Assembly: GCF_000317065.1 (NCBI RefSeq) | Contig: NC_019701.1 | Location: forward strand, 3,048,001-3,112,000 | DNA length: 64,000 nt | Direction of reading: 5' to 3' | Source of the DNA: Pseudanabaena sp. PCC 7367 | Lineage (GTDB): Bacteria > Cyanobacteriota > Cyanobacteriia > Pseudanabaenales > Pseudanabaenaceae | In this document: positions 1-64,000 of the stretch, in pieces | Numbering within the stretch: the first letter of the stretch is position 1 | Layout: every line of letters starts with the position of its first letter | Notes under the pieces: model-generated | What the model was told of the DNA's origin: nothing | Database searches by the model: none | Seen by the model: the letters and a program-made list of their open reading frames with translations, nothing else | Position numbers and translations under genes: made by a program

Positions 1-1004
1 GATTGACGGGTACGGGTGATCGTCACATAGCCATCTTCGAGCGGTTGACGCAAAAACTCCAATACATCGCGCTTGAACTCGGTTAACTCATCTAGGAATA
101 ACACGCCATTGTGGGCGAGGGAAATTTCACCGGGCTTGGGATAGCTGCCGCCACCTACCAGTGAAGGCCCAGAGGCAGAATGGTGCGGACTGCGAAAGGG
201 TCGTTCTGCCACTAAATCCTGGCCTTTGAGCAATCCGGCCACGGAATAAATGCGGGTCGATTCGAGTGCTTCATCAAAGCCGATCGGTGGCATGATCCCT
301 GACAATCGCCTGGCTAGCATGGTTTTACCCGATCCAGGCGGCCCCACAAAAATTAAGTTATGGCCACCGGATGCCGCGATCTCCAGGGCTCGCCGTGCCA
401 TCGATTGACCTTTCACATCTTTCAAGTCAAGGTGAAATTTGGTGGTGGCACGATCAGAAAGATCGGTGCGAGTTGGTGCGGGTGCGAATTTATCCGGGAT
501 ATTAAGGAAATCCACCACCTGTTCCAGATTTTCCATACCATAGACATCTAAGCCCTCTACTACCGAGGCTTCCCTGACATTGCCCTTGGGCACTACCAGC
601 CCCTTGATGCCCATACTCTGGGCGGCAACCGCGACGGGCAAGACCCCAGGCACTGCTCGCAAGGAGCCATCCAGGGACAGCTCGCCCAGGAATAAATGAT
701 CGGCCAGTAGTCTTACATCAAGCTGTTCGGAGGCTGCCAGCACGCCCACACTGATCGGTAGATCGAAGCTAGGCCCTTCTTTGCGCAGATCGGCTGGGGT
801 GAGATTAATCACAATTCGGCGCATGGGAAAAGCAAAATCAGAGTTTTTTAGCGCCGCCTTGACCCGCTCTTTGGATTCCTGCACCGCTGCATCGGGCAAA
901 CCTACCACCACGATCCCTGGTAAGCCTGCATTCACGTCTACTTCTACACCCACCTGGATCGCATCAATGCCCAGGATTGAAGCACTCCAGACCCTTGCTA
1001 ACAC
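1..1004 (-). CDS. YifB/ComM-family Mg-chelatase-like AAA+ ATPase (3' end outside window)
   Basis: About 334 codons are visible; the family is usually near 510 residues, so the C-terminal third lies beyond position 1. The start is GTG ([12 protein letters not shown]), preceded by GGGGAGAG; an in-frame stop lies just upstream. The N-terminal part is the Lon-protease-like substrate domain ([33 protein letters not shown]). A AAA+ module follows, with Walker [15 protein letters not shown] and a Walker B region ending LFLDEL. In naturally competent bacteria ComM is a DNA helicase that promotes branch migration during transformation. That role is inferred here from family membership only. The gene is transcribed toward the left window edge, away from dapF, and about 50 bp separates it from the dapF stop. 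Confidence 0.9.
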
Positions 1005-1052
1005 TGGCTCTCCCCATGCTTTAAGCTAAGATTTTGGTTTAAATTTAAGTGA

Positions 1053-1949
1053 TTAGTTAATCCCATCTGCCTGCAAACCAGTAAAAACTTTTACCGCTGG
1101 CCCGGTCATCATCACATGGTTGGTGGTTTCTGACCAGTGAATGCGCAGATCACCACCGGGTAAATTAACTGTACATTGCCGATCGCAAACATTATTCAAT
1201 ACTCCCGCCACCACCACCGCACAGGCTCCCGTACCACAGGCCAGGGTTGCGCCAGCGCCGCGCTCCCACACCAGCATTTTGACATAATTGCGATCGCGTA
1301 CCTGAATAAACTCGGTATTAATCCGTTGTGGAAATGCCGAATGATGCTCAAACTGGGGGCCGATCGCTGCTAAATCTATTTTGGCCACATCATCTATAAA
1401 CGTGATGCAGTGGGGATTGCCCATGCTAACGGTAGTAACTTGCCAGGTTTGGCCAGCAACTTCGAGGTCTATGGCGATCGCCTTTTCCTCGGCATCAACT
1501 AAAGTCGTGGGGATTTCCTTAGCCAACAAATGGGGCTCACCCATATCCACCGTAATTTGGCCATCGGCATCCAGTTGCAACCCAATCAAGCCCGCCCCGG
1601 TTTGCAGCTTGTAGTGGGGATTAGGCTGACCATTAGTGGGATCGGCAGCGATCGGTTTGATCTCCAAATCCTGCATGAACTTAGCCAGACAGCGCACGCC
1701 ATTGCCGCACATTTCCGGCTCCGAGCCATCGGAATTGAAAATCCGCATCACATGGCCATTACCCTGACCACTTTCCTGACTATTAGTATCTGGCAATAGA
1801 AAAATCACCCCATCCGCACCAATACCAAAATTACGATCGCACCATTCGATTGCCTCTGCCTGGCTCAGCAACGGCTCAGCCTGGTGGCGATTATCGATCA
1901 AAATAAAATTATTGCCCAGGCCATGATACTTACTGAAGGCGATCGGCAT
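1053..1949 (-). CDS. dapF: Diaminopimelate epimerase
   Basis: The enzyme converts LL- to meso-diaminopimelate for lysine and peptidoglycan synthesis in the cytosol. The protein has 298 residues from ATG at 1949 ([19 protein letters not shown]). That start has AGGAG about 11 nt upstream; an ATG 24 nt further upstream would overlap the preceding gene, so I prefer the shorter form. Both catalytic cysteine motifs are present: MCGNGVRC in the N-terminal half and ACGTGACA in the C-terminal half. The [14 protein letters not shown] substrate loop is also clear. The upstream SUMF1-domain gene ends only 14 nt before this start and its stop lies beside the ribosome-binding site, so the two are probably cotranscribed and translationally coupled. 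Confidence 0.96.
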
Positions 1950-1963
1950 AGATCGTGTGACTC

Positions 1964-3004
1964 CTAACTCCATTCACAAACTACTCTAAATCCATAGTAA
2001 TAGCTGCGGTTATCGCGTTGGCTGCTGATCCGCGCCGAAGAAGTACAGCAATCGGCCGACAAAAACCAGGAACCGCCCCGTAACACTCGATCTTTGCTAT
2101 TACCGCCCTGCCAGGCACTACCGTCGGTGGGTGCGCCCTCATAGCTGCTATGCCAGCAATCCAAACACCATTCCCGCACATTACCATGCATGTCATGGAG
2201 CCCAAAGCCATTGGCAGGAAATTGATCGACTGGGGTAGTGCTCTTTACGCCAGTGGCATAGTAATTGGCTAGTTCTGGTTCGAGAATTTCACCAAAATAA
2301 AATGGGGTCTGACTACCAGCCCGACAGGCATATTCCCATTCTGCCTCGGTGGGTAAACGATAACTACGCTTGGTTTTATGGCTGAGCCGATCGCAAAATT
2401 CCACCGCGTCCTCCCAGGAAACACTGTCAACGGGCAGGTTTTCGCCCTGGAAATAGGAGGGATTGCGACTAAAAGTGGTCAACCATTGTGCCTGGGTAAT
2501 CGGATAGCGGCCGATCGTAAAGGTTGGTAATTGCACCGTATGCTGTGGACTTTCGTGGATGGCCTCACCCAGGTGCGATCGGGATGCCCCCATCAGATAT
2601 TCACCACCAGGAATTAACGCCATTTCTAGGGCAATGCCAGGATCAAGCGGTTCTTTGAATCCAATCTGCCGATTACTTTGTAGCTGACCTAAATCTCTAG
2701 GTATGCTCGATAGGCTATAGATGTCGCCATAGTCGGCTGCATAGTTCTGGGCGATCGGGATTTCAAAAATTGCTAGTTTAGGGCTTTGTAAAGCCTGCTC
2801 AGCTAGCTTAACTTGAATGCGGCAGAGCAGTTCATAGGCTTTGGCCTGCATTCGCCAGGATTTACTGCCCAGAGCGGCAGCGAGTAACCTTAAACCTGCT
2901 TCACCGCAACTAGCCGCCTGATCTAGTGCTACCAGCCGTTCTTCGATGTTGCTGCTTCTCAGGCGCTCCATCAATTTAGTCAGATCGTTCTCGGAGATGT
3001 TCAC
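1964..3004 (-). CDS. SUMF1/FGE-fold protein with HEAT-like N-terminus
   Basis: A 346-residue protein in two parts. Residues 1 to about 80 are helical and HEAT-like ([24 protein letters not shown]). From about residue 120 it has the formylglycine-generating-enzyme/SUMF1 fold, with [43 protein letters not shown] and VLRGGSWF. The two active-site cysteines of true formylglycine-generating enzymes (the CxxxxCAAR pattern) are missing: the equivalent stretch is [10 protein letters not shown], with CC at other positions. It is therefore unlikely to mature sulfatases. Many cyanobacterial and EgtB-like proteins reuse this fold for other substrates. The function is unknown; it sits directly upstream of dapF on the same strand. 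Confidence 0.85.
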
Positions 3005-3355
3005 GGATAAATATGCGTTTCCCTAGCTAGATTAACTGTCTAACTAACAATCTGAATCCTGATTGCAAATCAGATCAAGCAACTTTTAGACTTGCCAAAA
3101 GAGAGTTAGTGGCATGGAGGTGCTGAATTTCAGGATCAGAGCAGCCTTGAAAATCTTAAGTTTAACAAAATCTAAGTTTAACAAGTTTAAATTTAGACCA
3201 TCAGGGTTGCCGCCACTATTTATTTACTTATTTATTATTTACTTATTTACAGATCGCCTAGGCATTGATGGCTTTAGGCCACCTTACCTAAAGCAGGTTC
3301 CTAGGACAAATCTATTAGTAACATATTTAGTAATATATATTGATATTAGCGAGGA

Positions 3356-3847
3356 TTAGCGATAGTTAGTAAATTGTAAGGCAACGGGGAAATCTTCCGA
3401 TTTGAGCAACTGAATTACCTGTTGCAGTTCATCTTTGGATTTAGCCGAAACCCGCACCGCGTCACCCTGAATGCTAGCCTGAACTTTTTTGAAACTGTCC
3501 CGAATCAACTTCGAGATCTTTTTGGCCAGGTCTTTGTCGATCCCTTTTTTGAGGGTGATTTCCTGTATGACGCGATTGCCACTGGCAGATTCAACCTTGC
3601 CATAGTCGAAGATTTTTAAGGATAGTTGCCGCTTCACTGCTTTGGTCTGCAAGACCCCTAGCACTGCTTCCAGGGTGAATTCACTATCAGTTTTCACGGT
3701 GATCGAATTGGCTTCTAGCTCAATTTCTGTGTTTGTGTCTTTAAGATCATAGCGGCTACCAATTTCCCGCTTAGCCTGATCGATCGCATTTACCAATTCC
3801 TGGCGATCGAAATCGCTGACGATATCAAATGAGTAGGTTCCAGCCAT
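3356..3847 (-). CDS. YajQ-family nucleotide-binding protein
   Basis: 163 residues, full length for the family. It starts [22 protein letters not shown], the typical first beta strand and helix of YajQ, and continues with SRYDLKD and [23 protein letters not shown]. YajQ proteins have two ferredoxin-like domains; some members bind cyclic di-GMP or nucleic acids and act as adaptors. The sequence cannot show which ligand applies here. The gene is monocistronic: about 350 bp separate it from the SUMF1 gene downstream, and a ~680-bp gap lies upstream. Confidence 0.93.
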
Positions 3848-4527
3848 TGTATGTATTGATTTAGATGAATCTATTGTTTACAACCATAGCCAATTTACCG
3901 CAGCAGGGCGCAACTTTTTAGACTATCTAAACTTTTCCAGGCCATAAAGCGCCAGCGGATCGGTAATCCTCCCTAGAGCAAGTAATACAGCTAAGCACAT
4001 GAGCAATGGTGGACTTAAGCCATCAACTTAACCTGTCTCTATGTAGTTTTAAGTATGTTGACATACCGAAGATGGGGTTAACATAGAAGTGGTAAATGAT
4101 TGAATTTCTAGAATTCAGAATCTCAGTGGGTAATTGATAAAGGCTAACTAAATACGCCCATATGACGCTAATAGGGTAATTTAATTGGGACGGCAGCATT
4201 GTTAAGAAAGTTGCTGAACAATGAACGGCAGCAAACTTGAGGAAGCATAAACTTGAGGAAGCATAAACCTGAGTATTGCTGGATACTTAATCTTTAAAAT
4301 TAAGGCTAAACACTTAGTTTATTTTGGGATTATTTTGAAAATACCAACAGTGGGGTTATTGCGGTAGCAATCGAATCATTACCAACCCTTTAATTACGAT
4401 ATTCATATATTTATTCATCTACTCAGCTAGATGTATCTAAGCTACTCGGTAGGTTAACTGTTTGATTAAGTTAACAAAATTAAATTAACGGGATCAACTC
4501 CCAGTTAGGCAAATTTTCTGGCTCACT
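3848..4527. other. Long intergenic region upstream of the PATAN response regulator
   Basis: No convincing coding sequence in 680 bp. Between 4234 and about 4273 a 16-bp unit (AACTTGAGGAAGCATA) occurs twice head to tail, followed by a partial third copy. A possible promoter lies near 4057-4083 (TTGACA, 15 nt, TAACAT). The region separates divergent genes, so it should hold promoters for both yajQ and the regulator at 4528. Confidence 0.5.
4234..4273. repeat. 16-bp tandem direct repeat, about 2.5 copies
   Basis: AACTTGAGGAAGCATA at 4234-4249 is repeated exactly at 4250-4265, then AACCTGAG begins a third, diverged copy. It lies about 260 bp upstream of the response-regulator start. It could be a regulator-binding array or replication slippage; nothing in the sequence decides between them. 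Confidence 0.7.
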
Positions 4528-5853
4528 ATGATGAACGCAAATGAAGTTGGCAAAGATAAGCAAGCTCCATCAGAAGACCTGGCAACCGGGATTCCTTTTG
4601 ATGTCTTGAAAGGTTTTTGCGATCGCAAAACAACCGGCCTGCTCCAGTTATTTGGCAATCAGGTAATTTGGATTGTGCGGATTGAGGGAGGAAAAATTAC
4701 ATTTGCGACTAATTCGATCGAAAAGTTCGATCGCCTCATTTGTCATATGCGGATGATGAGCCATCAGATACCGCGCTTGACTAAGGAATTTCGGGCACAG
4801 GTGTGCATGAAGTTTGAGGATACAACCGAATCAATTAGTGAGGATATGACTGGTTATGGCAATATTGATCCCTCGCTGCGTACCAATGACTATACGGCAA
4901 TTTGCTGGCTGGTCAAACAACAATATTTAACCTATGTACAAGGAGCCCTGTTATTAGAATCGATCAGCAAAGAAGCGATCGAACCTTTATTCTGGCTAGA
5001 TAATATTACCTATCGGTTTCATCCTGGGCTGGGTAATGAACCAACCATCTATGCCACGGAGCTGATGCCACTGGCCATGTTCTGTCAACAACGGTTGCGC
5101 CTTTGGCAATTATTAGCACCGCAAATCTGGTCTCCTTATCAACGCCCCTATTTCTTTGGCCAAACCGAAAAACAAAAGCAAATCCTCCCGGAATTACAGC
5201 TCCATCAGCGCTTCAGGACAATTCTGAAGGGATTTAGTTTTCGGCATCTGGCGATTTTGCTCAATCGGGATGAACTAAAAATTGCGGGCAGCTTGATGCC
5301 CTATATCTGTGAAGAGGTGGTGATCCTACGCGATCCACAGCCTCCCTTTGATGTCCTGCCGAAGGTGCCAGAGGCTTTGCCCACCTCGTTTGCACGGTTG
5401 ACCAATCAGGTCATTTCCCAACAAGTGGATATGATGGCACAGGGGGAAGATCCAACCCTTCTGCAAACTGAAATTCCGGCACAAACCAAAAACTATACGA
5501 TCGCCTGTGTGGATGATAGTCCGACGGTTTTGAATGAGATCAGTCGTTTCTTGAGCGAAGATAGTTTTAAAATTGTGGCGATCCGTGATCCGCTCAAAGC
5601 CCTGCTGCAAATCCTGAAAGCCAAACCAGACTTGATTTTGATGGATGTAACCATGCCGAAAATTAATGGCTATGAGTTGTGTCGCTTAATCAGGAAAAAT
5701 CCGAAGTTTAAAAGCACGCCGATCATCATGGTTACAGGTAATACGGGCATTATCGATCGGGCTAAGGCTAAATTGTCTGGGTCAACGGATTATATGACTA
5801 AGCCATTTACCCAAGAAGGCTTGCTGAAGATGGTGTTCAGACATTTAGATTAA
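4528..5853 (+). CDS. PatA/PixG-like response regulator (PATAN + REC)
   Basis: 441 residues. The N-terminal ~250 residues match the PATAN-type effector region of cyanobacterial PatA/PixG/PilG-like regulators (TTGLLQLFGNQVIWIVRIEGG). A canonical receiver domain fills residues ~322-441: acidic pair in VDDS, phospho-acceptor D373 in LILMDVTMPK, conserved T in MVTGNT and K425 in MTKPF. Such proteins relay signals to type IV pili in phototaxis or motility, or act in cell patterning. The next gene downstream (about 120 bp) encodes a CheW-like adaptor, the usual neighbour in these chemosensory operons. The usual CheY, methyl-accepting and CheA partners do not follow, so the rest of the pathway must be encoded elsewhere. 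Confidence 0.88.
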   Translation: MMNANEVGKDKQAPSEDLATGIPFDVLKGFCDRKTTGLLQLFGNQVIWIVRIEGGKITFATNSIEKFDRLICHMRMMSHQIPRLTKEFRAQVCMKFEDTTESISEDMTGYGNIDPSLRTNDYTAICWLVKQQYLTYVQGALLLESISKEAIEPLFWLDNITYRFHPGLGNEPTIYATELMPLAMFCQQRLRLWQLLAPQIWSPYQRPYFFGQTEKQKQILPELQLHQRFRTILKGFSFRHLAILLNRDELKIAGSLMPYICEEVVILRDPQPPFDVLPKVPEALPTSFARLTNQVISQQVDMMAQGEDPTLLQTEIPAQTKNYTIACVDDSPTVLNEISRFLSEDSFKIVAIRDPLKALLQILKAKPDLILMDVTMPKINGYELCRLIRKNPKFKSTPIIMVTGNTGIIDRAKAKLSGSTDYMTKPFTQEGLLKMVFRHLD

Positions 5854-5975
5854 CTTTTAGATTAATATTTTAGATTAACTTCAGGATTGATTTTAGGGTT
5901 ATCGCTATTTTAATGTCAGTATCCGCTAGGTAATTAATGGGCAAGTGGCAATCGGTGGAGATGGGGAGCTAGCTA

Positions 5976-6614
5976 ATGAGTGAGCAACTGATAGAAAGTA
6001 ATACCGAGTCGAATGACGATCGAGCGATCGCTACAAATTTAGAGCAATCAGCCACACCTGACCTGCTCGAATATATTCAACTGCACCTGAATAATGAAAC
6101 CTGGGCAGCGATCGAGATGCTGCGGGCAGATACAGTGATCAGTATTAATGCTAAAAGTATTGTGCCCATCCCCAATATGCCTGCTTGCTTCCTGGGTTTA
6201 TTTAATCATCGTGGGCATGTTTACTGGGTGATTGATTTACCGGCCCTTTTGAATATTACGCCCCTAGAAGATGCCCATCATAGCTATGCGGCCATGATGG
6301 TGACACCGCAGCTAGAAAAAGTTATACCATCTACAGAACAAGAACAAGAACAAGAACAAGAACAAGCTGCTAATTCTGAGTCAAGTGGTTCACGCAATGG
6401 TGATGATCGTGCCAACCGATCGCCCTTGCTTCTGGCCGTGAGGGAGATCGCCGGAATTGTCAAATTTCGCCCTGATCAGATCCAAGCCTGTATTCCACCG
6501 ATCCCACCGGGACTACATGCTTATACTAAGCAGTGCCTGGATAGTGACCAACATCAGCTTTACATTTTGGACATTGAAGCGATCGCTAATTCACCTTCCT
6601 TGTACGTGCAGTAA
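5976..6614 (+). CDS. CheW-domain adaptor (PixI/PilI-like)
   Basis: 212 residues; the start ATG follows GGAGCTAGCTA. It has a CheW/SH3-like core (YIQLHLNNETWAAIEMLRADTVISI, FLGLFNHRGHVYWVIDLPALL). CheW links receptors to a CheA-type kinase. The core is interrupted at about residues 114-145 by a hydrophilic insert containing EQEQEQEQEQ, encoded by a (GAACAA)n microsatellite at about 6337-6366. The C-terminal half resumes with LLLAVREIAGIVKFRPDQI. It follows the PATAN regulator on the same strand and is probably cotranscribed. The insert is likely a slippage-prone linker. Confidence 0.85.
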   Translation: MSEQLIESNTESNDDRAIATNLEQSATPDLLEYIQLHLNNETWAAIEMLRADTVISINAKSIVPIPNMPACFLGLFNHRGHVYWVIDLPALLNITPLEDAHHSYAAMMVTPQLEKVIPSTEQEQEQEQEQAANSESSGSRNGDDRANRSPLLLAVREIAGIVKFRPDQIQACIPPIPPGLHAYTKQCLDSDQHQLYILDIEAIANSPSLYVQ

Positions 6615-6951
6615 AACTGTTGCTAAAGTTATGCAAAATCTTTAGTAGCGATATGGCAGTAAGGAATTTAGTCAACCAAGAGCAAACCAGGGAGTAAACA
6701 ATAAAACTCTTGCAAAAGCTCAGTATTGCCAGCAGGGAATCAGGCAGACTGGATTATTAATTATTGATTAGTCCTTTCTGCAAGTAGTAGTCCGCCACAA
6801 TGAATTTGATGATCGATTAGTGATTGTAATAATTCTCTGGCAAGAGTGCTACCAATCATAATTAACGTGGTCGAGTAGTAGTAGACTGTCAAGGTAGTTA
6901 TATCGAAAACCCCATACTTGAAATTAGCTATTTGAGCTAAAGTGATTGCCT
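6615..6951. other. Intergenic region, nothing recognised
   Basis: 337 bp between the CheW gene and rsmA. It is AT-rich, with stops in every frame at short intervals. I saw no RNA gene, strong hairpin or clear promoter. Confidence 0.5.
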
Positions 6952-7788
6952 ATGAGCCGCCCCCGTAAGCGGTTTGCCCAGCATTGGTTAAACAGCCTGG
7001 ATATTCTCTATAAAATTGTGGCCGCTGCCGATTTGCATTCTGATGACTGCGTTTTGGAAATTGGCCCCGGCACTGGCAATCTGACCGAAATGCTGTTGCC
7101 CTGGGTGCGATCGCTGATTGCCGTGGAAATCGATCGGGATCTATGTCGGCAGTTGCGGCGTAAGTTTAAGCATAAAGATAATTTTGAGCTAATCGAAGCT
7201 GACTTGTTGCAGATGCCGCTGCCAGAAACGCCTAATAAGGTAGTTGCGAATATCCCCTACAACATCACTAGCCCGATTTTGCATCGGCTGATGGGCAAAA
7301 TTGCGCAACCAGTAGGGCAATTCGATCGGATTGTTTTACTAGTGCAAAAGGAAATTGGCGATCGCCTCACTGCTAATCCTGGCACTAAGGCATACAATGC
7401 CCTCAGCATTCGCACCCAATATTTGGCTGATTGTGAATATATTTGTGATGTACCACCCAAGGCATTTACACCACCGCCCAAGGTAAGTTCGGCTGTGGTG
7501 AGTATTATGCCGCGATCGCCGCTGCAAGCCGCTCAGAATCCTAAGCTGATGGATACCTTAATTTCTCTGGGGTTCGCCACCCGCCGCAAGATGCTGCATA
7601 ACAATCTGGGGTCGGTGATCGAGCGCGATCGACTATTACCTATTTTTGAAGACTTAGAAATCAATCCCAAATGCCGCGCCGAGAATTTGACGGTGAGCGA
7701 TTGGGTAAGGTTAAGTGATGCGATTGATCGTGCTAAAGCGATTAATCCGCCAGGATCAAACCCGATCGCGCCGATAGATCAAAATTGA
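6952..7788 (+). CDS. rsmA: 16S rRNA (adenine1518/1519-N6,N6)-dimethyltransferase
   Basis: 278 residues from ATG at 6952 (MSRPRKRFAQHWL); a TTG two codons earlier is less likely. RsmA/KsgA dimethylates two adjacent adenines in the loop of 16S rRNA helix 45 during 30S assembly. Visible motifs are the SAM-binding VLEIGPGTGNLT, the acidic VEIDRDL, and the catalytic NIPYNITSPI. The C-terminal domain contains PPKVSSAVVSIMP and TRRKMLHNNL. The last ~47 bp overlap, tail to tail, the 3' end of the amylase gene on the opposite strand. Confidence 0.96.
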   Translation: MSRPRKRFAQHWLNSLDILYKIVAAADLHSDDCVLEIGPGTGNLTEMLLPWVRSLIAVEIDRDLCRQLRRKFKHKDNFELIEADLLQMPLPETPNKVVANIPYNITSPILHRLMGKIAQPVGQFDRIVLLVQKEIGDRLTANPGTKAYNALSIRTQYLADCEYICDVPPKAFTPPPKVSSAVVSIMPRSPLQAAQNPKLMDTLISLGFATRRKMLHNNLGSVIERDRLLPIFEDLEINPKCRAENLTVSDWVRLSDAIDRAKAINPPGSNPIAPIDQN

Positions 7789-9310
7789 TCGCCGAAGTAG
7801 TCTGATTGCCCAGCCAATTAGCCTGCCCTTTCCCATAAACAATCTGGCTTGGTTTGTGTTCCAGTTCAGCCCGAACTTGAATCGAGATTGCTTCATTACC
7901 AGCATTCACCGCCACGATCGCCGTCTCTTCCGGCTGACCAGGTAAAGATCTTGCAAACACATAGGCCATATCCTTAGCGAATAGCACTTCATATTCACCA
8001 ATTCGCAAAGCGGGATGGGCATGGCGCAGGGCGATCAATTCCTTGTGATATTGCAATACTTGTTTATCCCATTCGCTGGCATCAGGGAAAGCGCGACGAT
8101 TGTCGGGATCATGGGCTCCTGGCAAGCCAACTTCATCGCCGTAATAAATGCTGGGCGCACCAGGAAAAGTGAGCAGCAACAGGGTCGCCAACTCTACGGT
8201 AGTTTTTGCTGCTGTTTTATGGTTACTCTTCCTCTTCTTATTAGCGATTTCCCCGCCTGCCACCGTAAACAGCCTGGGCACATCATGGGAATCGAACAAG
8301 TTAAGCTGGGTAAGCTGGATTGGCCAGGGATGGAGTTTTAATAATTCTTTGAGCCGATCGGCATATTCACTGGCATCGATCGCCGGGTATGGTTTATAAG
8401 CTGTTTTTTTGACTTCCTCAAGCAATACCCGTTCCCCCGCCACGAAGGCGATTGTGGCTTCGGCAAAGGGATAGTTCATCACGCCATCAAATTGAGTGCC
8501 ATCCAGCCATTGACTCGCATCTTCCCAGATTTCACCGACAATATAAGCATCGGGATTAACTGCCTTAACGCGATCGCGGAATTCCTGCCAAAAGCCCTCT
8601 ACCTCAATACAGTCCGGCACATCCAATCGCCAGCCGTCGATCCCCTGCCCTAGCCAATATTCCGCCACCTGCATAATATACTCACGCACCGCCGGATTCT
8701 GGTGATTGAATTTGGGCAGAGCGCGATTGTTCACCCAGCTCAAATAATTGGCAGGCAACGAGCCATCATAGGCACTCAGTGGCCATTTTTCGATCGTGAA
8801 CCAATCCAGCCAGGGTGAATTAGGGCCATTTTCAAGAATGTCATTAAAGAAAAAGAAACCACGACTAGCATGGTTAAATACCCCATCAAGCACCACTTTG
8901 ATATCTCGTTGATGGGCAGCAGCAAGTAATTGTTGTAGTGCTTCATTCCCACCCAGGAGTGGAGCGATTTGATAGTAGTCGTGGGTGTGGTAGCGATGAT
9001 TGCAGGCAGACTGAAATACAGGGGTAAAGTAGATCGCAGTGATGCCCAGTTCTTGCAAATAATCAAGCTGATCAATTACCCCCCACAGGTTCCCACCCAT
9101 GTAACCTTCATAGGTGGGTTCAGTCCCCCACTCTTGCAAGATTGCACGGGCGATCGCATGATTCTGATAATTGGCTCGCTTGCCGCTGCGTTGAACATTT
9201 GAATCCTCCGGGGGGGCAGCTCTAGCAAAACGATCGGGAAAGATTTGATAAAAAACGGCATGCTTAACCCAGTCTGGTGTATTGATAGTTTGAGGACTTG
9301 GATTTATCAT
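7742..9310 (-). CDS. GH13-family alpha-amylase/neopullulanase-like glycosidase
   Basis: About 522 residues from ATG at 9310 (MINPSPQTINTPDWVKHAVFYQIFPDRF); an upstream GTG at 9331 is a possible alternative. The (beta/alpha)8 GH13 motifs are all visible: VVLDGVFNHAS, GWRLDVPD with the nucleophile Asp, VGEIWED with the acid/base Glu, and FDSHDVPR with the third Asp. The GGNLWGVIDQLDYLQELGITAIYFTP segment fits maltodextrin-acting neopullulanase or cyclomaltodextrinase types. There is no signal peptide, so it probably acts on cytosolic glycogen-derived glucans. The stop lies 47 bp inside the convergent rsmA. Confidence 0.9.
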   Translation of the reverse strand: MINPSPQTINTPDWVKHAVFYQIFPDRFARAAPPEDSNVQRSGKRANYQNHAIARAILQEWGTEPTYEGYMGGNLWGVIDQLDYLQELGITAIYFTPVFQSACNHRYHTHDYYQIAPLLGGNEALQQLLAAAHQRDIKVVLDGVFNHASRGFFFFNDILENGPNSPWLDWFTIEKWPLSAYDGSLPANYLSWVNNRALPKFNHQNPAVREYIMQVAEYWLGQGIDGWRLDVPDCIEVEGFWQEFRDRVKAVNPDAYIVGEIWEDASQWLDGTQFDGVMNYPFAEATIAFVAGERVLLEEVKKTAYKPYPAIDASEYADRLKELLKLHPWPIQLTQLNLFDSHDVPRLFTVAGGEIANKKRKSNHKTAAKTTVELATLLLLTFPGAPSIYYGDEVGLPGAHDPDNRRAFPDASEWDKQVLQYHKELIALRHAHPALRIGEYEVLFAKDMAYVFARSLPGQPEETAIVAVNAGNEAISIQVRAELEHKPSQIVYGKGQANWLGNQTTSAINFDLSARSGLILAD

Positions 9311-9484
9311 AAATTTCTCGATTGCCACCACCTGATGTACTTAACCCTTTCTAGCCTAAGATGATCAGGTATGCAACTTAATTGTTATAGGAAGATAAAT
9401 TAATGTAGCAAAAATTGCCTAAACAGCCCCAGCATCACTCAGTGGAATAGTTATAGTTGATAGGATTGCATTGAGCAAGGAATA

Positions 9485-9634
9485 ATGAAAGAGCCGATCT
9501 TCAAACTTTTGCTATTTGTGGCTGGCCTGATCATCACTGTTGCGGTTCTGTTCTTTTGGCGAAGCTATGTGAGTTGTGTGAATGATGTAGAAATTTGTCT
9601 GGAAGAGAGATATAACGATCGCCCAGCTCAGTAG
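9485..9634 (+). CDS. Small single-pass membrane protein, unknown function
   Basis: 49 residues starting MKEPIFKLLLFVAGLIITV. Residues ~5-27 form one hydrophobic membrane span, followed by a short polar tail containing SCVNDVEIC and ending NDRPAQ. The AGGAAT just before the ATG can serve as a weak ribosome-binding site. I do not recognise the family. The two cysteines, seven residues apart, fall just after the membrane span. It could be a chance reading frame, but its composition and ordered layout argue for a real small protein. Confidence 0.5.
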   Translation: MKEPIFKLLLFVAGLIITVAVLFFWRSYVSCVNDVEICLEERYNDRPAQ

Positions 9635-9705
9635 GATATCCTATACAACCGATCGATGAGTTGATTCCGATTGAGTTGATTATATATGACAAGCTATTTT
9701 GACGG

Positions 9706-10253
9706 ATGCTAGCCCAAACCCAAAAACGCAAATTCCCATTGTGGCGATTGCCGCTACGCACTACCCTGGCCATGATATTTGGTTTGCAATTGGTGGTAGT
9801 AGTGGGGATTATTGAATATTTGAATTTCCAGGATCGACATGCAGCGATCGAAGGCTTGGTTAGCGAGCTATTAAATTTGAGCTCTTGGGCGATCGCAAAG
9901 AAGCCTGCCTGGATAAAAATACAGTCAGAACTGTGCTGCAAAATTTATTATCCAATGCGATTAAATATTCCCCCGACTCTAGTACGATTAATCTAATTGT
10001 AACGGTTGACCAGGATCAAGTTGTTTTTACAATTAGCGATCGCGGTATTGGCATTCCCACCGCCGAGCAAGGAGAACTATTTGCTCCCTTTTACCGCGCT
10101 AAGAATGCTGAAAATATACCTGGCACTGGCCTAGGGCTTTCGATTGTCAAAAAAGCGATAGAAGTGCACGGTGGTAAGATTGAGATGGCCTCCCAAGAAG
10201 GGCAAGGCACTACATTTAGAGTCACTCTCTTTACCCACTCACCTTTAATTTAG
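9706..10253 (+). pseudogene. Collapsed sensor histidine kinase (internal deletion and frameshift)
   Basis: Two kinase pieces in different frames. The first (from ATG 9706) is the N-terminal part of a cyanobacterial membrane sensor kinase: a basic start, a hydrophobic span (TTLAMIFGLQLVVVVGIIEYL), then LNFQDRHAAIEGLVSELLNL, which resembles the beginning of a periplasmic sensor domain. The second, in frame +1 from about 9885, is the C-terminal ATPase: N box LLSNAIKYSP, G1 DRGIGIP, F box FAPFYR, G2 GTGLGLSIVKKA. The rest of the sensor, the HAMP region and the H-box dimerisation domain are missing. The junction lies at or next to the HIP1 octamer at 9889-9896. No response regulator is adjacent. 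The C-terminal piece could still be translated from an internal start, but it lacks the phospho-acceptor His. Confidence 0.85.
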
Positions 10254-10261
10254 TCCCTTCT

Positions 10262-10549
10262 ATGAGTTATTCCCCGAATCAAGCTCCTCGCGCCAAACTT
10301 GCCACCCAGAGGCTTCAGTTTAGCCGCCAACTCAGAACTCATTTTCAGATTAAGCTGAGCTTATTTCTGGTTACTGTTGTTCTATTTGTGCCGACCAACT
10401 TGGCGATCGATGGTCAGTTTGACTGGTGCTACTGGCTAATCCTGCTGGCTACTTTTGGGATTTCCTGGGAAGGCTGCAAGGCCTATCAGCTTAATTCAGA
10501 GCGGTTTGAACGACAGTTCCAACAATGGCAATCCCGACAACAAGAATAG
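10262..10549 (+). CDS. Small two-helix membrane protein (2TM-domain-like)
   Basis: 95 residues. A basic N-terminus is followed by two membrane spans (about residues 34-48 and 58-72), then an amphipathic QLNSERFERQFQQWQSRQQE tail. This layout resembles the 2TM-domain family often found with histidine kinases. It begins 8 bp after the stop of the kinase remnant, so it was probably cotranscribed with the intact kinase. Function unknown. Confidence 0.65.
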   Translation: MSYSPNQAPRAKLATQRLQFSRQLRTHFQIKLSLFLVTVVLFVPTNLAIDGQFDWCYWLILLATFGISWEGCKAYQLNSERFERQFQQWQSRQQE

Positions 10550-10579
10550 CTTGCTCATTATATTTAAGAATTCAAGGAT

Positions 10580-12418
10580 TTATGAATATAACGATCGCCG
10601 CGAAGCAATCGGCATCCGCCAACCAGAACCAAAGGCGCGATCGGTGATTTTGAGGCCAGGGGCAGCCTGACGGCGCTTGAATTCAGCCCTAGTGGCCAGT
10701 TGGATCACCTGTTCAACGATCGCCGAGTCATATCCAGTTGCGGCGATAATCTGCGATACATCAGCTTTTTGATCAATCCAACGTGCCAGAATATCATCCA
10801 GCACTTCGTACGGTGGCAGGGAATCTTGATCCACTTGATCCGGCTTTAGTTCGGCGCTAGGCGGTTTGCTAATGATGTGGGCAGGAATGATTTCGCTTTT
10901 ACCCAAGGTGGGAATTGGCGGCTTGTTACCATATTGCTGAGTTTGATTCAACCAGCGACAGAGTGAGAATACCTTAGTTTTGGGAACATCGGCGATCGCC
11001 GCGAACCCACCATTCATATCACCATAGAGAGTGCAATAGCCCACCGCCAGTTCTGATTTATTCCCAGTAGACAATAGTAAATGGCCAAATTTATTGGAAA
11101 TTGCCATCAATAAATTACCGCGAATGCGTGATTGCAAGTTCTCTTCCGTTACATCGCTTTCAGTGCCAATAAACAGCTTGCTGAGGGAGCGATCGAACGA
11201 TGCCATTAAATCACCGATCGCAATTGTTTGAGTCTCTATACCCAGGCTATGGGACAGCTTGAGGGCATCACTGATTGAATGTTCAGAGCTATAGGGCGAA
11301 GGCATGAGAATTCCCAATACATTATCTGCTCCCACTGCCGCTACAGCGATCGCTGCCACCAATGCCGAATCAATCCCGCCGCTTAAACCCAAAACTACTT
11401 TCCTAAAGCCACATTTACGCGCATAATCACCCAATCCCAAAACTAAGGCTTGCCAGATCTCAGCTTCTTCTGTCTCTGGCAAATCAACCAGAGTGGAACT
11501 AACTAACTTGCGCTCTTTCGCATCAAAATCAAGAATCAATAAATCTTCACTAAAAGCATTCGCTCTACCAATTAAATAACCTTCGCGGCTAAAGGCGACA
11601 CTATTGCCATCAAACAATAAATCATCATTCCCGCCCACTTGATTCACATAAACGATCGGCAAATCATATTGCTTGGCGCTGTGTTGAATCATTGCTTCGC
11701 GTAGTTTTTGTTTATTCACCGCAAACGGAGAAGCAGAAAGATTTACCAATAAATCCAGGTTGCAATTCACCAAATCAGCCACTGGATTCGCCGCATAATT
11801 GCGCTTGCCCCAGAACCTCTCGTCGTTCCAGAAGTCTTCGCAAATGGTCACGCCGATTCTGATCAAGTCCCCATTATCATGATCCTGAGCTGGATCTAGA
11901 TCTTCTGCATAATTAAAATCATTCATATTCGTGGTAGCAATCTGATCCTGTGGCGATCGCGGTAATACTGGCAATACTGGCAATACAAAGAAGTTACTTT
12001 CTGTACCTTGGGCAAAATAGCGATCTTCGTCAAATACATCATAGGTGGGCAATAATCGCTTATGGAAAATCCGCTGCACTTTTCCACCTGCTAAGAGTGC
12101 AGCACTATTAAATAAAGGCTTGGTGCCGATTTGAGCAGCCTGCTCATTCACCGTTACGGTCCCCACCAATACCGCCAGATCGGTTGGTAGCTCCTGGGCC
12201 AAGTGTGCCAAGGCGATCGCCATATCTTGAATAAAGCGATCGTAAACCAACAAATCGCGGGGTGGATAACCGCATAAAGATAGTTCGGGGGTGAGCATCA
12301 ATCGCACCGATCGATCGCTACATTGCTGCGCAGCAACTAAAATCTTGGTGGCATTTCCGGCTAGATCGCCGACGATCGGATTTAACTGGGCAACTGCGAT
12401 CGAAAAGCTATCATTCAT
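10580..12418 (-). CDS. nadE: Glutamine-dependent NAD+ synthetase
   Basis: 612 residues. NadE amidates nicotinate adenine dinucleotide to NAD+ with ammonia channelled from glutamine. The N-terminal nitrilase-type amidase has its catalytic triad in view: Glu in LTPELSLCGYPP, Lys in FHKRLLPTYDVFDE and Cys in GVTICEDFW. The C-terminal synthetase has the P-loop GLSGGIDSALVAAIA and STGNKSELAVGY. A hydrophilic insert at about residues 150-180 (rich in D, N and Q) looks lineage-specific. It is the last gene of the minus-strand NAD group; the gap to nrtR upstream holds a dispersed repeat. Confidence 0.97.
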   Translation of the reverse strand: MNDSFSIAVAQLNPIVGDLAGNATKILVAAQQCSDRSVRLMLTPELSLCGYPPRDLLVYDRFIQDMAIALAHLAQELPTDLAVLVGTVTVNEQAAQIGTKPLFNSAALLAGGKVQRIFHKRLLPTYDVFDEDRYFAQGTESNFFVLPVLPVLPRSPQDQIATTNMNDFNYAEDLDPAQDHDNGDLIRIGVTICEDFWNDERFWGKRNYAANPVADLVNCNLDLLVNLSASPFAVNKQKLREAMIQHSAKQYDLPIVYVNQVGGNDDLLFDGNSVAFSREGYLIGRANAFSEDLLILDFDAKERKLVSSTLVDLPETEEAEIWQALVLGLGDYARKCGFRKVVLGLSGGIDSALVAAIAVAAVGADNVLGILMPSPYSSEHSISDALKLSHSLGIETQTIAIGDLMASFDRSLSKLFIGTESDVTEENLQSRIRGNLLMAISNKFGHLLLSTGNKSELAVGYCTLYGDMNGGFAAIADVPKTKVFSLCRWLNQTQQYGNKPPIPTLGKSEIIPAHIISKPPSAELKPDQVDQDSLPPYEVLDDILARWIDQKADVSQIIAATGYDSAIVEQVIQLATRAEFKRRQAAPGLKITDRAFGSGWRMPIASRRSLYS

Positions 12419-12992
12419 GCTAATTCTCCTTTTTGATTCTATTTCCTGATTGGGCTACTTCCTGGATCCGAATGTAGAATAATTGGCGATTGATCTTGTA
12501 ATCAGATTCTTAATTTATGCTTGAATATGTTTTAGTGGATTGTGGTAGCACGAACTCCAGAATTGACGATAAAGCAAAGATTATACTTAAATTGACTGAC
12601 TCAGAATTAAAGGTTCATACCATAAACCATGCTCCATAGAAATTGAGTGGAGCCCAGCCAATAATAATAGTTAGGTTAATTATTTAACTCGAGCGGGAAA
12701 TTTTTAAGCCGATTGACAAACTAATAGAGCCTTAACTAGCAAGAGTCTAGACCTATTTCAGAAGAGTGGTTAGGTAAGCGTCAGTGCAACTATTTTGATC
12801 GATTAGATCTACAGGTAGCCTTGCAAAAGAGGTGTCTTGAATCTTTACTAGTGCTATTTCAAGCAAGACGTTATGCAAGTAATGACCTGAATGCTTTGAG
12901 CTAGATGTATTCATGCAAAAGAAGTCTTTTGAAGATGCACTAGGAATGCTTTTATGATTTCGATAGCAAGATGCTGACTAAATACCTAACTA
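12419..12992. other. Gap between nrtR and nadE carrying a dispersed repeat
   Basis: 574 bp without a credible gene. About 12848-12940 is one copy of a ~100-bp repeat whose other copy lies inverted at 33222-33325. The remainder is AT-rich. The nadE promoter must lie in or near it unless nadE is read through from nrtR. Confidence 0.6.
12848..12940 (+). repeat. Dispersed intergenic repeat, copy 1
   Basis: Matches the reverse complement of 33222-33325 over its full length with few mismatches. Shared blocks include GCTATTTCAAGCAAGA, TGCAAGTAATGACCTGAATG and TCTTTTGAAGATGCA. Copy 2 has an extra CTAGATGT unit. An internal small hairpin (imperfect here: CAAAAGA/TCTTTTG) is intact in copy 2. No coding capacity; it looks like a small non-autonomous or REP-like element. 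Confidence 0.85.
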
Positions 12993-13742
12993 CTAAATAA
13001 ACACCATTGGCTTATCCTTATGTAAAGAGAACGCCGCTGCATCGAATTTATATAAACTGGCTGGGCGACCGGCTCCCCGCGAAACCTTCTCTCCCGTATC
13101 ATTTAGGAATCCTAACTTTAACAATCTAGTGCGAAAGTTAGAATAATCAGAGAAGTTCTCACCCAATACTGTGGCATAGAATTGATACAAGTCATTGAGG
13201 GTAAATAGTTCTGGCAACACATCAAAGGCTACCGGGCTATATTCCAACTTATTGCACAAACGGCGATGGCCATATTCAAGGATGCGATTTTGACTAAATG
13301 CCAACTGTGGCACTTGCTGCAAAGAATACCAGGCGATCCCACTTACGCCATTGGCGATCAACTCCGCCTCTGAAAATCGCACCAGGGCAAAGTAGCTAAT
13401 TGATAGATAACGAGCCCATTGCAACCGATGCTCTTTGCCAGGATCTCCAGGATCTTGGCGTGGATCGCGGCTATCTTCCACTTCGCCAAAGGTATAAAGC
13501 TGCTCAAGGTAGAGGTTCTTAACCCGAATTTTCTCTGCCAGAATGCGATAGGCGGCATCCTCTGGGGATTCACCCTGGCGCACCAAGGTTCCAGGCAAGC
13601 ACCAATAATCCCGATATGGCTCGGCATCGCGCATCACCAACAGCACCAACAGGCGATTTTGAGCGGTGTCAACAGAGAAAATTACATTGTCAACCCCAAC
13701 CTTAAACTCAGCTAGGGGGAAACGGGTCTTGCTTCCTGCCAT
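12993..13742 (-). CDS. nrtR: NrtR-type Nudix-fused transcriptional regulator of NAD metabolism
   Basis: 249 residues. The N-terminal ~150 residues form a Nudix fold (VGVDNVIFSVD, WCLPGTLVRQGESPEDAAYRIL). The Nudix box is degenerate (AEKIRV in place of the REExxEE core), as in ADP-ribose-sensing NrtR repressors. The C-terminal ~85 residues are the winged helix-turn-helix (FTLNDLYQFYATVLGENF, FRTRLLKLGFL, GRPASLYKF). NrtR represses NAD-synthesis genes, and ADP-ribose relieves the repression. It overlaps the 3' end of nadD by 31 bp and lies in a cluster with pncB and nadE, which strongly supports this role. Confidence 0.9.
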   Translation of the reverse strand: MAGSKTRFPLAEFKVGVDNVIFSVDTAQNRLLVLLVMRDAEPYRDYWCLPGTLVRQGESPEDAAYRILAEKIRVKNLYLEQLYTFGEVEDSRDPRQDPGDPGKEHRLQWARYLSISYFALVRFSEAELIANGVSGIAWYSLQQVPQLAFSQNRILEYGHRRLCNKLEYSPVAFDVLPELFTLNDLYQFYATVLGENFSDYSNFRTRLLKLGFLNDTGEKVSRGAGRPASLYKFDAAAFSLHKDKPMVFI

Positions 13743-14323
13743 TCGTACAGGTGCTCCTGGTGAATATACTCGGCTACAGATGATACTATACCCGAATCAT
13801 CGTCACACTCGCGGTATGCAGAGGATGAAACCTGTGGCACACCAATGTTGGCGATCGCAAAGGTTGCTCTCCTGATCCGCAACGCCTCTAAGTCTTGCTC
13901 CGATAAAGCATAGCCTTGTCTGGGCACAATTAACAAATTTACCAGGTTTAACAACTGATTGGCGTGGTACCAGGAATGCAGTTGCGGCACAATGTCTGAA
14001 CCTACGACTAGATGAAAAGTAGCATCTGGCCAGATTTGCTGAGCTTGCTGCACCGTAAACAAGCTGCGGGGACTACTAATTTCAGGATGTAGTTCAATAT
14101 TTGGCCGATCGGGATGAGCATTATTAATTTCAGCGATCATCCGTCGTACCATCTCTAACCGTTGCTCCATACTGGCTTGGTGGGATTTGAATGGGTTATT
14201 GGAAACCCAAATCACGCATAGGTCAAATTTTTGTCCTAGCCATTCAATGATCGCTTTATGGCCAACAGTGGGCGGGTCAGCACTACTCCCAAATAGAGCT
14301 ATATTCATAGGCGGGTTGCTCAT
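13712..14323 (-). CDS. nadD: Nicotinate-nucleotide adenylyltransferase
   Basis: 203 residues. It joins nicotinate mononucleotide and ATP to make nicotinate adenine dinucleotide. The nucleotidyltransferase signature is clear: FGSSADPPTVGH (a GxFxPxHxGH variant) near the N-terminus and SSSAYRE toward the C-terminus, matching the SSTxIR-like motif. A second Met five codons in (MNIALFGSS) could be the real start. The 3' end overlaps nrtR by 31 bp, so the two are translationally coupled. Confidence 0.92.
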   Translation of the reverse strand: MSNPPMNIALFGSSADPPTVGHKAIIEWLGQKFDLCVIWVSNNPFKSHQASMEQRLEMVRRMIAEINNAHPDRPNIELHPEISSPRSLFTVQQAQQIWPDATFHLVVGSDIVPQLHSWYHANQLLNLVNLLIVPRQGYALSEQDLEALRIRRATFAIANIGVPQVSSSAYRECDDDSGIVSSVAEYIHQEHLYEWQEARPVSP

Positions 14324-14413
14324 AAACTTTTTGGTAACCGGTCAGAGTAATTTAGAAGAATTTGCAGCAAGCGACGATGAAGCATGATTACAGGCAGATC
14401 GTCACTCCGTCTA

Positions 14414-14432
14414 GGTTATAGAATATAGAACC
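14414..14432. promoter_or_regulatory. Imperfect palindrome upstream of nadD, candidate NrtR operator
   Basis: GGTTATAGAATATAGAACC, 19 bp, with outer arms GGTT/AACC and partly matching inner bases. It lies 91 bp upstream of the nadD start in the pncB-nadD gap. Suggested only by its symmetry and by the neighbouring nrtR gene. Confidence 0.3.
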
Positions 14433-14591
14433 AAACCAGTAACATTTATTTTAGGACAGATAGCTCAAGTAATCTGTTTACAATTTGGGCACAGTATTAC
14501 TGCAATCTAGTGCTAGACAATCCTTGCACTAATTCATTAACGGAACATGAAATTTTGATCATGTTTCAGTATGGCGATCGCCTGAGCAAAT

Positions 14592-16061
14592 TCAGGTGAT
14601 TGATTGATGCTTTGCATGGGCTTGAGCCAATTGATCGGTGAGAGTTTGCAACAGCGGCGAAACTTCGATCGGCAGCGATTGGGGCTTATCCACAGCTCTT
14701 ATGGCTTGAGGCAATGCCATTACTGATTGCCTGGTGAATTGGGCGATTGTTGATAGGTCTTGCCGTGGTGTCAATAATTTTCCTGCTTGCATAATTAGTT
14801 TAAGTAAAGGCTTCGTTGAATAATGCTCACCATGATCAGTTGATTCAGTTGATTCAGTTGAATTAGTTGGTTCCGGTTCAGTGAACAGGGCAAGGCGATC
14901 GCCCACAATTCGACCAGCGCGATCGGAGGATCGCCACACCTGCTTTCGGCCTGGATAGGTTTGCTTGCCGCTGGAAAACTTGGCCACAGGTTTATTGGCA
15001 ATTTCCACTAATTTATAAACACCATTTACCGGCGCACCAGTAACAAGCTTAGTGCCAATGCCATAACCATCAATGCAGGCAGAAGCTTGGTTTAAGCGCT
15101 GGATTTCCGCCCCGTCAATATCACCACTGGCAAAAATGAATGTATCTGGCAAGATTTCATGCACCTGCTGCGACAAGGCCACCAGATCGCCGGAATCAAG
15201 CCGCACTGCCTTGACTTCGATTTCCCCCGCCACTTGTTTAGCTGCCAGATGCTTCGCTGCCTCAACCGTATCAAAGGTATCGATTAACAGGGCACTGCCA
15301 GGAAAATAACGATCGAAAGCCGCAAAGGCCATTTCCTCTGTACCTTCTAGCGCCGCGATCGCCATCACCAAGGCATGAGCCATAGTGCCGCTGGGCTTTT
15401 GACCTAGTTTTAAGGCTGCCAGCACATTAGAAGTTGCATCCATGCCACCGGCGATCGCCGCCCTTGCCGCCCACAACGAAGCCTGGGGACTGAATGCCCG
15501 TCTGGTGCCAAACTCCAGCAACTTAGCATCATCGCCTGCCAGATCCCGCATCTGAGCAGCCTTGGTGGCGATCATGGTTTGGTAATTAATTGTGTTTAAA
15601 ATATAAGTCTCGGCGATCTGCGCCTGCCATAATGGCGCTTCGATTCGTAAAATTGGCTCATTTGCAAATACCACGGTTCCTTCTGGTACCGCCCACAGAT
15701 CACCCGTGAATTTTGCCTCGGCCAGGAGTGACCAGAAGCGATCGCTCACCTTGGGCTCAAGCTGGTCAAAGATACCTGTTTGCTGCAAAGCCTCAATCTG
15801 GCCTGGATCAAATCGCCAGTTTTGTAAATAATCCAACACTTGCGCCAAGCCCATCGCCACCAGATAGCCCATTCCCGTTGGTAATCGTCGCACGAACAAT
15901 TCAAAACTTGCCCAACTTTGATCAATCTCCTCGCCCACATAGCAAGCAGACATAGTGAGTTGATAGAGATCGGTGAGCATGGCATAGTCATTTGGTTTAG
16001 CGATCAGAGCAGGATCGATCGCCAATGCTTGTAAATTTGAGTTTTGTTGATCGACTTTCAT
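14592..16061 (-). CDS. pncB: Nicotinate phosphoribosyltransferase
   Basis: 489 residues. The salvage enzyme makes nicotinate mononucleotide from nicotinate and PRPP. Family landmarks are ALLTDLYQLTM-like AMLTDLYQLTM near the N-terminus, LEFGTRRAFSPQASLWAARAA with the catalytic-loop region, SGTMAHALVMA, LIDTFDTVEAA, VRLDSGDL and GIGTKLVTG. A hydrophilic insert with NSTESTESTD (positions ~14837-14866 hold a 9-bp repeat) lies near residue 405. It is the first gene of the minus-strand NAD group and supplies the substrate of nadD. Confidence 0.95.
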   Translation of the reverse strand: MKVDQQNSNLQALAIDPALIAKPNDYAMLTDLYQLTMSACYVGEEIDQSWASFELFVRRLPTGMGYLVAMGLAQVLDYLQNWRFDPGQIEALQQTGIFDQLEPKVSDRFWSLLAEAKFTGDLWAVPEGTVVFANEPILRIEAPLWQAQIAETYILNTINYQTMIATKAAQMRDLAGDDAKLLEFGTRRAFSPQASLWAARAAIAGGMDATSNVLAALKLGQKPSGTMAHALVMAIAALEGTEEMAFAAFDRYFPGSALLIDTFDTVEAAKHLAAKQVAGEIEVKAVRLDSGDLVALSQQVHEILPDTFIFASGDIDGAEIQRLNQASACIDGYGIGTKLVTGAPVNGVYKLVEIANKPVAKFSSGKQTYPGRKQVWRSSDRAGRIVGDRLALFTEPEPTNSTESTESTDHGEHYSTKPLLKLIMQAGKLLTPRQDLSTIAQFTRQSVMALPQAIRAVDKPQSLPIEVSPLLQTLTDQLAQAHAKHQSIT

Positions 16062-16552
16062 TAAAGGTTAACTAAATTCGATTTTTTGATTATAGTGATA
16101 ATCACCAAATTTGACTAGTGTTAATTTTTGATCTGAATCAATAGCTGGCCTGTTGGGCACTGTAGAAATTGAACAAGGCAATAACTTGTTAGTGGTAAAA
16201 GTCCCTTAGAGATTGATTGCTATTGGTAAAAGTAATGTCGGGATCTGAAGCAAATAACTAATTGATCAACAATTACATATTCTGATGTCAGGTTCTGTAT
16301 AACTTGTGTGCAAAAATATTTATAGTGTGATTTAATATAACCAAAGGAATAGTCAAATATAAATTTGGGCTAACTCTAATTGTCTTTGTCCCCGATCGAT
16401 TTGGCATCAGCGATCGCTACTATGATCGCCATTTATGATCTTTTATTGCGAAATCGGGGGGTAACGCGACCGTCGATCGCTCCGATGGGCTATCGTGGTT
16501 TATACCAAAAGAGGCTTAATAACCGATCGTAAAGTTTGAAGGAATTGCCAAA
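16062..16552. other. Divergent intergenic region pncB / 127-aa gene
   Basis: 491 bp with no supported gene. It holds an 18-bp inverted repeat close to pncB (16087-16104) and several HIP1-like sites between 16390 and 16480. Promoters for both flanking genes are expected here. Confidence 0.5.
16087..16104. promoter_or_regulatory. Perfect 7-bp-arm inverted repeat upstream of pncB, candidate operator
   Basis: TGATTATAGTGATAATCA has perfect 7-bp arms around AGTG and ends about 26 bp upstream of the pncB ATG, where a repressor would block transcription. It shares TTATAG with the palindrome upstream of nadD. Whether NrtR binds it is untested. Confidence 0.35.
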
Positions 16553-16936
16553 ATGACTAGCCATCTCAGTGATCATGCCCTTGCCACCCAAGATATTCAA
16601 GTCAGCAGTAGCTCTGGCAGTATGACGGTTACTGGCAACCGCATTTTCAGGACTGGAGCTGAAGCAGGGCTCCAAACAACAAATCCCACCGAAGTTCATC
16701 TCAGCTTTGAGATCAAGCAGCCGATCGAGCTAAGCAATCCTGATGCCGAGAAAACAGAGACAACCGATACATTATCGCTGGGACTGAGTGCGGATGATGC
16801 GGTTGAAGTGGGTTTGCAGCTTTTGATGATGGGGATGGAAGGTAAGTCAGATATTGAAATTGGCTTAATCCTAGAGCGGCTTTCACACCTGTTTGGTGAA
16901 TATAATCTGTTTTCTTCTTTGGATGGCAAAAACTAG
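16553..16936 (+). CDS. Hypothetical protein, 127 aa
   Basis: I do not recognise it. A GAAGGAAT about 8 nt upstream of the ATG is a good ribosome-binding site. The N-terminal half is Ser/Thr-rich and beta-prone (SSSSGSMTVTGNRIF). The C-terminal half looks helical (LSADDAVEVGLQLLMMGMEG, IEIGLILERLSHLFGEYNLF). No signal peptide or membrane span. It stands alone, facing away from pncB. Confidence 0.65.
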   Translation: MTSHLSDHALATQDIQVSSSSGSMTVTGNRIFRTGAEAGLQTTNPTEVHLSFEIKQPIELSNPDAEKTETTDTLSLGLSADDAVEVGLQLLMMGMEGKSDIEIGLILERLSHLFGEYNLFSSLDGKN

Positions 16937-17150
16937 CGCCTTTAAAATAAAAACTAGATATTGCGCCAAAGTGCCTTGATTAGCCTGGATTATTGGCGTT
17001 GCCTATTGGTGGGATGATTACACTACTAGGCGATCGAGCAAACTGCTACCAGATATATACTTGATATTTAAGCCATTCACATTTTATGCCTGGATTATGC
17101 AGCACCGGATTATTTGATAATCGCACTGAATCTACTTCTGCGATCGCTAC

Positions 17151-17648
17151 TTAGAACCCAATTAAATATTTACGCCATTCCTGATGGCCGCCGTTTTGAA
17201 GATATTTCGTGACTTCAAAATACAGCCCGCTATAGGGTTGCTTTGGCGATCGCCCCAATGGCATTTGTGCTTCCTGGGGGGTGCGATTGCCCTTTTGCAC
17301 GTTACAGCGCACACAGGCAGTAACGATATTTTCCCAGCTCTCACCACCACCGCGCGACTTGGGATACACATGATCTAGGGTCAGATTTTCACCCCCATAG
17401 CCGCAATACTGGCACATATGGGCATCACGGTGGAAAATATTACGCCGCGTGAGGGGGATCTCTTTGTAGGGCAAGCGAACATAATAGACCAGGCGGATCA
17501 CGGTAGGCAGGGGGAACCCAGGATAGAGTAACTTGCCATTATGCTCGATCTGCTCTGCTTTGCCTTTAATAATCAGGACAACTGCACGCCGCCAGCCGGT
17601 AATGTTCAGCGGCTCGTATGAAGCATTGAGTACCAGTACCTTAGCCAT
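17151..17648 (-). CDS. HNH endonuclease family protein
   Basis: 165 residues from ATG at 17648 (MAKVLVLNASYEPLNITGWRRAVVL); in-frame starts further upstream would add a poorly conserved extension. The zinc cysteines CQYCG and CVRCN flank the catalytic core LTLDHVYPKSRGGGESWENIV. This short form is very common in cyanobacteria and its target is unknown. No methylase or restriction partner is adjacent. Confidence 0.9.
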   Translation of the reverse strand: MAKVLVLNASYEPLNITGWRRAVVLIIKGKAEQIEHNGKLLYPGFPLPTVIRLVYYVRLPYKEIPLTRRNIFHRDAHMCQYCGYGGENLTLDHVYPKSRGGGESWENIVTACVRCNVQKGNRTPQEAQMPLGRSPKQPYSGLYFEVTKYLQNGGHQEWRKYLIGF

Positions 17649-17820
17649 AGTTAGGCAGAAGCGATCGCTTGTTAAATACTTTTTCCTGAAGACTCTCCCA
17701 GATGCTAGCACAGCCAGATTGGCTAAAGGAACTAATTGCAACTGCTAAAAAAACATCCGTCTGTAGGGAAGCGTTGAAGCCGATTTTGTCTGACCAGGTG
17801 GAGAGCCCTTGATGTTCTGA

Positions 17821-19626
17821 TTATTTCAAATAGATGCCATCTTCGCCAATCTGGCCTGCTCCATTAAGAACATAGATTCCCGCGGAGTTTGCTCTCACCA
17901 GGAATGAGATGTTGCCATTGTCCACCTCAATTCTGTTACCAGTCACAGCATCTCTGTAGGTGCCATGGCGAATGTTATTAACAGTAATATGCTGCTCGTT
18001 GCCGATCGCTAAACCAACGATCGCGTAACTTTCACCATTATTGTAGTCTCTAACAAAGCTCATGCCACCACCCCACTCATGAAGATGACTCATTGGTGCT
18101 TTTTGCAGGGCAGGAATACTATGCCGGATTAAGTTTAATCTCTGGATGTGCAGGTAGAGAGGATGGCTTTTGGTGGTGGCGATCGTCTCTGTCTCTAAGT
18201 GATCGCCGAAATAAGCTCGCCCAGTTTGATCGAGGGTGTCATCATTGCCGATGATATCCTGGGGAGCACCCTTCATGAACTCGATCTCCTCACCAAAGTA
18301 AAGGCAAGGAATGCCGCGAATTGTCCAAAGCAAATTATAAGCCGCCGCTGCCATCCACTGTTCGCCTTTAAACCGGAACCGAAAGTCATTATCAGGACCA
18401 ACATCATGATTTTGTAAAAAGGTGACTAGCTTGGTTGCATCACCATAAACCCAGTCCCGCTCCAAAACAGCTCCGATACCACTGTAATTGCCCCGACTCA
18501 GGTTATCCCGAAAGGTAGAGAACAAGCCAAAGTCAAGCACCGCAAAACCTGAATCATCGCCAGCATGAGGATCTGTTGGATCATCCCCCAGTCGTGTATA
18601 CCACCAGGGTCTCAGAAATGAGGGTGCGTTATCATCGCCAAACAAATCCCCCCAGCCAGTCCCTTTGACTAGATTTTCGCCAAAGACAAATAAACTGGGT
18701 TTGTGTGCTTTCCAGGCATTGATATATTCAAGCAGGTTATTGCGTTCCACATGTTTGACCGTATCAATCCGCAGCGCATCAACCCCCATATCTAAATACT
18801 TGCAGATTGCATTAATAATATAGTTTTTGACGTTGGGCCTTGTGGTAGCCAGGTCGATCGTGTCTCCTGCCATATGCTTAGTCTGAATGGCAATACTTTC
18901 CCAGTCGCCGCCTGCCATGAATCCATCCTGGTGATACCATTCAGGGTCAAGAGTGCTGGCATCAATGCCAAAAAAGCGATTGGGATCATAACCAGGACTC
19001 GGTACGGTAGCTCCTGTTTTGGGGTCAATCAGAGGCTCAACCCCATCTGGGTCAGAGTTTTGCCGTTCGCGGAACCATTCTGGCGCTACAGGATTGTCGT
19101 TATCTGCTCGAAACGAGGATTGGTAGTTCCCCAGATTGCCCTGGTAGGGGCCATAATCGACTTTCCCCTGGGTTGAGCCCGAAGGAACATAGTATTTGAT
19201 CGGCAGGTGATCAATCCAAACTTTTCCCCGAATCCCATATTGAGATGAATGATTGACCACCACATCCTGAATGATTTTGAGCCCCAGGCTATGGGCTTGA
19301 TCAATTAAATCCTGATAGGTGGCATCAGCAGATTCAAGCCTTGGGTCAATTCGAGTCCAATCGTAACCGTGGTAGCCATGATAATCCAGCCCGCTGCGGT
19401 TCTCAATCGGTGGGGTAATCCAAATAGCGGTAAATCCTAAATCTTTGATGTAGTTGAGTTGCTGAATCAGACCTCTAAAATCACCGCGCCAGTGCGGGTC
19501 TTCTGCGTGGCCTGTGGTGGAATTAAACTTGATCCGATCGCGGCAAAAGAAGTTGTTACTTTGATCGCCGTCGTAGAAGCGAGTGGTGATCAGGAAGTAA
19601 ATTGTCTCTTCTCGGAAATCTATCAT
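17821..19626 (-). CDS. GH13-family alpha-amylase
   Basis: 601 residues, a second GH13 enzyme unlike the one at 7.7 kb. Visible motifs are IIQDVVVNHSS (region I), DALRIDTVKHV with the nucleophile Asp, FVFGENLVKG with the Glu, and FLQNHDVGPDN with the third Asp. The N-terminus (MIDFREETIYFLITTRFYDGD) starts directly with the barrel, as in maltogenic or cyclodextrin-glucanotransferase-like members. The C-terminus carries a beta domain (GTYRDAVTGNRIEVDNGNISFLV). No signal peptide; intracellular action on alpha-glucans is likely. Confidence 0.88.
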   Translation of the reverse strand: MIDFREETIYFLITTRFYDGDQSNNFFCRDRIKFNSTTGHAEDPHWRGDFRGLIQQLNYIKDLGFTAIWITPPIENRSGLDYHGYHGYDWTRIDPRLESADATYQDLIDQAHSLGLKIIQDVVVNHSSQYGIRGKVWIDHLPIKYYVPSGSTQGKVDYGPYQGNLGNYQSSFRADNDNPVAPEWFRERQNSDPDGVEPLIDPKTGATVPSPGYDPNRFFGIDASTLDPEWYHQDGFMAGGDWESIAIQTKHMAGDTIDLATTRPNVKNYIINAICKYLDMGVDALRIDTVKHVERNNLLEYINAWKAHKPSLFVFGENLVKGTGWGDLFGDDNAPSFLRPWWYTRLGDDPTDPHAGDDSGFAVLDFGLFSTFRDNLSRGNYSGIGAVLERDWVYGDATKLVTFLQNHDVGPDNDFRFRFKGEQWMAAAAYNLLWTIRGIPCLYFGEEIEFMKGAPQDIIGNDDTLDQTGRAYFGDHLETETIATTKSHPLYLHIQRLNLIRHSIPALQKAPMSHLHEWGGGMSFVRDYNNGESYAIVGLAIGNEQHITVNNIRHGTYRDAVTGNRIEVDNGNISFLVRANSAGIYVLNGAGQIGEDGIYLK

Positions 19627-19708
19627 CAGTTAGGAAGGAGTTGGTAACTCAAACCATCTTAGTGCAACTAGCCCAACTAACTGCCCACTTTTTTGAAGTA
19701 AGGTCACC

Positions 19709-21961
19709 TTAAACCTTTTCAATATCCCTCAGCGCCACCGTCATCTTCATTTGACCCAACCTTACCGACAACTCATCCGCATTCGTTGGTTCAGACAACA
19801 CCTGCACCACCTGCCCCAGCTTTGGCACCCGCACCCGATCGCCCACCTTAGGTACATATTTTTGCTGAGCCTGAGATTGAGTTTTAGGTTGAGGTTGCTG
19901 CGAAGGCAAATGGCGTTTGCTTAGTTCTTGTACTCGCCGCTCCGCAAAATGCACTGCCTCCGGTGAATCGCCCTTTTGCAATTTTCTAATCACCCGTGCG
20001 ATCTCCTTTTTGGCCTGTTTGATCGCCTCAGTTACTTCAATTTCTTGGTTTTGGCGTAACTCCCGCTCACTTTCTTTTAGCTTGGCTGCCTTCTTGCTAA
20101 TTTCGACATATAAATGCTCGGTTTGCGCCAACAGCTTACTGGCTTGCTTGAGCTTATCCTCGTGTTTGCGGCGTTGTCCTTCCAAGTCAGCGATCACTGT
20201 GTTCAATTCCGCCGAGCCAAACCCGACATGATCCTGTGCTTGCTCCAGAATTTCCGCTGGGAAGCCCAACCGCGCCGCGATCGCCAGCGCATTCGATCGG
20301 CCTGGAATCCCCCACTGCAATCGATAGGTGGGGGCTAGCTTCACATCATCAAACTCCACCGCCGCATTTTCAAAGCAGGCATGGTTATATTTGAGGGTTT
20401 TTAGTTCGCCAAAGTGAGTCGTGGCAACAGTTAGACAGGCATGGGTAGCCAGGTATTCTAAAAGTGCCTTAGCGATCGCGCTGCCCTCGGTGGGATCGGT
20501 GCCTGCGCCCACTTCATCAAGCAAAATGAGGGATTCAGCGGTGGCTGCGGTCAAAATTCTGCCGATCCGTTTGATGTGTCCTGAAAACGTAGACAGATTT
20601 TGCTGGAGCGATTGCTCATCGCCAATGTCGGCCAAGACCAGATCGAACCAGGGTAATTCCACTGGCTCCCGTGCGGGCACAAACATACCCGACTTGGCCA
20701 TCAATGCCGCTAGGCCAAAGGTTTTGAGGGTGGCGGTTTTGCCCCCTGTATTTGGCCCTGTGATCACGACTACGCTAATTTCTGGCGCGATCAACACGTC
20801 CACCGGCACAACCTCGCGCCCCTGTTCATGTTGCTGCTGCCATACCAGGAGTGGATGTTTTAAACCCCTGAGGGTCAGTTGGGCTGGCGGCAGATCAGCG
20901 TTTATTTTTGATGCTGGCTTTTTTAGCAAAGAACTAGTGGCAGGGCGATCGCCAGGTTCAACTAATTGACTATTTCCTGGATCATCTGATTCTGACTGCA
21001 ACAGTTGATCGACATCACTCGACTGGCTAGCACTTTCTTTCTGATTACTCTCGATATCAGTAGCCGCATCAGGCGCAGCAAAATTAATAAAAGTAGGTGC
21101 ATTAGCCCCCAACCACAGCGCATATCTGGCTCGTGCGATCGCCAGATCTATTTCCGTCACGATCGCCAACAATCGCCACAAGTCCTCGCCTACTTCTGCC
21201 ACTTGACCACTGAGCTGACGCAAAATAATTTCAATTTCCGCTTGCTCTTGTTTAGCTAGTTGCCGCAGTTGATTATTGGCCGTCACGATCGCGTGGGGCT
21301 CCACAAACACAGTCATGCCAGTGCTGGAAGCATCATGCACCACGCCAGGAATTTTATCTTTTTGCGGTGCTTTAACCGAGAGTACATAGCGATCGCTGCG
21401 CTGGGTAATAATGTTTTCCTGCAACGCAGCCGACTTACGCTGCATAATATTTTGCAAGATGCCATAGATCCGATCGCGTACCTGTCGGCTTGAAGCACGA
21501 AGCTGGCCTAGCTTTTCCGAGGCGCGATCGAGCACCGTGCCGCTTTCATCGATACAGCGATAAATATCTTGTTCAAGCTCAGGATAGGTGCGCAGTTCAC
21601 TTACAAATGCCTGTAAATATTCGCAATCATCCGCATTGTCAATGATGCGCCGTAAGTTACGTGCCCCTGCCAGGGTTGTTGCCACTTGCCATAGCTGCTC
21701 GGCGTAGAGCATGCCATTTTTCTCAACCCGCTTGAGCGGAACTGTGATGTCCTGGATGCCTTCCATGGTCAGGCCACCGAGCAAAGTAGATTCGAGCCAG
21801 CTAACCTCTTTAGTTTGGGTCAACAGCTCCAGGGTGCGATCGTAGCGATCGGGTGGTACTAATTGTCGCGCGGCAACTGCACCTAGCTTGGTGGCGGCAA
21901 AGGTGCTGAGGTGCTCGCAAAGGCGCGACCATTCCAATAATTCGAGGGTTTCTGATTGCAT
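19709..21961 (-). CDS. mutS2: Endonuclease MutS2 lacking the C-terminal Smr nuclease domain
   Basis: About 750 residues from ATG at 21961 (MQSETLELLEWSRLCEHLSTF). The MutS-like ATPase is intact: Walker A VVITGPNTGGKTATLKT near residue 400 and Walker B ILLDEVGAGTDPTEG. The MutS2-type coiled coil follows. A ~60-residue Ser/Asp/Gln-rich insert precedes the ATPase. The protein stops right after the small beta domain that normally precedes Smr (VGDRVRVPKLGQVVQVL to LRDIEKV). MutS2 usually has a C-terminal Smr nuclease of ~80 residues; the remaining ~80 bp before the next gene cannot encode it. It may still act in ribosome rescue or recombination control without that nuclease. Confidence 0.9.
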   Translation of the reverse strand: MQSETLELLEWSRLCEHLSTFAATKLGAVAARQLVPPDRYDRTLELLTQTKEVSWLESTLLGGLTMEGIQDITVPLKRVEKNGMLYAEQLWQVATTLAGARNLRRIIDNADDCEYLQAFVSELRTYPELEQDIYRCIDESGTVLDRASEKLGQLRASSRQVRDRIYGILQNIMQRKSAALQENIITQRSDRYVLSVKAPQKDKIPGVVHDASSTGMTVFVEPHAIVTANNQLRQLAKQEQAEIEIILRQLSGQVAEVGEDLWRLLAIVTEIDLAIARARYALWLGANAPTFINFAAPDAATDIESNQKESASQSSDVDQLLQSESDDPGNSQLVEPGDRPATSSLLKKPASKINADLPPAQLTLRGLKHPLLVWQQQHEQGREVVPVDVLIAPEISVVVITGPNTGGKTATLKTFGLAALMAKSGMFVPAREPVELPWFDLVLADIGDEQSLQQNLSTFSGHIKRIGRILTAATAESLILLDEVGAGTDPTEGSAIAKALLEYLATHACLTVATTHFGELKTLKYNHACFENAAVEFDDVKLAPTYRLQWGIPGRSNALAIAARLGFPAEILEQAQDHVGFGSAELNTVIADLEGQRRKHEDKLKQASKLLAQTEHLYVEISKKAAKLKESERELRQNQEIEVTEAIKQAKKEIARVIRKLQKGDSPEAVHFAERRVQELSKRHLPSQQPQPKTQSQAQQKYVPKVGDRVRVPKLGQVVQVLSEPTNADELSVRLGQMKMTVALRDIEKV

Positions 21962-22313
21962 TAAGACTGAATTTGAGCACTGTTTATATTGTGCCATCTT
22001 CCAGTGAAGCTAGATTCAGCCATAGGGTTAGCATTTTGGTTAGTGGCTATATCCGAATATTTGCTGCCAAATTCCCCGGCCCAGAATTTTTCTTGTTCGG
22101 TGGCGTAGTTGCCCATTATGCTATGACCCTCTGCGATCGCTCATCTCATTTACTTTAAGCGATCATTGATTACTTGAAATAGAAAAGGCGCTTTGTCTAT
22201 CACCCTAAAAACACCCCACCATGGTCATGCTTAAAAGACTAGAGATGGGGCATTTATTACTATTTTGTTGGATCGATTAGGCAATACTTTTTAGCACTTC
22301 GATCGCTAGCGAT
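21962..22313. other. Intergenic region, nothing recognised
   Basis: 352 bp between mutS2 and the metallothionein gene. A 61-codon plus-strand frame (21973-22158) overlaps the mutS2 promoter and resembles nothing. A weak A/T-rich stretch follows near 22250. Confidence 0.5.
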
Positions 22314-22490
22314 CTACGAAGTGCATTCGCAACCAACATCACTGCAATGACTATCATTGGTGCCATCCACATGACCACTGGCACATGCCTTGCAGCAGTA
22401 ATATTTACCATTAGCCTCGATCGCATCACTAGGATCGATTACACACAAGCATTTAGAACAGGCACATTTAACTAAAGTGGCACTAGCCAT
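22314..22490 (-). CDS. smtA: Class II (bacterial) metallothionein
   Basis: 58 residues from ATG at 22490 (MASATLVKCACSKCLCVI), preceded by GGAGAAAATT. Nine Cys and two His are arranged as in SmtA: CACSKCLC in the N-terminal part, YYCCKACASGH in the zinc-finger-like centre and HCSDVGCEC at the C-terminus. It binds a Zn cluster and buffers zinc or cadmium. A divergent smtB lies 146 bp away with a typical operator between them, so expression is expected to rise when SmtB is released by metal. Confidence 0.96.
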   Translation of the reverse strand: MASATLVKCACSKCLCVIDPSDAIEANGKYYCCKACASGHVDGTNDSHCSDVGCECTS

Positions 22491-22538
22491 AATTTTCTCC
22501 TGCCGAAAAATCAGCTTATCTACTGCAACCACGATACC

Positions 22539-22552
22539 TGAACATATATTCA
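22539..22552. promoter_or_regulatory. SmtB-type operator in the smtA/smtB intergenic region
   Basis: TGAACATATATTCA has TGAA/TTCA arms, as in the known SmtB/ArsR-family operator core (TGAACA...TTCA). It lies about 50 bp upstream of smtA. Further out, CATATGT (22551-22557) and ACATATG (22578-22584) form another inverted pair that could be a second site. Confidence 0.75.
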
Positions 22553-22636
22553 TATGTCAAGCACAAGATATACTATTACATATGCCAGTACATATCCTAA
22601 ATCGCTCTGAAAACGTCTAGCACTCCCGATCGACCT

Positions 22637-23098
22637 ATGCCCAAATCTGCCATAGCTAAGCAAAAGAATAAATTAACAGTGACGAAAATATCGCCAGAGA
22701 CTGAGCATACTGCTGCTGATACTCCCATCTGCGAGCCTGAGGTATGTGATGGCAAAAACAGCGATGATGAAGCGATCGCTAAGATTCAAGCCCAGATTCT
22801 AAGCCAGGAAAAGGCGCAACGCATGGCGGAGTTTTTGGGTGGGCTGGGAGATGCCAATCGCCTGAAAATTATTTCGCTGCTGGCTAACCATGAATTGTGT
22901 GTGCATGATATTGCCGCAGCAGTGGGGATGAGTGAGTCGGCGGTTTCTCATCAACTAAGAATTTTGCGTACGTTGCGATTGGTGAGCTATCGCAAGCATA
23001 AGCGTAAGGTTTATTATCAGTTGCTCGATCACCACATTCTGGAGCTATACCGCGTCGTGTGTGAGCATTTGGACGAGGTGGAGTTGAATTGTTGTTGA
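22637..23098 (+). CDS. smtB: SmtB/ZiaR-like zinc-responsive ArsR-family repressor
   Basis: 153 residues. The winged-helix core is [41 protein letters not shown]. The alpha5 helix [19 protein letters not shown] keeps all four zinc ligands of SmtB (D104, H106, H117 and E120 in the Synechococcus numbering, judged by alignment from memory). The N-terminal extension carries CEPEVC, and alpha3 has ELCV, so a second alpha3N-type metal site is possible. It is divergent from smtA and should repress it when zinc is low. Confidence 0.93.
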
Positions 23099-23258
23099 TG
23101 CGGCTGGGGCTATGGTTCCCGATCTTAAGTTAAGTAAGGAAGTAAGTTAAGTAAGGCTGAATGGTGACCGACGGCGAAGAGGGTTACTGCTCTATGCCTG
23201 GTATTAGCTGATATTCAAAATATTCAAAATATTTAATGTTTTCGATCGAGCCTCCGCA

Positions 23259-23432
23259 TTATCTAGTTTTGCAGCGAGACTGACAGCCAAAGGCTTCTGA
23301 GCCAGTATAGCGATTGCACATTTCCCGATGGATTTTGGCGATCTCCCCGACGGCATTATAATCGCCGCGATCGTTGTATTCGGCTTTGCGAGCAAAACTA
23401 ACTCTGGTTTTATCGACATCATGCATTTTCAT
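23259..23432 (-). CDS. Small hypothetical protein, 57 aa
   Basis: Starts MKMHDVDKTRVSFARKAEYN and ends FGCQSRCKTR; AGAGG lies about 10 nt before the ATG. It is highly charged (KTRVSFARKAEYNDRGDYNAVGEIAKIHREMC) with three cysteines in the last third. The overlapping longer frame on the same strand (23204-23422) has an unlikely hydrophobic composition, so I prefer this frame. Family unknown. Confidence 0.55.
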   Translation of the reverse strand: MKMHDVDKTRVSFARKAEYNDRGDYNAVGEIAKIHREMCNRYTGSEAFGCQSRCKTR

Positions 23433-23616
23433 TGCAGCACCCCTCTTGTATTTACGATTGCTTTATATTTACTATCTTATAAGATTTACTTATTGCACTG
23501 ATAGGGTTTAACAATAGCGTATGGAGGGTTATCCACCTCAGATCGCAATCATTTGTTATCAAATGACGATAAATAGTAAATTTGTGTTGCGGTTGTAAAT
23601 ATTCGTAAATGTTGAG

Positions 23617-24633
23617 TTATTGAACTGGCTCGATATCTAGATCGCCATTGCCATAAAAAGTAACCTCAAAACTCACCGATCGCTGCGGTTGCTCTGGGCT
23701 TGCGCCTGTTTCGGGGTCAGTTTCGATTACTAATAAATCTGGCAGCGGAATTCCTTCTGGTACGTCAGTGGGCCTATAGCCAACCACTTCACCAGCCTCA
23801 TTCACCGCCACTGTAAAGGTAACATCTTCTTCGATCGCCACTGACCAATTATCATCAATCTGCTCTCGCAGGCTTTGCGCCAGGGCATCAAGATCAGCAT
23901 CCTCGATCGCTTCAGGTAATGGGGTTGGCGTTGCGGCTACGGTTGGATCGTTCTCTGATTGGTTAGTATTCGATTGCTCAGGTGCATCAGGCTGCGGCGG
24001 AGTTTGCTCCAGATTATTATTATTTGTGTTCTCGCTAGAGGTTTGCTGCTGCAATTGCGGTTCTGGGATTGGTTCTGGCACTGGCAACAAAAAGAACCCA
24101 AACGCCACGATCGCAAAGCTGGCAATGCCACCGATCGCAGGCACTAATTTTTCCTGGAAATTAACTTTACCTCTGACCTTAGTTAGATCCAGCGGTGCTT
24201 TCAAATCCTGAAGGGCTTGCTCTTCGGCACAAAGGCGATCGAGACTTTCGACCAGATCAAAAAATTGCACCGTGTTGAGCTTAATCTCCACCATGCCATC
24301 TTGTTTGGCGCTGCCAGCTTGATCCTGGGGCTGATTGGGTTGATCGATCGCTGCCGCAATATGGAGACTATGGTTATAGCTATTTTCTGGTTCGATCCGC
24401 ACCGCTTCAGCCTCAGTTGTAATCAGATTCCCAGCCTGTAATGCCTGGGCATAATTACTAGCACATTTAGTCAGGGCGCTTAATAGTTCTTTGCCACCCA
24501 CGATCGCGTCCTGGGTGTGGTTAAACGTACATTTAAAATTAGTCAGCATCGAAAGCTGATCGCTATCGCCCAGGCTGATTCCTTCCACCAGCAGATTGCA
24601 ACTGGGCATGTTGTAAATACGTTGAACAGTCAT
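23617..24633 (-). CDS. DUF4335 domain-containing protein
   Basis: 338 residues. The N-terminus MTVQRIYNMPSCNLLVEGI is the typical beginning of the cyanobacterial DUF4335 family. The first ~165 residues are soluble. One membrane span (AIGGIASFAIVAFGFFLLPV, about residues 165-187) is followed by a Pro/Glu/Gln/Asn-rich linker and a C-terminal ~100-residue domain (LAQSLREQIDDNWSVAIEEDVTFTVAV). The DUF3038 gene just upstream overlaps it by 4 bp, a pairing conserved in cyanobacteria. Function unknown; the pair probably forms a membrane-linked complex. Confidence 0.88.
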   Translation of the reverse strand: MTVQRIYNMPSCNLLVEGISLGDSDQLSMLTNFKCTFNHTQDAIVGGKELLSALTKCASNYAQALQAGNLITTEAEAVRIEPENSYNHSLHIAAAIDQPNQPQDQAGSAKQDGMVEIKLNTVQFFDLVESLDRLCAEEQALQDLKAPLDLTKVRGKVNFQEKLVPAIGGIASFAIVAFGFFLLPVPEPIPEPQLQQQTSSENTNNNNLEQTPPQPDAPEQSNTNQSENDPTVAATPTPLPEAIEDADLDALAQSLREQIDDNWSVAIEEDVTFTVAVNEAGEVVGYRPTDVPEGIPLPDLLVIETDPETGASPEQPQRSVSFEVTFYGNGDLDIEPVQ

Positions 24634-25235
24634 GCTATCGCTCCATAAAATAAAGCGTGCCAGAGCCTTTCTGGGGCGGCAGTACCACTACAGAATAAAA
24701 GCTGACTCAACATATGGGTTGCTAGTTCGCTCAATTCGTCATCACTCAAAATAGAAGGCGATCGCATTCGGCTTTTGTAGAGAGCCTGAAATCGCTTGAT
24801 GTAATGGTCTAGATAGCGTTGGTTTTGTTGCAAGCCCAGCGCCTCAATTTTTTCCTCGGCCACATGCTGAGATGTGATTATCAGTTGCCGCAATACTGTA
24901 TTCAATGGCTTTGCCACTTCACAGGCAATTAAAACCAGGGCTCTTAGTTCATCCCAATTTAAATTAGTACGTTGATAATGGCGGCGCATGGGATTGGTGT
25001 TGCGCATTCGCCACAATTTAACTTGAGTAGGGATTAACTCATCTAATCCTAATTCAGGCAGGCTGAGCATGATTCGATCGACAGCTCGCAGATCGATCGC
25101 CTCAACCGCAATGAGCAAGTTATCAATGTCCATGCGCACACTGCGGGGACACCCTCTGGAAAAGTGGGCAGGAATAGGCAAATCTGGCTGGGGATGGTCA
25201 GTGGTAGATATATCGCGCTGCATAGTTAGCGGCAT
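24630..25235 (-). CDS. DUF3038 domain-containing protein
   Basis: 201 residues, mostly helical and soluble. Family signatures are CPRSVRMDIDNLLIAVEAIDL near residue 30 and LLFCSGTAAPERLWHALF at the C-terminus. It overlaps the DUF4335 gene by 4 bp, so the two are translationally coupled. No enzyme motif was seen. A second Met four codons in could also be the start. Confidence 0.88.
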   Translation of the reverse strand: MPLTMQRDISTTDHPQPDLPIPAHFSRGCPRSVRMDIDNLLIAVEAIDLRAVDRIMLSLPELGLDELIPTQVKLWRMRNTNPMRRHYQRTNLNWDELRALVLIACEVAKPLNTVLRQLIITSQHVAEEKIEALGLQQNQRYLDHYIKRFQALYKSRMRSPSILSDDELSELATHMLSQLLFCSGTAAPERLWHALFYGAIA

Positions 25236-25933
25236 GGTTCGGACAATATTTTGATTTTAGTGCTTGAGATCGATTAATCGATTAACTGTAGATTGATTGG
25301 CAGTTGGCTTTAGTTAGCTCTATTGCAGACCGCAGTAGCTGAGGAGTAAATGATATTCAGAACATACCCTATTAATGTCAATCGAGCTACAGATCGCAAT
25401 TTAGTTTTATCTTTCGATCTAGTTTTAGTTGACTGATTCGCTTAAATATATGTGCCCTTGTGCTGGCTTGAGTTGGCAATGGATGTTAATAGGCAGAAAA
25501 TGGCGATCGCTAGACTAGTAATTGCTCGTAGAGTCGAGGTTCGACTGAGATTAGCGCCAGGTAATTCTGGGTGATTGGGCAAAGCCAATTGGTGGCAAGC
25601 GGCAACCTGCTGCTTTATATCAAAAATTACTCATTATTGCTAGTAGCAGCAATGCCAGTTATTGATCGCGCAGATGGCCCCCTCTGGCTAGACCATTTTA
25701 TACCCTCTGTCACACCCAAAGTAGCAAAAATCAGCGGCAACATATGCAAAAGCCTGCGCTAAGGCAGGCTAAATACATGTGAGTAGCACGTCTTAAATAC
25801 CCAATAATACCCAATAATATCCATCTAAAACATCTAATTGGCTGTATTTAACTCGATCGCGCCAACCGGAAAGATGCGGGCATTGAAGCCACTGATACTA
25901 CTGAATACTGATACTACTGATAATGGATAAGTT
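25236..25933. other. Intergenic region with rpsD terminator and short repeats
   Basis: 698 bp without a supported gene; a 63-codon plus-strand frame at 25571-25762 has no family resemblance. It contains a GC-rich hairpin at 25751-25770. It also holds short direct repeats: AATACCCAATAATACCCAAT near 25797 and two copies of CTGATACTACTGA near 25888-25925. Confidence 0.5.
25747..25770 (-). terminator. Intrinsic terminator downstream of rpsD
   Basis: Read on the minus strand: arms AGCCTGC/GCAGGCT (7 bp) around a 6-nt loop, followed by TTTTGC. It lies about 165 bp past the rpsD stop. The short T run makes it moderate rather than strong. Confidence 0.55.
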
Positions 25934-26536
25934 CTAACGTGAATAATACTCAACCACCAGCAGCTCATTGATCTGAAGTGCAACCCACTCCCGCTCGATG
26001 ACGCTGTTGACCTTGCCGTGCAATTTTGACTTGTCAAATTCAAGGTGACTGGGCACATTAGCCAAGCCAGGATATTGCAGATTTAGCTCGACCATCTTGC
26101 GCGATTTGTCATTGTTCTTCACGCCGATTTCTTCACCGGGCACACATTGATAGCTAGGGATCGAAACCACTTTGCCATTTACAGTGATGTGACCATGATT
26201 GACCAACTGCCTTGCACCGGGGATCGTTGGTGCCATACCCATCCGAAAGACAGTATTATCCAGGCGCATTTCGAGCTGCTCTAGCAACACCTTACCGGTT
26301 GAGCCTTTGATCTTACGCGCCTTTTTCATATAGCGCACCAATTGCTTCTCGGTTAAACCATAGTTGAACCGGAGTTTTTGCTTTTCTTCTAAGCGAATCG
26401 CATATTCAGAGCGCTTTTTGCGTGCCTGACCATGCTGCCCAGGGGGATAATTATGTCTGGGTGATTTGCGGGTAAGACCTGGTAACTCTCCCAAGCGTCT
26501 AACTATTCTGAGGCGTGGTCCTCGGTATCGAGCCAT
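25934..26536 (-). CDS. rpsD: 30S ribosomal protein S4 (uS4)
   Basis: 200 residues, normal length. It starts [20 protein letters not shown] and contains [27 protein letters not shown] and the S4 RNA-binding region ([34 protein letters not shown]). It is an early 16S-binding assembly protein. As in many cyanobacteria it stands apart from the main ribosomal operons. Confidence 0.98.
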
Positions 26537-26985
26537 GATTTTTCCTAACTGCTTCCAAACAACTAAAACTTACTAAGATTTTGCTTAAACTGGTTGGCTG
26601 ATGGTAAATCAAGCCGGACTAATTAATTATTAATCCTGAATTAAGCGATGCGATCGATCATTGGACTGGATTGTATTGGGCAGGCAAACTTTGTTGCTAA
26701 CCCACCATCACATGTGCTAACTGTCACATGTTCTATATGTTCTAATAATCGAGAAGATCCACGATTAATAATATAGAGTGACAAATATTTTAGCGTCGAT
26801 CGCCAATTGGATTAAAATTTTTCCAGACTTTCTAGTATATAATCTATATGCCAAACATGCCAGTCAATTTGTCAAGTTTTTTATTCTCATTGCTTGACCT
26901 TGATTTGTAGTGGCTTTCAATTAAGATCAGCCTTACAATATATAGTCACATTAGTTAGTTGTAGTTATAGACAGCAGGGGCGTTT
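26537..26985. other. Divergent promoter region rpsD / DprA-like gene
   Basis: 449 bp, AT-rich, no supported gene. A TACAAT hexamer at 26934-26939 could be the -10 of the plus-strand gene, without a clear -35. Confidence 0.4.
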
Positions 26986-27489
26986 TTGACTCAGTCAGTT
27001 AATTTACCGAAAGTAGATGAATTTCTGCAAGAGCTAGCAACGATTCAGCAGACCGGCTCTAAGCGGATTGCCATTCTTGGTTCCAGGCATGTGCCGATCA
27101 CCCATCAGCACCTAATTGAGCTGCTCAGCTATGCACTGGTGTTGTCGGGCAATCGCATTATTACCTCTGGCGCAACCGGCACAAATTTTGCGATCATTCG
27201 CGGGGCACTGAAAGCAGACCCTAATTTACTGACGGTGATTCTGCCCCAAAGTCTCGATCGGCAGCCCTATGAATCGCGCGAGCAACTGGAAAATGTGATG
27301 CATTTGGTGGAGCATAGCGAAAGCGATCATCTTACGCTGGCCGAAGCTAGCACACTGTGTAATCAAGAAATTATTTCTAAGTGTCAGCAGCTCATTTGTT
27401 TTGCATTTCACGATAGCACTACGCTGCTCAAAACCTGTGAGGTGGCGGAAGATCAACGTAAGGTAGTGACTTTGTTCTATTTTGACTAA
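26986..27489 (+). CDS. SLOG/DprA-like Rossmann-fold protein
   Basis: 167 residues from TTG at 26986 with AGGGG about 8 nt upstream; no ATG lies nearby. RIAILGSRHVPITHQHLIELLSYALVLSGNRIITSGATGTNFAIIRGAL is the nucleotide-binding half of the DprA/LOG superfamily (GSR plus SGATG). It lacks the winged-helix domain of true DprA, so a role in DNA uptake is uncertain. It ends 16 bp before leuD. Confidence 0.75.
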   Translation: MTQSVNLPKVDEFLQELATIQQTGSKRIAILGSRHVPITHQHLIELLSYALVLSGNRIITSGATGTNFAIIRGALKADPNLLTVILPQSLDRQPYESREQLENVMHLVEHSESDHLTLAEASTLCNQEIISKCQQLICFAFHDSTTLLKTCEVAEDQRKVVTLFYFD

Positions 27490-27505
27490 ATCCCTCAAAA
27501 AAATC

Positions 27506-28057
27506 ATGGCAAAAGCAATAAAAGGCAAAATCTTTGTGGTTGATCACAACATCGACACCGATCAGATTATCCCCGCTGAATATTTAACCCTGGTGCCCTC
27601 CAAGCCCGATGAATATGAAAAGCTGGGCAGCTATGCCATGGTTGGTTTGCCCGATCGCTATGGCAAATTTGTAGCCGAGGGGGCAATGAAAACCGATTAC
27701 CCGATCATTGTGGCGGGTGAGAATTTTGGCTGTGGTTCTTCTCGTGAACATGCGCCGATCGCCCTGGGTGCGGCGGGAGTGCAGGCAGTGATCGCTGAAT
27801 CCTATGCGCGGATTTTCTTCCGTAATTGCACTGCCACTGGCGAGCTATACCCCTGGGAAGCGGTCGAGCGGCTTTGCGATCGCTTTGAAACCGGCCATGA
27901 AGTGACGATCGATTTTGACAACAATCAGCTCATCAACCACACCCTGGGTGAAACCTATGAATTGAAATCGTTGGGTGAAGTGGGCCCGGTGATCGATGCC
28001 GGTGGTATTTTTGCCTATGCACGGCAAACTGGCATGATTCCTACCAAAGCTGGTTAA
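27506..28057 (+). CDS. leuD: 3-isopropylmalate dehydratase small subunit
   Basis: 183 residues from ATG at 27506 (MAKAIKGKIFVVDHNIDTDQIIPAEYL); the upstream in-frame start would overlap the previous gene. LeuD forms the swivelling domain of the leucine-pathway isomerase with LeuC, which binds the Fe-S cluster and is not encoded here. Signatures are GENFGCGSSREHAPIAL and YARIFFRNC. Confidence 0.96.
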   Translation: MAKAIKGKIFVVDHNIDTDQIIPAEYLTLVPSKPDEYEKLGSYAMVGLPDRYGKFVAEGAMKTDYPIIVAGENFGCGSSREHAPIALGAAGVQAVIAESYARIFFRNCTATGELYPWEAVERLCDRFETGHEVTIDFDNNQLINHTLGETYELKSLGEVGPVIDAGGIFAYARQTGMIPTKAG

Positions 28058-28081
28058 GCTGGACTGCTAAAACTATGACTT

Positions 28082-28462
28082 ATGACTAAAGAGCCACCCA
28101 TTTATACGGTGCGAGTCCACGATCGCCGCACTGGTGAGATCCAAACCGCCAGGGTGAGGGGCGATCGCTATATCCTGGATCAATGTGAGGAGCAGGGCAT
28201 TGATTTGCCAGCGGCCTGTTGCAATGGCACTTGTACCACCTGCGCGATGCGGGTTAAATCTGGCCAGATCGATCAATCGGAAACGGTGGGATTGTCGCCG
28301 GAGACCAAGCAGCGCGGCTATGCTTTAATTTGTGTGGGCTATGCTTGCTCCGATTTGGAACTGGAAACCCAGGACGAAGATGAGGTCTATATGCTGCAAT
28401 TCGGACGTTTCTTTGAGCAAAAGCAGCGCATAGTATTTGGCATCCCGATCGATCACGATTAA
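28082..28462 (+). CDS. Plant-type [2Fe-2S] ferredoxin with C-terminal extension (FdC2-like)
   Basis: 126 residues. Four cluster ligands fit: AACCNGTCTTC (C-x4-C-x2-C) and the later Cys in ALICVGYACSD. A C-terminal tail of ~25 residues (YMLQFGRFFEQKQRIVFG) exceeds the usual ~97-residue photosynthetic ferredoxin. That extension and the NGTCTTC loop resemble the FdC2 branch of cyanobacteria and chloroplasts, whose partners are not well defined. It follows leuD on the same strand. Confidence 0.88.
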   Translation: MTKEPPIYTVRVHDRRTGEIQTARVRGDRYILDQCEEQGIDLPAACCNGTCTTCAMRVKSGQIDQSETVGLSPETKQRGYALICVGYACSDLELETQDEDEVYMLQFGRFFEQKQRIVFGIPIDHD

Positions 28463-28486
28463 TTTATCTACCTGGTTAGCTTAACC

Positions 28487-29119
28487 ATGAGTTCCAAAGA
28501 AGCAACCGCAAGCACTACGACTTCGATCTTTAAAAACAAACCCAATCCCCGTAAAAAGAGATTGAGGCGGTTGATGGTTTTTCTGGTGGTGGCGATCTGG
28601 CTGGCGATCAACATTGGCATCCAAGCTTCCAACACCATTACCCCAATCGATGGTGAGAGCTGGCGGGTGACGCGGGTGATCAGTGGCCAAACGATCGAAG
28701 CGATCGACAGCAATGATCCCGATGAGCTGATCCAAAGAGTGCGGCTATTGGGGATTAGCGCACCATTACGGGAACAAGCACCCTGGGGCGATCGAGCCAG
28801 GAAACGCCTGGAAGAATTAATCAAAGACCAGAAAGTACTGCTGGAGTTTGATCAACAGCGCAAAGACAATTACGATCGGGTCTTAGCCTATGTGTGGCTG
28901 GGTGATCAGTTAATCAATGCCCAACTGGTGCGTGAAGGGCTGGTGCTAGCAAACTCCTGGCAACCCAATCAACGCCATGATGATTTAATGTCACGATTGC
29001 AGGCGGAGGCCAGACTCAAGGGGATCGGCATTTGGAACCCCACTGAGCCGATGCGCCAGACTCCAGAGAAATTCCGCCGTGATCTTAATTATTCTGTGAG
29101 TGTACCCATCTCTAATTAA
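28487..29119 (+). CDS. Membrane-anchored staphylococcal-nuclease-fold protein with lost catalytic residues
   Basis: 210 residues. A basic N-terminus and one span (about residues 29-45) anchor an external SNase-like domain. By alignment with staphylococcal nuclease, R35 and R87 are kept (R86 and R131 here), but the Ca2+ ligands D21 and D40 are Q68 and S91, and the general base E43 is L94. Thermonuclease activity is therefore unlikely; nucleic-acid or protein binding would be possible. It starts 24 bp after the ferredoxin gene and is probably cotranscribed. Confidence 0.85.
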   Translation: MSSKEATASTTTSIFKNKPNPRKKRLRRLMVFLVVAIWLAINIGIQASNTITPIDGESWRVTRVISGQTIEAIDSNDPDELIQRVRLLGISAPLREQAPWGDRARKRLEELIKDQKVLLEFDQQRKDNYDRVLAYVWLGDQLINAQLVREGLVLANSWQPNQRHDDLMSRLQAEARLKGIGIWNPTEPMRQTPEKFRRDLNYSVSVPISN

Positions 29120-29359
29120 TGTTTGTTTGCTAATGTTTTTTCCAGTTGCCAGGGGAATCATTGCGCCAGATCGATATAGTCATTGGTAATAGCAAATCCT
29201 CGATCGCCATTTAATAATTAGATTGTAAATTCGCCAAGATTCAAGCCAACCAGGATAAATAGATAAATATGTACCCACTGACATATGCAATACAGGCGAT
29301 CGTTTGAGCTACGCTGAAGTCGTTAGGTTTAAGTTTTATTTGGTGATATCTGCCCAGTT

Positions 29360-31033
29360 ATGCTCAGTCGCACAAATATTCCCTTTGGCTTTGGCCGTCA
29401 AGCTGAAATTGTTGAAGTTGTGGTTCGTAATGGTTGGGATTATTTCCGCAGCCGGCTAGCGTTTATTAATGGTCAGCTTAATTCCAAGCCCACCGAGCCA
29501 TCTCTGCCGCTACCAGATGTCCTCAAGCAAATTTTGATTGAGCTAGGCCCCACTTTTGTAAAACTAGGGCAAATCCTGAGTACCCGCCCCGATCTATTGG
29601 CACCGGAATATATTGAAGCTCTGGAAACCCTGCAAAGTGATGTGCCGGGGTTATCCTGGAGTGAGATTGCGCCGATCCTGGAAGCAGAATTAAGCAAACC
29701 GATCGTTGACAGCTATGCGGAGGTCGAAGAAAAAGCGATCGCGGCTGGCTCGTTGGGGCAAGTGCATAAAGGCAAATTACTAGATGGCCAAGTAGTAGCG
29801 ATTAAGGTGCAACGCCCTGGAATTCAGCGCATCATTGAAGAAGATTTAGAAGTGTTGCGATCGCTGGCGCAGTTTTTTAGCGGTGATGCCCTGGGGGAAG
29901 CCTATGACCTGGAAGCACTGGTGGAAGAGTTTAGCAATAGTATTACCGGCGAATTGGATTTCACCCGCGAGGCGCGTAATACAGAGGAGCTAACCAACAA
30001 TCTGGCCAATAGTGAGTTATGGAAACCAGGTCAGGTTATTATTCCCAAGGTTTACTGGCAGCTCACCAGCACAAAGGTGTTGACCCTGGAATGGATCGAT
30101 GGCGTGAAAATTAATCAAACAGAGTTACCAGCACCAAAGCGGAAAGAATTGGCGGCGCTGGCGGCAAAGGTGGTAATGCAACAGATTTTGCTAGATGGAT
30201 TTTTCCATGCCGATCCGCACCCTGGCAATTTCTTTTATGTGGGCGATGATAAGCAAATCCGTCTGGCCATGATCGATTGCGGCATGGTGTCGCGGATGGA
30301 CCCACGCACCAAGTCGATCCTGACCGATCTATTGATTGGCATTGTCTATGAACAACCGCGCCAGGTGGCTCAGGCGGTGAGGGAATTGGGGTTTGCCAAA
30401 CTAGCGATCGACATCAAGGCAATCGAATCAGCCTTCGATCGACTATTGCGCCGTTTTTATACTCGCCCCCTGGAGGAAATTGATCTCTCGGAGTTGCTCA
30501 ATGAAGCGTTGCGTATTCCCCGTGAAAATAAAATTCAAATGCCCGGCAGCATTGGCTTATTTGTGAAGGCGATCGCCAATGTGGAAGGGATTGCCCGCAA
30601 CCTCGATCCTTTGTTCCCATTCATTGACGTGGCGCGGCCAGTGGTTGAAAAAGCAATTCAACAGCGAATTCTCAATTCGGCTAGCTTACAAAGTGTGACC
30701 TATAATTCGCTCTATTTGTCCCGTGCCCTGATTCAAATTCCCCAGCAGATTGAAACCCTGGCCGATCGGCTGGAACGCTCTGAGCTGGGCTTGAACCTGA
30801 ACTGGCAAGACCAGGAAAGCTTTCAGCGATCGCTGTCCCGTTCCTTTCGCCGCTTAGGGTTGGCAATGCTGGCGGTGGGGGGAATGCTATCCGGCTCAAT
30901 GCTACTGGCGGCAGGCGATCGGGTTAACTCCACGCTTTCGCCCAACTTGAGCCTGATCTGGAGTGAGGCGGTGCTAGTGGCCGGCTTGGCACTGGGGATC
31001 TGGCTGTTGGTGGAATATATTGTCAAGTCTTAA
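29360..31033 (+). CDS. ABC1/UbiB (AarF)-family atypical protein kinase
   Basis: 557 residues. The hallmark KxGQ segment is FVKLGQILSTRPDLL at about residue 70. The ATP-site Ala-rich loop and Lys are AAGSLGQVHKGKLLDGQVVAIKVQRPG. Catalytic-type motifs HADPHPGNFF and MIDCGMVSRM follow. Two hydrophobic segments near the C-terminus (about residues 495-513 and 535-555) anchor it in membrane. The family supports quinone and prenyl-lipid metabolism; cyanobacteria have several paralogues and the target here is unknown. Confidence 0.93.
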   Translation: MLSRTNIPFGFGRQAEIVEVVVRNGWDYFRSRLAFINGQLNSKPTEPSLPLPDVLKQILIELGPTFVKLGQILSTRPDLLAPEYIEALETLQSDVPGLSWSEIAPILEAELSKPIVDSYAEVEEKAIAAGSLGQVHKGKLLDGQVVAIKVQRPGIQRIIEEDLEVLRSLAQFFSGDALGEAYDLEALVEEFSNSITGELDFTREARNTEELTNNLANSELWKPGQVIIPKVYWQLTSTKVLTLEWIDGVKINQTELPAPKRKELAALAAKVVMQQILLDGFFHADPHPGNFFYVGDDKQIRLAMIDCGMVSRMDPRTKSILTDLLIGIVYEQPRQVAQAVRELGFAKLAIDIKAIESAFDRLLRRFYTRPLEEIDLSELLNEALRIPRENKIQMPGSIGLFVKAIANVEGIARNLDPLFPFIDVARPVVEKAIQQRILNSASLQSVTYNSLYLSRALIQIPQQIETLADRLERSELGLNLNWQDQESFQRSLSRSFRRLGLAMLAVGGMLSGSMLLAAGDRVNSTLSPNLSLIWSEAVLVAGLALGIWLLVEYIVKS

Positions 31034-31364
31034 GCTATTTCGATGGCTTCTATGGCACATTAAGATCCAGCCAAGATCTGGGTAGAACAATGCAGATGCG
31101 CTTGCTAATTTGCTGGGAAAGTTCTCTGAGTTCTGAGTCTATCAAGTATCCCCTCGCTAAACATTAACTCATATCTTGCGCCTAACGAGAATAAGGGCTT
31201 TAGAGCGTCAGGAACACCAATCAATCCAATTCAGGATATTGTCATTAAAGCCTAGATACCTCTATCTATCTGGCTTACAGCTCAAGCTAGATTTTAACCT
31301 TAGCAAGTGAAAGTCGCCCCCCGCAAGGAACTAGTTAAAGATGTTGATCTAGATTGAAATAGGG
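31034..31364. other. Intergenic region, nothing recognised
   Basis: 331 bp between convergent genes. Small imperfect hairpins only, without a T run. No RNA gene recognised. Confidence 0.5.
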
Positions 31365-32147
31365 TTAGCGATTTAAGGCACTCAAAAACTGCTGCATCCG
31401 ATCGAGAAAAGTGGTCTGGCGCTTGCCTGTTGCTCGCAGGAAAATGCGTTCTAGTTCATCAAAGCTGGGTTTGTGATCATCTTCGTTAATCAATTGCCAA
31501 CCGCCCTGATTGTCGTCCGGTTCAGTTGTTACAGATTGAGATTGCTCAGATTGCTCAGATTGTTCAGATTGCTTATCAGAGTCAACCTCATTCCCCTGGC
31601 GATACACCTGCCAGAGGCCAGGATAGCAGCGCCACAACAGCCCCGCATCCAGTGGTTGCATGTAATAACAAACCGTAAACGTATTTAAAAACCGCTCGCG
31701 CATTTTGCGGGTAGCCAAACCGATCCCCACCTCACTATTTTCCAAGCGCGGATTAAACATAATAAAGGGGCGATCGCCTGCCAGCGCCAGTAATTTTTCC
31801 ACCTGATCAACTTCGACTGAGCTGGGCGCAATCAATAAAAAAGCTTGATCATCTTCTCTGATCGCGGCTCTACCTTCATTCACACCCCGCATTGATACTT
31901 CTTGATCAGAAATATCCGGCCAATCTCGCTTAGCCAATGCTGCTGCCCCCGCATCGGAAAACAAAGCCTGCCATTGATTGCCATACCGCTCCTTCATTCG
32001 GATTGCCAATTGTTTAGCGAGCGGTAGTGGTTTTAGTTCACCAAAGCGCAGATCGATTAAAATCCGCCGATCGCCCGCATCGATCGCCGTGAACATGGCA
32101 TCGATCGCTTGCTGGGTGGCTTCTTCCAGGGAATTGGGTAGATTAGG
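31365..32147 (-). CDS. DUF1995 family protein
   Basis: 260 residues from ATG at 32147 (MPNLPNSLEEATQQAIDAMF); an in-frame start further upstream overlaps the pentapeptide gene. The family is conserved in cyanobacteria and chloroplasts and includes the photosystem II assembly factor LPA3. RILIDLRFGELKPLPLAKQLA and DRPFIMFNPRLE are visible. A hydrophilic insert (KQSEQSEQSEQSQS), encoded by a 9-bp repeat at ~31528-31575, lies near residue 210. The gene is downstream of the pentapeptide gene on the same strand. Confidence 0.88.
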   Translation of the reverse strand, partial: PNLPNSLEEATQQAIDAMFTAIDAGDRRILIDLRFGELKPLPLAKQLAIRMKERYGNQWQALFSDAGAAALAKRDWPDISDQEVSMRGVNEGRAAIREDDQAFLLIAPSSVEVDQVEKLLALAGDRPFIMFNPRLENSEVGIGLATRKMRERFLNTFTVCYYMQPLDAGLLWRCYPGLWQVYRQGNEVDSDKQSEQSEQSEQSQSVTTEPDDNQGGWQLINEDDHKPSFDELERIFLRATGKRQTTFLDRMQQFLSALNR

Positions 32148-32191
32148 CATGGGGTTTGTGGGGATGTGATACAGGACTTGAATAAAACAGC

Positions 32192-32911
32192 TCACGGAGC
32201 CAAATCAATATTATCAAGCAGTGTATCCGAGTTGATCGACCAATTTTTGCAACTGGCATTGGTTAAATTTGCGCCCTGAAAATTGGTTGCTAATGCTATT
32301 GCTTTCTCTAGATCAGCATTAGTGAGATTAGCACCGACGAAATTAGCCTGATTTAGCTTCGCCCCACATAAGATCGCTGCTAACAAATTTGCACCATTGA
32401 GATCGGCATTGCTGAGGTTGGCACGCTCCAAATTCGCCCTGGTTAGATCTGCCTCGCCCAGGTAAGCATCGCTCAAATTAGCATCAGTCAGATTAACCTG
32501 GTGTAAATGAGCTTGCCATAGGTTTGCCATCCGTAAACTACTGCCCGATAGATCGGCATCAAAAAGACGGGCTTTGCGCAGATCGGCTCCTTTGAGATCA
32601 GCACCACCCAAATCAGCTTTGCCCAGATCGGCTTCACCAAGGCTGGCACCAACTAACTTGGCATCCTTAATTTTGGCTCCCACCAGATTAGCTCCATCGA
32701 GGGCACTGCCTTGCAGATCACTGCCGCTCAGGTTTGCGCCACTGAGGTTAATTCCTGCCAGATTTGCCTTGGCCAGAATAGCCTGCTGCAAGTTGATCGC
32801 CCCCAGGTCAGCGGCACTAAGATCGATCTTGGTATCGGGATGATCATTGCGCCACAGGTTCCAGATTTGCACACCTTGGGCGATAATATCTAACTGCTCT
32901 GGATTAGCCAT
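32192..32911 (-). CDS. Pentapeptide-repeat protein
   Basis: 239 residues. From about residue 30 onwards it consists almost entirely of A(D/N)LxxA-type pentapeptides (ANLAGINLSGANLSGSDLQG and many others), which form a right-handed quadrilateral beta helix. Residues 1-25 (PEQLDIIAQGVQIWNLWR) cap the helix. No signal peptide, so cytosolic. The partner is unknown. Transcribed toward the DUF1995 gene, 44 bp away. Confidence 0.93.
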   Translation of the reverse strand: MANPEQLDIIAQGVQIWNLWRNDHPDTKIDLSAADLGAINLQQAILAKANLAGINLSGANLSGSDLQGSALDGANLVGAKIKDAKLVGASLGEADLGKADLGGADLKGADLRKARLFDADLSGSSLRMANLWQAHLHQVNLTDANLSDAYLGEADLTRANLERANLSNADLNGANLLAAILCGAKLNQANFVGANLTNADLEKAIALATNFQGANLTNASCKNWSINSDTLLDNIDLAP

Positions 32912-33352
32912 GCTAATAACTGCAATTTATTTAGTGTTTAAGTTTGGTTACACCGATCGAACTGAGTCAAAAGCGCAGCACGATCGCGCTTAACTTGGAC
33001 TTTCTAACGCAAATACATCTTCAGGCAGTTGCTAGTATAGATTTAAATATATGTGTGCTCGAATCCCCCATCTGGGGCAAATCGATCGGCATTTGGTTAC
33101 TTAACACTTAACTACTTACTAATTTAGTGAACCACCACCTGAGCAATAATCGCAATTTAGCCTAATCTTTGACCGCGATGATTTTAAGATCGCTAGGGAT
33201 CGCCTGTTTAAAGCAACTTAATGCATCTTCAAAAGACCTCTTTTGCATGAATACATCTAGACATCTAGATCAAAGCATTCAGGTCATTACTTGCACAACC
33301 TCTTGCTTGAAATAGCATTAACTAGCTTCACCTAACCAACCCTTTGCCGAGA
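32912..33352. other. Divergent intergenic region with dispersed repeat
   Basis: 441 bp between the pentapeptide gene and queE. The second copy of the dispersed repeat fills 33222-33325. No preQ1-riboswitch-like structure was recognised ahead of queE. Confidence 0.55.
33222..33325 (-). repeat. Dispersed intergenic repeat, copy 2
   Basis: Reverse complement of the element at 12848-12940 with an added CTAGATGT. It contains a hairpin CAAAAGA-CC-TCTTTTG at 33229-33244. It ends 28 bp before the queE ATG and so lies in the queE promoter/leader region. Confidence 0.85.
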
Positions 33353-34015
33353 ATGCCGAGAATTAAGAACTTGCAACTAACCCAATCAAATCAATCCCCT
33401 CAATTAACTGCATCTACGGCCACCACCTACCCGATCGTCGAGACTTTTCATTCGATCCAGGGAGAGGGGGCTTGGTTTGGCAGCAGTGCCTATTTTATCC
33501 GCCTCGGTGGGTGTGATGTTAAATGCTGGTTTTGTGATACCAAAGAGTCCTGGGATGCCAGCTCCCATCCGCGCCAAACTGTGACGGATTTGGTTCGGCA
33601 GGTTGAAAAGGCTAAACCAGCGATCGTGGTGATTACTGGTGGTGAGCCGCTTATGCATGATCTAAGGCCAATAACTAAGGCTTTGCAAAAACTAGACGTG
33701 CGCGTACATCTAGAAACCTCTGGTGCTCATCCCCTCTCCGGCGAATTTGACTGGATTACCCTTTCGCCTAAAACCTTTAAACCCCCTGTCGCTAATATTT
33801 ATATCCATATTCACGAGCTAAAAGTAGTGGTGGCTAAGCAGCAAGACCTAGGTTGGGCAGAGCGGCAGGCAGATTTAGTACCAACTACAGCAATTAAATA
33901 TCTGCAACCGGAATGGAATTCAGTTAATGCCAACAAACTAATTTTTGATTATGTGCGGCAAAACTCGCAATGGCGGATGAGCCTACAAACCCATAAGTTA
34001 TTGGGGGTAAGGTAA
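33353..34015 (+). CDS. queE: 7-carboxy-7-deazaguanine synthase
   Basis: 220 residues from ATG at 33353. It is a radical-SAM enzyme that makes the 7-deazaguanine ring for queuosine. The [4Fe-4S] motif is GCDVKCWFCDTK (C-x3-C-x2-C). YPIVETFHSIQGEGAWFG and VVITGGEPLMHDL are also typical. The first ~28 residues (Q/N/T-rich) precede the conserved core and may be a poorly conserved extension. queC follows ~140 bp downstream. Confidence 0.93.
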   Translation: MPRIKNLQLTQSNQSPQLTASTATTYPIVETFHSIQGEGAWFGSSAYFIRLGGCDVKCWFCDTKESWDASSHPRQTVTDLVRQVEKAKPAIVVITGGEPLMHDLRPITKALQKLDVRVHLETSGAHPLSGEFDWITLSPKTFKPPVANIYIHIHELKVVVAKQQDLGWAERQADLVPTTAIKYLQPEWNSVNANKLIFDYVRQNSQWRMSLQTHKLLGVR

Positions 34016-34158
34016 TGCAAGATATTAATTATTCAATAGTTACTGCTAACTACCTGCCAATTGGAAGTTCTGGCAATATTTATCAAGCCCAAGCCTCTAT
34101 GCGGTAAAACATATACCAAGATTTGCTCTCACCACAGCCATAGGTTTTCGTTGCCATT

Positions 34159-34896
34159 ATGTCCTCTAACAATCTTCACGTCGATCGATCTGAATTAAAT
34201 GAGCCCAAGGTCGCTAAGCCCAAGGCCGTAGTTTTACTCTCCGGTGGCCTCGATTCTGCTACCGCTGCCGCCCAGGCGATCGCCGCTGGCTATGAACCGA
34301 TCGCATTGTCATTTAACTATGGCCAACGCCACAAGCGGGAACTACAATCAGCTCAGGTTGTGGCTAAGCAATTGGGGATTACTGAGCATCATGTAATTGA
34401 TGTGAACCTGTCGCTGTGGGGTAGCTCGTCTCTGACTGACAAATCGATGCATTTACCCATTGAAGGATTGCAGGATAATGTGATTCCTTCTACCTATGTG
34501 CCGGGGCGAAATACGGTGTTTATTGCGATCGCTCTTTCTTTGGCCGAAGCTAGATCTGCCAAGGCGATTTATTTAGGCATCAATGCGGTGGACTATTCCG
34601 GCTATCCCGATTGCCGTCCTGACTATCTGGAAGCCTATCAAAACCTGGCTGCACTTTCGTCTAAGGCTGCGCTTGAGGGCAACGGAATTGAATTGGTTGC
34701 GCCGTTGGTGATGGATTCAAAGGTGGATATTGTCAAAAAGGCAATCGCCCTTGGTGTACCGATCGCGGCGACCTGGTCTTGTTATCAAGGGGGCACAGAA
34801 CCTTGCGGGGTGTGCGATTCCTGTCGCATCAGAGATCAGGCTTTGAGCGAGGCGGGTTATCCTGAATTGGCTTCAGCAGTTAGCAAGGGTAATTAA
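34159..34896 (+). CDS. queC: 7-cyano-7-deazaguanine (preQ0) synthase
   Basis: 245 residues. ATP-dependent conversion of CDG to preQ0. It shows the PP-loop [23 protein letters not shown] and the C-terminal zinc-binding [15 protein letters not shown]. The N-terminal ~20 residues are an extension of low conservation. With queE it supplies preQ0 for tRNA queuosine or for DNA deazaguanine modification; no dpd genes are nearby. Confidence 0.96.
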
Positions 34897-35029
34897 GAAG
34901 TAACTAAGAAGGAGCAGTAGCAATTGAAGCGTGGAGCAAGACAATGCATAATACTTGACTGGTCTTCAGCCAAACTTTCTAAGGAATTTATGTGTACTAA
35001 ATCATTGTATTTACTATGGGTAGAAAGAT

Positions 35030-36430
35030 CTAGCCTATTCCTTCATTATCTACAGCACTAATTGTATCAACCGTAGAATTGTGGAGCCAAACTGGTATAG
35101 CCTGCTCATCACTACCGCGCGATCGCTGGGTGCTGATCATGGCGATCTGTGCGGTCAATAAAAAACTCACAAAACTAGCAATTACAATCACTGGCAACAT
35201 TGCCGTATCCGAAAGCACACTGAGGATAATACTGCTACTAATTGGTGTTTTGGTCACTGCTACATTCATCGCCGCCATCAAACAAATCATGCCCACGGTT
35301 GGATGAATCTGTGGCACTGCTAGGGCGATCGCCAAACCCACATTTGCGCCAATGAAAAACAGCGGAAAAATAAAACCACCCAGAAAGCCAGAGTGAAGCG
35401 TAAAGCTAATCGCTAGCATTTTTGCCACTGCGATTAATAGCAGCATACTTACTCCCAGGGTCATACCTGTTTCAATCACATCATGGATCTGGGCTTCACT
35501 AAAAAAGAGGGTTTGCGGCAGGAAAAGGGCGATTAGACCGATCGCCAAACCACCCAATGTGGCACTGAGAATCTGATCATGTTCTATGAACTGAAAGAGA
35601 TAACCAACTGCCCGAAAGATATAAATAAATAGCACCGCGATCGCTGCGCCAACTATTCCCAGCAAGAGCCCCTCCAGTAGATTCATGGGGGTTAGGGATG
35701 GTACGGACTCGAAGTGATAGATACCACCAATGGTGATGCCGGTGCTAATTCTAAATATTGCAAAGGAAAAAATTGCCGAAATCACCGCCGGGGCGATCGC
35801 TTCATAATATTCCAATCCACGTCGGTGGGGAATTTCTAGGGCAAACAGAGCTGCACCAATCGGGGCTCCGAAAAATGCTCCCAAGGCTGCACTCATGCCA
35901 CAAAAGGTTAGCACCCGCACCGAACCAATGCTTAGTTTGAGCCGATCGCCCAGCCAGCTACCAAAACTACCGTTGACCTGAACCAATGGTGCTTCTGGCC
36001 CCGCACTTCCCCCAGCGGTAATAGCTAGCAATGAAGCGATCACCATTGCTGGGGTTTTACTAATATCAATTTTTCCTGGCTGATGAATCCGATCGACCAC
36101 TTGAGCCATTTCACCGGGACAGCCAAGTAAATAAATCGCTATGCCAACCGCAACTCCACCAATTGTTGTAGCAATCCAAACATAGTTGTTTGTAGGTAGC
36201 CAAGGTGGAAAATATGGCTCGATCAACTCCGGCAATACATGCCAGACCTGATCCATCATAGTTTCTAAAACGAAATAATAAATGGTGGCAACCAATCCAC
36301 CAAAGATGCCGATCGCGGCGGCACAAAGCACTAATTGTGTATGGTTAAAGTTAAGCTGACGATGCTGGTCATGGTCATCAGTAGTTTTTGCATGACTAAT
36401 ATCTTGGATTGGCTTAGATTGAATTGTCAC
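35030..36430 (-). CDS. Divergent CLC-family chloride channel/antiporter
   Basis: 466 residues from GTG at 36430, chosen because AGGAG lies 7 nt upstream; an in-frame TTG at 36451 is the alternative. About ten membrane spans. The third selectivity motif is present (GFLGGFIFPLFF, a GGxFxPxL match). The GREGP motif is replaced by GSAGPEAPLVQ, so the usual gating glutamate position is Ala with a Glu two residues later. The first motif (GSGIP) is not recognisable. It probably belongs to a prokaryotic side branch; its ion and coupling are unknown. Confidence 0.8.
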   Translation of the reverse strand: MTIQSKPIQDISHAKTTDDHDQHRQLNFNHTQLVLCAAAIGIFGGLVATIYYFVLETMMDQVWHVLPELIEPYFPPWLPTNNYVWIATTIGGVAVGIAIYLLGCPGEMAQVVDRIHQPGKIDISKTPAMVIASLLAITAGGSAGPEAPLVQVNGSFGSWLGDRLKLSIGSVRVLTFCGMSAALGAFFGAPIGAALFALEIPHRRGLEYYEAIAPAVISAIFSFAIFRISTGITIGGIYHFESVPSLTPMNLLEGLLLGIVGAAIAVLFIYIFRAVGYLFQFIEHDQILSATLGGLAIGLIALFLPQTLFFSEAQIHDVIETGMTLGVSMLLLIAVAKMLAISFTLHSGFLGGFIFPLFFIGANVGLAIALAVPQIHPTVGMICLMAAMNVAVTKTPISSSIILSVLSDTAMLPVIVIASFVSFLLTAQIAMISTQRSRGSDEQAIPVWLHNSTVDTISAVDNEGIG

Positions 36431-36516
36431 CAGCCCGCTCCTTAAATTCAAACTACTTTGCTGCCTATGCTAGAACCTAAGCACATAGAGCTACGTAGCC
36501 TGAATCACATTATGGC

Positions 36517-37476
36517 TCAACGGGTACATTCATCACTGACGCGATCGAGTTGGGTAATTTCTTCTGGGACGAGTTTAAACTCCAATGCTGCGGCATTTTC
36601 CTGAGCCTGCTTGGCATTTTTTGCACCAGGGATCGGGATCACATTTTGCTGCGCCGCCAGCCAATTGATCGCCACCTGTGCCATTGTTGCATCATAGACC
36701 TCGGCCAAATCCGCCAGCACCCGCAGCAGTGGTTGCACCTTGGTAATGCCATCGCTACCAAACTTAGGATCGAGCTGCCGCGCCCCTTTGGGGGGATTGG
36801 TAGAAGTATATTTACCGGACAAAACCCCCTGCGCTAGGGGGCTATAGGCCAGGATTGTCACACCCAATTCTTCGGCCGCATCAAGGGTGCCATTGGTTTC
36901 CACCTTCTTGGCGATCAATGAATATTGCACCTGATTAACCGTCAATGGAATTTTGCGTTTAGCTAGGGTTTCATGGGCTTTGCGCATTTGATCAGCCGAA
37001 AAATTACTCACTCCCAACGCCTTAATTCTGCCTGCTTTAACTTCATCGGCCAGCGCATTCAGCAGTGTTTCTTGCCCCATCAAAAAGGTAAACGGTTGAT
37101 GGATTTGATACAGGTCGATCGATTCTACCTGCAAGCGCTCCAGGCTCTTGGCCACAGCATCTTTGACCGCCTGCTTGCCTAATCGCCAGGGTACAGGCAT
37201 ATATTTGGTGGCAATTTTAATTTGCGATCGGGGCACCCTGGGGGCGATCGCCTTCATAAATTGGCCTAATAACTCTTCCGATTTACCCAGGCCATATACT
37301 TCAGCGGTATCAAATAGCGTTACTCCTGCATCCAGGCTGGCGCTAAAGGCTTTTTTGACCTCAACCTCGCCATAATCACTGCCATACTTCCAAAACAAAG
37401 TATCGCCCCAGGCCCAGGTACCCACCCCGATCGCTGATACTTCTACGTTACTGTTGCCTAATTTGACCTTTTGCAA
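36517..37476 (-). CDS. Aldo/keto reductase
   Basis: 319 residues. NADPH-dependent (alpha/beta)8 oxidoreductase. The catalytic tetrad is visible: Asp and Tyr in LFDTAEVYG, Lys in IKIATKYMPVP and His in LYQIHQPF. The cofactor-binding C-terminus has IPIPGAKNAKQAQENA. It belongs to a cyanobacterial/plastid-type group; the substrate is not predictable. Confidence 0.93.
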   Translation of the reverse strand: MQKVKLGNSNVEVSAIGVGTWAWGDTLFWKYGSDYGEVEVKKAFSASLDAGVTLFDTAEVYGLGKSEELLGQFMKAIAPRVPRSQIKIATKYMPVPWRLGKQAVKDAVAKSLERLQVESIDLYQIHQPFTFLMGQETLLNALADEVKAGRIKALGVSNFSADQMRKAHETLAKRKIPLTVNQVQYSLIAKKVETNGTLDAAEELGVTILAYSPLAQGVLSGKYTSTNPPKGARQLDPKFGSDGITKVQPLLRVLADLAEVYDATMAQVAINWLAAQQNVIPIPGAKNAKQAQENAAALEFKLVPEEITQLDRVSDECTR

Positions 37477-37603
37477 TTTTCCCAGCCCAACTCTTTGATC
37501 ATGATTTTACGCGCTGCGGCTCAGAATATTAACCGTGGATTAGAAGTTGAGCCGATCGGCCTATATGGTTTTGCGGGGCGATCGATTTTAATCAAAATTC
37601 ATG

Positions 37604-38611
37604 TTAATTAATTGGAATAAAACCATTATTGGTGGCAAGCTGCTGTCCTTGGGGCGATAGGGCTAGTTCAATAAATTCCTTTACTGCTGGGCTGGTTTGC
37701 TTGGTGGTGATCAGGAAAATATTCCGGCTAATGGGATAAGTATTATTTCTGATCGCATTAATATCAGTGGGCAATGAGTCATCGATCGGCATAATCCTGA
37801 CCGTGGACTGATTTGCCACCTGTGACACCGTAGCATAGCTAATGCCGTTATTGCCCAACTCCCGAATAATTGCCGTAGTTTCGTCCTGGGGCCAGGTAAT
37901 AAAATTAGCGCTATCTGGCGCAAAAGATTGCGAGAGCAAAACCACATTTTGAAATAGATCCCTGGTGCCGCTGGCCTGGGCACGATTGATTACTTTGATT
38001 GGTACATTGGGGCCGCCCACCTCTGACCAGTTAGTAATCCGCCCTTCATAAATCTGGCGTAATTGACTCATGGTAAGGCCACCGCGATAGGGATTACTAG
38101 CGCTAACCACCACGGCCACTGCATCCTTGGCGATCGCTACTACCTGTAGGTTGGCAGTCGCTTCTTCGGGCTTGAGCGGACGGGAGCTAGCCGCTAGATC
38201 CACAGTGCCATTGATTAAATTGCGAATGCCGCCACTGGAGCCATTGGGATTATTAGCGGGTTGGCCATAGATCGCGGGAATACTGGGATTAGCCTGGGCA
38301 TAAGCATTATTTAAGTTTTGCATTAATGCCACCATGGTGGTGCTGCCATCGATCTGCAACAGATTGGGGTTGGGCAGAGTCGCTTCAATGCTGGCCAAAC
38401 TAGCACTAGCCGGAGCATCGCCATTAGACTGATTATTATTGCTATTACTACTGGGTTCTGAGGTCGTTGGCTCAGTTGGATCAGATGACTCAACCACGAT
38501 CGAATCGCCGCCATCCCGTCCCCGCACAAACCAATAGCCTGCCCCCAAGAGACCCACGGTAACCGCCAGACTGGCCACTAGTACGATCGTTTCATTATTT
38601 TTCTGTGCCAT
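37604..38611 (-). CDS. PstS-like phosphate/substrate-binding protein, membrane anchored
   Basis: 335 residues. The N-terminus has an uncleaved-looking span (ETIVLVASLAVTVGLLGAGYWFV) followed by a Ser/Asn/Glu-rich linker. The periplasmic binding domain begins LLQIDGSTTMVALMQNL and includes SSGGIRNLINGTVDLAASSRPL and INRAQASGTRDLF, the typical phosphate-contacting loops of PstS-type proteins. No pst permease genes are adjacent, so the family and location are supported but the ligand is inferred. Confidence 0.85.
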   Translation of the reverse strand: MAQKNNETIVLVASLAVTVGLLGAGYWFVRGRDGGDSIVVESSDPTEPTTSEPSSNSNNNQSNGDAPASASLASIEATLPNPNLLQIDGSTTMVALMQNLNNAYAQANPSIPAIYGQPANNPNGSSGGIRNLINGTVDLAASSRPLKPEEATANLQVVAIAKDAVAVVVSASNPYRGGLTMSQLRQIYEGRITNWSEVGGPNVPIKVINRAQASGTRDLFQNVVLLSQSFAPDSANFITWPQDETTAIIRELGNNGISYATVSQVANQSTVRIMPIDDSLPTDINAIRNNTYPISRNIFLITTKQTSPAVKEFIELALSPQGQQLATNNGFIPIN

Positions 38612-38910
38612 TTCTACTAACTTCCCTAATTCCCATGCATAGCTAGAGTCTAGGTTAGCTTATCGCCGTGGAGATTGCAGCTTGTGGTGGTTTATTGGTG
38701 TGTTGCATATTTCAAATGCTCTTTTGCGCGAGCGATCGCATCAACTCAGCAGAGAAGCAACAGAGTTTTGTTGAAAAACGATCACAAAAAACAAGTTTTA
38801 CTGCTATATTTTGGATCTGTTGCGCGTAATGGCGTAGTGACAATCGGGCTCATGTGACGTTAGCTAATAATTAAAGGTCTTTTATTAGTGTCATATAGCC
38901 ATATAGAACT

Positions 38911-39147
38911 ATGGAAGAAAAAGCGGGGAAGTGCAGGCATTGCGGGGAAATAGAAGTAAGACGCTCTCGGCGTAGGTATATTTACGATTACCCATTGTCC
39001 TGGGTGGGAATCTATCCCTATCGCTGTGCTTTTTGTGTAGTGCGGTGCTATAAACTTGGCCGCGATCGCTACGTGGCGGAGTCGATCAAGTCTTCTGTTC
39101 AATTAGTTAAACCAAATCAGCCAGTTTCTCAAGCCGTTGATGGTTAA
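38911..39147 (+). CDS. Small zinc-ribbon protein
   Basis: 78 residues. Two CxxC knuckles (KCRHCGEIEVRRSRRR and YRCAFCVVRC) are separated by a 26-residue basic and aromatic stretch (IYDYPLSWVGIYPY). The type is widespread in cyanobacteria, without known function. The C-terminal ~25 residues are likely disordered. Confidence 0.75.
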   Translation: MEEKAGKCRHCGEIEVRRSRRRYIYDYPLSWVGIYPYRCAFCVVRCYKLGRDRYVAESIKSSVQLVKPNQPVSQAVDG

Positions 39148-39622
39148 TATTTAGCTACGGAATAGGCTTGTGGGAGAAGAAGTAAGGATTTTTTTAGCAA
39201 AGGATTTGTAAGTCAGTCTTAATCCTCTAGCTAAATGTTATGCATGACTGCTTAGGTTAGCCATTGCAAGCCGCAATCAATAATTTCAACTATGGCGATC
39301 GCAACCCGATCGTCATTATTCTTGGCCGTTTGCGACCTACACCAACAACAAGCCAAGGGATTATCTAAATCTATCAACTTAGCTTGTAATTAATCTCGTG
39401 AATTAAGACTTAAAAAGCCCCAGTTATTGCTCTAAGCGTCTCAATCTAAGACATTAGACTTGACTCGTTGAGAGCTAGTCAGGAGCAATTTGCTACTCTT
39501 GCTTTGTTTCGTCCATCTCTAACCATATAAATTACTCAGGGCTACTGAAGTAGGCTAAGTTCATTTCGATTTGCACTAAATGAATATACAATGAAGATAA
39601 ACCGACTGGATTATTGCAAAAG
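39148..39622. other. Intergenic region, nothing recognised
   Basis: 475 bp between two plus-strand genes. HIP1-like sites occur near 39296-39312. No hairpin with a T run, RNA gene or small gene stood out. Confidence 0.5.
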
Positions 39623-40423
39623 ATGACTGGCACACCACAAATCACGATCGCCCAAATCACGGACATTCACCTGTTTGATGATTCTGGCCTGACTCTCAAG
39701 GGCATTGATACCAATAGCTCATTCCAAGCCGTGTTGGCAGCGATCGCTAACCTGGAACAGCAGCCCGATCTGCTTTTGGTTACTGGCGATCTCACCCAGG
39801 ATGGGCTTAATCACTCATACCAACGCCTGCACCATGAACTATCGCACTTATCAATTCCTGCCTATTGCATTCCTGGCAACCATGACAGCGCCGAGTTAGT
39901 CCAAAACTTCCTGGCGGATATGGCCGCGATCGATCGTCGCCTGGTTCTGGGCAATTGGCAGATTTTATTATTAAATTCCGCCGTGCCAGGACAAGTGCAT
40001 GGCCATCTAGCTGATGCCACTTTGCAATGGCTGGAATGCCAACTAGAAGCGAATCCCGACCTAAATACCCTGATCGCGCTGCATCATCCGGCTCTGGCGA
40101 TCGATTCCGAGTGGATGGATATGATCTCGCTCCAGAACCGCGATCAATTCTGGCAGATTTGCGATCGCTACCCGCAGATCAAGGCGGTGATCGCTGGTCA
40201 TGCCCATCAAGACATTGACGCATTTTGGCAGGGGAAGGGCTCACAACAAATCCGCCATCTGGTTACGCCATCTACCTGTGTGCAGTTTGCGCCCCAGAAA
40301 AACTGTTTTGCGCTGGATTATGAGCGATCGCCTGGATTTAGACTGCTATATCTCTACGGCGATGGCAGGGTGGAAACAGAAGTGAAACGCTTACCTCAAG
40401 GGAAATTCGTGCCGACTCGATAA
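39623..40423 (+). CDS. CpdA-like metallophosphoesterase (3',5'-cyclic-AMP phosphodiesterase)
   Basis: 266 residues from ATG at 39623. Calcineurin-type metal ligands are all visible: QITDIHLF, LLVTGDLTQDG, CIPGNHDS, ALHHPAL and IAGHAHQD. Length and motif spacing match CpdA, which hydrolyses cAMP. Substrate choice cannot be proven from sequence. No cyclase or CRP gene is in the window. Confidence 0.88.
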   Translation: MTGTPQITIAQITDIHLFDDSGLTLKGIDTNSSFQAVLAAIANLEQQPDLLLVTGDLTQDGLNHSYQRLHHELSHLSIPAYCIPGNHDSAELVQNFLADMAAIDRRLVLGNWQILLLNSAVPGQVHGHLADATLQWLECQLEANPDLNTLIALHHPALAIDSEWMDMISLQNRDQFWQICDRYPQIKAVIAGHAHQDIDAFWQGKGSQQIRHLVTPSTCVQFAPQKNCFALDYERSPGFRLLYLYGDGRVETEVKRLPQGKFVPTR

Positions 40424-40471
40424 GTCTCGATCGATAAAGATGCAAAATCTTCGATCGCTCTATTTAATTAA

Positions 40472-41185
40472 CTACTTGGGCATCGTCAGCCGATACATTT
40501 TAAATAATTCACCCTCCCGCTGAGTGGAGATTCTGCCAATATTTGCGGCGATCGCTTCAAATTCCTTGAGTGGTGTTAAAAATACTTCTGCGCCTAAGTA
40601 GGTTTCCAGGATCGCCCAATTCTCGGCAATTTCTGAGTTCGGATCGATCGCATCAAACACCAACACCCCGCCCGGTTTCAAAACTCGTTTTGCCTCTTGC
40701 AAGACCATTTGCCAATATTCGATCGGGTAATAGCAGCTAAACCCCGTGGCCACGGCGCGATCGAAGCTGTCATTTTCATAGGGCAACTGGTGGGCATTCC
40801 CCAACTCTACGCCCTTAAATAGTTTGGAATTGAGTTGCGACCCCCTGGAGTTAAGCGCATCCCTGGCGACGGTGCTGATCTCCAGACCATGAAAATAGAC
40901 ATTCCAGTCATTCCAGGGATAGATCAAAAAGCTTACGCCGCAGCCAATATCCAGGCAATGCAGATTCTTTTTGAACTGGGCGATCTCCCAGAAGGGTGAA
41001 CTAGTCCGGCTGGAGAGGGTATGGCCGACCCATTCTCGAAACAGGGGCATCGCTTCGATCTCATCGGGCAAATCAAAGGATTCTTGTTTATATTCCTTAT
41101 CAAACCTTTTCCGCGTCGCGGCAATCAGCTTTTCCCAATCGGGTGAGCTTTGGGGCTTGGGGATTTCGTAGTTGATCGCGGGCAT
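40472..41185 (-). CDS. Class I SAM-dependent methyltransferase
   Basis: 237 residues. SAM-binding motif LHCLDIGCGVSFLIYPW, then YFHGLEIS, LPYENDSFDRAVATG and LKPGGVLVFDAIDP. N-terminal residues 1-60 are helical and probably cover the substrate site. The substrate is unknown. Confidence 0.88.
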   Translation of the reverse strand: MPAINYEIPKPQSSPDWEKLIAATRKRFDKEYKQESFDLPDEIEAMPLFREWVGHTLSSRTSSPFWEIAQFKKNLHCLDIGCGVSFLIYPWNDWNVYFHGLEISTVARDALNSRGSQLNSKLFKGVELGNAHQLPYENDSFDRAVATGFSCYYPIEYWQMVLQEAKRVLKPGGVLVFDAIDPNSEIAENWAILETYLGAEVFLTPLKEFEAIAANIGRISTQREGELFKMYRLTMPK

Positions 41186-41278
41186 AGGCTATTTTTGGGT
41201 TTGATCTATCCTTAATCAACTAACAGCCTATCCCTTAACCTGGTGATAAACGGCGATCGTCATAAAAACTTAATTCAC

Positions 41279-42346
41279 TTATTTTAAATAGGCGTATAGC
41301 AATCTAATGCAATTGGCGATCGCGCCGAGGTGGGCAATCTCGTAGCCGTGGGTGTTTTCGGTGGGGAAACCCAGACAGGCGGCGCGGGGCACATGGCCGA
41401 ATTTCATGGCGATCGAGCCATCGCTGCCAAAACTATTCAACACCGCAAATTGCAAGGCTAATTTATGATCCTGGGCAATCTGGGCAATGCCGCGATTCAG
41501 GTTTTCATCATAGACCCCATAGGCATCCTGGGACAGCAACACGGGGGCATCGTTGTCCTCGATCGGATATTCGCATGAGAGCGGGATGATCTCCAGCGCA
41601 ATCAGGGCATCGAGCGATCGCTGGTTACTAAAATACATCGCGCCGATCGCGCCTACTTCTTCATTGGCGGAGGCCAGCAGATAGACATCGGTTTTGGGTT
41701 GCCCATTAGTTTGCCCAATTACTTCGGCCAGGGTGAGCAGGATCGCCAGGGATGCTTTGTTATCGAGGGTGTAGCTGGCAACATAATCCTCACTGAGCCG
41801 AAAGGGTTGCTTGCGGTGTTTGCTAATCACCATGCGGGTGCCGGGGCGAATCCCTGCTGCTGCTAGCTTCTGTGGGCTGGCTTTGGTTTCTAACCAGGCA
41901 TCGTCCCAACTCAGGGCTTTGCTGGTTTGAAGTTCTTTCTGGGGCGATCGATGGGAGATGTGCCGCGAGCCAAAGCTCAACACGGCGGAGATGGTTTCAC
42001 GATCGCCGAGCAGGTCTACGATCCCTTCGCCATAGACCCAGGGGAAGGAGCCATCGAGTTTACCGATTTCGATCTGGCCGTATTGGTTAATGCTCTTAAC
42101 GATCGCGCCGATTTCGTCTTTGTGCGCGGTGATGGCGATCGCGCTGTTGGAGGCTGGATTGTTTTTGGGGCCAGGAATTTTAGCAACGATGTTTCCGGCG
42201 GCATCTTGCCAATGTTCTAGCTCTAGGTTGGCAAACTGGGCGAGCAGGTATCGATCGATCTCGGCTTCTGCACCGCTGGGGGAGTGGCACATGACTAGTT
42301 CGCTGATCAGGTCGTAGAGGCGATCGGGGCGCAATAGCTCTTCCAT
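41279..42346 (-). CDS. M42-family (glutamyl/deblocking) aminopeptidase
   Basis: 355 residues. Co-catalytic metal and catalytic positions: ITAHKDEIG, YTLDNKASLAI, ASANEEVGAIG and the last His in ENTHGYEIAH. Members are large tetrahedral aminopeptidases of the cytosol. An insert near residues 125-150 (SHRSPQKELQTSKALSWDD) falls in the PDZ-like dimerisation domain. Its start is only 42 bp from the distal end of CRISPR array 1. Confidence 0.9.
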   Translation of the reverse strand: MEELLRPDRLYDLISELVMCHSPSGAEAEIDRYLLAQFANLELEHWQDAAGNIVAKIPGPKNNPASNSAIAITAHKDEIGAIVKSINQYGQIEIGKLDGSFPWVYGEGIVDLLGDRETISAVLSFGSRHISHRSPQKELQTSKALSWDDAWLETKASPQKLAAAGIRPGTRMVISKHRKQPFRLSEDYVASYTLDNKASLAILLTLAEVIGQTNGQPKTDVYLLASANEEVGAIGAMYFSNQRSLDALIALEIIPLSCEYPIEDNDAPVLLSQDAYGVYDENLNRGIAQIAQDHKLALQFAVLNSFGSDGSIAMKFGHVPRAACLGFPTENTHGYEIAHLGAIANCIRLLYAYLK

Positions 42347-42388
42347 TGGCGATTGTTGGTATGGGGCTTTTTTGAGTCTAGCTTATTT

Positions 42389-43347
42389 GTGGTTGTCCCC
42401 TTGCGGGGTAATGGGTTTGAAAGCTCGTTTCAGCCCTCGTACATTGCAACAGATGTTCCCCAGTTTCAGTCCCCTTGCGGGGTAATGGGTTTGAAAGACC
42501 CGACGAACACCCTATGGCCGTCAAAGCGGTTAACAAGGTTTCAGTCCCCTTGCGGGGTAATGGGTTTGAAAGCTTGCTGAACAGGGCTGGTGTGTTGTTG
42601 GTGACCAGAACGACGGTGGTTTCAGTCCCCTTGCGGGGTAATGGGTTTGAAAGTTGAAGCAATATCATCATTAACAGACATTGATGCATATAGTTTCAGT
42701 CCCCTTGCGGGGTAATGGGTTTGAAAGCCCCACCCCTCAGGTGGAGTTGGTTAGCTTCAGGCCAGTTTCAGTCCCCTTGCGGGGTAATGGGTTTGAAAGT
42801 CCACATGGCAGCTAATTTTGCTATTGAGCTTGCAACTCCAGCAGGCAAGTTTCAGTCCCCTTGCGGGGTAATGGGTTTGAAAGTCTTTTGCTTTAAAATT
42901 TTACTCACCGATCTTGTTTTTCGGTTTCAGTCCCCTTGCGGGGTAAAGGGTTTGAAAGTTCAAAGCGAATGGAACAAGCTGCGCAACACGTGGCTCGACC
43001 ATGTGTTTCAGTCCCCTTGCGGGGTAAAGGGTTTGAAAGAGACCGAATTGGCCCATCTGCTTCTAGCGCAGTTGATCAGACAAGTTTCAGTCCCCTTGCG
43101 GGGTAAAGGGTTTGAAAGCCAGTCTTGGTCTGTCCAAATCTGAGATACAGGCCGAAAAGTTTCAGTCCCCTTGCGGGGTAAAGGGTTTGAAAGAGCTATC
43201 AAGATGCTTTCTGGATCGAACTGACTGGTCGTGTTTCAGTCCCCTTGCGGGGTAAAGGGTTTGAAAGTCTGACGATGACCAATATCATGTAAAACATTCC
43301 AACAGAGACGGTGTTTCAGTCCCCTTGCGGGGTAAAGGGTTTGAAAG
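42389..43347 (-). CRISPR. CRISPR array 1: 13 repeats of 35 bp, 12 spacers
   Basis: Repeats begin at 42389, 42463, 42538, 42619, 42693, 42765, 42849, 42924, 43005, 43084, 43159, 43233 and 43313. On the plus strand each reads GTTTCAGTCCCC...TTTGAAAG; on the minus strand it ends in GGGGACTGAAAC, the usual cyanobacterial 3' end with an ACTGAAAC handle. Transcription is therefore from right to left. Spacers are 37-49 bp, a wide range typical of type III or I-D systems. The repeat at 42389 is degenerate, as expected for the leader-distal end. Repeats 1-7 contain GGTAATGGG; repeats 8-13, nearest the leader, contain GGTAAAGGG. No cas gene is in the window. Confidence 0.99.
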
Positions 43348-43560
43348 AGCCCCAATTTTGAGCCCATACCCAGAGCGGCATCTGGAGGTCAAATCTCCAT
43401 AGGTCATTTTTATTGCCAAAAACAGCCCATTATTGCCACTAAAAATCAAATTTGGAGAGCTGAAACCCTTGCTAGGCAAGGCATCTCCATAGGTCAACGT
43501 AACTATGCGGTTTTCAAGGATCGGGCGACCTGTGGAGATTATGTAAGGTCACAATCAATA
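43348..43560 (-). promoter_or_regulatory. Leader of CRISPR array 1
   Basis: It follows the last repeat and is homologous to the leader of array 2. It contains ATCTCCATAGGTCA twice (43393-43406 and 43483-43496) and an inverted near-copy at 43527-43539. A perfect CCTTGC-TAG-GCAAGG hairpin lies at 43467-43481. The block at 43501-43522 (beginning AACTATGCGGTTTTC) is identical in both leaders. The promoter and the spacer-integration signals should lie here. Confidence 0.85.
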
Positions 43561-43774
43561 ATCTACTGAAAACCACCGCAAAAGTCCAGCGATCGCCCCC
43601 AGCTTAATTTAAATTTACAACCCACTATGCCATCCCACAAAGCGGCACATAGACCAGCCCAACCAGCAGCGATCGCCCAGTAAGATAGCCCAGTAAGATT
43701 AATCAAATTTAATCGCAGCATCGCCCCCAGCGGCTTAAGCTGAAAGCTCACTTGCCATCTCTATAAAATCACCT

Positions 43775-45238
43775 ATGTCCCAGGGAACCACTTCACAATC
43801 CACCGCCTCAGAACAACTCGCCAAGCCCCTTAGCTTTTCTACCAAGCTAGCCTATGGTGCAGGCGATCTGGGTACAGCGATCACCGCCAACATTCTGGCC
43901 TTTTTCCTGCTGTACTTTTTCACCAACGTAGCTGGCATGAGGCCCGACCTGGCTGGAAGTGTTTTATTAATTGCCAAGGTATCTGACGCGATCAACGACC
44001 CAATCGTGGGCGTGCTGAGCGATCGCACCAACTCCCGCTGGGGCAGACGGCATCCCTGGATGGTGGCCGGAGCTTTGCCGTTCGGGGTGTTTTTTGTGAT
44101 GCAATGGCTCGTCCCCACCAGCAATCAATGGGGCTTGTTTTTCTATTACGTAGCGATCGCGGTGCTGTTTAACCTGTTCTATACGGTGGTCAACCTGCCC
44201 TATACCGCCATGACCCCAGAGCTAACCCAGGACTATAACGAGCGCACCAGCTTAAATAGTTTTAGGTTTGCCTTCTCGATTGGTGGCAGCATTGTCTCAT
44301 TGCTCGTGGCAGGAATGCTCCTTGACCGGAACCGGATCCCAGATCAACGATTGGCCTATATGTTGCTGGGACTATTCTGTGCGGTGGTTTCGGTGATTGC
44401 CATACTTTGGTGCGTGATTGGCACCCGTAAGCGGATGGCTCTGGCGGAAGGGGAACGCAGTTCATTCAAAACTGTAACGCCAATCCCAATCCGGCAGCAG
44501 CTCAAAATTGTCCTGAGCAATCGACCCTTTTTATATGTGATCGGCATTTACTTTTGTTCCTGGTTGGCACTGCAAATCACCGCCTCGATCATTCCGTTTT
44601 TTGTGGTTAACTGGATGAAAATGCCAGAAAAACAAATTTCCTTAGTTTCGATTGGTGTACAGGGAACTGCCTTGCTGATGCTATTTGTATGGAGCTTTGT
44701 CAGCAATCGGTATGGCAAAAAGGCAGCTTATTTTATGGGGATGGTCTTGTGGATTATTGCCCAGGCGGGATTGTTTTTACTACAGCCAGGCCAGGTGATC
44801 TTACTTTATATCCTGGCGATCGTAGCTGGGATCGGCGTGTCGGTGGCCTATCTAATTCCCTGGTCGATGGTGCCAGATGTGATCGAGTTGGATGAATTAA
44901 ACACAGGTCAGCGGCGTGAGGGCATTTTCTACGCCTTTATGGTGTTCTTGCAAAAAATGGGCTTAGCAGTAGGTTTGTGGTTCCTGGGGATTGGCTTGCA
45001 ACTGGCTGGTTTCCAGAAACAGATCCCAGACGAAGCAGTACAACCCGATTCAGCGCTAATGGCGATCCGGATTGCGATCGGCCCCCTGCCTACGATCGCC
45101 TTAATTCTCGGTCTGGTGCTGGCTTACTTTTATCCAATTACTAAAGAGTTCCATGCCCAGATTATGTTGCAGTTGCATGAAAAGCGGTTGGCGGAGGCTG
45201 GCGAGACGATCGAGGGGTTGGAGCGTGAAGATAGTTAA
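43775..45238 (+). CDS. GPH-type sodium/sugar symporter (MFS superfamily)
   Basis: 487 residues, twelve predicted spans. It has the glycoside-pentoside-hexuronide family pattern: KLAYGAGDLGTAI near residue 25, DAINDPIVGVLSDRTNSRWGRRHPWM in the loop 2-3 region, and YTAMTPELTQDYNERTSL. The substrate is not predictable. It converges on pheA with an 18-bp gap. Confidence 0.88.
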   Translation: MSQGTTSQSTASEQLAKPLSFSTKLAYGAGDLGTAITANILAFFLLYFFTNVAGMRPDLAGSVLLIAKVSDAINDPIVGVLSDRTNSRWGRRHPWMVAGALPFGVFFVMQWLVPTSNQWGLFFYYVAIAVLFNLFYTVVNLPYTAMTPELTQDYNERTSLNSFRFAFSIGGSIVSLLVAGMLLDRNRIPDQRLAYMLLGLFCAVVSVIAILWCVIGTRKRMALAEGERSSFKTVTPIPIRQQLKIVLSNRPFLYVIGIYFCSWLALQITASIIPFFVVNWMKMPEKQISLVSIGVQGTALLMLFVWSFVSNRYGKKAAYFMGMVLWIIAQAGLFLLQPGQVILLYILAIVAGIGVSVAYLIPWSMVPDVIELDELNTGQRREGIFYAFMVFLQKMGLAVGLWFLGIGLQLAGFQKQIPDEAVQPDSALMAIRIAIGPLPTIALILGLVLAYFYPITKEFHAQIMLQLHEKRLAEAGETIEGLEREDS

Positions 45239-45256
45239 AGATATTGAGGACAGAAC

Positions 45257-46219
45257 TTAAATATCTTCGATATTATCGATCGCTACTTTCTCGATCCCAT
45301 AGCTACCAAAAATCTTCAGGGTTTCGCATAGTGATTCTAGCTCGGCGATCGCTTCCTGGACATGCTTTTCAGCGATCGATGCTTCGATATCGGCAAAGAA
45401 AATATAATCACCCAGGGATTTTTTAGTGGGGCGCGATTCAATCCGACTCAGGTTAATGTTGCGATTGGCAAACACTGACAAGGGGCGTACTAAAACTCCC
45501 GGCATGTTGGCTTTGACACTAAACGCCAGGGAAATATGCTCATTGTTGGCGATTGGATCTTGCTTGCTAAGATCGTTATTAACTTGATCAAGATCGCCTG
45601 AATCTCCTGTCAATTCAGATTGCTTAGTCTGATTAGTACCAGTATTAGCAGAGCGATCGAGACTCAGCACCAGAAAGCGGGTGTAGTTGTCGGGATAGTC
45701 ATTAATCGGACAGGCCATGATCGGCAAATTGTACATGGCGGCTGCCCGTTGCGAGGCGATCGCCGCTGCCGTACCTGTGCCATCTTCTGCCACCAAACGC
45801 AAACCGTCGGCAGTCGAGTGGGCAGGGATTTGTTGTACCTGTGGTAAATTTTCGCCAACCCAATTTTGACATTGCGCCAATGCCTGGGGATGGGAGTAAA
45901 CGGTTTTGATCGCTGCTTTCTCCGGAGCCTGGGTAATCAGCGCATGGCGGATCGGCAATACCAACGCCTGTTGAATTTGCAATTGCTCCCACTGCCACAA
46001 ACTGTCAAGGGTCATGGTCACGCTACCCTGGATCGAATTCTCGACCGGAACCACCGCCACCAGTGACTCTCCGGTTGCTACCGCTGCCATTGCCTTTGAG
46101 ATCGTGGCATAGGGCTGTAGGTGTACATAATCTTGAGGCCAACCGCGCAGCTTCAAAAAGCTGATCGCTGCCGCCTCTGTATATGTGCCCGCTGGCCCTA
46201 AATAAGCAACCGTGGTCAT
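45257..46219 (-). CDS. pheA: Prephenate dehydratase
   Basis: 320 residues. Converts prephenate to phenylpyruvate in phenylalanine synthesis. Catalytic domain: VAYLGPAGTYTEAA, VPVENSIQGSV and the NYTRFLVL motif with the catalytic Thr. The C-terminal ACT regulatory domain contains LSRIESRPTKKSLGDYIFF, the ESRP phenylalanine-sensing motif. A Gln/Asp/Asn-rich insert of ~25 residues separates the two domains. Monofunctional, without chorismate mutase. Confidence 0.96.
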   Translation of the reverse strand: MTTVAYLGPAGTYTEAAAISFLKLRGWPQDYVHLQPYATISKAMAAVATGESLVAVVPVENSIQGSVTMTLDSLWQWEQLQIQQALVLPIRHALITQAPEKAAIKTVYSHPQALAQCQNWVGENLPQVQQIPAHSTADGLRLVAEDGTGTAAAIASQRAAAMYNLPIMACPINDYPDNYTRFLVLSLDRSANTGTNQTKQSELTGDSGDLDQVNNDLSKQDPIANNEHISLAFSVKANMPGVLVRPLSVFANRNINLSRIESRPTKKSLGDYIFFADIEASIAEKHVQEAIAELESLCETLKIFGSYGIEKVAIDNIEDI

Positions 46220-46313
46220 AGATTCATTTTGTGATTACGGTCATTAGCCTTGCAGCTTTGCGATCGCACTCTATCTCAACTTGATAAAGCAGGCAAGTGC
46301 CAAAAAAGTCACA

Positions 46314-48212
46314 TTAGAGCTTAACCGTTTCCACCTGTTTTTCTGGCACTTCGGTATATTGAGAAACGATTTGCCGGAATTCATCCCCTTCGATCGTTTC
46401 TAGCTCTATCAGCGTATCGACTAGGTAATCACACAATTGGCGATTTTCGCTGATGATTTTCTTGGCGCGATCGTAGCATTGCTTGACAATATGGCGGATC
46501 TCACGATCGATCCGGCTGGCCACCTCTTCGGAGTATTCTGCCTTGGGCATACTATCCCGCCCCAGAAATACCTGGCTGTCTTGACCTTCGAGCGCCACCA
46601 GACCCAAATCGGACATGCCAAACCGGGTCACCATCGCCCGTACCCGTTTCGCCACCATTTGAAAATCTGACCTAGCGCCAATACTAACCTGGGCATCACC
46701 GAACACCACTTCTTCGATCGCCCGTCCACCCAGGGTCACCGTCACTAGATCCAGCATTTCGGCTCTGGTTTCCAAGCCCAGTTCCTCCGGTGGGATCGGT
46801 GCTGCAAATCCGGCTGCGCCAGTGCTACGCGGAATTACCGTCACCTTATCGAGGGGATAGGAATGCTCCAGGAGCGTAAACAAGAGCGCATGGCCAATTT
46901 CGTGATAGGCAATTTGAATCTTCTTGGCATTATTTAACAATGGTTTAAGCGTCAAGCCACTACGCACCCGATCGATCGCGTCGAGGATTTCATTCTGGGT
47001 GATCGCTTCTTTGCGACGGCGGGCGGTCAAAATTGCCGCTTCATTCAGCAAGTTAGCTAGATCTGCCCCGGCAAAACCAGGCGTACGACGGGCAGTTGCC
47101 TCCAGCGAGACCGCCTCATCAATCCGCTTATTACGGGCATGAACCTTAAGAATGTCTAAACGCCCTTGATAGGTCGGATAATCGACAATAATTTGCCGAT
47201 CGAAGCGGCCAGGACGAAGCAGGGCGCGATCGAGAACATCAGGGCGATTGGTCGCAGCAATAATAATTACCCCCGTATTGCCCTGGAACCCATCCATCTC
47301 CGAAAGCAATTGGTTCAGGGTTTGCTCGCGCTCGTCGTTGCCACCACCAATCCCAGTGCCCCGCTGCCGCCCCACGGCATCAATTTCATCAATAAATACA
47401 ATGCAGGGCGCATTTTCCTTGGCACGGTGGAACAGATCGCGCACCCGTGAAGCACCCACACCCACAAACATTTCTACAAATTCTGACCCAGAAAGAGAGA
47501 AAAATGGCACCCCTGCTTCCCCGGCGATCGCTCTGGCCAGGAGGGTTTTACCCGTACCTGGTGGTCCTACTAACAGCACGCCTTTAGGAATCTTGGCTCC
47601 CACTGCGGTAAATTTCTCTGGATATTTCAGAAAGGTAACTACTTCTTGCAGTTCTTCCTTAGCGGATTCTACCCCCGCCACATCATCAAAAATTACCCCC
47701 GTTTTTGCCTCTGGCGAGAACCGTGCCCGACTTTTACCAAAACTTAGCGCCTGCGATGGGCCACCGGGCGAATTGCTAACCCGACGCATCGCTATAATCA
47801 GCAATAAAATTAGCGCCCCAATAAAAATAAAGGAGCCCGCAAATTGCCGAAATGCAGCATCTTGGCTAGGTTCTAGCACATTAATATCAACATCGTTTTC
47901 GCGCAGTTGTTGAATTATTTTGGTGTCCTGCGTGGGTAAATCAACAATTACCTGACGATCGCCCTTGAGTTCAGCCTCAATCCTGAGTTGATCGCTATCA
48001 ATATCAACCGATTCAACTTGATCGTTTTGAACCTGTTGGACAAACTCGCTGTACTCCATTTGCTTGGGCTCACCTTCTTGTGCGGCCAGGGTTGATGGTG
48101 CAAGGGCGATCGCTCCCTGGCAGGCCAATACCCCAATTAGCAAAGTTTGCAATCTCCGCCCCAGGGACTTATATCGAGACCCATTCAGGGACTTATTCAT
48201 AGAAAGCTTCAC
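46314..48212 (-). CDS. ftsH: ATP-dependent zinc metalloprotease FtsH
   Basis: 632 residues from GTG at 48212, favoured because AGGAG lies 9 nt upstream; ATG at 48200 is the alternative. Two spans (about residues 24-43 and 126-146) flank a lumenal/periplasmic domain. AAA module: [22 protein letters not shown] and the [23 protein letters not shown]. The zinc motif is HEIGH. Cyanobacterial FtsH hexamers degrade damaged photosystem II D1 and other membrane proteins. It shares a promoter region with the divergent S1 gene. Confidence 0.97.
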
Positions 48213-48419
48213 TGTTGGTAGCTCCTGACAAAAAAATCACAGAAATTTTCACTAAATCCATTAAATAAGATTGTGCTAGGAATAGCTATACGTGGATAAT
48301 TAAGTTTTGGTTCTACTAGTTTAATCTATTGCACCTAAGAACTGTCGGCAGTGAAATTAGGCAAAAGTTAAACTTAGGGATATTACAATTAATCTATCTA
48401 TCGATCGTTTGGATGCTCC

Positions 48420-49310
48420 ATGACTGCTAACAATCCTAGCCAATCTTTCTCAGCCAATGAATTTTTGGAAGCCCTCGACCAGCATAACTATGAATTTGGT
48501 GTCGGCCAGATCATCAGTGGCAAAATTATTAGCCATGCCCGTGATGGTGTGTATGTAGACGTGGGTGGCAAATCACCGGCATTTTTGCCCGCCGATGAAG
48601 CCATGCTTGAAAGCGATACCGATCTAGTGACATCGCTTCCCCTTGATTCTGAGCATGAGTTTTTGATCATTAGTGAACAAAATGCCGAGGGAGAAGTTAA
48701 GCTATCGATCCGGCGTATGCTAATCCAGAAAGCTTGGCAACAGATGCAAGCCTACCAGGCTGAAGAGACCATCTTTGATTGTGTGGTGCTTCACACCAAT
48801 AAAGGTGGTGTGGTAGTAAATGCGGCCGGCTTGCGTGGTTTTATTCCCCGATCGCACCTGACGGTCAAAGACAATTTGGAAAGCTTAATTGGCAAAACTC
48901 TGCCCGTTAGTGTGATTGAAATCAATGAACCCACCAATCGCCTGGTGCTTTCTAATACCAACGCGGTGCGTACCTCGGTGATGGGTAATCTAGCCAAGGG
49001 GCAACTGGTTGCTGGCACTGTCTCTGGCATCCGACCATTTGGCGTATTTTTGAATTTTGATGGCGTGTCAGGACTCCTGCACATTAAAGAAATTTCCCAG
49101 GCCAGGGTCAATGATATCAATGCTGTATTTGCGATCGGCGATCCGGTTCCGGCTGTAATCATTGATATTGATGAATCCCGCAATCGCATTTCGCTGTCTA
49201 CTAAGTTGCTGGAAAATCACTCTGGCGAACTGCTCGAAAATACCGCCCAAGTATTTGCAGAAGCACCAGAGCGGCTGGAGAAAAACATTCAAAAGCTTTG
49301 GAATACTTGA
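48420..49310 (+). CDS. S1 RNA-binding-domain protein, cyanobacterial ribosomal protein S1 (rps1b type)
   Basis: 296 residues with three S1 domains: GQIISGKIISHARDGVYVDVGGKSPAFLP, then a central one (FDCVVLHTNKGGVVVNAAGLRGFIPRSHL) and a third (GQLVAGTVSGIRPFGVFLNFDGVSGLLHI). Cyanobacteria carry short S1 proteins with ~3 domains, and this length fits the rps1b-type paralogue. It would assist mRNA binding to the 30S subunit. The C-terminal ~30 residues are a helical tail. Confidence 0.88.
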   Translation: MTANNPSQSFSANEFLEALDQHNYEFGVGQIISGKIISHARDGVYVDVGGKSPAFLPADEAMLESDTDLVTSLPLDSEHEFLIISEQNAEGEVKLSIRRMLIQKAWQQMQAYQAEETIFDCVVLHTNKGGVVVNAAGLRGFIPRSHLTVKDNLESLIGKTLPVSVIEINEPTNRLVLSNTNAVRTSVMGNLAKGQLVAGTVSGIRPFGVFLNFDGVSGLLHIKEISQARVNDINAVFAIGDPVPAVIIDIDESRNRISLSTKLLENHSGELLENTAQVFAEAPERLEKNIQKLWNT

Positions 49311-49355
49311 GCCCCATCTAAGCCCAATCTGAGCCCAATCTGAGCCAAATCGATC

Positions 49356-50588
49356 GTGGAAATTCTTTGTATTAGTAATGGGCACGGCGAGGATATTGTT
49401 GCTGCTCGTATTTGTATTGAGTTAGAGAAACTGGGGGTGTCGGCGATGGCGCTGCCCCTGGTTGGTAATGGCCATGCCTATCAGCCACAAATCCCGATTG
49501 TCACGGAAGCAATGGGGGGCGCAATCCAGAAGATGCCCTCTGGCGGATTTGTGCGAATGGATAATAAGCAGTTGAGGCGTGACTTACAAAATGGTCTGGC
49601 TCAATTAACCTGGAAGCAATTGCAGGTGGTGTGGCAATGGTCGCGGCGGCGCAGCGGCGATCGACGATTGATCCTGGCTGTAGGCGATATTGTGCCATTG
49701 TTATTTGCCTGGTTGCCCACCTGGTGGTGGGGCTGTGATTATGTATTTGTGGCCACTGCCAAGTCTGAATACTATTGGCGCGATCGTCAGGGTAAACTAC
49801 CTGGCCTCAAGCCACCCTTCGGCGGATCATTTTTTTACCCCTGGGAACGCTGGCTGATGGGCAGTCGCCATTGCCGCGCTAATTTTGTGCGGGATACGCT
49901 CACCGAAAAATGGCTGAATCAAAAATATCGACTACCTGCTTTGTATCTTGGTAATCCAATGATGGATGGGCTGGAACCCAAGGGGCTAGATTTCGGCCTG
50001 AGAGAAGATGATTGGGCGATCGCCATTTTGCCCGGTTCACGCGCCCCCGAAGCCTATGAAAACTGGAGTACCCTGATGGTAGCGGCGGAAATTACGGCTA
50101 AAGTCATGCCCCATCGAGCTACTTTTTTGGCGGCGATTACTTCGAGCCTGGAGCTAGATAAATTCATTGAAATTGCGATTCAGCGTGGTTGGCAACGCAT
50201 TGATGAATTAAACTACCGCTTTAGTCAAGCCCGATTGCGATTGGTACAGGGCGGCTTTGGCGATTGTATACACCGTGCCCATCTGGGGCTGGCGATGGCT
50301 GGCACTGCCACCGAGCAAATGGTGGGATTGGGTAAGCCGGTAATTACGTTTGTGGGCAGAGGGCCGCAGTTCACGGCCAAGTTTGCCAGGGAGCAGGTAA
50401 GGCTGCTTGGTTCGTCGGTGATTTGCCTTGAGAAACCAAATCAGATTGAAGTGGTATTACAAAAAATTCTCAATGATCCAGATTATTTCCAGGAAGTGCA
50501 TGATAATGCGATCGAGCGGATGGGCAAGGCAGGGGCATCGGCCAGGATTGCCAAATACTTAGCTGAGCAGGTTCTATCGCAGAGTTAA
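49356..50588 (+). CDS. Lipid-A-disaccharide synthase-related glycosyltransferase
   Basis: 410 residues from GTG at 49356 (the second residue onward reads EILCISNGHGEDIVAARI). It has the GT-B fold, with SNGHGEDIVA in the N-terminal half and AILPGSRAPEAYENW and MAGTATEQMVGLGKPVITF in the C-terminal half. It belongs to a cyanobacterial LpxB-related family, not true LpxB; acceptor and donor are unknown. It starts 45 bp after the S1 gene, across short AAGCCCAATCTG-like repeats, and is probably cotranscribed. Confidence 0.85.
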   Translation: MEILCISNGHGEDIVAARICIELEKLGVSAMALPLVGNGHAYQPQIPIVTEAMGGAIQKMPSGGFVRMDNKQLRRDLQNGLAQLTWKQLQVVWQWSRRRSGDRRLILAVGDIVPLLFAWLPTWWWGCDYVFVATAKSEYYWRDRQGKLPGLKPPFGGSFFYPWERWLMGSRHCRANFVRDTLTEKWLNQKYRLPALYLGNPMMDGLEPKGLDFGLREDDWAIAILPGSRAPEAYENWSTLMVAAEITAKVMPHRATFLAAITSSLELDKFIEIAIQRGWQRIDELNYRFSQARLRLVQGGFGDCIHRAHLGLAMAGTATEQMVGLGKPVITFVGRGPQFTAKFAREQVRLLGSSVICLEKPNQIEVVLQKILNDPDYFQEVHDNAIERMGKAGASARIAKYLAEQVLSQS

Positions 50589-50625
50589 GTGATCGCCTAT
50601 AAGCCTATCCTGATGCCGCTATTTT

Positions 50626-51243
50626 TTAACTTTTGCCCTCAACCCCAGCCAATAAGGTTTGCACTGCCCTGATCCTGGAGTCCATTTGCATACAACTGGT
50701 GAGCAAATTGAGATCCAATTCAGGCAACAGCCCACTTCGATCGCTTAGTTCATAACCATCATCGGCATTTTCTCCTTGCCATTGATAAACCATGATTTGG
50801 CTATTTTGCCAGAACCAAACCTCTGGAATTGCAAATTTGGCATATTTGTCTAGCTTGGCTGGGCTACCACTGGAGATGATAATTTCGATCGCCAAATCGG
50901 GTTGCCCTTTTGCTTCGGTTAAATAGTAAGATTCATCTGGCTCAAAAGAGACACCTAGGGCTTGATCGCGTCGTGTTGCACTTCCGGCTGGCACAAAATC
51001 AATGCCGATCGCTACTAAATAGCTTTCCAACAAAAACCCAAGCATTGTTTTTAAATATTCATGCTCCTCACCTACAGTCATAAATTCAATCCAGCCATCT
51101 AAATAACTTAGCCGTAAGCCAGTGGCTTTGGTTAGCTGCTCTAGGGTCTCAAACTGTTGCCAACTATAAATTTTCGGCAGGATTAACCGCTGCTCAGCGA
51201 TCGGATTGAGATGGGATTGGGCTGGGAATATTTCTGCCTTCAT
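50626..51243 (-). CDS. Uma2-family (DUF820) putative endonuclease, copy 1
   Basis: 205 residues. PD-(D/E)xK core: LRLSYLDGWIEFMTVGEEHEYLKTML, then GQPDLAIEIIISSGSPAKLDKYAKFAIPEVWFW, which supplies the acidic residues and Lys. Very common in cyanobacteria and often mobile; function mostly unproven. It converges on the lpxB-related gene. Confidence 0.9.
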   Translation of the reverse strand: MKAEIFPAQSHLNPIAEQRLILPKIYSWQQFETLEQLTKATGLRLSYLDGWIEFMTVGEEHEYLKTMLGFLLESYLVAIGIDFVPAGSATRRDQALGVSFEPDESYYLTEAKGQPDLAIEIIISSGSPAKLDKYAKFAIPEVWFWQNSQIMVYQWQGENADDGYELSDRSGLLPELDLNLLTSCMQMDSRIRAVQTLLAGVEGKS

Positions 51244-51546
51244 GGTGGTAATTGAATAGCAAATCCTAATTACTTCAACTTCTCAGGAGCTTTTTAGGCA
51301 TCATTGCGATCGGTTTGTACAGTTAACGATTAATACATAACTATGCTATCAAGCTACCACAATGCCTTACTTGAAAGACCATTGACCATTAGTAAGCAGC
51401 AAAGCCCGAGCTAAAACCTTCACGCAAGCTTCTTGGCTTCAAGTTTATCGTGAACGCTATAAAACTAATGCTAATTTACTTCTAACCAAAATTATGATTA
51501 GCAAAAGAGACATAATAAATACAAACTGATTATTAGGTTGGGACAG
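51244..51546. other. Divergent gap between two Uma2 genes
   Basis: 303 bp, AT-rich. No gene or strong hairpin; promoters for both flanking genes expected. Confidence 0.45.
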
Positions 51547-52101
51547 ATGGTGCAAGCAAAACCTAGATTATCCCTAACTGAATTTCTGGCTCTGCCCCAG
51601 ACAGATGTTCCTTGTGAGTTGGTTAGTGGCGTAGTAGTGCCGAAAATGTCTCCTAAATATTTCCACTCGGCCTTAACAACGGCACTATGGTCATTAATTA
51701 GTCAATCCTGTGCTGACAAAGGCAGAGTTGCGGTTGAATGGGCTGTAGTTCTAACCAGGCAAGGGGAAGATTGGGTGCCGGTGCCAGATTTGCTCTATGT
51801 CTCTTACGATCACCTGGCGGCAGATTGGCTACGTGATGAACCCTGCCCGGTTGCGCCAGAACTGGTAATTGAGATTATCTCCCAGGGGCAAGCGTTTAGG
51901 CAGTTGCTGGAAAAGGCGGCTGATTATCTCAATGCTGGGGTCGATCGGGTTTGGATTGTTGATCCTGCGTCGCGGAGTATTTCGGTGTTGTTTGGCGATC
52001 GCCCACCGCAAACTTATATGGGCGTTGAAATGGTGAGCGATCCACTGTTGGCTGATGTGCAGCTAAGTTGCGATCGATTGTTTCAACTCGCCGGGATCTA
52101 A
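51547..52101 (+). CDS. Uma2-family (DUF820) putative endonuclease, copy 2
   Basis: 184 residues from ATG at 51547 (MVQAKPRLSLTEFLALPQTDV); a TTG three codons upstream is less likely. Core: CELVSGVVVPKMSP, DWVPVPDLLYVS, APELVIEIISQGQAFRQLLEKAADYLNAGVDRVWIVDP. The Asp that normally precedes LVIE is Glu here. Its last 12 or so codons recur at 53335-53364 as part of a duplication scar. Confidence 0.9.
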   Translation: MVQAKPRLSLTEFLALPQTDVPCELVSGVVVPKMSPKYFHSALTTALWSLISQSCADKGRVAVEWAVVLTRQGEDWVPVPDLLYVSYDHLAADWLRDEPCPVAPELVIEIISQGQAFRQLLEKAADYLNAGVDRVWIVDPASRSISVLFGDRPPQTYMGVEMVSDPLLADVQLSCDRLFQLAGI

Positions 52102-52107
52102 ATTGGC

Positions 52108-53220
52108 TTATTTTATATTTGTTTTGGTGCATTCATTGATTGAGATTAACTCTGGCTGGGCTTTTCCCGTTGCTAGAGCTAGAGCTAGTTCTTCGGAAGC
52201 AGGTACAAAGGTTACTATCTCTGGTGCGCACCAAACAACTCCATCTAAGATAGCGCTATCCAAGTTAGCATCTTTGAAGTTTGCATCCACCAGGTTAGCT
52301 CCACTCAAGTTGGCATTTTGTAAGTTTGCTCCCCCCAAATCAGAGCTATGCAAAATAGAATTGCTAAGGTTTGAGCCACTTAAATCAGCACCTCTTAAAT
52401 CGAGCATTCCTAAATAAGAATTACTCAGATCAAGATTGCTTAGATCTTTACCTACGCCGCCTTCCCTAGCTATTTCGTATAGGATACTTAGCTTTGGTGG
52501 CAGCAAAGTATTTTCATCGATCGTGAGCATCCCAATGGCTACAAATCCTTTTTCAGGATGGACAAAAGGAATACTAACTTTCATAAAATCAACATTTGCG
52601 CCCCTTAGATCAGCTCCGCGCAGATCTGCATGTGAAATACTTACATAACTTAGATCTGCATTGCGCAGGTTGGCTCCCCTCAAATCAATTACTTCTACCA
52701 AGCTTCTTAATATAAATTTAGCTCGACTTAAATTAGCGTTGTTGAAGTTTGCCCCTTTCAGATTTCCGCTTAATAGAGCATTTCTCAAATCAGCGCCACT
52801 AAAATCTGCTCCCTCAAACCTACCCCTGAGATGTGCGGCTCGTAGATCAGCATTACTTAAATTAGCATTGGTAAAGTTGAATAGTAATGTTGCGCCATAT
52901 AAATCTGCTTTGCTCAAATTAGCTTGACTAAAGTCAATATCAATATCAGAGGTATCGTCTACTGAGTCTCGGAATTTTACAACATACGATGCGGGCTCTA
53001 AGAAATTATAGGCATAGGTTATCAAGCTGGGTTCGTACCAACGATAATTTTGTGTGTGATCGCCATTAGAGAAGAAAAAGCTGAGAGCGCACCCTGGACA
53101 TTTCTTAGTCTGTATAAACTGCCTTACATCCTCAATATTCTCTGCCCCAGCGGTTAAACCAAACCCCACAAAGCCAAAAAACATCGATAAGATAGAAACT
53201 GCCAGAGTCGTTGTTTTCAT
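52108..53220 (-). CDS. Secreted pentapeptide-repeat protein, tandem copy A
   Basis: 370 residues. A clear signal peptide (MKTTTLAVSILSMFFGFVGFG) is followed by FIQTKKCPGC, a CxxC common in this family. Pentapeptides (ADLRGADLRGANV and others) run from ~residue 95, interrupted near residues 215-255 by a non-repeat segment containing LLPPKLSILYEIAREGGVG. The C-terminal ~40 residues are not repeats. Tail to tail with Uma2 copy 2, 6 bp apart. Its first ~110 bp of coding sequence match copy B almost exactly. Confidence 0.93.
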   Translation of the reverse strand: MKTTTLAVSILSMFFGFVGFGLTAGAENIEDVRQFIQTKKCPGCALSFFFSNGDHTQNYRWYEPSLITYAYNFLEPASYVVKFRDSVDDTSDIDIDFSQANLSKADLYGATLLFNFTNANLSNADLRAAHLRGRFEGADFSGADLRNALLSGNLKGANFNNANLSRAKFILRSLVEVIDLRGANLRNADLSYVSISHADLRGADLRGANVDFMKVSIPFVHPEKGFVAIGMLTIDENTLLPPKLSILYEIAREGGVGKDLSNLDLSNSYLGMLDLRGADLSGSNLSNSILHSSDLGGANLQNANLSGANLVDANFKDANLDSAILDGVVWCAPEIVTFVPASEELALALATGKAQPELISINECTKTNIK

Positions 53221-53334
53221 TTGCTTAGCCAGCTCAACAAAGCAAGCTCTTGATTGAAAAAACTAATCCTAGCAGAAAAAGTAAATTATGGTGTGGGGAA
53301 AATGCAATCGCAACAACTAGTGATCGCCAGTGGC
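53088..53334. repeat. Tandem duplication arm A (pentapeptide 5' end to rdgB 5' end)
   Basis: 247 bp matching 54443-54685 with only scattered differences (one 3-nt and one 1-nt indel plus a few substitutions). It includes the signal-peptide coding region of the pentapeptide gene, the whole spacer and the first 11 codons of rdgB. Confidence 0.95.
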
Positions 53335-53364
53335 GATCGATTGTTTCAAATTGCCAGGATCTAA
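53302..53364 (+). pseudogene. Duplication scar: rdgB 5' end fused in frame to Uma2 3' end
   Basis: A 20-codon frame, MQSQQLVIASGDRLFQIARI. Codons 1-11 are the start of rdgB (54653 onward: MQSQQLVIASG). Codons 12-20 are the end of Uma2 copy 2, whose own end reads DRLFQLAGI before its stop. The switch lies in GGCGATCGA at about 53332-53340, a HIP1-like sequence. It marks the boundary of a tandem duplication and is unlikely to be functional. Confidence 0.9.
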
Positions 53365-53414
53365 ACGTTACTTGTCACAAAACAAGTTTGCTCATTTTGA
53401 ATCAATCAAGCTAA

Positions 53415-54572
53415 TTACTTACTTTCCCAATCATCAGGCATTGTCCATACAGTTGACTCTCCGCTGGTTGGTGGGCATGGGAACTCGATCGCTTCATATG
53501 GCATTAGCATGACATTACAACCATCAAACCAAATACTTCGGGTCATGCTGTGATCGCTCCAGAAATAGCTATTTATTTTTGCTGAATAGTCAACCTGAGA
53601 ATTTTTGATATTAGCATCGTAAGTGATTGCTCCATTGAAATTAGCTCCGACCATGTTTGCATATTGCAGGTTCGTCTTTGTCAAAATCGCTCTTGTGAAA
53701 TCAGCATTTTGCAAGTCTGCCCCTTCAAAATTTGCACCAAATAAATTTGCATTTCTAAGATTAGTACCGCTCAGATTTGCGCCGCTAAAGTCTACTCCAG
53801 CCAGGTATGCCCCACTAAGGTCAAGATTACTCAGATCTCTACCAACTGCACCATCTTTGACGATTGTATAGATTTGACGCAATTTTGGGGGCATTTGAGT
53901 AGCTTCATCGATTTTTGCCATATAAGAAGCCCCAATTTCATCTCTTTTGGGGCTATGCAGTATGACACCATCAATTTCTGCATCGCGCAAATCCGCTCCA
54001 CTTAGATCCGTGGAAGAAAGATTGGCAAAACTCAAATTGGCACCTCGTAAATTCGCTTTGCTAAAGTCAGTCCATACATACACAAGAACACCATTTAGGT
54101 TGGCATGACTGAAATTGGCTTCCCTAAACATCCCATGTATAACAGCTACGCTTAAATCTGCATTCCTAAAATCTGCCTGATTAAAATTTCCCTTTAGATG
54201 GGCAGCTCGCAAAAATGCGCTAGTAAATTTAGCGCTTTCAAAATTGAGTCTTAAAATTGCTCCATTCAAGTTTGCATCGCGTAGATCAGCTCCGCCGAAA
54301 TCAATAGCATGGCTTACGGAAATTTGCGCCATTTCCATGAATTCCTTGGCGTAAGGCTTATCCCCGCCCATTGTGTAATAAAACGGTTGGTTAGACATCC
54401 ATGAAAACATTAGATCCTCTGGAGGAGAGAAACCACTTAGATCGCAACCTGGGCATTTTTTAGTCTGTATAAATTGCCTTACATCCTCAATATTCTCAGC
54501 CCCAGCGGTACCAAACCCCACAAAGCCAAAAAACATCGATAAGATAGAAACTGCCAGAGTCGTTGTTTTCAT
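53415..54572 (-). CDS. Secreted pentapeptide-repeat protein, tandem copy B
   Basis: 385 residues from ATG at 54572, chosen because it matches copy A's start exactly; the frame stays open further upstream but that part overlaps rdgB. Signal peptide as in copy A (one Leu fewer), then KKCPGCDLSGF. Pentapeptides run from about residue 85 and are broken by the same type of insert (MPPKLRQIYTIVKDGAVG). The C-terminus has a non-repeat tail (YFWSDHSMTRSIWFDGC). The body has diverged strongly from copy A although the 5' ends are nearly identical. Confidence 0.92.
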   Translation of the reverse strand: MKTTTLAVSILSMFFGFVGFGTAGAENIEDVRQFIQTKKCPGCDLSGFSPPEDLMFSWMSNQPFYYTMGGDKPYAKEFMEMAQISVSHAIDFGGADLRDANLNGAILRLNFESAKFTSAFLRAAHLKGNFNQADFRNADLSVAVIHGMFREANFSHANLNGVLVYVWTDFSKANLRGANLSFANLSSTDLSGADLRDAEIDGVILHSPKRDEIGASYMAKIDEATQMPPKLRQIYTIVKDGAVGRDLSNLDLSGAYLAGVDFSGANLSGTNLRNANLFGANFEGADLQNADFTRAILTKTNLQYANMVGANFNGAITYDANIKNSQVDYSAKINSYFWSDHSMTRSIWFDGCNVMLMPYEAIEFPCPPTSGESTVWTMPDDWESK

Positions 54573-54685
54573 TTGCTTAGCCAGCTCAACAAAGCAAGCT
54601 CTTGATTGAAAAACTAATCCTAGCAGAAAAAGTAAATTATGGTGTGGGGAAGATGCAATCGCAACAATTAGTGATCGCCAGTGGC
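54443..54685. repeat. Tandem duplication arm B
   Basis: Partner of 53088-53334. Here the sequence continues into the intact rdgB gene, so this is the original right-hand junction. Confidence 0.95.
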
Positions 54686-55243
54686 AATCGCGGCAAGGTG
54701 GCTGAGTTTCGGGCATATTTAGCACCATTGGGCTGGGAGATCCTGCCCAAGCCGGAGGCGATCGACGTGGCAGAAACCGGCGAGACATTTATTGCCAATG
54801 CATATCTAAAAGCTAAGCAGATTGCTAAGGCCACAGGCACATGGGCACTGGCCGATGATTCGGGCTTAGAGGTAAATGCTCTGGGCGGCGCACCGGGGAT
54901 TTATTCCGCCAGGTATGGCAATAGCGATCAGGCCAGAATCGATCGCCTATTGCAAGAATTAGAGGGCAAAGCAGATCGATCGGCGCAATTTGTCTGTGCG
55001 ATCGCGGTGGCCGATCCCAGTGGCAAAGTCGTCAGCGAAGCGATCGGCATTTGCAAAGGCGAAATTATTACCGAGCAGCGGGGCGATCATGGCTTTGGCT
55101 ATGATCCGGTTTTTTATGTCCCAGAGCAACAGCGCACCTTCGCGGAAATGACCAAACCAGAAAAAGGCAAAATTAGCCATAGGGCGATCGCCCTGGAAAT
55201 CTTAATCCCCCAACTGAAGCAAATCTGGCAACAGGATCATTGA
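54653..55243 (+). CDS. rdgB: dITP/XTP pyrophosphatase
   Basis: 196 residues from ATG at 54653 (MQSQQLVIASGNRGKVAEFRAYL). It removes deaminated purine nucleotides from the NTP pool. Family motifs: ASGNRGKVAEF, DVAETGETFIANAYLKAK, ALADDSGLEVNALGGAPGIYSARY and GFGYDPVFYVPE. The upstream 50 bp and first codons are part of the duplicated segment. Confidence 0.96.
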   Translation: MQSQQLVIASGNRGKVAEFRAYLAPLGWEILPKPEAIDVAETGETFIANAYLKAKQIAKATGTWALADDSGLEVNALGGAPGIYSARYGNSDQARIDRLLQELEGKADRSAQFVCAIAVADPSGKVVSEAIGICKGEIITEQRGDHGFGYDPVFYVPEQQRTFAEMTKPEKGKISHRAIALEILIPQLKQIWQQDH

Positions 55244-55260
55244 GGTCAACGCATAAATCA

Positions 55261-56238
55261 ATGGACTTGCCGATCGTATATCACCCCAACTATGTTGCGC
55301 CCCTGCCCGCTGGTCATCGCTTCCCCATGCCCAAGTTTGGCCTGCTCCGCGATCAATTAATTGCCGATCGGGTGGCCACAATCGACCAATTTCATGCCCC
55401 AGAACCACCGCCCCAGGATTGGTTTGAATTGGTGCATGATCCCGATTATGTGGATGCCTATTGCAATGGTACGCTCGATACCAAGGCACAACGCCGGATT
55501 GGTTTGCCCTGGAGTGCCGGATTAGCGCTACGCACCCAAACCGCGATCGCGGGATCGATCCTGACCACCAAGTTAGCGATCGAACATGGCTTAGCTTGTA
55601 ATACCGCTGGCGGCACCCACCATGCTTTTCCTAGCTTTGGATCGGGGTTTTGTATTTTTAATGATTTGGCGATCGCCACCAAGCTTGTCCAGCAGCAGAA
55701 TTTGGCGCAACGAGTGCTGATCGTGGATCTGGATGTGCATCAGGGCGATGGCACTGCGTTTATTTTTAATGCCATTAACCAAGCGCAGGCGAGCTTAACC
55801 AATGAGACCAATAACTGGGTTAAGGATGCTCGCAAAACAGAGGTATTTACCTTTTCGATGCATTGCCAGGATAATTTCCCCCATCGTAAGCAGACCAGCC
55901 ACCTGGATGTACCGCTACCGGTGGGGATGGAAGACGAGGACTATTTACGCACCCTGGCCAGTTATTTACCGGATCTGCTCGATCAATTCAAGCCAGATTT
56001 AGTCCTCTATGATGCGGGGGTGGATACCCACATTGGCGATCGCCTCGGCAAACTTGCGCTTACTAACACGGGACTGTTTCGGCGCGAGATGCAAGTGCTG
56101 AGTACCTGTGTGGGACAGGGCTACCCGGTGGCCTGTGTAATTGGTGGTGGCTATGCCGAAGATATGCGGGCGCTGGTCTATCGCCATACCTTGCTGCATC
56201 GTGCCGCCAGTGAGGTTTATCATCAATATCGGCTCTAG
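55261..56238 (+). CDS. Histone-deacetylase-family (acetylpolyamine/class IV-like) zinc amidohydrolase
   Basis: 325 residues from ATG at 55261; a TTG at 55240 overlaps the rdgB stop. The charge-relay histidines are in GGTHHAFPSFGSGFCIFNDLAIA. Zinc ligands are D and H in VLIVDLDVHQGDGTAF and the Asp in VLYDAGVDTH. These proteins deacetylate small amines or proteins; the substrate is unknown. 17 bp after rdgB, probably one operon. Confidence 0.9.
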   Translation: MDLPIVYHPNYVAPLPAGHRFPMPKFGLLRDQLIADRVATIDQFHAPEPPPQDWFELVHDPDYVDAYCNGTLDTKAQRRIGLPWSAGLALRTQTAIAGSILTTKLAIEHGLACNTAGGTHHAFPSFGSGFCIFNDLAIATKLVQQQNLAQRVLIVDLDVHQGDGTAFIFNAINQAQASLTNETNNWVKDARKTEVFTFSMHCQDNFPHRKQTSHLDVPLPVGMEDEDYLRTLASYLPDLLDQFKPDLVLYDAGVDTHIGDRLGKLALTNTGLFRREMQVLSTCVGQGYPVACVIGGGYAEDMRALVYRHTLLHRAASEVYHQYRL

Positions 56239-56301
56239 CAAGTAGAAGCAGTTAGAGCAAACGGCGATCGCCCCTCACCTGACAAGGTTCGACTAATTTC
56301 C

Positions 56302-56643
56302 CTACCAGCGGGTAAAAGGATTACGAACTGTCCTTCCGTTTGGTTGTGGCCACAAATGCCGATGGGGATCTTGCCACCAAGGCCCATAGGGACGAGGATC
56401 ATGCCGATCGGGGATGCCATCTTTATCTGTATCCTGATGCCCTCTAGGCGTTGGCAACTGTGGTTTTACCGGCTTTGTTAGCACTATCCCACCTGGATAA
56501 CCTGCCCTGGTTACTTTAATACCAGTATTCTTAGTTCCTGGCAGATACTGTTTTTTTATACCTTTTAAATTCATTAACCGAGGCGTTTGGTACTTATGGC
56601 TAACATGGGAAAAGTTGTATTGTCTAAGTTCACTTTTCGTCAT
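56302..56643 (-). CDS. Hypothetical protein with Asp-rich Ca-binding-like repeat
   Basis: 113 residues from ATG at 56643, with GGGAGG upstream at good distance. The N-terminus is basic and polar (MTKSELRQYNFSHVSHKYQT). The centre is Gly/Pro/Lys-rich. GHQDTDKDGIPDRHDPRPYG resembles a thrombospondin type 3 calcium-binding repeat (DxDxDGxxD). The C-terminus is rich in Trp, His and Pro. No signal peptide; I do not recognise the family. Confidence 0.6.
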   Translation of the reverse strand: MTKSELRQYNFSHVSHKYQTPRLMNLKGIKKQYLPGTKNTGIKVTRAGYPGGIVLTKPVKPQLPTPRGHQDTDKDGIPDRHDPRPYGPWWQDPHRHLWPQPNGRTVRNPFTRW

Positions 56644-56829
56644 TTTTCTCACCTCCCTTGCCCTTAGCCATTGTGACTAAGTAATTTTTAGCGCAACCCC
56701 CTCTTCACCGCAGATGAACATAGTGTAACGATCGCTGACACAGATGATATTCATCCTACCTTTAGTTTATCATCAAGATCTGGGATTAGTGCTGAAATGA
56801 CAAGAAAATTGACTATTAGCGATGGCAAC

Positions 56830-58026
56830 CTAACGACCAGTTTGCAAGGTTTTTTCTAGCTTCTGGCTGCCCATTGACATGGCATAACAGAACACCCAGT
56901 AGACCAGGCCAATGAAAATAAACCCTTCGGGGCTGTTGCGGGTGAATTCGGGTTGCGCCAGGATCGATCGCGCCATGCCATAGAAGTCCAGAATCCTGAG
57001 TACACCAAGCAGGGCGGTATCTTTGAACAATGAAATAAACTGACCGACGATCGCGGGGATTACGGCTTTGAGCGCCTGGGGCAACACAATCAAGCTGATT
57101 GACAGCGGCACATTTAAGCCCAACGCTCTGGCGGCTTCTTCTTGACCTCTGGGGGTACCCTGCAAGCCACCGCGCACGTTTTCGGCCAGGTAGGCGGAGG
57201 TAAAGACAATAAACCCGATCGTCACCTGCACGATCGCATCGATGCTGATTTCCTTCGGCACGATCAACGGCATCATCGTTTTGGCAAAGAACAGAATGCC
57301 AATCAGGGGCAGGCCACGAATTACTTCAATGTAGATAGTGCAGAACCATTTCACGATCGGCATGGTTTTGCTTTGTCTACCCAGGGCAAACAAAACGCCA
57401 AAGGGAAACGACAGCACAATCCCCACCACGGCGACGATCAAGGTAAGTAACAGGCCATTCCAACGATCGATCCGGACTTGCTCCAGTCCCAGGCCACCAC
57501 CCACCAACCAGAGGGTGACAAAGAAGGAGAGAAACCAGGTAATCGAGAGGGCAAGGCTAATATTTTTAAATCCTTTCAGGGCTTGTCCGGCAAAGAAGCC
57601 AGCAAAAACCATTACCCCAGAAACCACTGTCCAGACACGGGGGGCAAAGTCTTCGACGGGGACAATAAAAGCCAAACCGATCGCAACTACGGCGGTGAGG
57701 ATCGCAAAGTTGCGACTGAATCTGCCCCAAATGCCCCAGGATGCCCCACCCAGAAAGCAAACCATGCCCAGCACTGTCCAGATCCGCCAGTAGAGTTCGC
57801 TGGGATAGCGCCCGACCAGGAAGAGGCGAAAGTTTACTTCAATGATTTCCCAATCGGCCAGGTTGAAGACCCAGTTGATGCTGGCGGTTCCGGCGATCGC
57901 AATGAATGAGATCGAAATGAGCGTCAGGGCGGTGTTGTGCCACGAGCTGAAGAGGTTTTCCTTGAGCCACAGGATCGGCGCGCTGGGCTGCTCTGGTGGT
58001 AATACTTGGTTGGGGGTTTGGGTCAT
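56830..58026 (-). CDS. Polar amino-acid ABC transporter permease (NatH/AapM-like)
   Basis: 398 residues, longer than simple permeases because of an extra N-terminal ~180 residues with several spans (ILTAVVAIGLAFIVPV), as in NatG/NatH and AapQM. The conserved EAA loop that meets the ATPase is EEAARALGLNVPLSISLIVLPQALKAVIPAIV. The partner permease, binding protein and ATPase genes are not in the window to its right, where CRISPR array 2 begins, nor to its left. Confidence 0.9.
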   Translation of the reverse strand: MTQTPNQVLPPEQPSAPILWLKENLFSSWHNTALTLISISFIAIAGTASINWVFNLADWEIIEVNFRLFLVGRYPSELYWRIWTVLGMVCFLGGASWGIWGRFSRNFAILTAVVAIGLAFIVPVEDFAPRVWTVVSGVMVFAGFFAGQALKGFKNISLALSITWFLSFFVTLWLVGGGLGLEQVRIDRWNGLLLTLIVAVVGIVLSFPFGVLFALGRQSKTMPIVKWFCTIYIEVIRGLPLIGILFFAKTMMPLIVPKEISIDAIVQVTIGFIVFTSAYLAENVRGGLQGTPRGQEEAARALGLNVPLSISLIVLPQALKAVIPAIVGQFISLFKDTALLGVLRILDFYGMARSILAQPEFTRNSPEGFIFIGLVYWVFCYAMSMGSQKLEKTLQTGR

Positions 58027-58131
58027 GCTGATCGCTGGTAGTAATTCGAGTTCCCGCTATTTTACGATCGGGTGATCAAATTGTACGGGGCGATCGCACC
58101 TTAATTGGTATTGATTTAACGGTTTTTATTG

Positions 58132-59207
58132 TTTTTTGTCCCCTTGCGGGGTAGTGGGTTTGAAAGCTACCCAACCTTATTCATCCTGGCTTACCAAAGG
58201 TTCTTGTTTCAGTCCCCTTGCGGGGTAGTGGGTTTGAAAGTCCTCGAAGGTTTTACCCAAAACTCAGGAGCAAAAAGAGTTTCAGTCCCCTTGCGGGGTA
58301 GTGGGTTTGAAAGAATGCTATTTCTATTCACGCATTTAATTCAGTACAAAGAATTGTTTCAGTCCCCTTGCGGGGTAGTGGGTTTGAAAGGAACTAACGC
58401 GTGCAATGCATGTATCGGTTCTTGGGAGTTTCAGTCCCCTTGCGGGGTAGTGGGTTTGAAAGAAACTGGAAAAACTGTTGTTGTCCCAGAGGATTATTTG
58501 CAGTTTCAGTCCCCTTGCGGGGTAGTGGGTTTGAAAGATGCACCAATTAATTTTGCTGTGTTGGATGAAACCGCCAGTTTCAGTCCCCTTGCGGGGTAGT
58601 GGGTTTGAAAGTTTCCGCTATTTGTATAGCTGCGGTCTTTTTGGGGGCATGTTCAGTTTCAGTCCCCTTGCGGGGTAGTGGGTTTGAAAGCAGTATTTAT
58701 AGAGGATCCAAAACAAGGAAGGAAAGAGGGTTTCAGTCCCCTTGCGGGGTAGTGGGTTTGAAAGATACTCTGATTTATATGATCTCTATTTACATTACAA
58801 GTGTTTCAGTCCCCTTGCGGGGTAGTGGGTTTGAAAGGCTTTGAAGTAGTTGGCGAATCCCTCAAAGGGATCGTTTCAGTCCCCTTGCGGGGTAGTGGGT
58901 TTGAAAGCTCAGTTTATACTTGGCCTTAAAGCTAAGGTAGCTGCATGTTTCAGTCCCCTTTCGGGGTAGTTGGGATGTCAAGGTCTACCCTGATGGTTGC
59001 TGGAGTACATGAGTGCTTCAGTTTCAGTCCCCTTTCGGGGTAGTTGGGATGTCAAGTTTAGAAAGTGTTGCGAACACTTCTAACTCATCTACTTGGTTTC
59101 AGTCCCCTTTCGGGGTAGTTGGGATGTCAAGGCTGCATGAGTGCGTTTAGCTACTTATATTATTAACCCCGGTTTCAGTCCCCTTTCGGGGTAGTTGGGA
59201 TGTCAAG
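58132..59207 (-). CRISPR. CRISPR array 2: 15 repeats of two types, 14 spacers
   Basis: Repeats 1-11 (35 bp) begin at 58132 (degenerate), 58206, 58279, 58356, 58428, 58503, 58577, 58656, 58730, 58803 and 58873. They match array 1 except for GGTAGTGGG in the middle. Repeats 12-15 (36 bp) begin at 58947, 59021, 59096 and 59172 and differ in many places: TTTCGGGG for TTGCGGGG, then TAGTTGGGATGTCAAG for TAGTGGGTTTGAAAG. Both types keep GTTTCAGTCCCC, i.e. the ACTGAAAC handle on the minus strand. The leader is on the right, so the four variant repeats are the newest. Spacers are 35-44 bp. No cas genes here. Confidence 0.99.
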
Positions 59208-59405
59208 AGCCCTGATCTAGAGCCCCTACCCAGAGTGGCATTGAGAGGTACAAATCTACGGAGGGTATAATTATTGAGAATTGACCTTCATTATTGCCAA
59301 TCAAAACAATGCGTGTAGACCTGAAACGCTTGCATCGCAAGGCATCTACACAGGTGAACGAAACTATGCGGTTTTCAAGGATCTTATGACCTGCGTCGAT
59401 CACTC
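59208..59405 (-). promoter_or_regulatory. Leader of CRISPR array 2
   Basis: Homologous to the array 1 leader along its length: CTACCCAGAG at the array end, ATTATTGCCA, a CTTGC-ATC-GCAAG hairpin (59329-59341), and the block starting AACTATGCGGTTTTC at 59362. An inverted repeat (59344-59356 with 59388-59400) surrounds that block as in array 1, with a matching base change in both arms. Confidence 0.85.
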
Positions 59406-59489
59406 TTCTAAAATACCCACTAATCCCCCATTTTGTCGATAGCAAAACCTTTAATTTATGTGAAGCAGCGATCGCTACCATAAGAGACC

Positions 59490-60551
59490 TTAAAAATAAA
59501 TCAGCAAATGACTATCCTGAAACTTCGCCCCCGTCGCCTGTTTACCAGCTAGCTCAGGTGGCAAAAACAAATTATGGCGTTGATCGCCCGCTTCGATCGT
59601 GATTTCTGGCCCCGATTGAATCAGCTTCACCTGCTTTTTATCAAACGTCGGCAAATAGAGCTTCACCAGCTTCGCCGCCACATCGATCGAAAACGACGGC
59701 GTAGCCAAACGCGGCGACATATGGTCAGGGATAATTAATTCACCAGGGCGATCGGCCAAAGTCTCCACTGGCAACGGTGCAAACTCGGTGGCATCAAATT
59801 CACCGCGCCCAAACACCCCCGCCACAGTCAAACCCACCTGCTGGGCACTACCCCACAAATACTTAGCCACATCCACTGCGATCGGATCAGCAGTCGTGAC
59901 CAGATAAGCCGCCACGCGATCGGCATCTTTTACCGCCTCGCGCCCCTGACTCAAAATATCAGTCGCTTCCCCTGCCTGCTTATTAAAATCCTCGGTGCTG
60001 GAAACATGCAACACACTGCGCAACACCGGCTCCACAAACGGGCTGAGTGCCTTACCCAACGAAGAAACCGAAATTGCATCCCTGAAGCGCCGTAAATACC
60101 AACTCAAAATCTCCGGCATCCCCAGCATCCGCAGCGCATACATATCGCCCATGCCGTCATAGATAATCAGATCATAATTACCCTCGGCCTCCCGATCGCG
60201 CAACCAGGCCAGACCCAGCGCCGCATCCATCCCCGGCAAAATGCCCAACTCCTGGCCATAGACTTCCTTAAAAAATGGCGTGCGTAAATACTGGTTCTCC
60301 AGCGATCGCATCTGCTCCCAATAGCGCTCGATCAGCGTGGTTGAGACCAGATTTACCGCCATCAAATTAGCCTGCACCTGCTTGGGATCGCAATCCAGCT
60401 CGGTTTCTAGCATTTGCGCCAGGGAGTTGCCCACCTGCTGCCCCACCAATAATACTCGTTTGCCTTGACTGGCATAGGCTCTAGCCGTAGCGATCGCGGT
60501 GGTGGTTTTGCCCACGCCACCCTTGCCTAAAAAAGTCAGGATTAAACTCAT
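59490..60551 (-). CDS. Get3/ArsA-fold ATPase (NosAFP-like)
   Basis: 353 residues. The deviant Walker A is LTFLGKGGVGKTTTAIATA; YDLIIYDGMGDMYALRML is the switch region. The C-terminal ~90 residues (IQSGPEITIEAGDQRHNLFLP) form the alpha-crystallin/HSP20-like domain that marks the cyanobacterial and plastid ArsA group. Related proteins bind tail-anchored or phycobilisome-associated clients, but the role here is uncertain. The arsenite-binding cysteines of ArsA are absent. Confidence 0.88.
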   Translation of the reverse strand: MSLILTFLGKGGVGKTTTAIATARAYASQGKRVLLVGQQVGNSLAQMLETELDCDPKQVQANLMAVNLVSTTLIERYWEQMRSLENQYLRTPFFKEVYGQELGILPGMDAALGLAWLRDREAEGNYDLIIYDGMGDMYALRMLGMPEILSWYLRRFRDAISVSSLGKALSPFVEPVLRSVLHVSSTEDFNKQAGEATDILSQGREAVKDADRVAAYLVTTADPIAVDVAKYLWGSAQQVGLTVAGVFGRGEFDATEFAPLPVETLADRPGELIIPDHMSPRLATPSFSIDVAAKLVKLYLPTFDKKQVKLIQSGPEITIEAGDQRHNLFLPPELAGKQATGAKFQDSHLLIYF

Positions 60552-60757
60552 TGCCTGTTTTAAGATTTCCTCTGCTCAATTATTAATATCTGACTAATAC
60601 TTAATACTTGACTAATACCAGGAAGAGACGGTTTCAGCCTAGACCATTGGGACATAATTGGAGCTAAATTTCTGGGCGCAGCATATCTGAGGAAGGTGAA
60701 ATACTTTATTAAGTTACTTTTAAGTGATTCAGTAGGATGCTTCAGATCGATCGCTGT

Positions 60758-61132
60758 TTAAAGCTGATCTTGAGGGTAGCGATCGCTAATATTGCTGTGG
60801 CTAGAGGGCTTGAGCAATTTACCCCCAGACTTAGACTGTTGCCGATCTTGGTTAACCAACTGCTTCAAAGTGGGGCTAGGCGCAAAATGGGGAATCGAAA
60901 CCGCCGGAATCTCGATCGGTTTGTGGCTATGGGGATGCATGCCGCGTCTGGCCTTTCGATCGCGGACAGTAAACTTACCAAAATTTTTGATCACAACCGA
61001 TTGGCGATCGCCTAGGGCACGGCTGACGCAGGTTAAAAAAGCCTCCAGACTGGCCGCTGCCATGCTGTAGGTCAATCCATCCACCTCAGCCATCATGCCC
61101 TTAATTAAATCTTGGCGATTTAGGTCTGCCAT
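60758..61132 (-). CDS. HU/IHF-family DNA-binding protein with C-terminal tail
   Basis: 124 residues. The HU core is residues 1-95 (LNRQDLIKGMMAEVDGLTYSMAAASLEAFL, VVIKNFGKFTVRDRKARRGMHP, IEIPAVSIPHFAPS). The loop has MHPHS in place of the usual NP(Q)TG. A basic polar tail of ~29 residues (DRQQSKSGGKLLKPSSHS) is extra and might contact DNA. HU homologues bend DNA, and IHF-like bending is needed for spacer integration in some CRISPR types, but no link is shown. Confidence 0.88.
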   Translation of the reverse strand: MADLNRQDLIKGMMAEVDGLTYSMAAASLEAFLTCVSRALGDRQSVVIKNFGKFTVRDRKARRGMHPHSHKPIEIPAVSIPHFAPSPTLKQLVNQDRQQSKSGGKLLKPSSHSNISDRYPQDQL

Positions 61133-61255
61133 ATTAATGCGATTTAATGCGATTAAGTCAGTTGAATCCAGTTGAATCCAGTTAAAAATTGAATTACCAG
61201 GCGATCAAAAATTCGGCTATTAAAAATTCAAAGGCGAATCAAAATTGCTAGACTA

Positions 61256-61465
61256 TTAGCCTGCTACTTCCAATTCTTCCGCAAAAAACCAAGCCGATTG
61301 GCTGTCGTTGAATTCAACCACATAGCCCATGCCGCCATCAACGATCTTGGGTTCGGCGATCGTGCCTACTTCGCCCTGTTTCGAGGCCATATCTTGATTT
61401 ACACCTTCGCGGAAGCCCTGAATCCGCACTCGCTGCCCGATTTTAAAAGAATTAGAACTTTGCAT
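61256..61465 (-). CDS. DUF2862 family protein
   Basis: 69 residues: FKIGQRVRIQGFREGVNQDMASKQGEVGTI, then GMGYVVEFNDSQSAWFFAEELE. This is a small SH3-like beta barrel conserved in cyanobacteria and plastids. Function unknown. It is transcribed divergently from panB. Confidence 0.8.
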   Translation of the reverse strand: MQSSNSFKIGQRVRIQGFREGVNQDMASKQGEVGTIAEPKIVDGGMGYVVEFNDSQSAWFFAEELEVAG

Positions 61466-61684
61466 CTGAGAAATATTTTAATTGAGTGAATTTACGCAAG
61501 AATTGATTACATCTTCTTAGAAAAGTTTACATTAGTTTTGGCGCAAGATTGCGATCGCTAGATCGGTTACTTACAGATAATCATGGCTACTGCTGGCGCT
61601 TGCTCCAAAGCCACCGTTAATTCTTTAACTAGTTTTTTAGCTAGCTATTTCCCTGGATATTCCCTCAGATTAATTTTCTGCCCT

Positions 61685-62464
61685 ATGACCGTAACTACCG
61701 CCAATTTGCAAACCTTCAAAGAACGAGGCCAGCCAATTACTGCCCTCACCGCAACTGAGTACGCGATCGCAAAATTAATCGATCGGGCTGGTGTGGATCT
61801 TATTCTGGTGGGTGATTCGCTGGCAATGGTGGCGCTGGGACACAAAAATACTTTGCCAGTTACCCTCGATCAAATGATTCACCACGCCCAGGCAGTTGGT
61901 CGCGCCGTGGAGAATGCGCTATTGGTGGTAGATTTACCCTTCATGAGCTACCAGGAAAGTGATGAGCAGGCGTTGCGATCGGCGGGGCGGGTAATTAAAG
62001 AAACCCAGGCACAAGCCCTCAAACTGGAGGGGGGCTATCCAGATATGGTCGATCGGGTGAGCCGGATTGTGCAGGTGGGCATCCCGGTGATGGGGCACAT
62101 TGGCCTTACGCCCCAGGCAGTGCATCGCTTGGGTTTCCGTAAACAGGGAATCGATGAAGCTGCCGCCGCTGAAATTTTCAAGCAGGCTGAAGCGCTGGTG
62201 GAGGTGGGTGTATTTGCGCTCTTATTGGAACATATGCCGGTAGAGTTGGCGGGCAAAATCACGCAGGCTGTACCCATACCCACGATCGGGATTGGCGCTG
62301 GTGATGCTTGCGATGGCCAAATTCTGGTCACCCACGATCTACTGGGTTTATCAGCATGGCAGCCACCCTTTGCACCTAAATACATTGATCTCAGTACGAT
62401 CATCACCACGATCTTGCAAAAGTATTGTCAGGATGTGCAAGATCATAACTTCCCCACAAATTAA
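61685..62464 (+). CDS. panB: Ketopantoate hydroxymethyltransferase
   Basis: 259 residues from ATG at 61685 ([27 protein letters not shown]); a longer in-frame start at 61583 adds an unconserved segment. First step of pantothenate synthesis, from ketoisovalerate and methylene-THF. Motifs: [52 protein letters not shown] and [17 protein letters not shown]. Confidence 0.96.
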
Positions 62465-62810
62465 TTGGGCAGACATGGTTTGAGCCATAAAGCGATCGCC
62501 ACCACATCGGCTAAATCCCGTGCAGCAGGTTGATCCCAGCGATCGTAACAAACCCACAGTCCATAAAGACTACAACAATTATTCTTGGTAGCTACTCCCC
62601 AGGTATAAGTAAATATCCCTAGCCAATATATCTTTATACGGATTACACCTAAGTAAACTTTCGTTACATTACTTCCATCGCAGCAAATGAAGGTTTCAAG
62701 TTCAGACAACTGCGATTCAAGTAGGTAAAAATTTAGGTCATCAAAGCTCTTGCAGCTTCTGTAGTTCAAGGCTTTGTAATTAAGTAATCAAGGTTAGGGT
62801 ATTAAATCAA
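62465..62810. other. Region between panB and HCP gene
   Basis: 346 bp. A minus-strand open frame of ~102 codons (62461-62769) covers most of it, but I recognise nothing in it and it has no clear ribosome-binding site. It probably contains the HCP promoter. Confidence 0.45.
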
Positions 62811-63314
62811 ATGGCTAACATCTCAAACTATAACTCCACAATTTTCCCCGCGATCGCTGTCGGTAATGATGTTGAACTCGCTACTGCTCAGTACAAGACA
62901 CTAAGCACCGACGACAAGCTTGGTCTGCTCTGGATTGCTTACACCGAAATTGGTCGTAGCATTACTCCTGCTGCCCCTGGCGCTGCCCGCTTAGAATTGG
63001 CTGCTGGTTTGCTAGACCAAATTAAGCAAATGTCCTATGACGAACAGCTTCAGACCATGCGCGATTTGGTTGAGAAGAGAAACACCCCAGTTACTCGCGC
63101 CTATGGTGTATTCACCACCAACACCAAGCTAGGCTTCTGGTATGTTTTGGCACAACTCATGGATCAAAAAATCGTGGTACCTGTGCCGGCTGGTTATCAA
63201 CTATCCCGCGATGCTAAAAAAGCATTCGAAACGATTACATTGTTGGAAATGAGCCAGCAAATCACCGTACTTCGCAATGCTGCCGCTGAAATGGGTGTTG
63301 ATCCTCTTTTCTAA
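62811..63314 (+). CDS. Helical carotenoid protein (OCP N-terminal-domain homologue)
   Basis: 167 residues, the length of the OCP N-terminal domain without linker or C-terminal domain. By comparison with Synechocystis OCP, carotenoid contacts Y44 (LLWIAYTEIG) and W110 (KLGFWYVL) are conserved, as is R155 (QITVLRNAAAE), which in OCP forms the interdomain salt bridge. HCPs bind a ketocarotenoid and quench singlet oxygen; some can also quench phycobilisomes. The CTD homologue is encoded next, with a terminator between. Confidence 0.95.
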   Translation: MANISNYNSTIFPAIAVGNDVELATAQYKTLSTDDKLGLLWIAYTEIGRSITPAAPGAARLELAAGLLDQIKQMSYDEQLQTMRDLVEKRNTPVTRAYGVFTTNTKLGFWYVLAQLMDQKIVVPVPAGYQLSRDAKKAFETITLLEMSQQITVLRNAAAEMGVDPLF

Positions 63315-63459
63315 ATTTGTCTAATTAACTTAGCTAATTAACTTAGCTAGTTAGTAGTTATATCTATGGCTTAACGATCCTAAGTATAACTATGCATCTA
63401 AGCATCTAATCTGTTTTCTCGATCTACTCATCTAAACATCTCTGTATCTCTAATTTATC

Positions 63460-63486
63460 GCAGGCTTTGATGCCTGCTTTTTATTT
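63460..63486 (+). terminator. Intrinsic terminator after HCP gene
   Basis: GCAGGC-TTTGAT-GCCTGC (6-bp GC-rich stem, 6-nt loop) followed by TTTTTATTT. It lies 146 bp past the HCP stop and 14 bp before the CTDH start. Confidence 0.85.
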
Positions 63487-63499
63487 AGGTCTCGCCACT

Positions 63500-63964
63500 A
63501 TGACTAATCCTAATCAACTAACGCTTGCCCAGAAACCGCCAACTTTAAGCCCAAATAACATCCAGACCAGGCAAATATCGATCGCTGGGATCGATGAACC
63601 AAACGTGATCGCATATTTTCAAACTCTAGCCAATCAAGATTTTGAGGCAACCGCCAGTCTGTTTGCCCCCGATGGTGAATTATGCCCCCCGTTCGAGGAT
63701 GGCGTGGTTGGTAAAGTGGCGATCGCCAACTATTTAGCCCAAGAGGCGATTGGCATCAAACCCAATCCCAAAGAAGGCTTTGCTGAGTATTTTGCGGATG
63801 GCACTGTGCATTTGAAAATCACTGGTCGTGTAGAATTGCCCTGGTGTGCGGTGAATGTGGCCTGGCGGTTTGCTCTCGATCGCAATCGGCAAATTACCTG
63901 CGTGGCGATCGATCTGCTGGCTACTATGCAAGAGTTACTCAAGTTTCGCAATAATCGTGGCTAA
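63500..63964 (+). CDS. C-terminal-domain homologue of OCP (CTDH, NTF2-like)
   Basis: 154 residues from ATG at 63500; in-frame starts at 63467/63470 lie inside the terminator hairpin. NTF2 fold: NVIAYFQTLANQDFEATASLFAPDGEL, VGKVAIANYL, VNVAWRFALDRN, VAIDLLATMQELLKF. By comparison with OCP, the carotenoid keto-group donors Y201 (VIAYF) and W288 (VAWRF) are kept, as is the salt-bridge Glu E244 (FAEYF). CTDHs extract carotenoid from membranes and pass it to HCP. Three cysteines (ELCPP, PWCAV, ITCVA) could allow redox-linked dimerisation, reported for Anabaena CTDH. Confidence 0.93.
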   Translation: MTNPNQLTLAQKPPTLSPNNIQTRQISIAGIDEPNVIAYFQTLANQDFEATASLFAPDGELCPPFEDGVVGKVAIANYLAQEAIGIKPNPKEGFAEYFADGTVHLKITGRVELPWCAVNVAWRFALDRNRQITCVAIDLLATMQELLKFRNNRG

Positions 63965-64000
63965 GCGATCGATATCCGCGATTCTCTCTACGGCAGTTGC

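What the first reader, a model, noticed from the sequence alone, without database searches (positions are those of the whole stretch)
58873..59207. Abrupt repeat-type switch at the leader end of CRISPR array 2
Eleven 35-bp repeats are followed by four 36-bp repeats that differ at many positions but keep the first 12 bases. The leader is on the right, so these four are the newest. Gradual point mutation cannot easily give such a step. Explanations are array fusion, replacement of the leader-proximal repeat by recombination with another array, or a change of Cas6/adaptation machinery. The kept crRNA handle suggests the same effector can still use both types.
Basis: seen in the sequence. Interest (0 to 1): 0.68.

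Follow-up and report, generated by a model that had tools for sequence, protein, structure and literature searches.

The report
Mosaic CRISPR array with swapped leader
A bacterial CRISPR memory array carries two different repeat sequences with a sharp switch between them, most likely because a piece of a second array, with its own control region, was joined on by recombination; the event is unusually clean but of an ordinary kind.

Summary
The switch is real: ten identical 35-bp A repeats plus a degenerate trailer copy, then four identical 36-bp B repeats next to the leader, with no intermediates. The types differ by about six edits, nearly all in the crRNA-5' half; handle and hairpin are kept. 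Passive drift of one repeat while ten stayed unchanged is rejected (p = 4e-7). In 113 related arrays, 17 clean internal steps occur; the other 16 are 1-3 edits. Best reading: one crossover in the shared part of the repeat joined a leader-B array end to an A array, removing the A leader. No donor was found, so this stays an inference. Nothing supports a change of Cas6: one Cas6 beside one type III-D effector. The only Cas1 is type I-C; the RT-Cas1 found beside this leader family in relatives is missing, so the 'newest' end may be long frozen.

The parts
58132..58166 (-). Degenerate trailer-end copy of the A repeat (oldest repeat; handle lost)
58206..58907 (-). Ten identical 35-bp A repeats with nine spacers (older part of array 2)
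   Evidence: exact matches
58908..58946 (-). Junction spacer between the last A repeat and the first B repeat
   Evidence: no match elsewhere in the genome
58947..58960 (-). First 14 bases of the boundary B repeat, identical in A and B: likely place of the crossover
   Evidence: comparison of A and B; the crossover itself is inferred
58947..58982 (-). B repeat 4 (oldest B copy, 36 bp)
59021..59056 (-). B repeat 3
59096..59131 (-). B repeat 2
59172..59207 (-). B repeat 1 (next to the leader)
59208..59450 (-). Leader of class B, about 75% identical to the A leaders of this genome
59357..59383 (-). Conserved leader core GATCCTTGAAAACCGCATAGTTTCGTT
59388..59401 (+). Leader iteron, inverted copy (GACCTGCGTCGATC on +)
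   Evidence: imperfect in this leader
59343..59356 (-). Leader iteron, direct copy beside the core (CACCTGTGTAGATG)
   Evidence: imperfect
59251..59265 (-). Leader iteron, direct copy nearer the array (CCCTCCGTAGATTTG)
   Evidence: imperfect

Best explanation
Array 2 is a mosaic made by one recombination event between two arrays of the same type III family. An array with A repeats lost its leader-side end, and the leader-side end of a B array (leader B plus one to four B repeats) took its place. The crossover lay in the part of the repeat that A and B share (14 bases of handle and hairpin arm). The source was either a B array lying in tandem beside it, fused by a deletion, or DNA from an unsampled relative. 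Any spacers added afterwards copied the B repeat, because integration duplicates the leader-adjacent repeat (established CRISPR knowledge). Shown: the step, the absence of intermediates, the different leader class, A-type leaders at the other A-type arrays, no second B array. Inferred: the crossover, its place, its source and how many B units arrived with it.
For: Clean 10+4 step with no intermediates. Leader changed with the repeat: array-2 leader 0.75-0.77 identical to the A leaders, which are 0.92 identical to each other; the array at C2:3888385-3888830, with the same A repeats, has an A-like leader remnant (56/70 and 53/70 to A leaders, 43/70 to array 2). Within genomes leader and repeat distances go together (rho -0.62, 86 pairs). 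Six differences in one repeat against none in 350 bases of older copies, p = 4e-7. Among 17 clean steps in 113 arrays only this one exceeds 3 edits. Parallels: in G029 (L068) an array of four X repeats ends in a repeat identical to those of a neighbouring array, 6 edits from X; the 3888385 array holds one C-like repeat among A-like ones. Tandem same-direction arrays, the needed precursor, occur in the same family (G023, G029, G003).
Against: No donor or second B array was found. Leader class does not follow repeat strictly: three within-genome pairs share a repeat (edit 0-1) with leaders only 63-75% alike, and four pairs have leaders over 90% alike with repeats 5-6 edits apart, so repeats can change greatly under a nearly constant leader. 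The closest relative of the B leader found is the A leader of the same genome, so divergence in place is not excluded. The pairs are not independent observations.
Confidence: 0.6

Rival explanations
1. Stepwise change in place: leader and leader-adjacent repeat changed in several small steps, each copied into new repeats, and the repeats with intermediate sequence were later lost by internal deletion, leaving an abrupt step.
For: Small steps of 1-3 edits are the usual pattern (16 of 17 clean steps), including array 1 of this window (one base); a genome of the same family shows graded series (L069, L070). Internal loss of units is common in CRISPR arrays (review PMC8047081). The B leader's nearest relative found is the A leader.
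Against: The ten A repeats stayed identical although the leader diverged by about 25%; a deletion would have to remove every intermediate and nothing else.
Confidence: 0.25
2. One-step rewriting of the first repeat alone, for instance by faulty integration or repair at the leader-repeat junction or by conversion from a single repeat, under a leader that was always of class B.
For: Differences are concentrated in the leader-side half of the repeat; large repeat changes under nearly identical leaders exist in G003.
Against: A repeats elsewhere in the genome go with an A-type leader; the loop base, away from the junction, changed as well.
Confidence: 0.1
3. Assembly or sequencing artefact joining two arrays.
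For: Repeats invite misjoins; reads could not be examined.
Against: Two-contig genome at 100% completeness and 0.08% contamination; B repeats and the B leader occur only here, so there is no other array end in the assembly to be misjoined.
Confidence: 0.04

Closest known systems
Rearrangement of CRISPR arrays by recombination at repeats (review PMC8047081)
   Same: Repeats serve as homology for deletion and rearrangement; the trailer end is conserved with a degenerate last repeat
   Different: The passages read concern loss or duplication of units within one array; here two repeat classes and a leader class are joined
RT-Cas1-associated type III arrays of cyanobacteria (PMC5513706)
   Same: Same leader family as arrays beside RT-Cas1 in relatives; adaptation module thought able to act in trans with type III effectors
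   Different: This genome has no RT-Cas1; its only Cas1 and Cas2 are type I-C
Ordinary repeat drift copied from the leader-adjacent repeat (as in array 1 of this window)
   Same: Newer repeats share a changed sequence, older ones keep the former
   Different: Usually 1-3 edits, here six plus a different leader

Membership tests
Mosaic array made by inter-array recombination | Two repeat classes in one array, each with several identical copies | tested here: met
   10 A and 4 B exact copies
Mosaic array made by inter-array recombination | Leader belongs to the class of the leader-side repeats, not of the older ones | tested here: inconclusive
   Leader differs from all A leaders, but no other B array exists to show that it is the B repeat's own
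Mosaic array made by inter-array recombination | Breakpoint in sequence shared by both arrays | tested here: met
   14 shared bases at the boundary repeat
Mosaic array made by inter-array recombination | Donor array identified (supporting, not essential: the donor may be lost or unsampled) | tested here: not met
   None in own genome, 145 genomes, genome contigs or viral contigs
Mosaic array made by inter-array recombination | No graded intermediates | tested here: met
   other strains not available
Array family of RT-Cas1-associated type III systems | Conserved leader core about 150-170 bp from the first repeat | tested here: met
Array family of RT-Cas1-associated type III systems | RT-Cas1 present | tested here: not met
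   One Cas1 (I-C, 351-aa frame) and one RT on the other contig without Cas1
Guides of the type III-D effector of this genome | Hairpin and ACTGAAAC handle suited to the single Cas6 | tested here: inconclusive
   Same hairpin and handle in A, B and C; processing not measured

The most novel reading that the evidence does not exclude
Leaders of this array family carry a leader-specific iteron in about three copies that varies in step within each leader. If it sets which arrays an adaptation complex uses, array 2 records a natural swap of adaptation specificity: repeat and leader code exchanged as a unit while guide processing stayed the same.
Probability: 0.15. Interest if true: 0.55.

Novelty: new member of a known kind. 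Interest (0 to 1): 0.33.

Why it matters
It suggests that CRISPR arrays of one family can exchange their leader ends, so repeat sequence and position need not date spacers along a single history. It also gives a clean natural case in which handle and hairpin are fixed while the leader-side half of the repeat and the leader change, which fits the view that these parts answer to different machines (Cas6/effector versus integrase).

Tried and rejected
Looked for a second B array in the genome, in relatives, in the species-genome collection and in viral contigs: none (a single 20-base hit in a Bacteroidales contig is about what chance would give). Phage and plasmid collections: no phage hit, only short general repeat or leader similarity in plasmids of Nostoc, Anabaena and Kovacikia. 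Three B spacers in viral contigs (exact 22-mers) and the B-region spacers in the own genome: no targets. An antisense role of GTTTCAG in the leader against the crRNA handle was considered and dropped: it does not change in leaders whose repeats have another handle. I first took the effector for III-B by eye; the PADLOC scan shows III-D.

Full report
Observation. Array 2 (58132-59207) holds ten identical 35-bp repeats A, one degenerate A copy at its left end, and four identical 36-bp repeats B at its right end. Read as crRNA (minus strand), A is CTTTCAAACCCACTACCCCGCAAGGGGACTGAAAC and B is CTTGACATCCCAACTACCCCGAAAGGGGACTGAAAC. They share the hairpin stem and the ACTGAAAC handle; the loop stays of GNRA type; the rest of the change is in the leader-side half. 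Both fold into the same 4-bp hairpin.

Setting in the genome. The window lies in a two-contig genome (G000). It has six arrays with this handle: array 1 of the window (42389-43347), array 2, C2:3411179-3412685 and C2:841798-842500 (class C repeats), C2:3694549-3695104 and C2:3888385-3888830. B repeats occur only in array 2. No cas genes were seen among the ORFs beside the window arrays (read by eye). The only Cas1 and Cas2 found belong to a type I-C locus with its own, different arrays. One Cas6 over the family cut-off lies at C2:540568 beside Cas10, Csx10, Csm3-like, Csx19, Csm2 and Csx21 genes, that is, type III-D.

Leader. The leaders of array 1 and of the 3694549 array are 0.92 identical; that of array 2 is 0.75-0.77 identical to them. 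The 3888385 array, which has the same A repeats as array 2, keeps a decayed leader: over the 70 bases upstream of the core it matches the A leaders at 53 and 56 positions and the array-2 leader at 43. So the A repeats of array 2 probably once had an A leader, and repeat and leader changed together. The caveat is real: in other genomes leader and repeat classes follow each other only loosely (rho -0.62 over 86 pairs, with exceptions both ways).

How unusual is the step? The leader core was found in 65 of 390 genomes of the class, with no match to the reversed control pattern in the rows shown. From the stretches fetched and the own genome, 113 arrays with 1758 repeats were read. Seventeen internal steps have at least two identical copies on both sides; sixteen measure 1-3 edits, array 2 six. 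Passive drift is rejected: six changes in one repeat against none in 350 bases of the older copies (p = 4e-7); this test does not exclude selection or homogenisation of the older repeats.

Parallels. In G029 (same family, L068) an array of four X repeats ends in one older repeat identical to the repeats of a neighbouring array and six edits from X. In the 3888385 array of this genome one C-like repeat stands between A repeats and a degenerate A-like repeat. In G003 the oldest repeat of one array (L070) equals the older type inside another (L069). Tandem arrays in one direction, the precursor for a fusion by deletion, are present in G023, G029 and G003. Exchange between arrays therefore may be a recurrent process in this family, although shared ancestry of arrays could also leave such old repeats.

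Mechanism. The best reading is a single crossover in the 14 shared bases that joined the leader end of a B array to the body of an A array and removed the A leader. Whether the B array lay in tandem or came from outside, and whether one or four B units came with it, cannot be told. The rival of small steps followed by loss of intermediates is the main alternative.

Is the end recent? In relatives this leader family lies near long Cas1 frames (G023, G022, G060, G209, G329); for G023 the frame was confirmed as a reverse transcriptase-Cas1 fusion, for the others this is inferred from frame length. The literature describes RT-Cas1 modules as mobile and able to act in trans on type III systems (PMC5513706). 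This genome has none. The leader-side spacers are the youngest in order, but there is no sign that the array still grows; its leader iterons are also poorly matched (8 and 8 against 13 and 15 in array 1).

Limits. No other genome of the genus was among the relatives drawn, so strain comparison was impossible. Collections may leave out near relatives of the window's genome (note). The survey finds only arrays in stretches fetched around a recognisable leader core, with repeats close to one hairpin pattern. That the organism is a Pseudanabaena-like cyanobacterium is my reading from memory of the sequence style and was not tested.

Noticed in passing
59251-59401, and leaders of about 100 related arrays (L066-L165): Leaders carry a leader-specific iteron: an inverted copy upstream of the core, a direct copy after it and another nearer the array. 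Copies within a leader match far better than between genomes (mean 10.1 against 6.7 and 11.9 against 7.8; highest of 2000 permutation means 7.4 and 8.5).
   Followed up: partly
42389-43347: Array 1 has a one-base step: seven older repeats with TAATGGG, six newer with TAAAGGG.
   Followed up: yes
G000:C2:3888385-3888830 (L018): Decaying array with A repeats, one C-like repeat and a broken A-type leader.
   Followed up: partly
G000 whole genome: Six arrays of a type III family and a III-D effector, but no RT-Cas1 or other Cas1 than type I-C.
   Followed up: partly
L025 596-8423 (G000:C2, about 2206.6-2214.4 kb): Type I-C array of about 80 repeats and a second of 14, separated by transposase-like ORFs; the smaller one seems to contain a duplicated spacer.
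   Followed up: no
L161 (G231): Handle switch inside an array: two newest repeats end in GATCGAAAC, older ones in GACTGAAAC.
   Followed up: no
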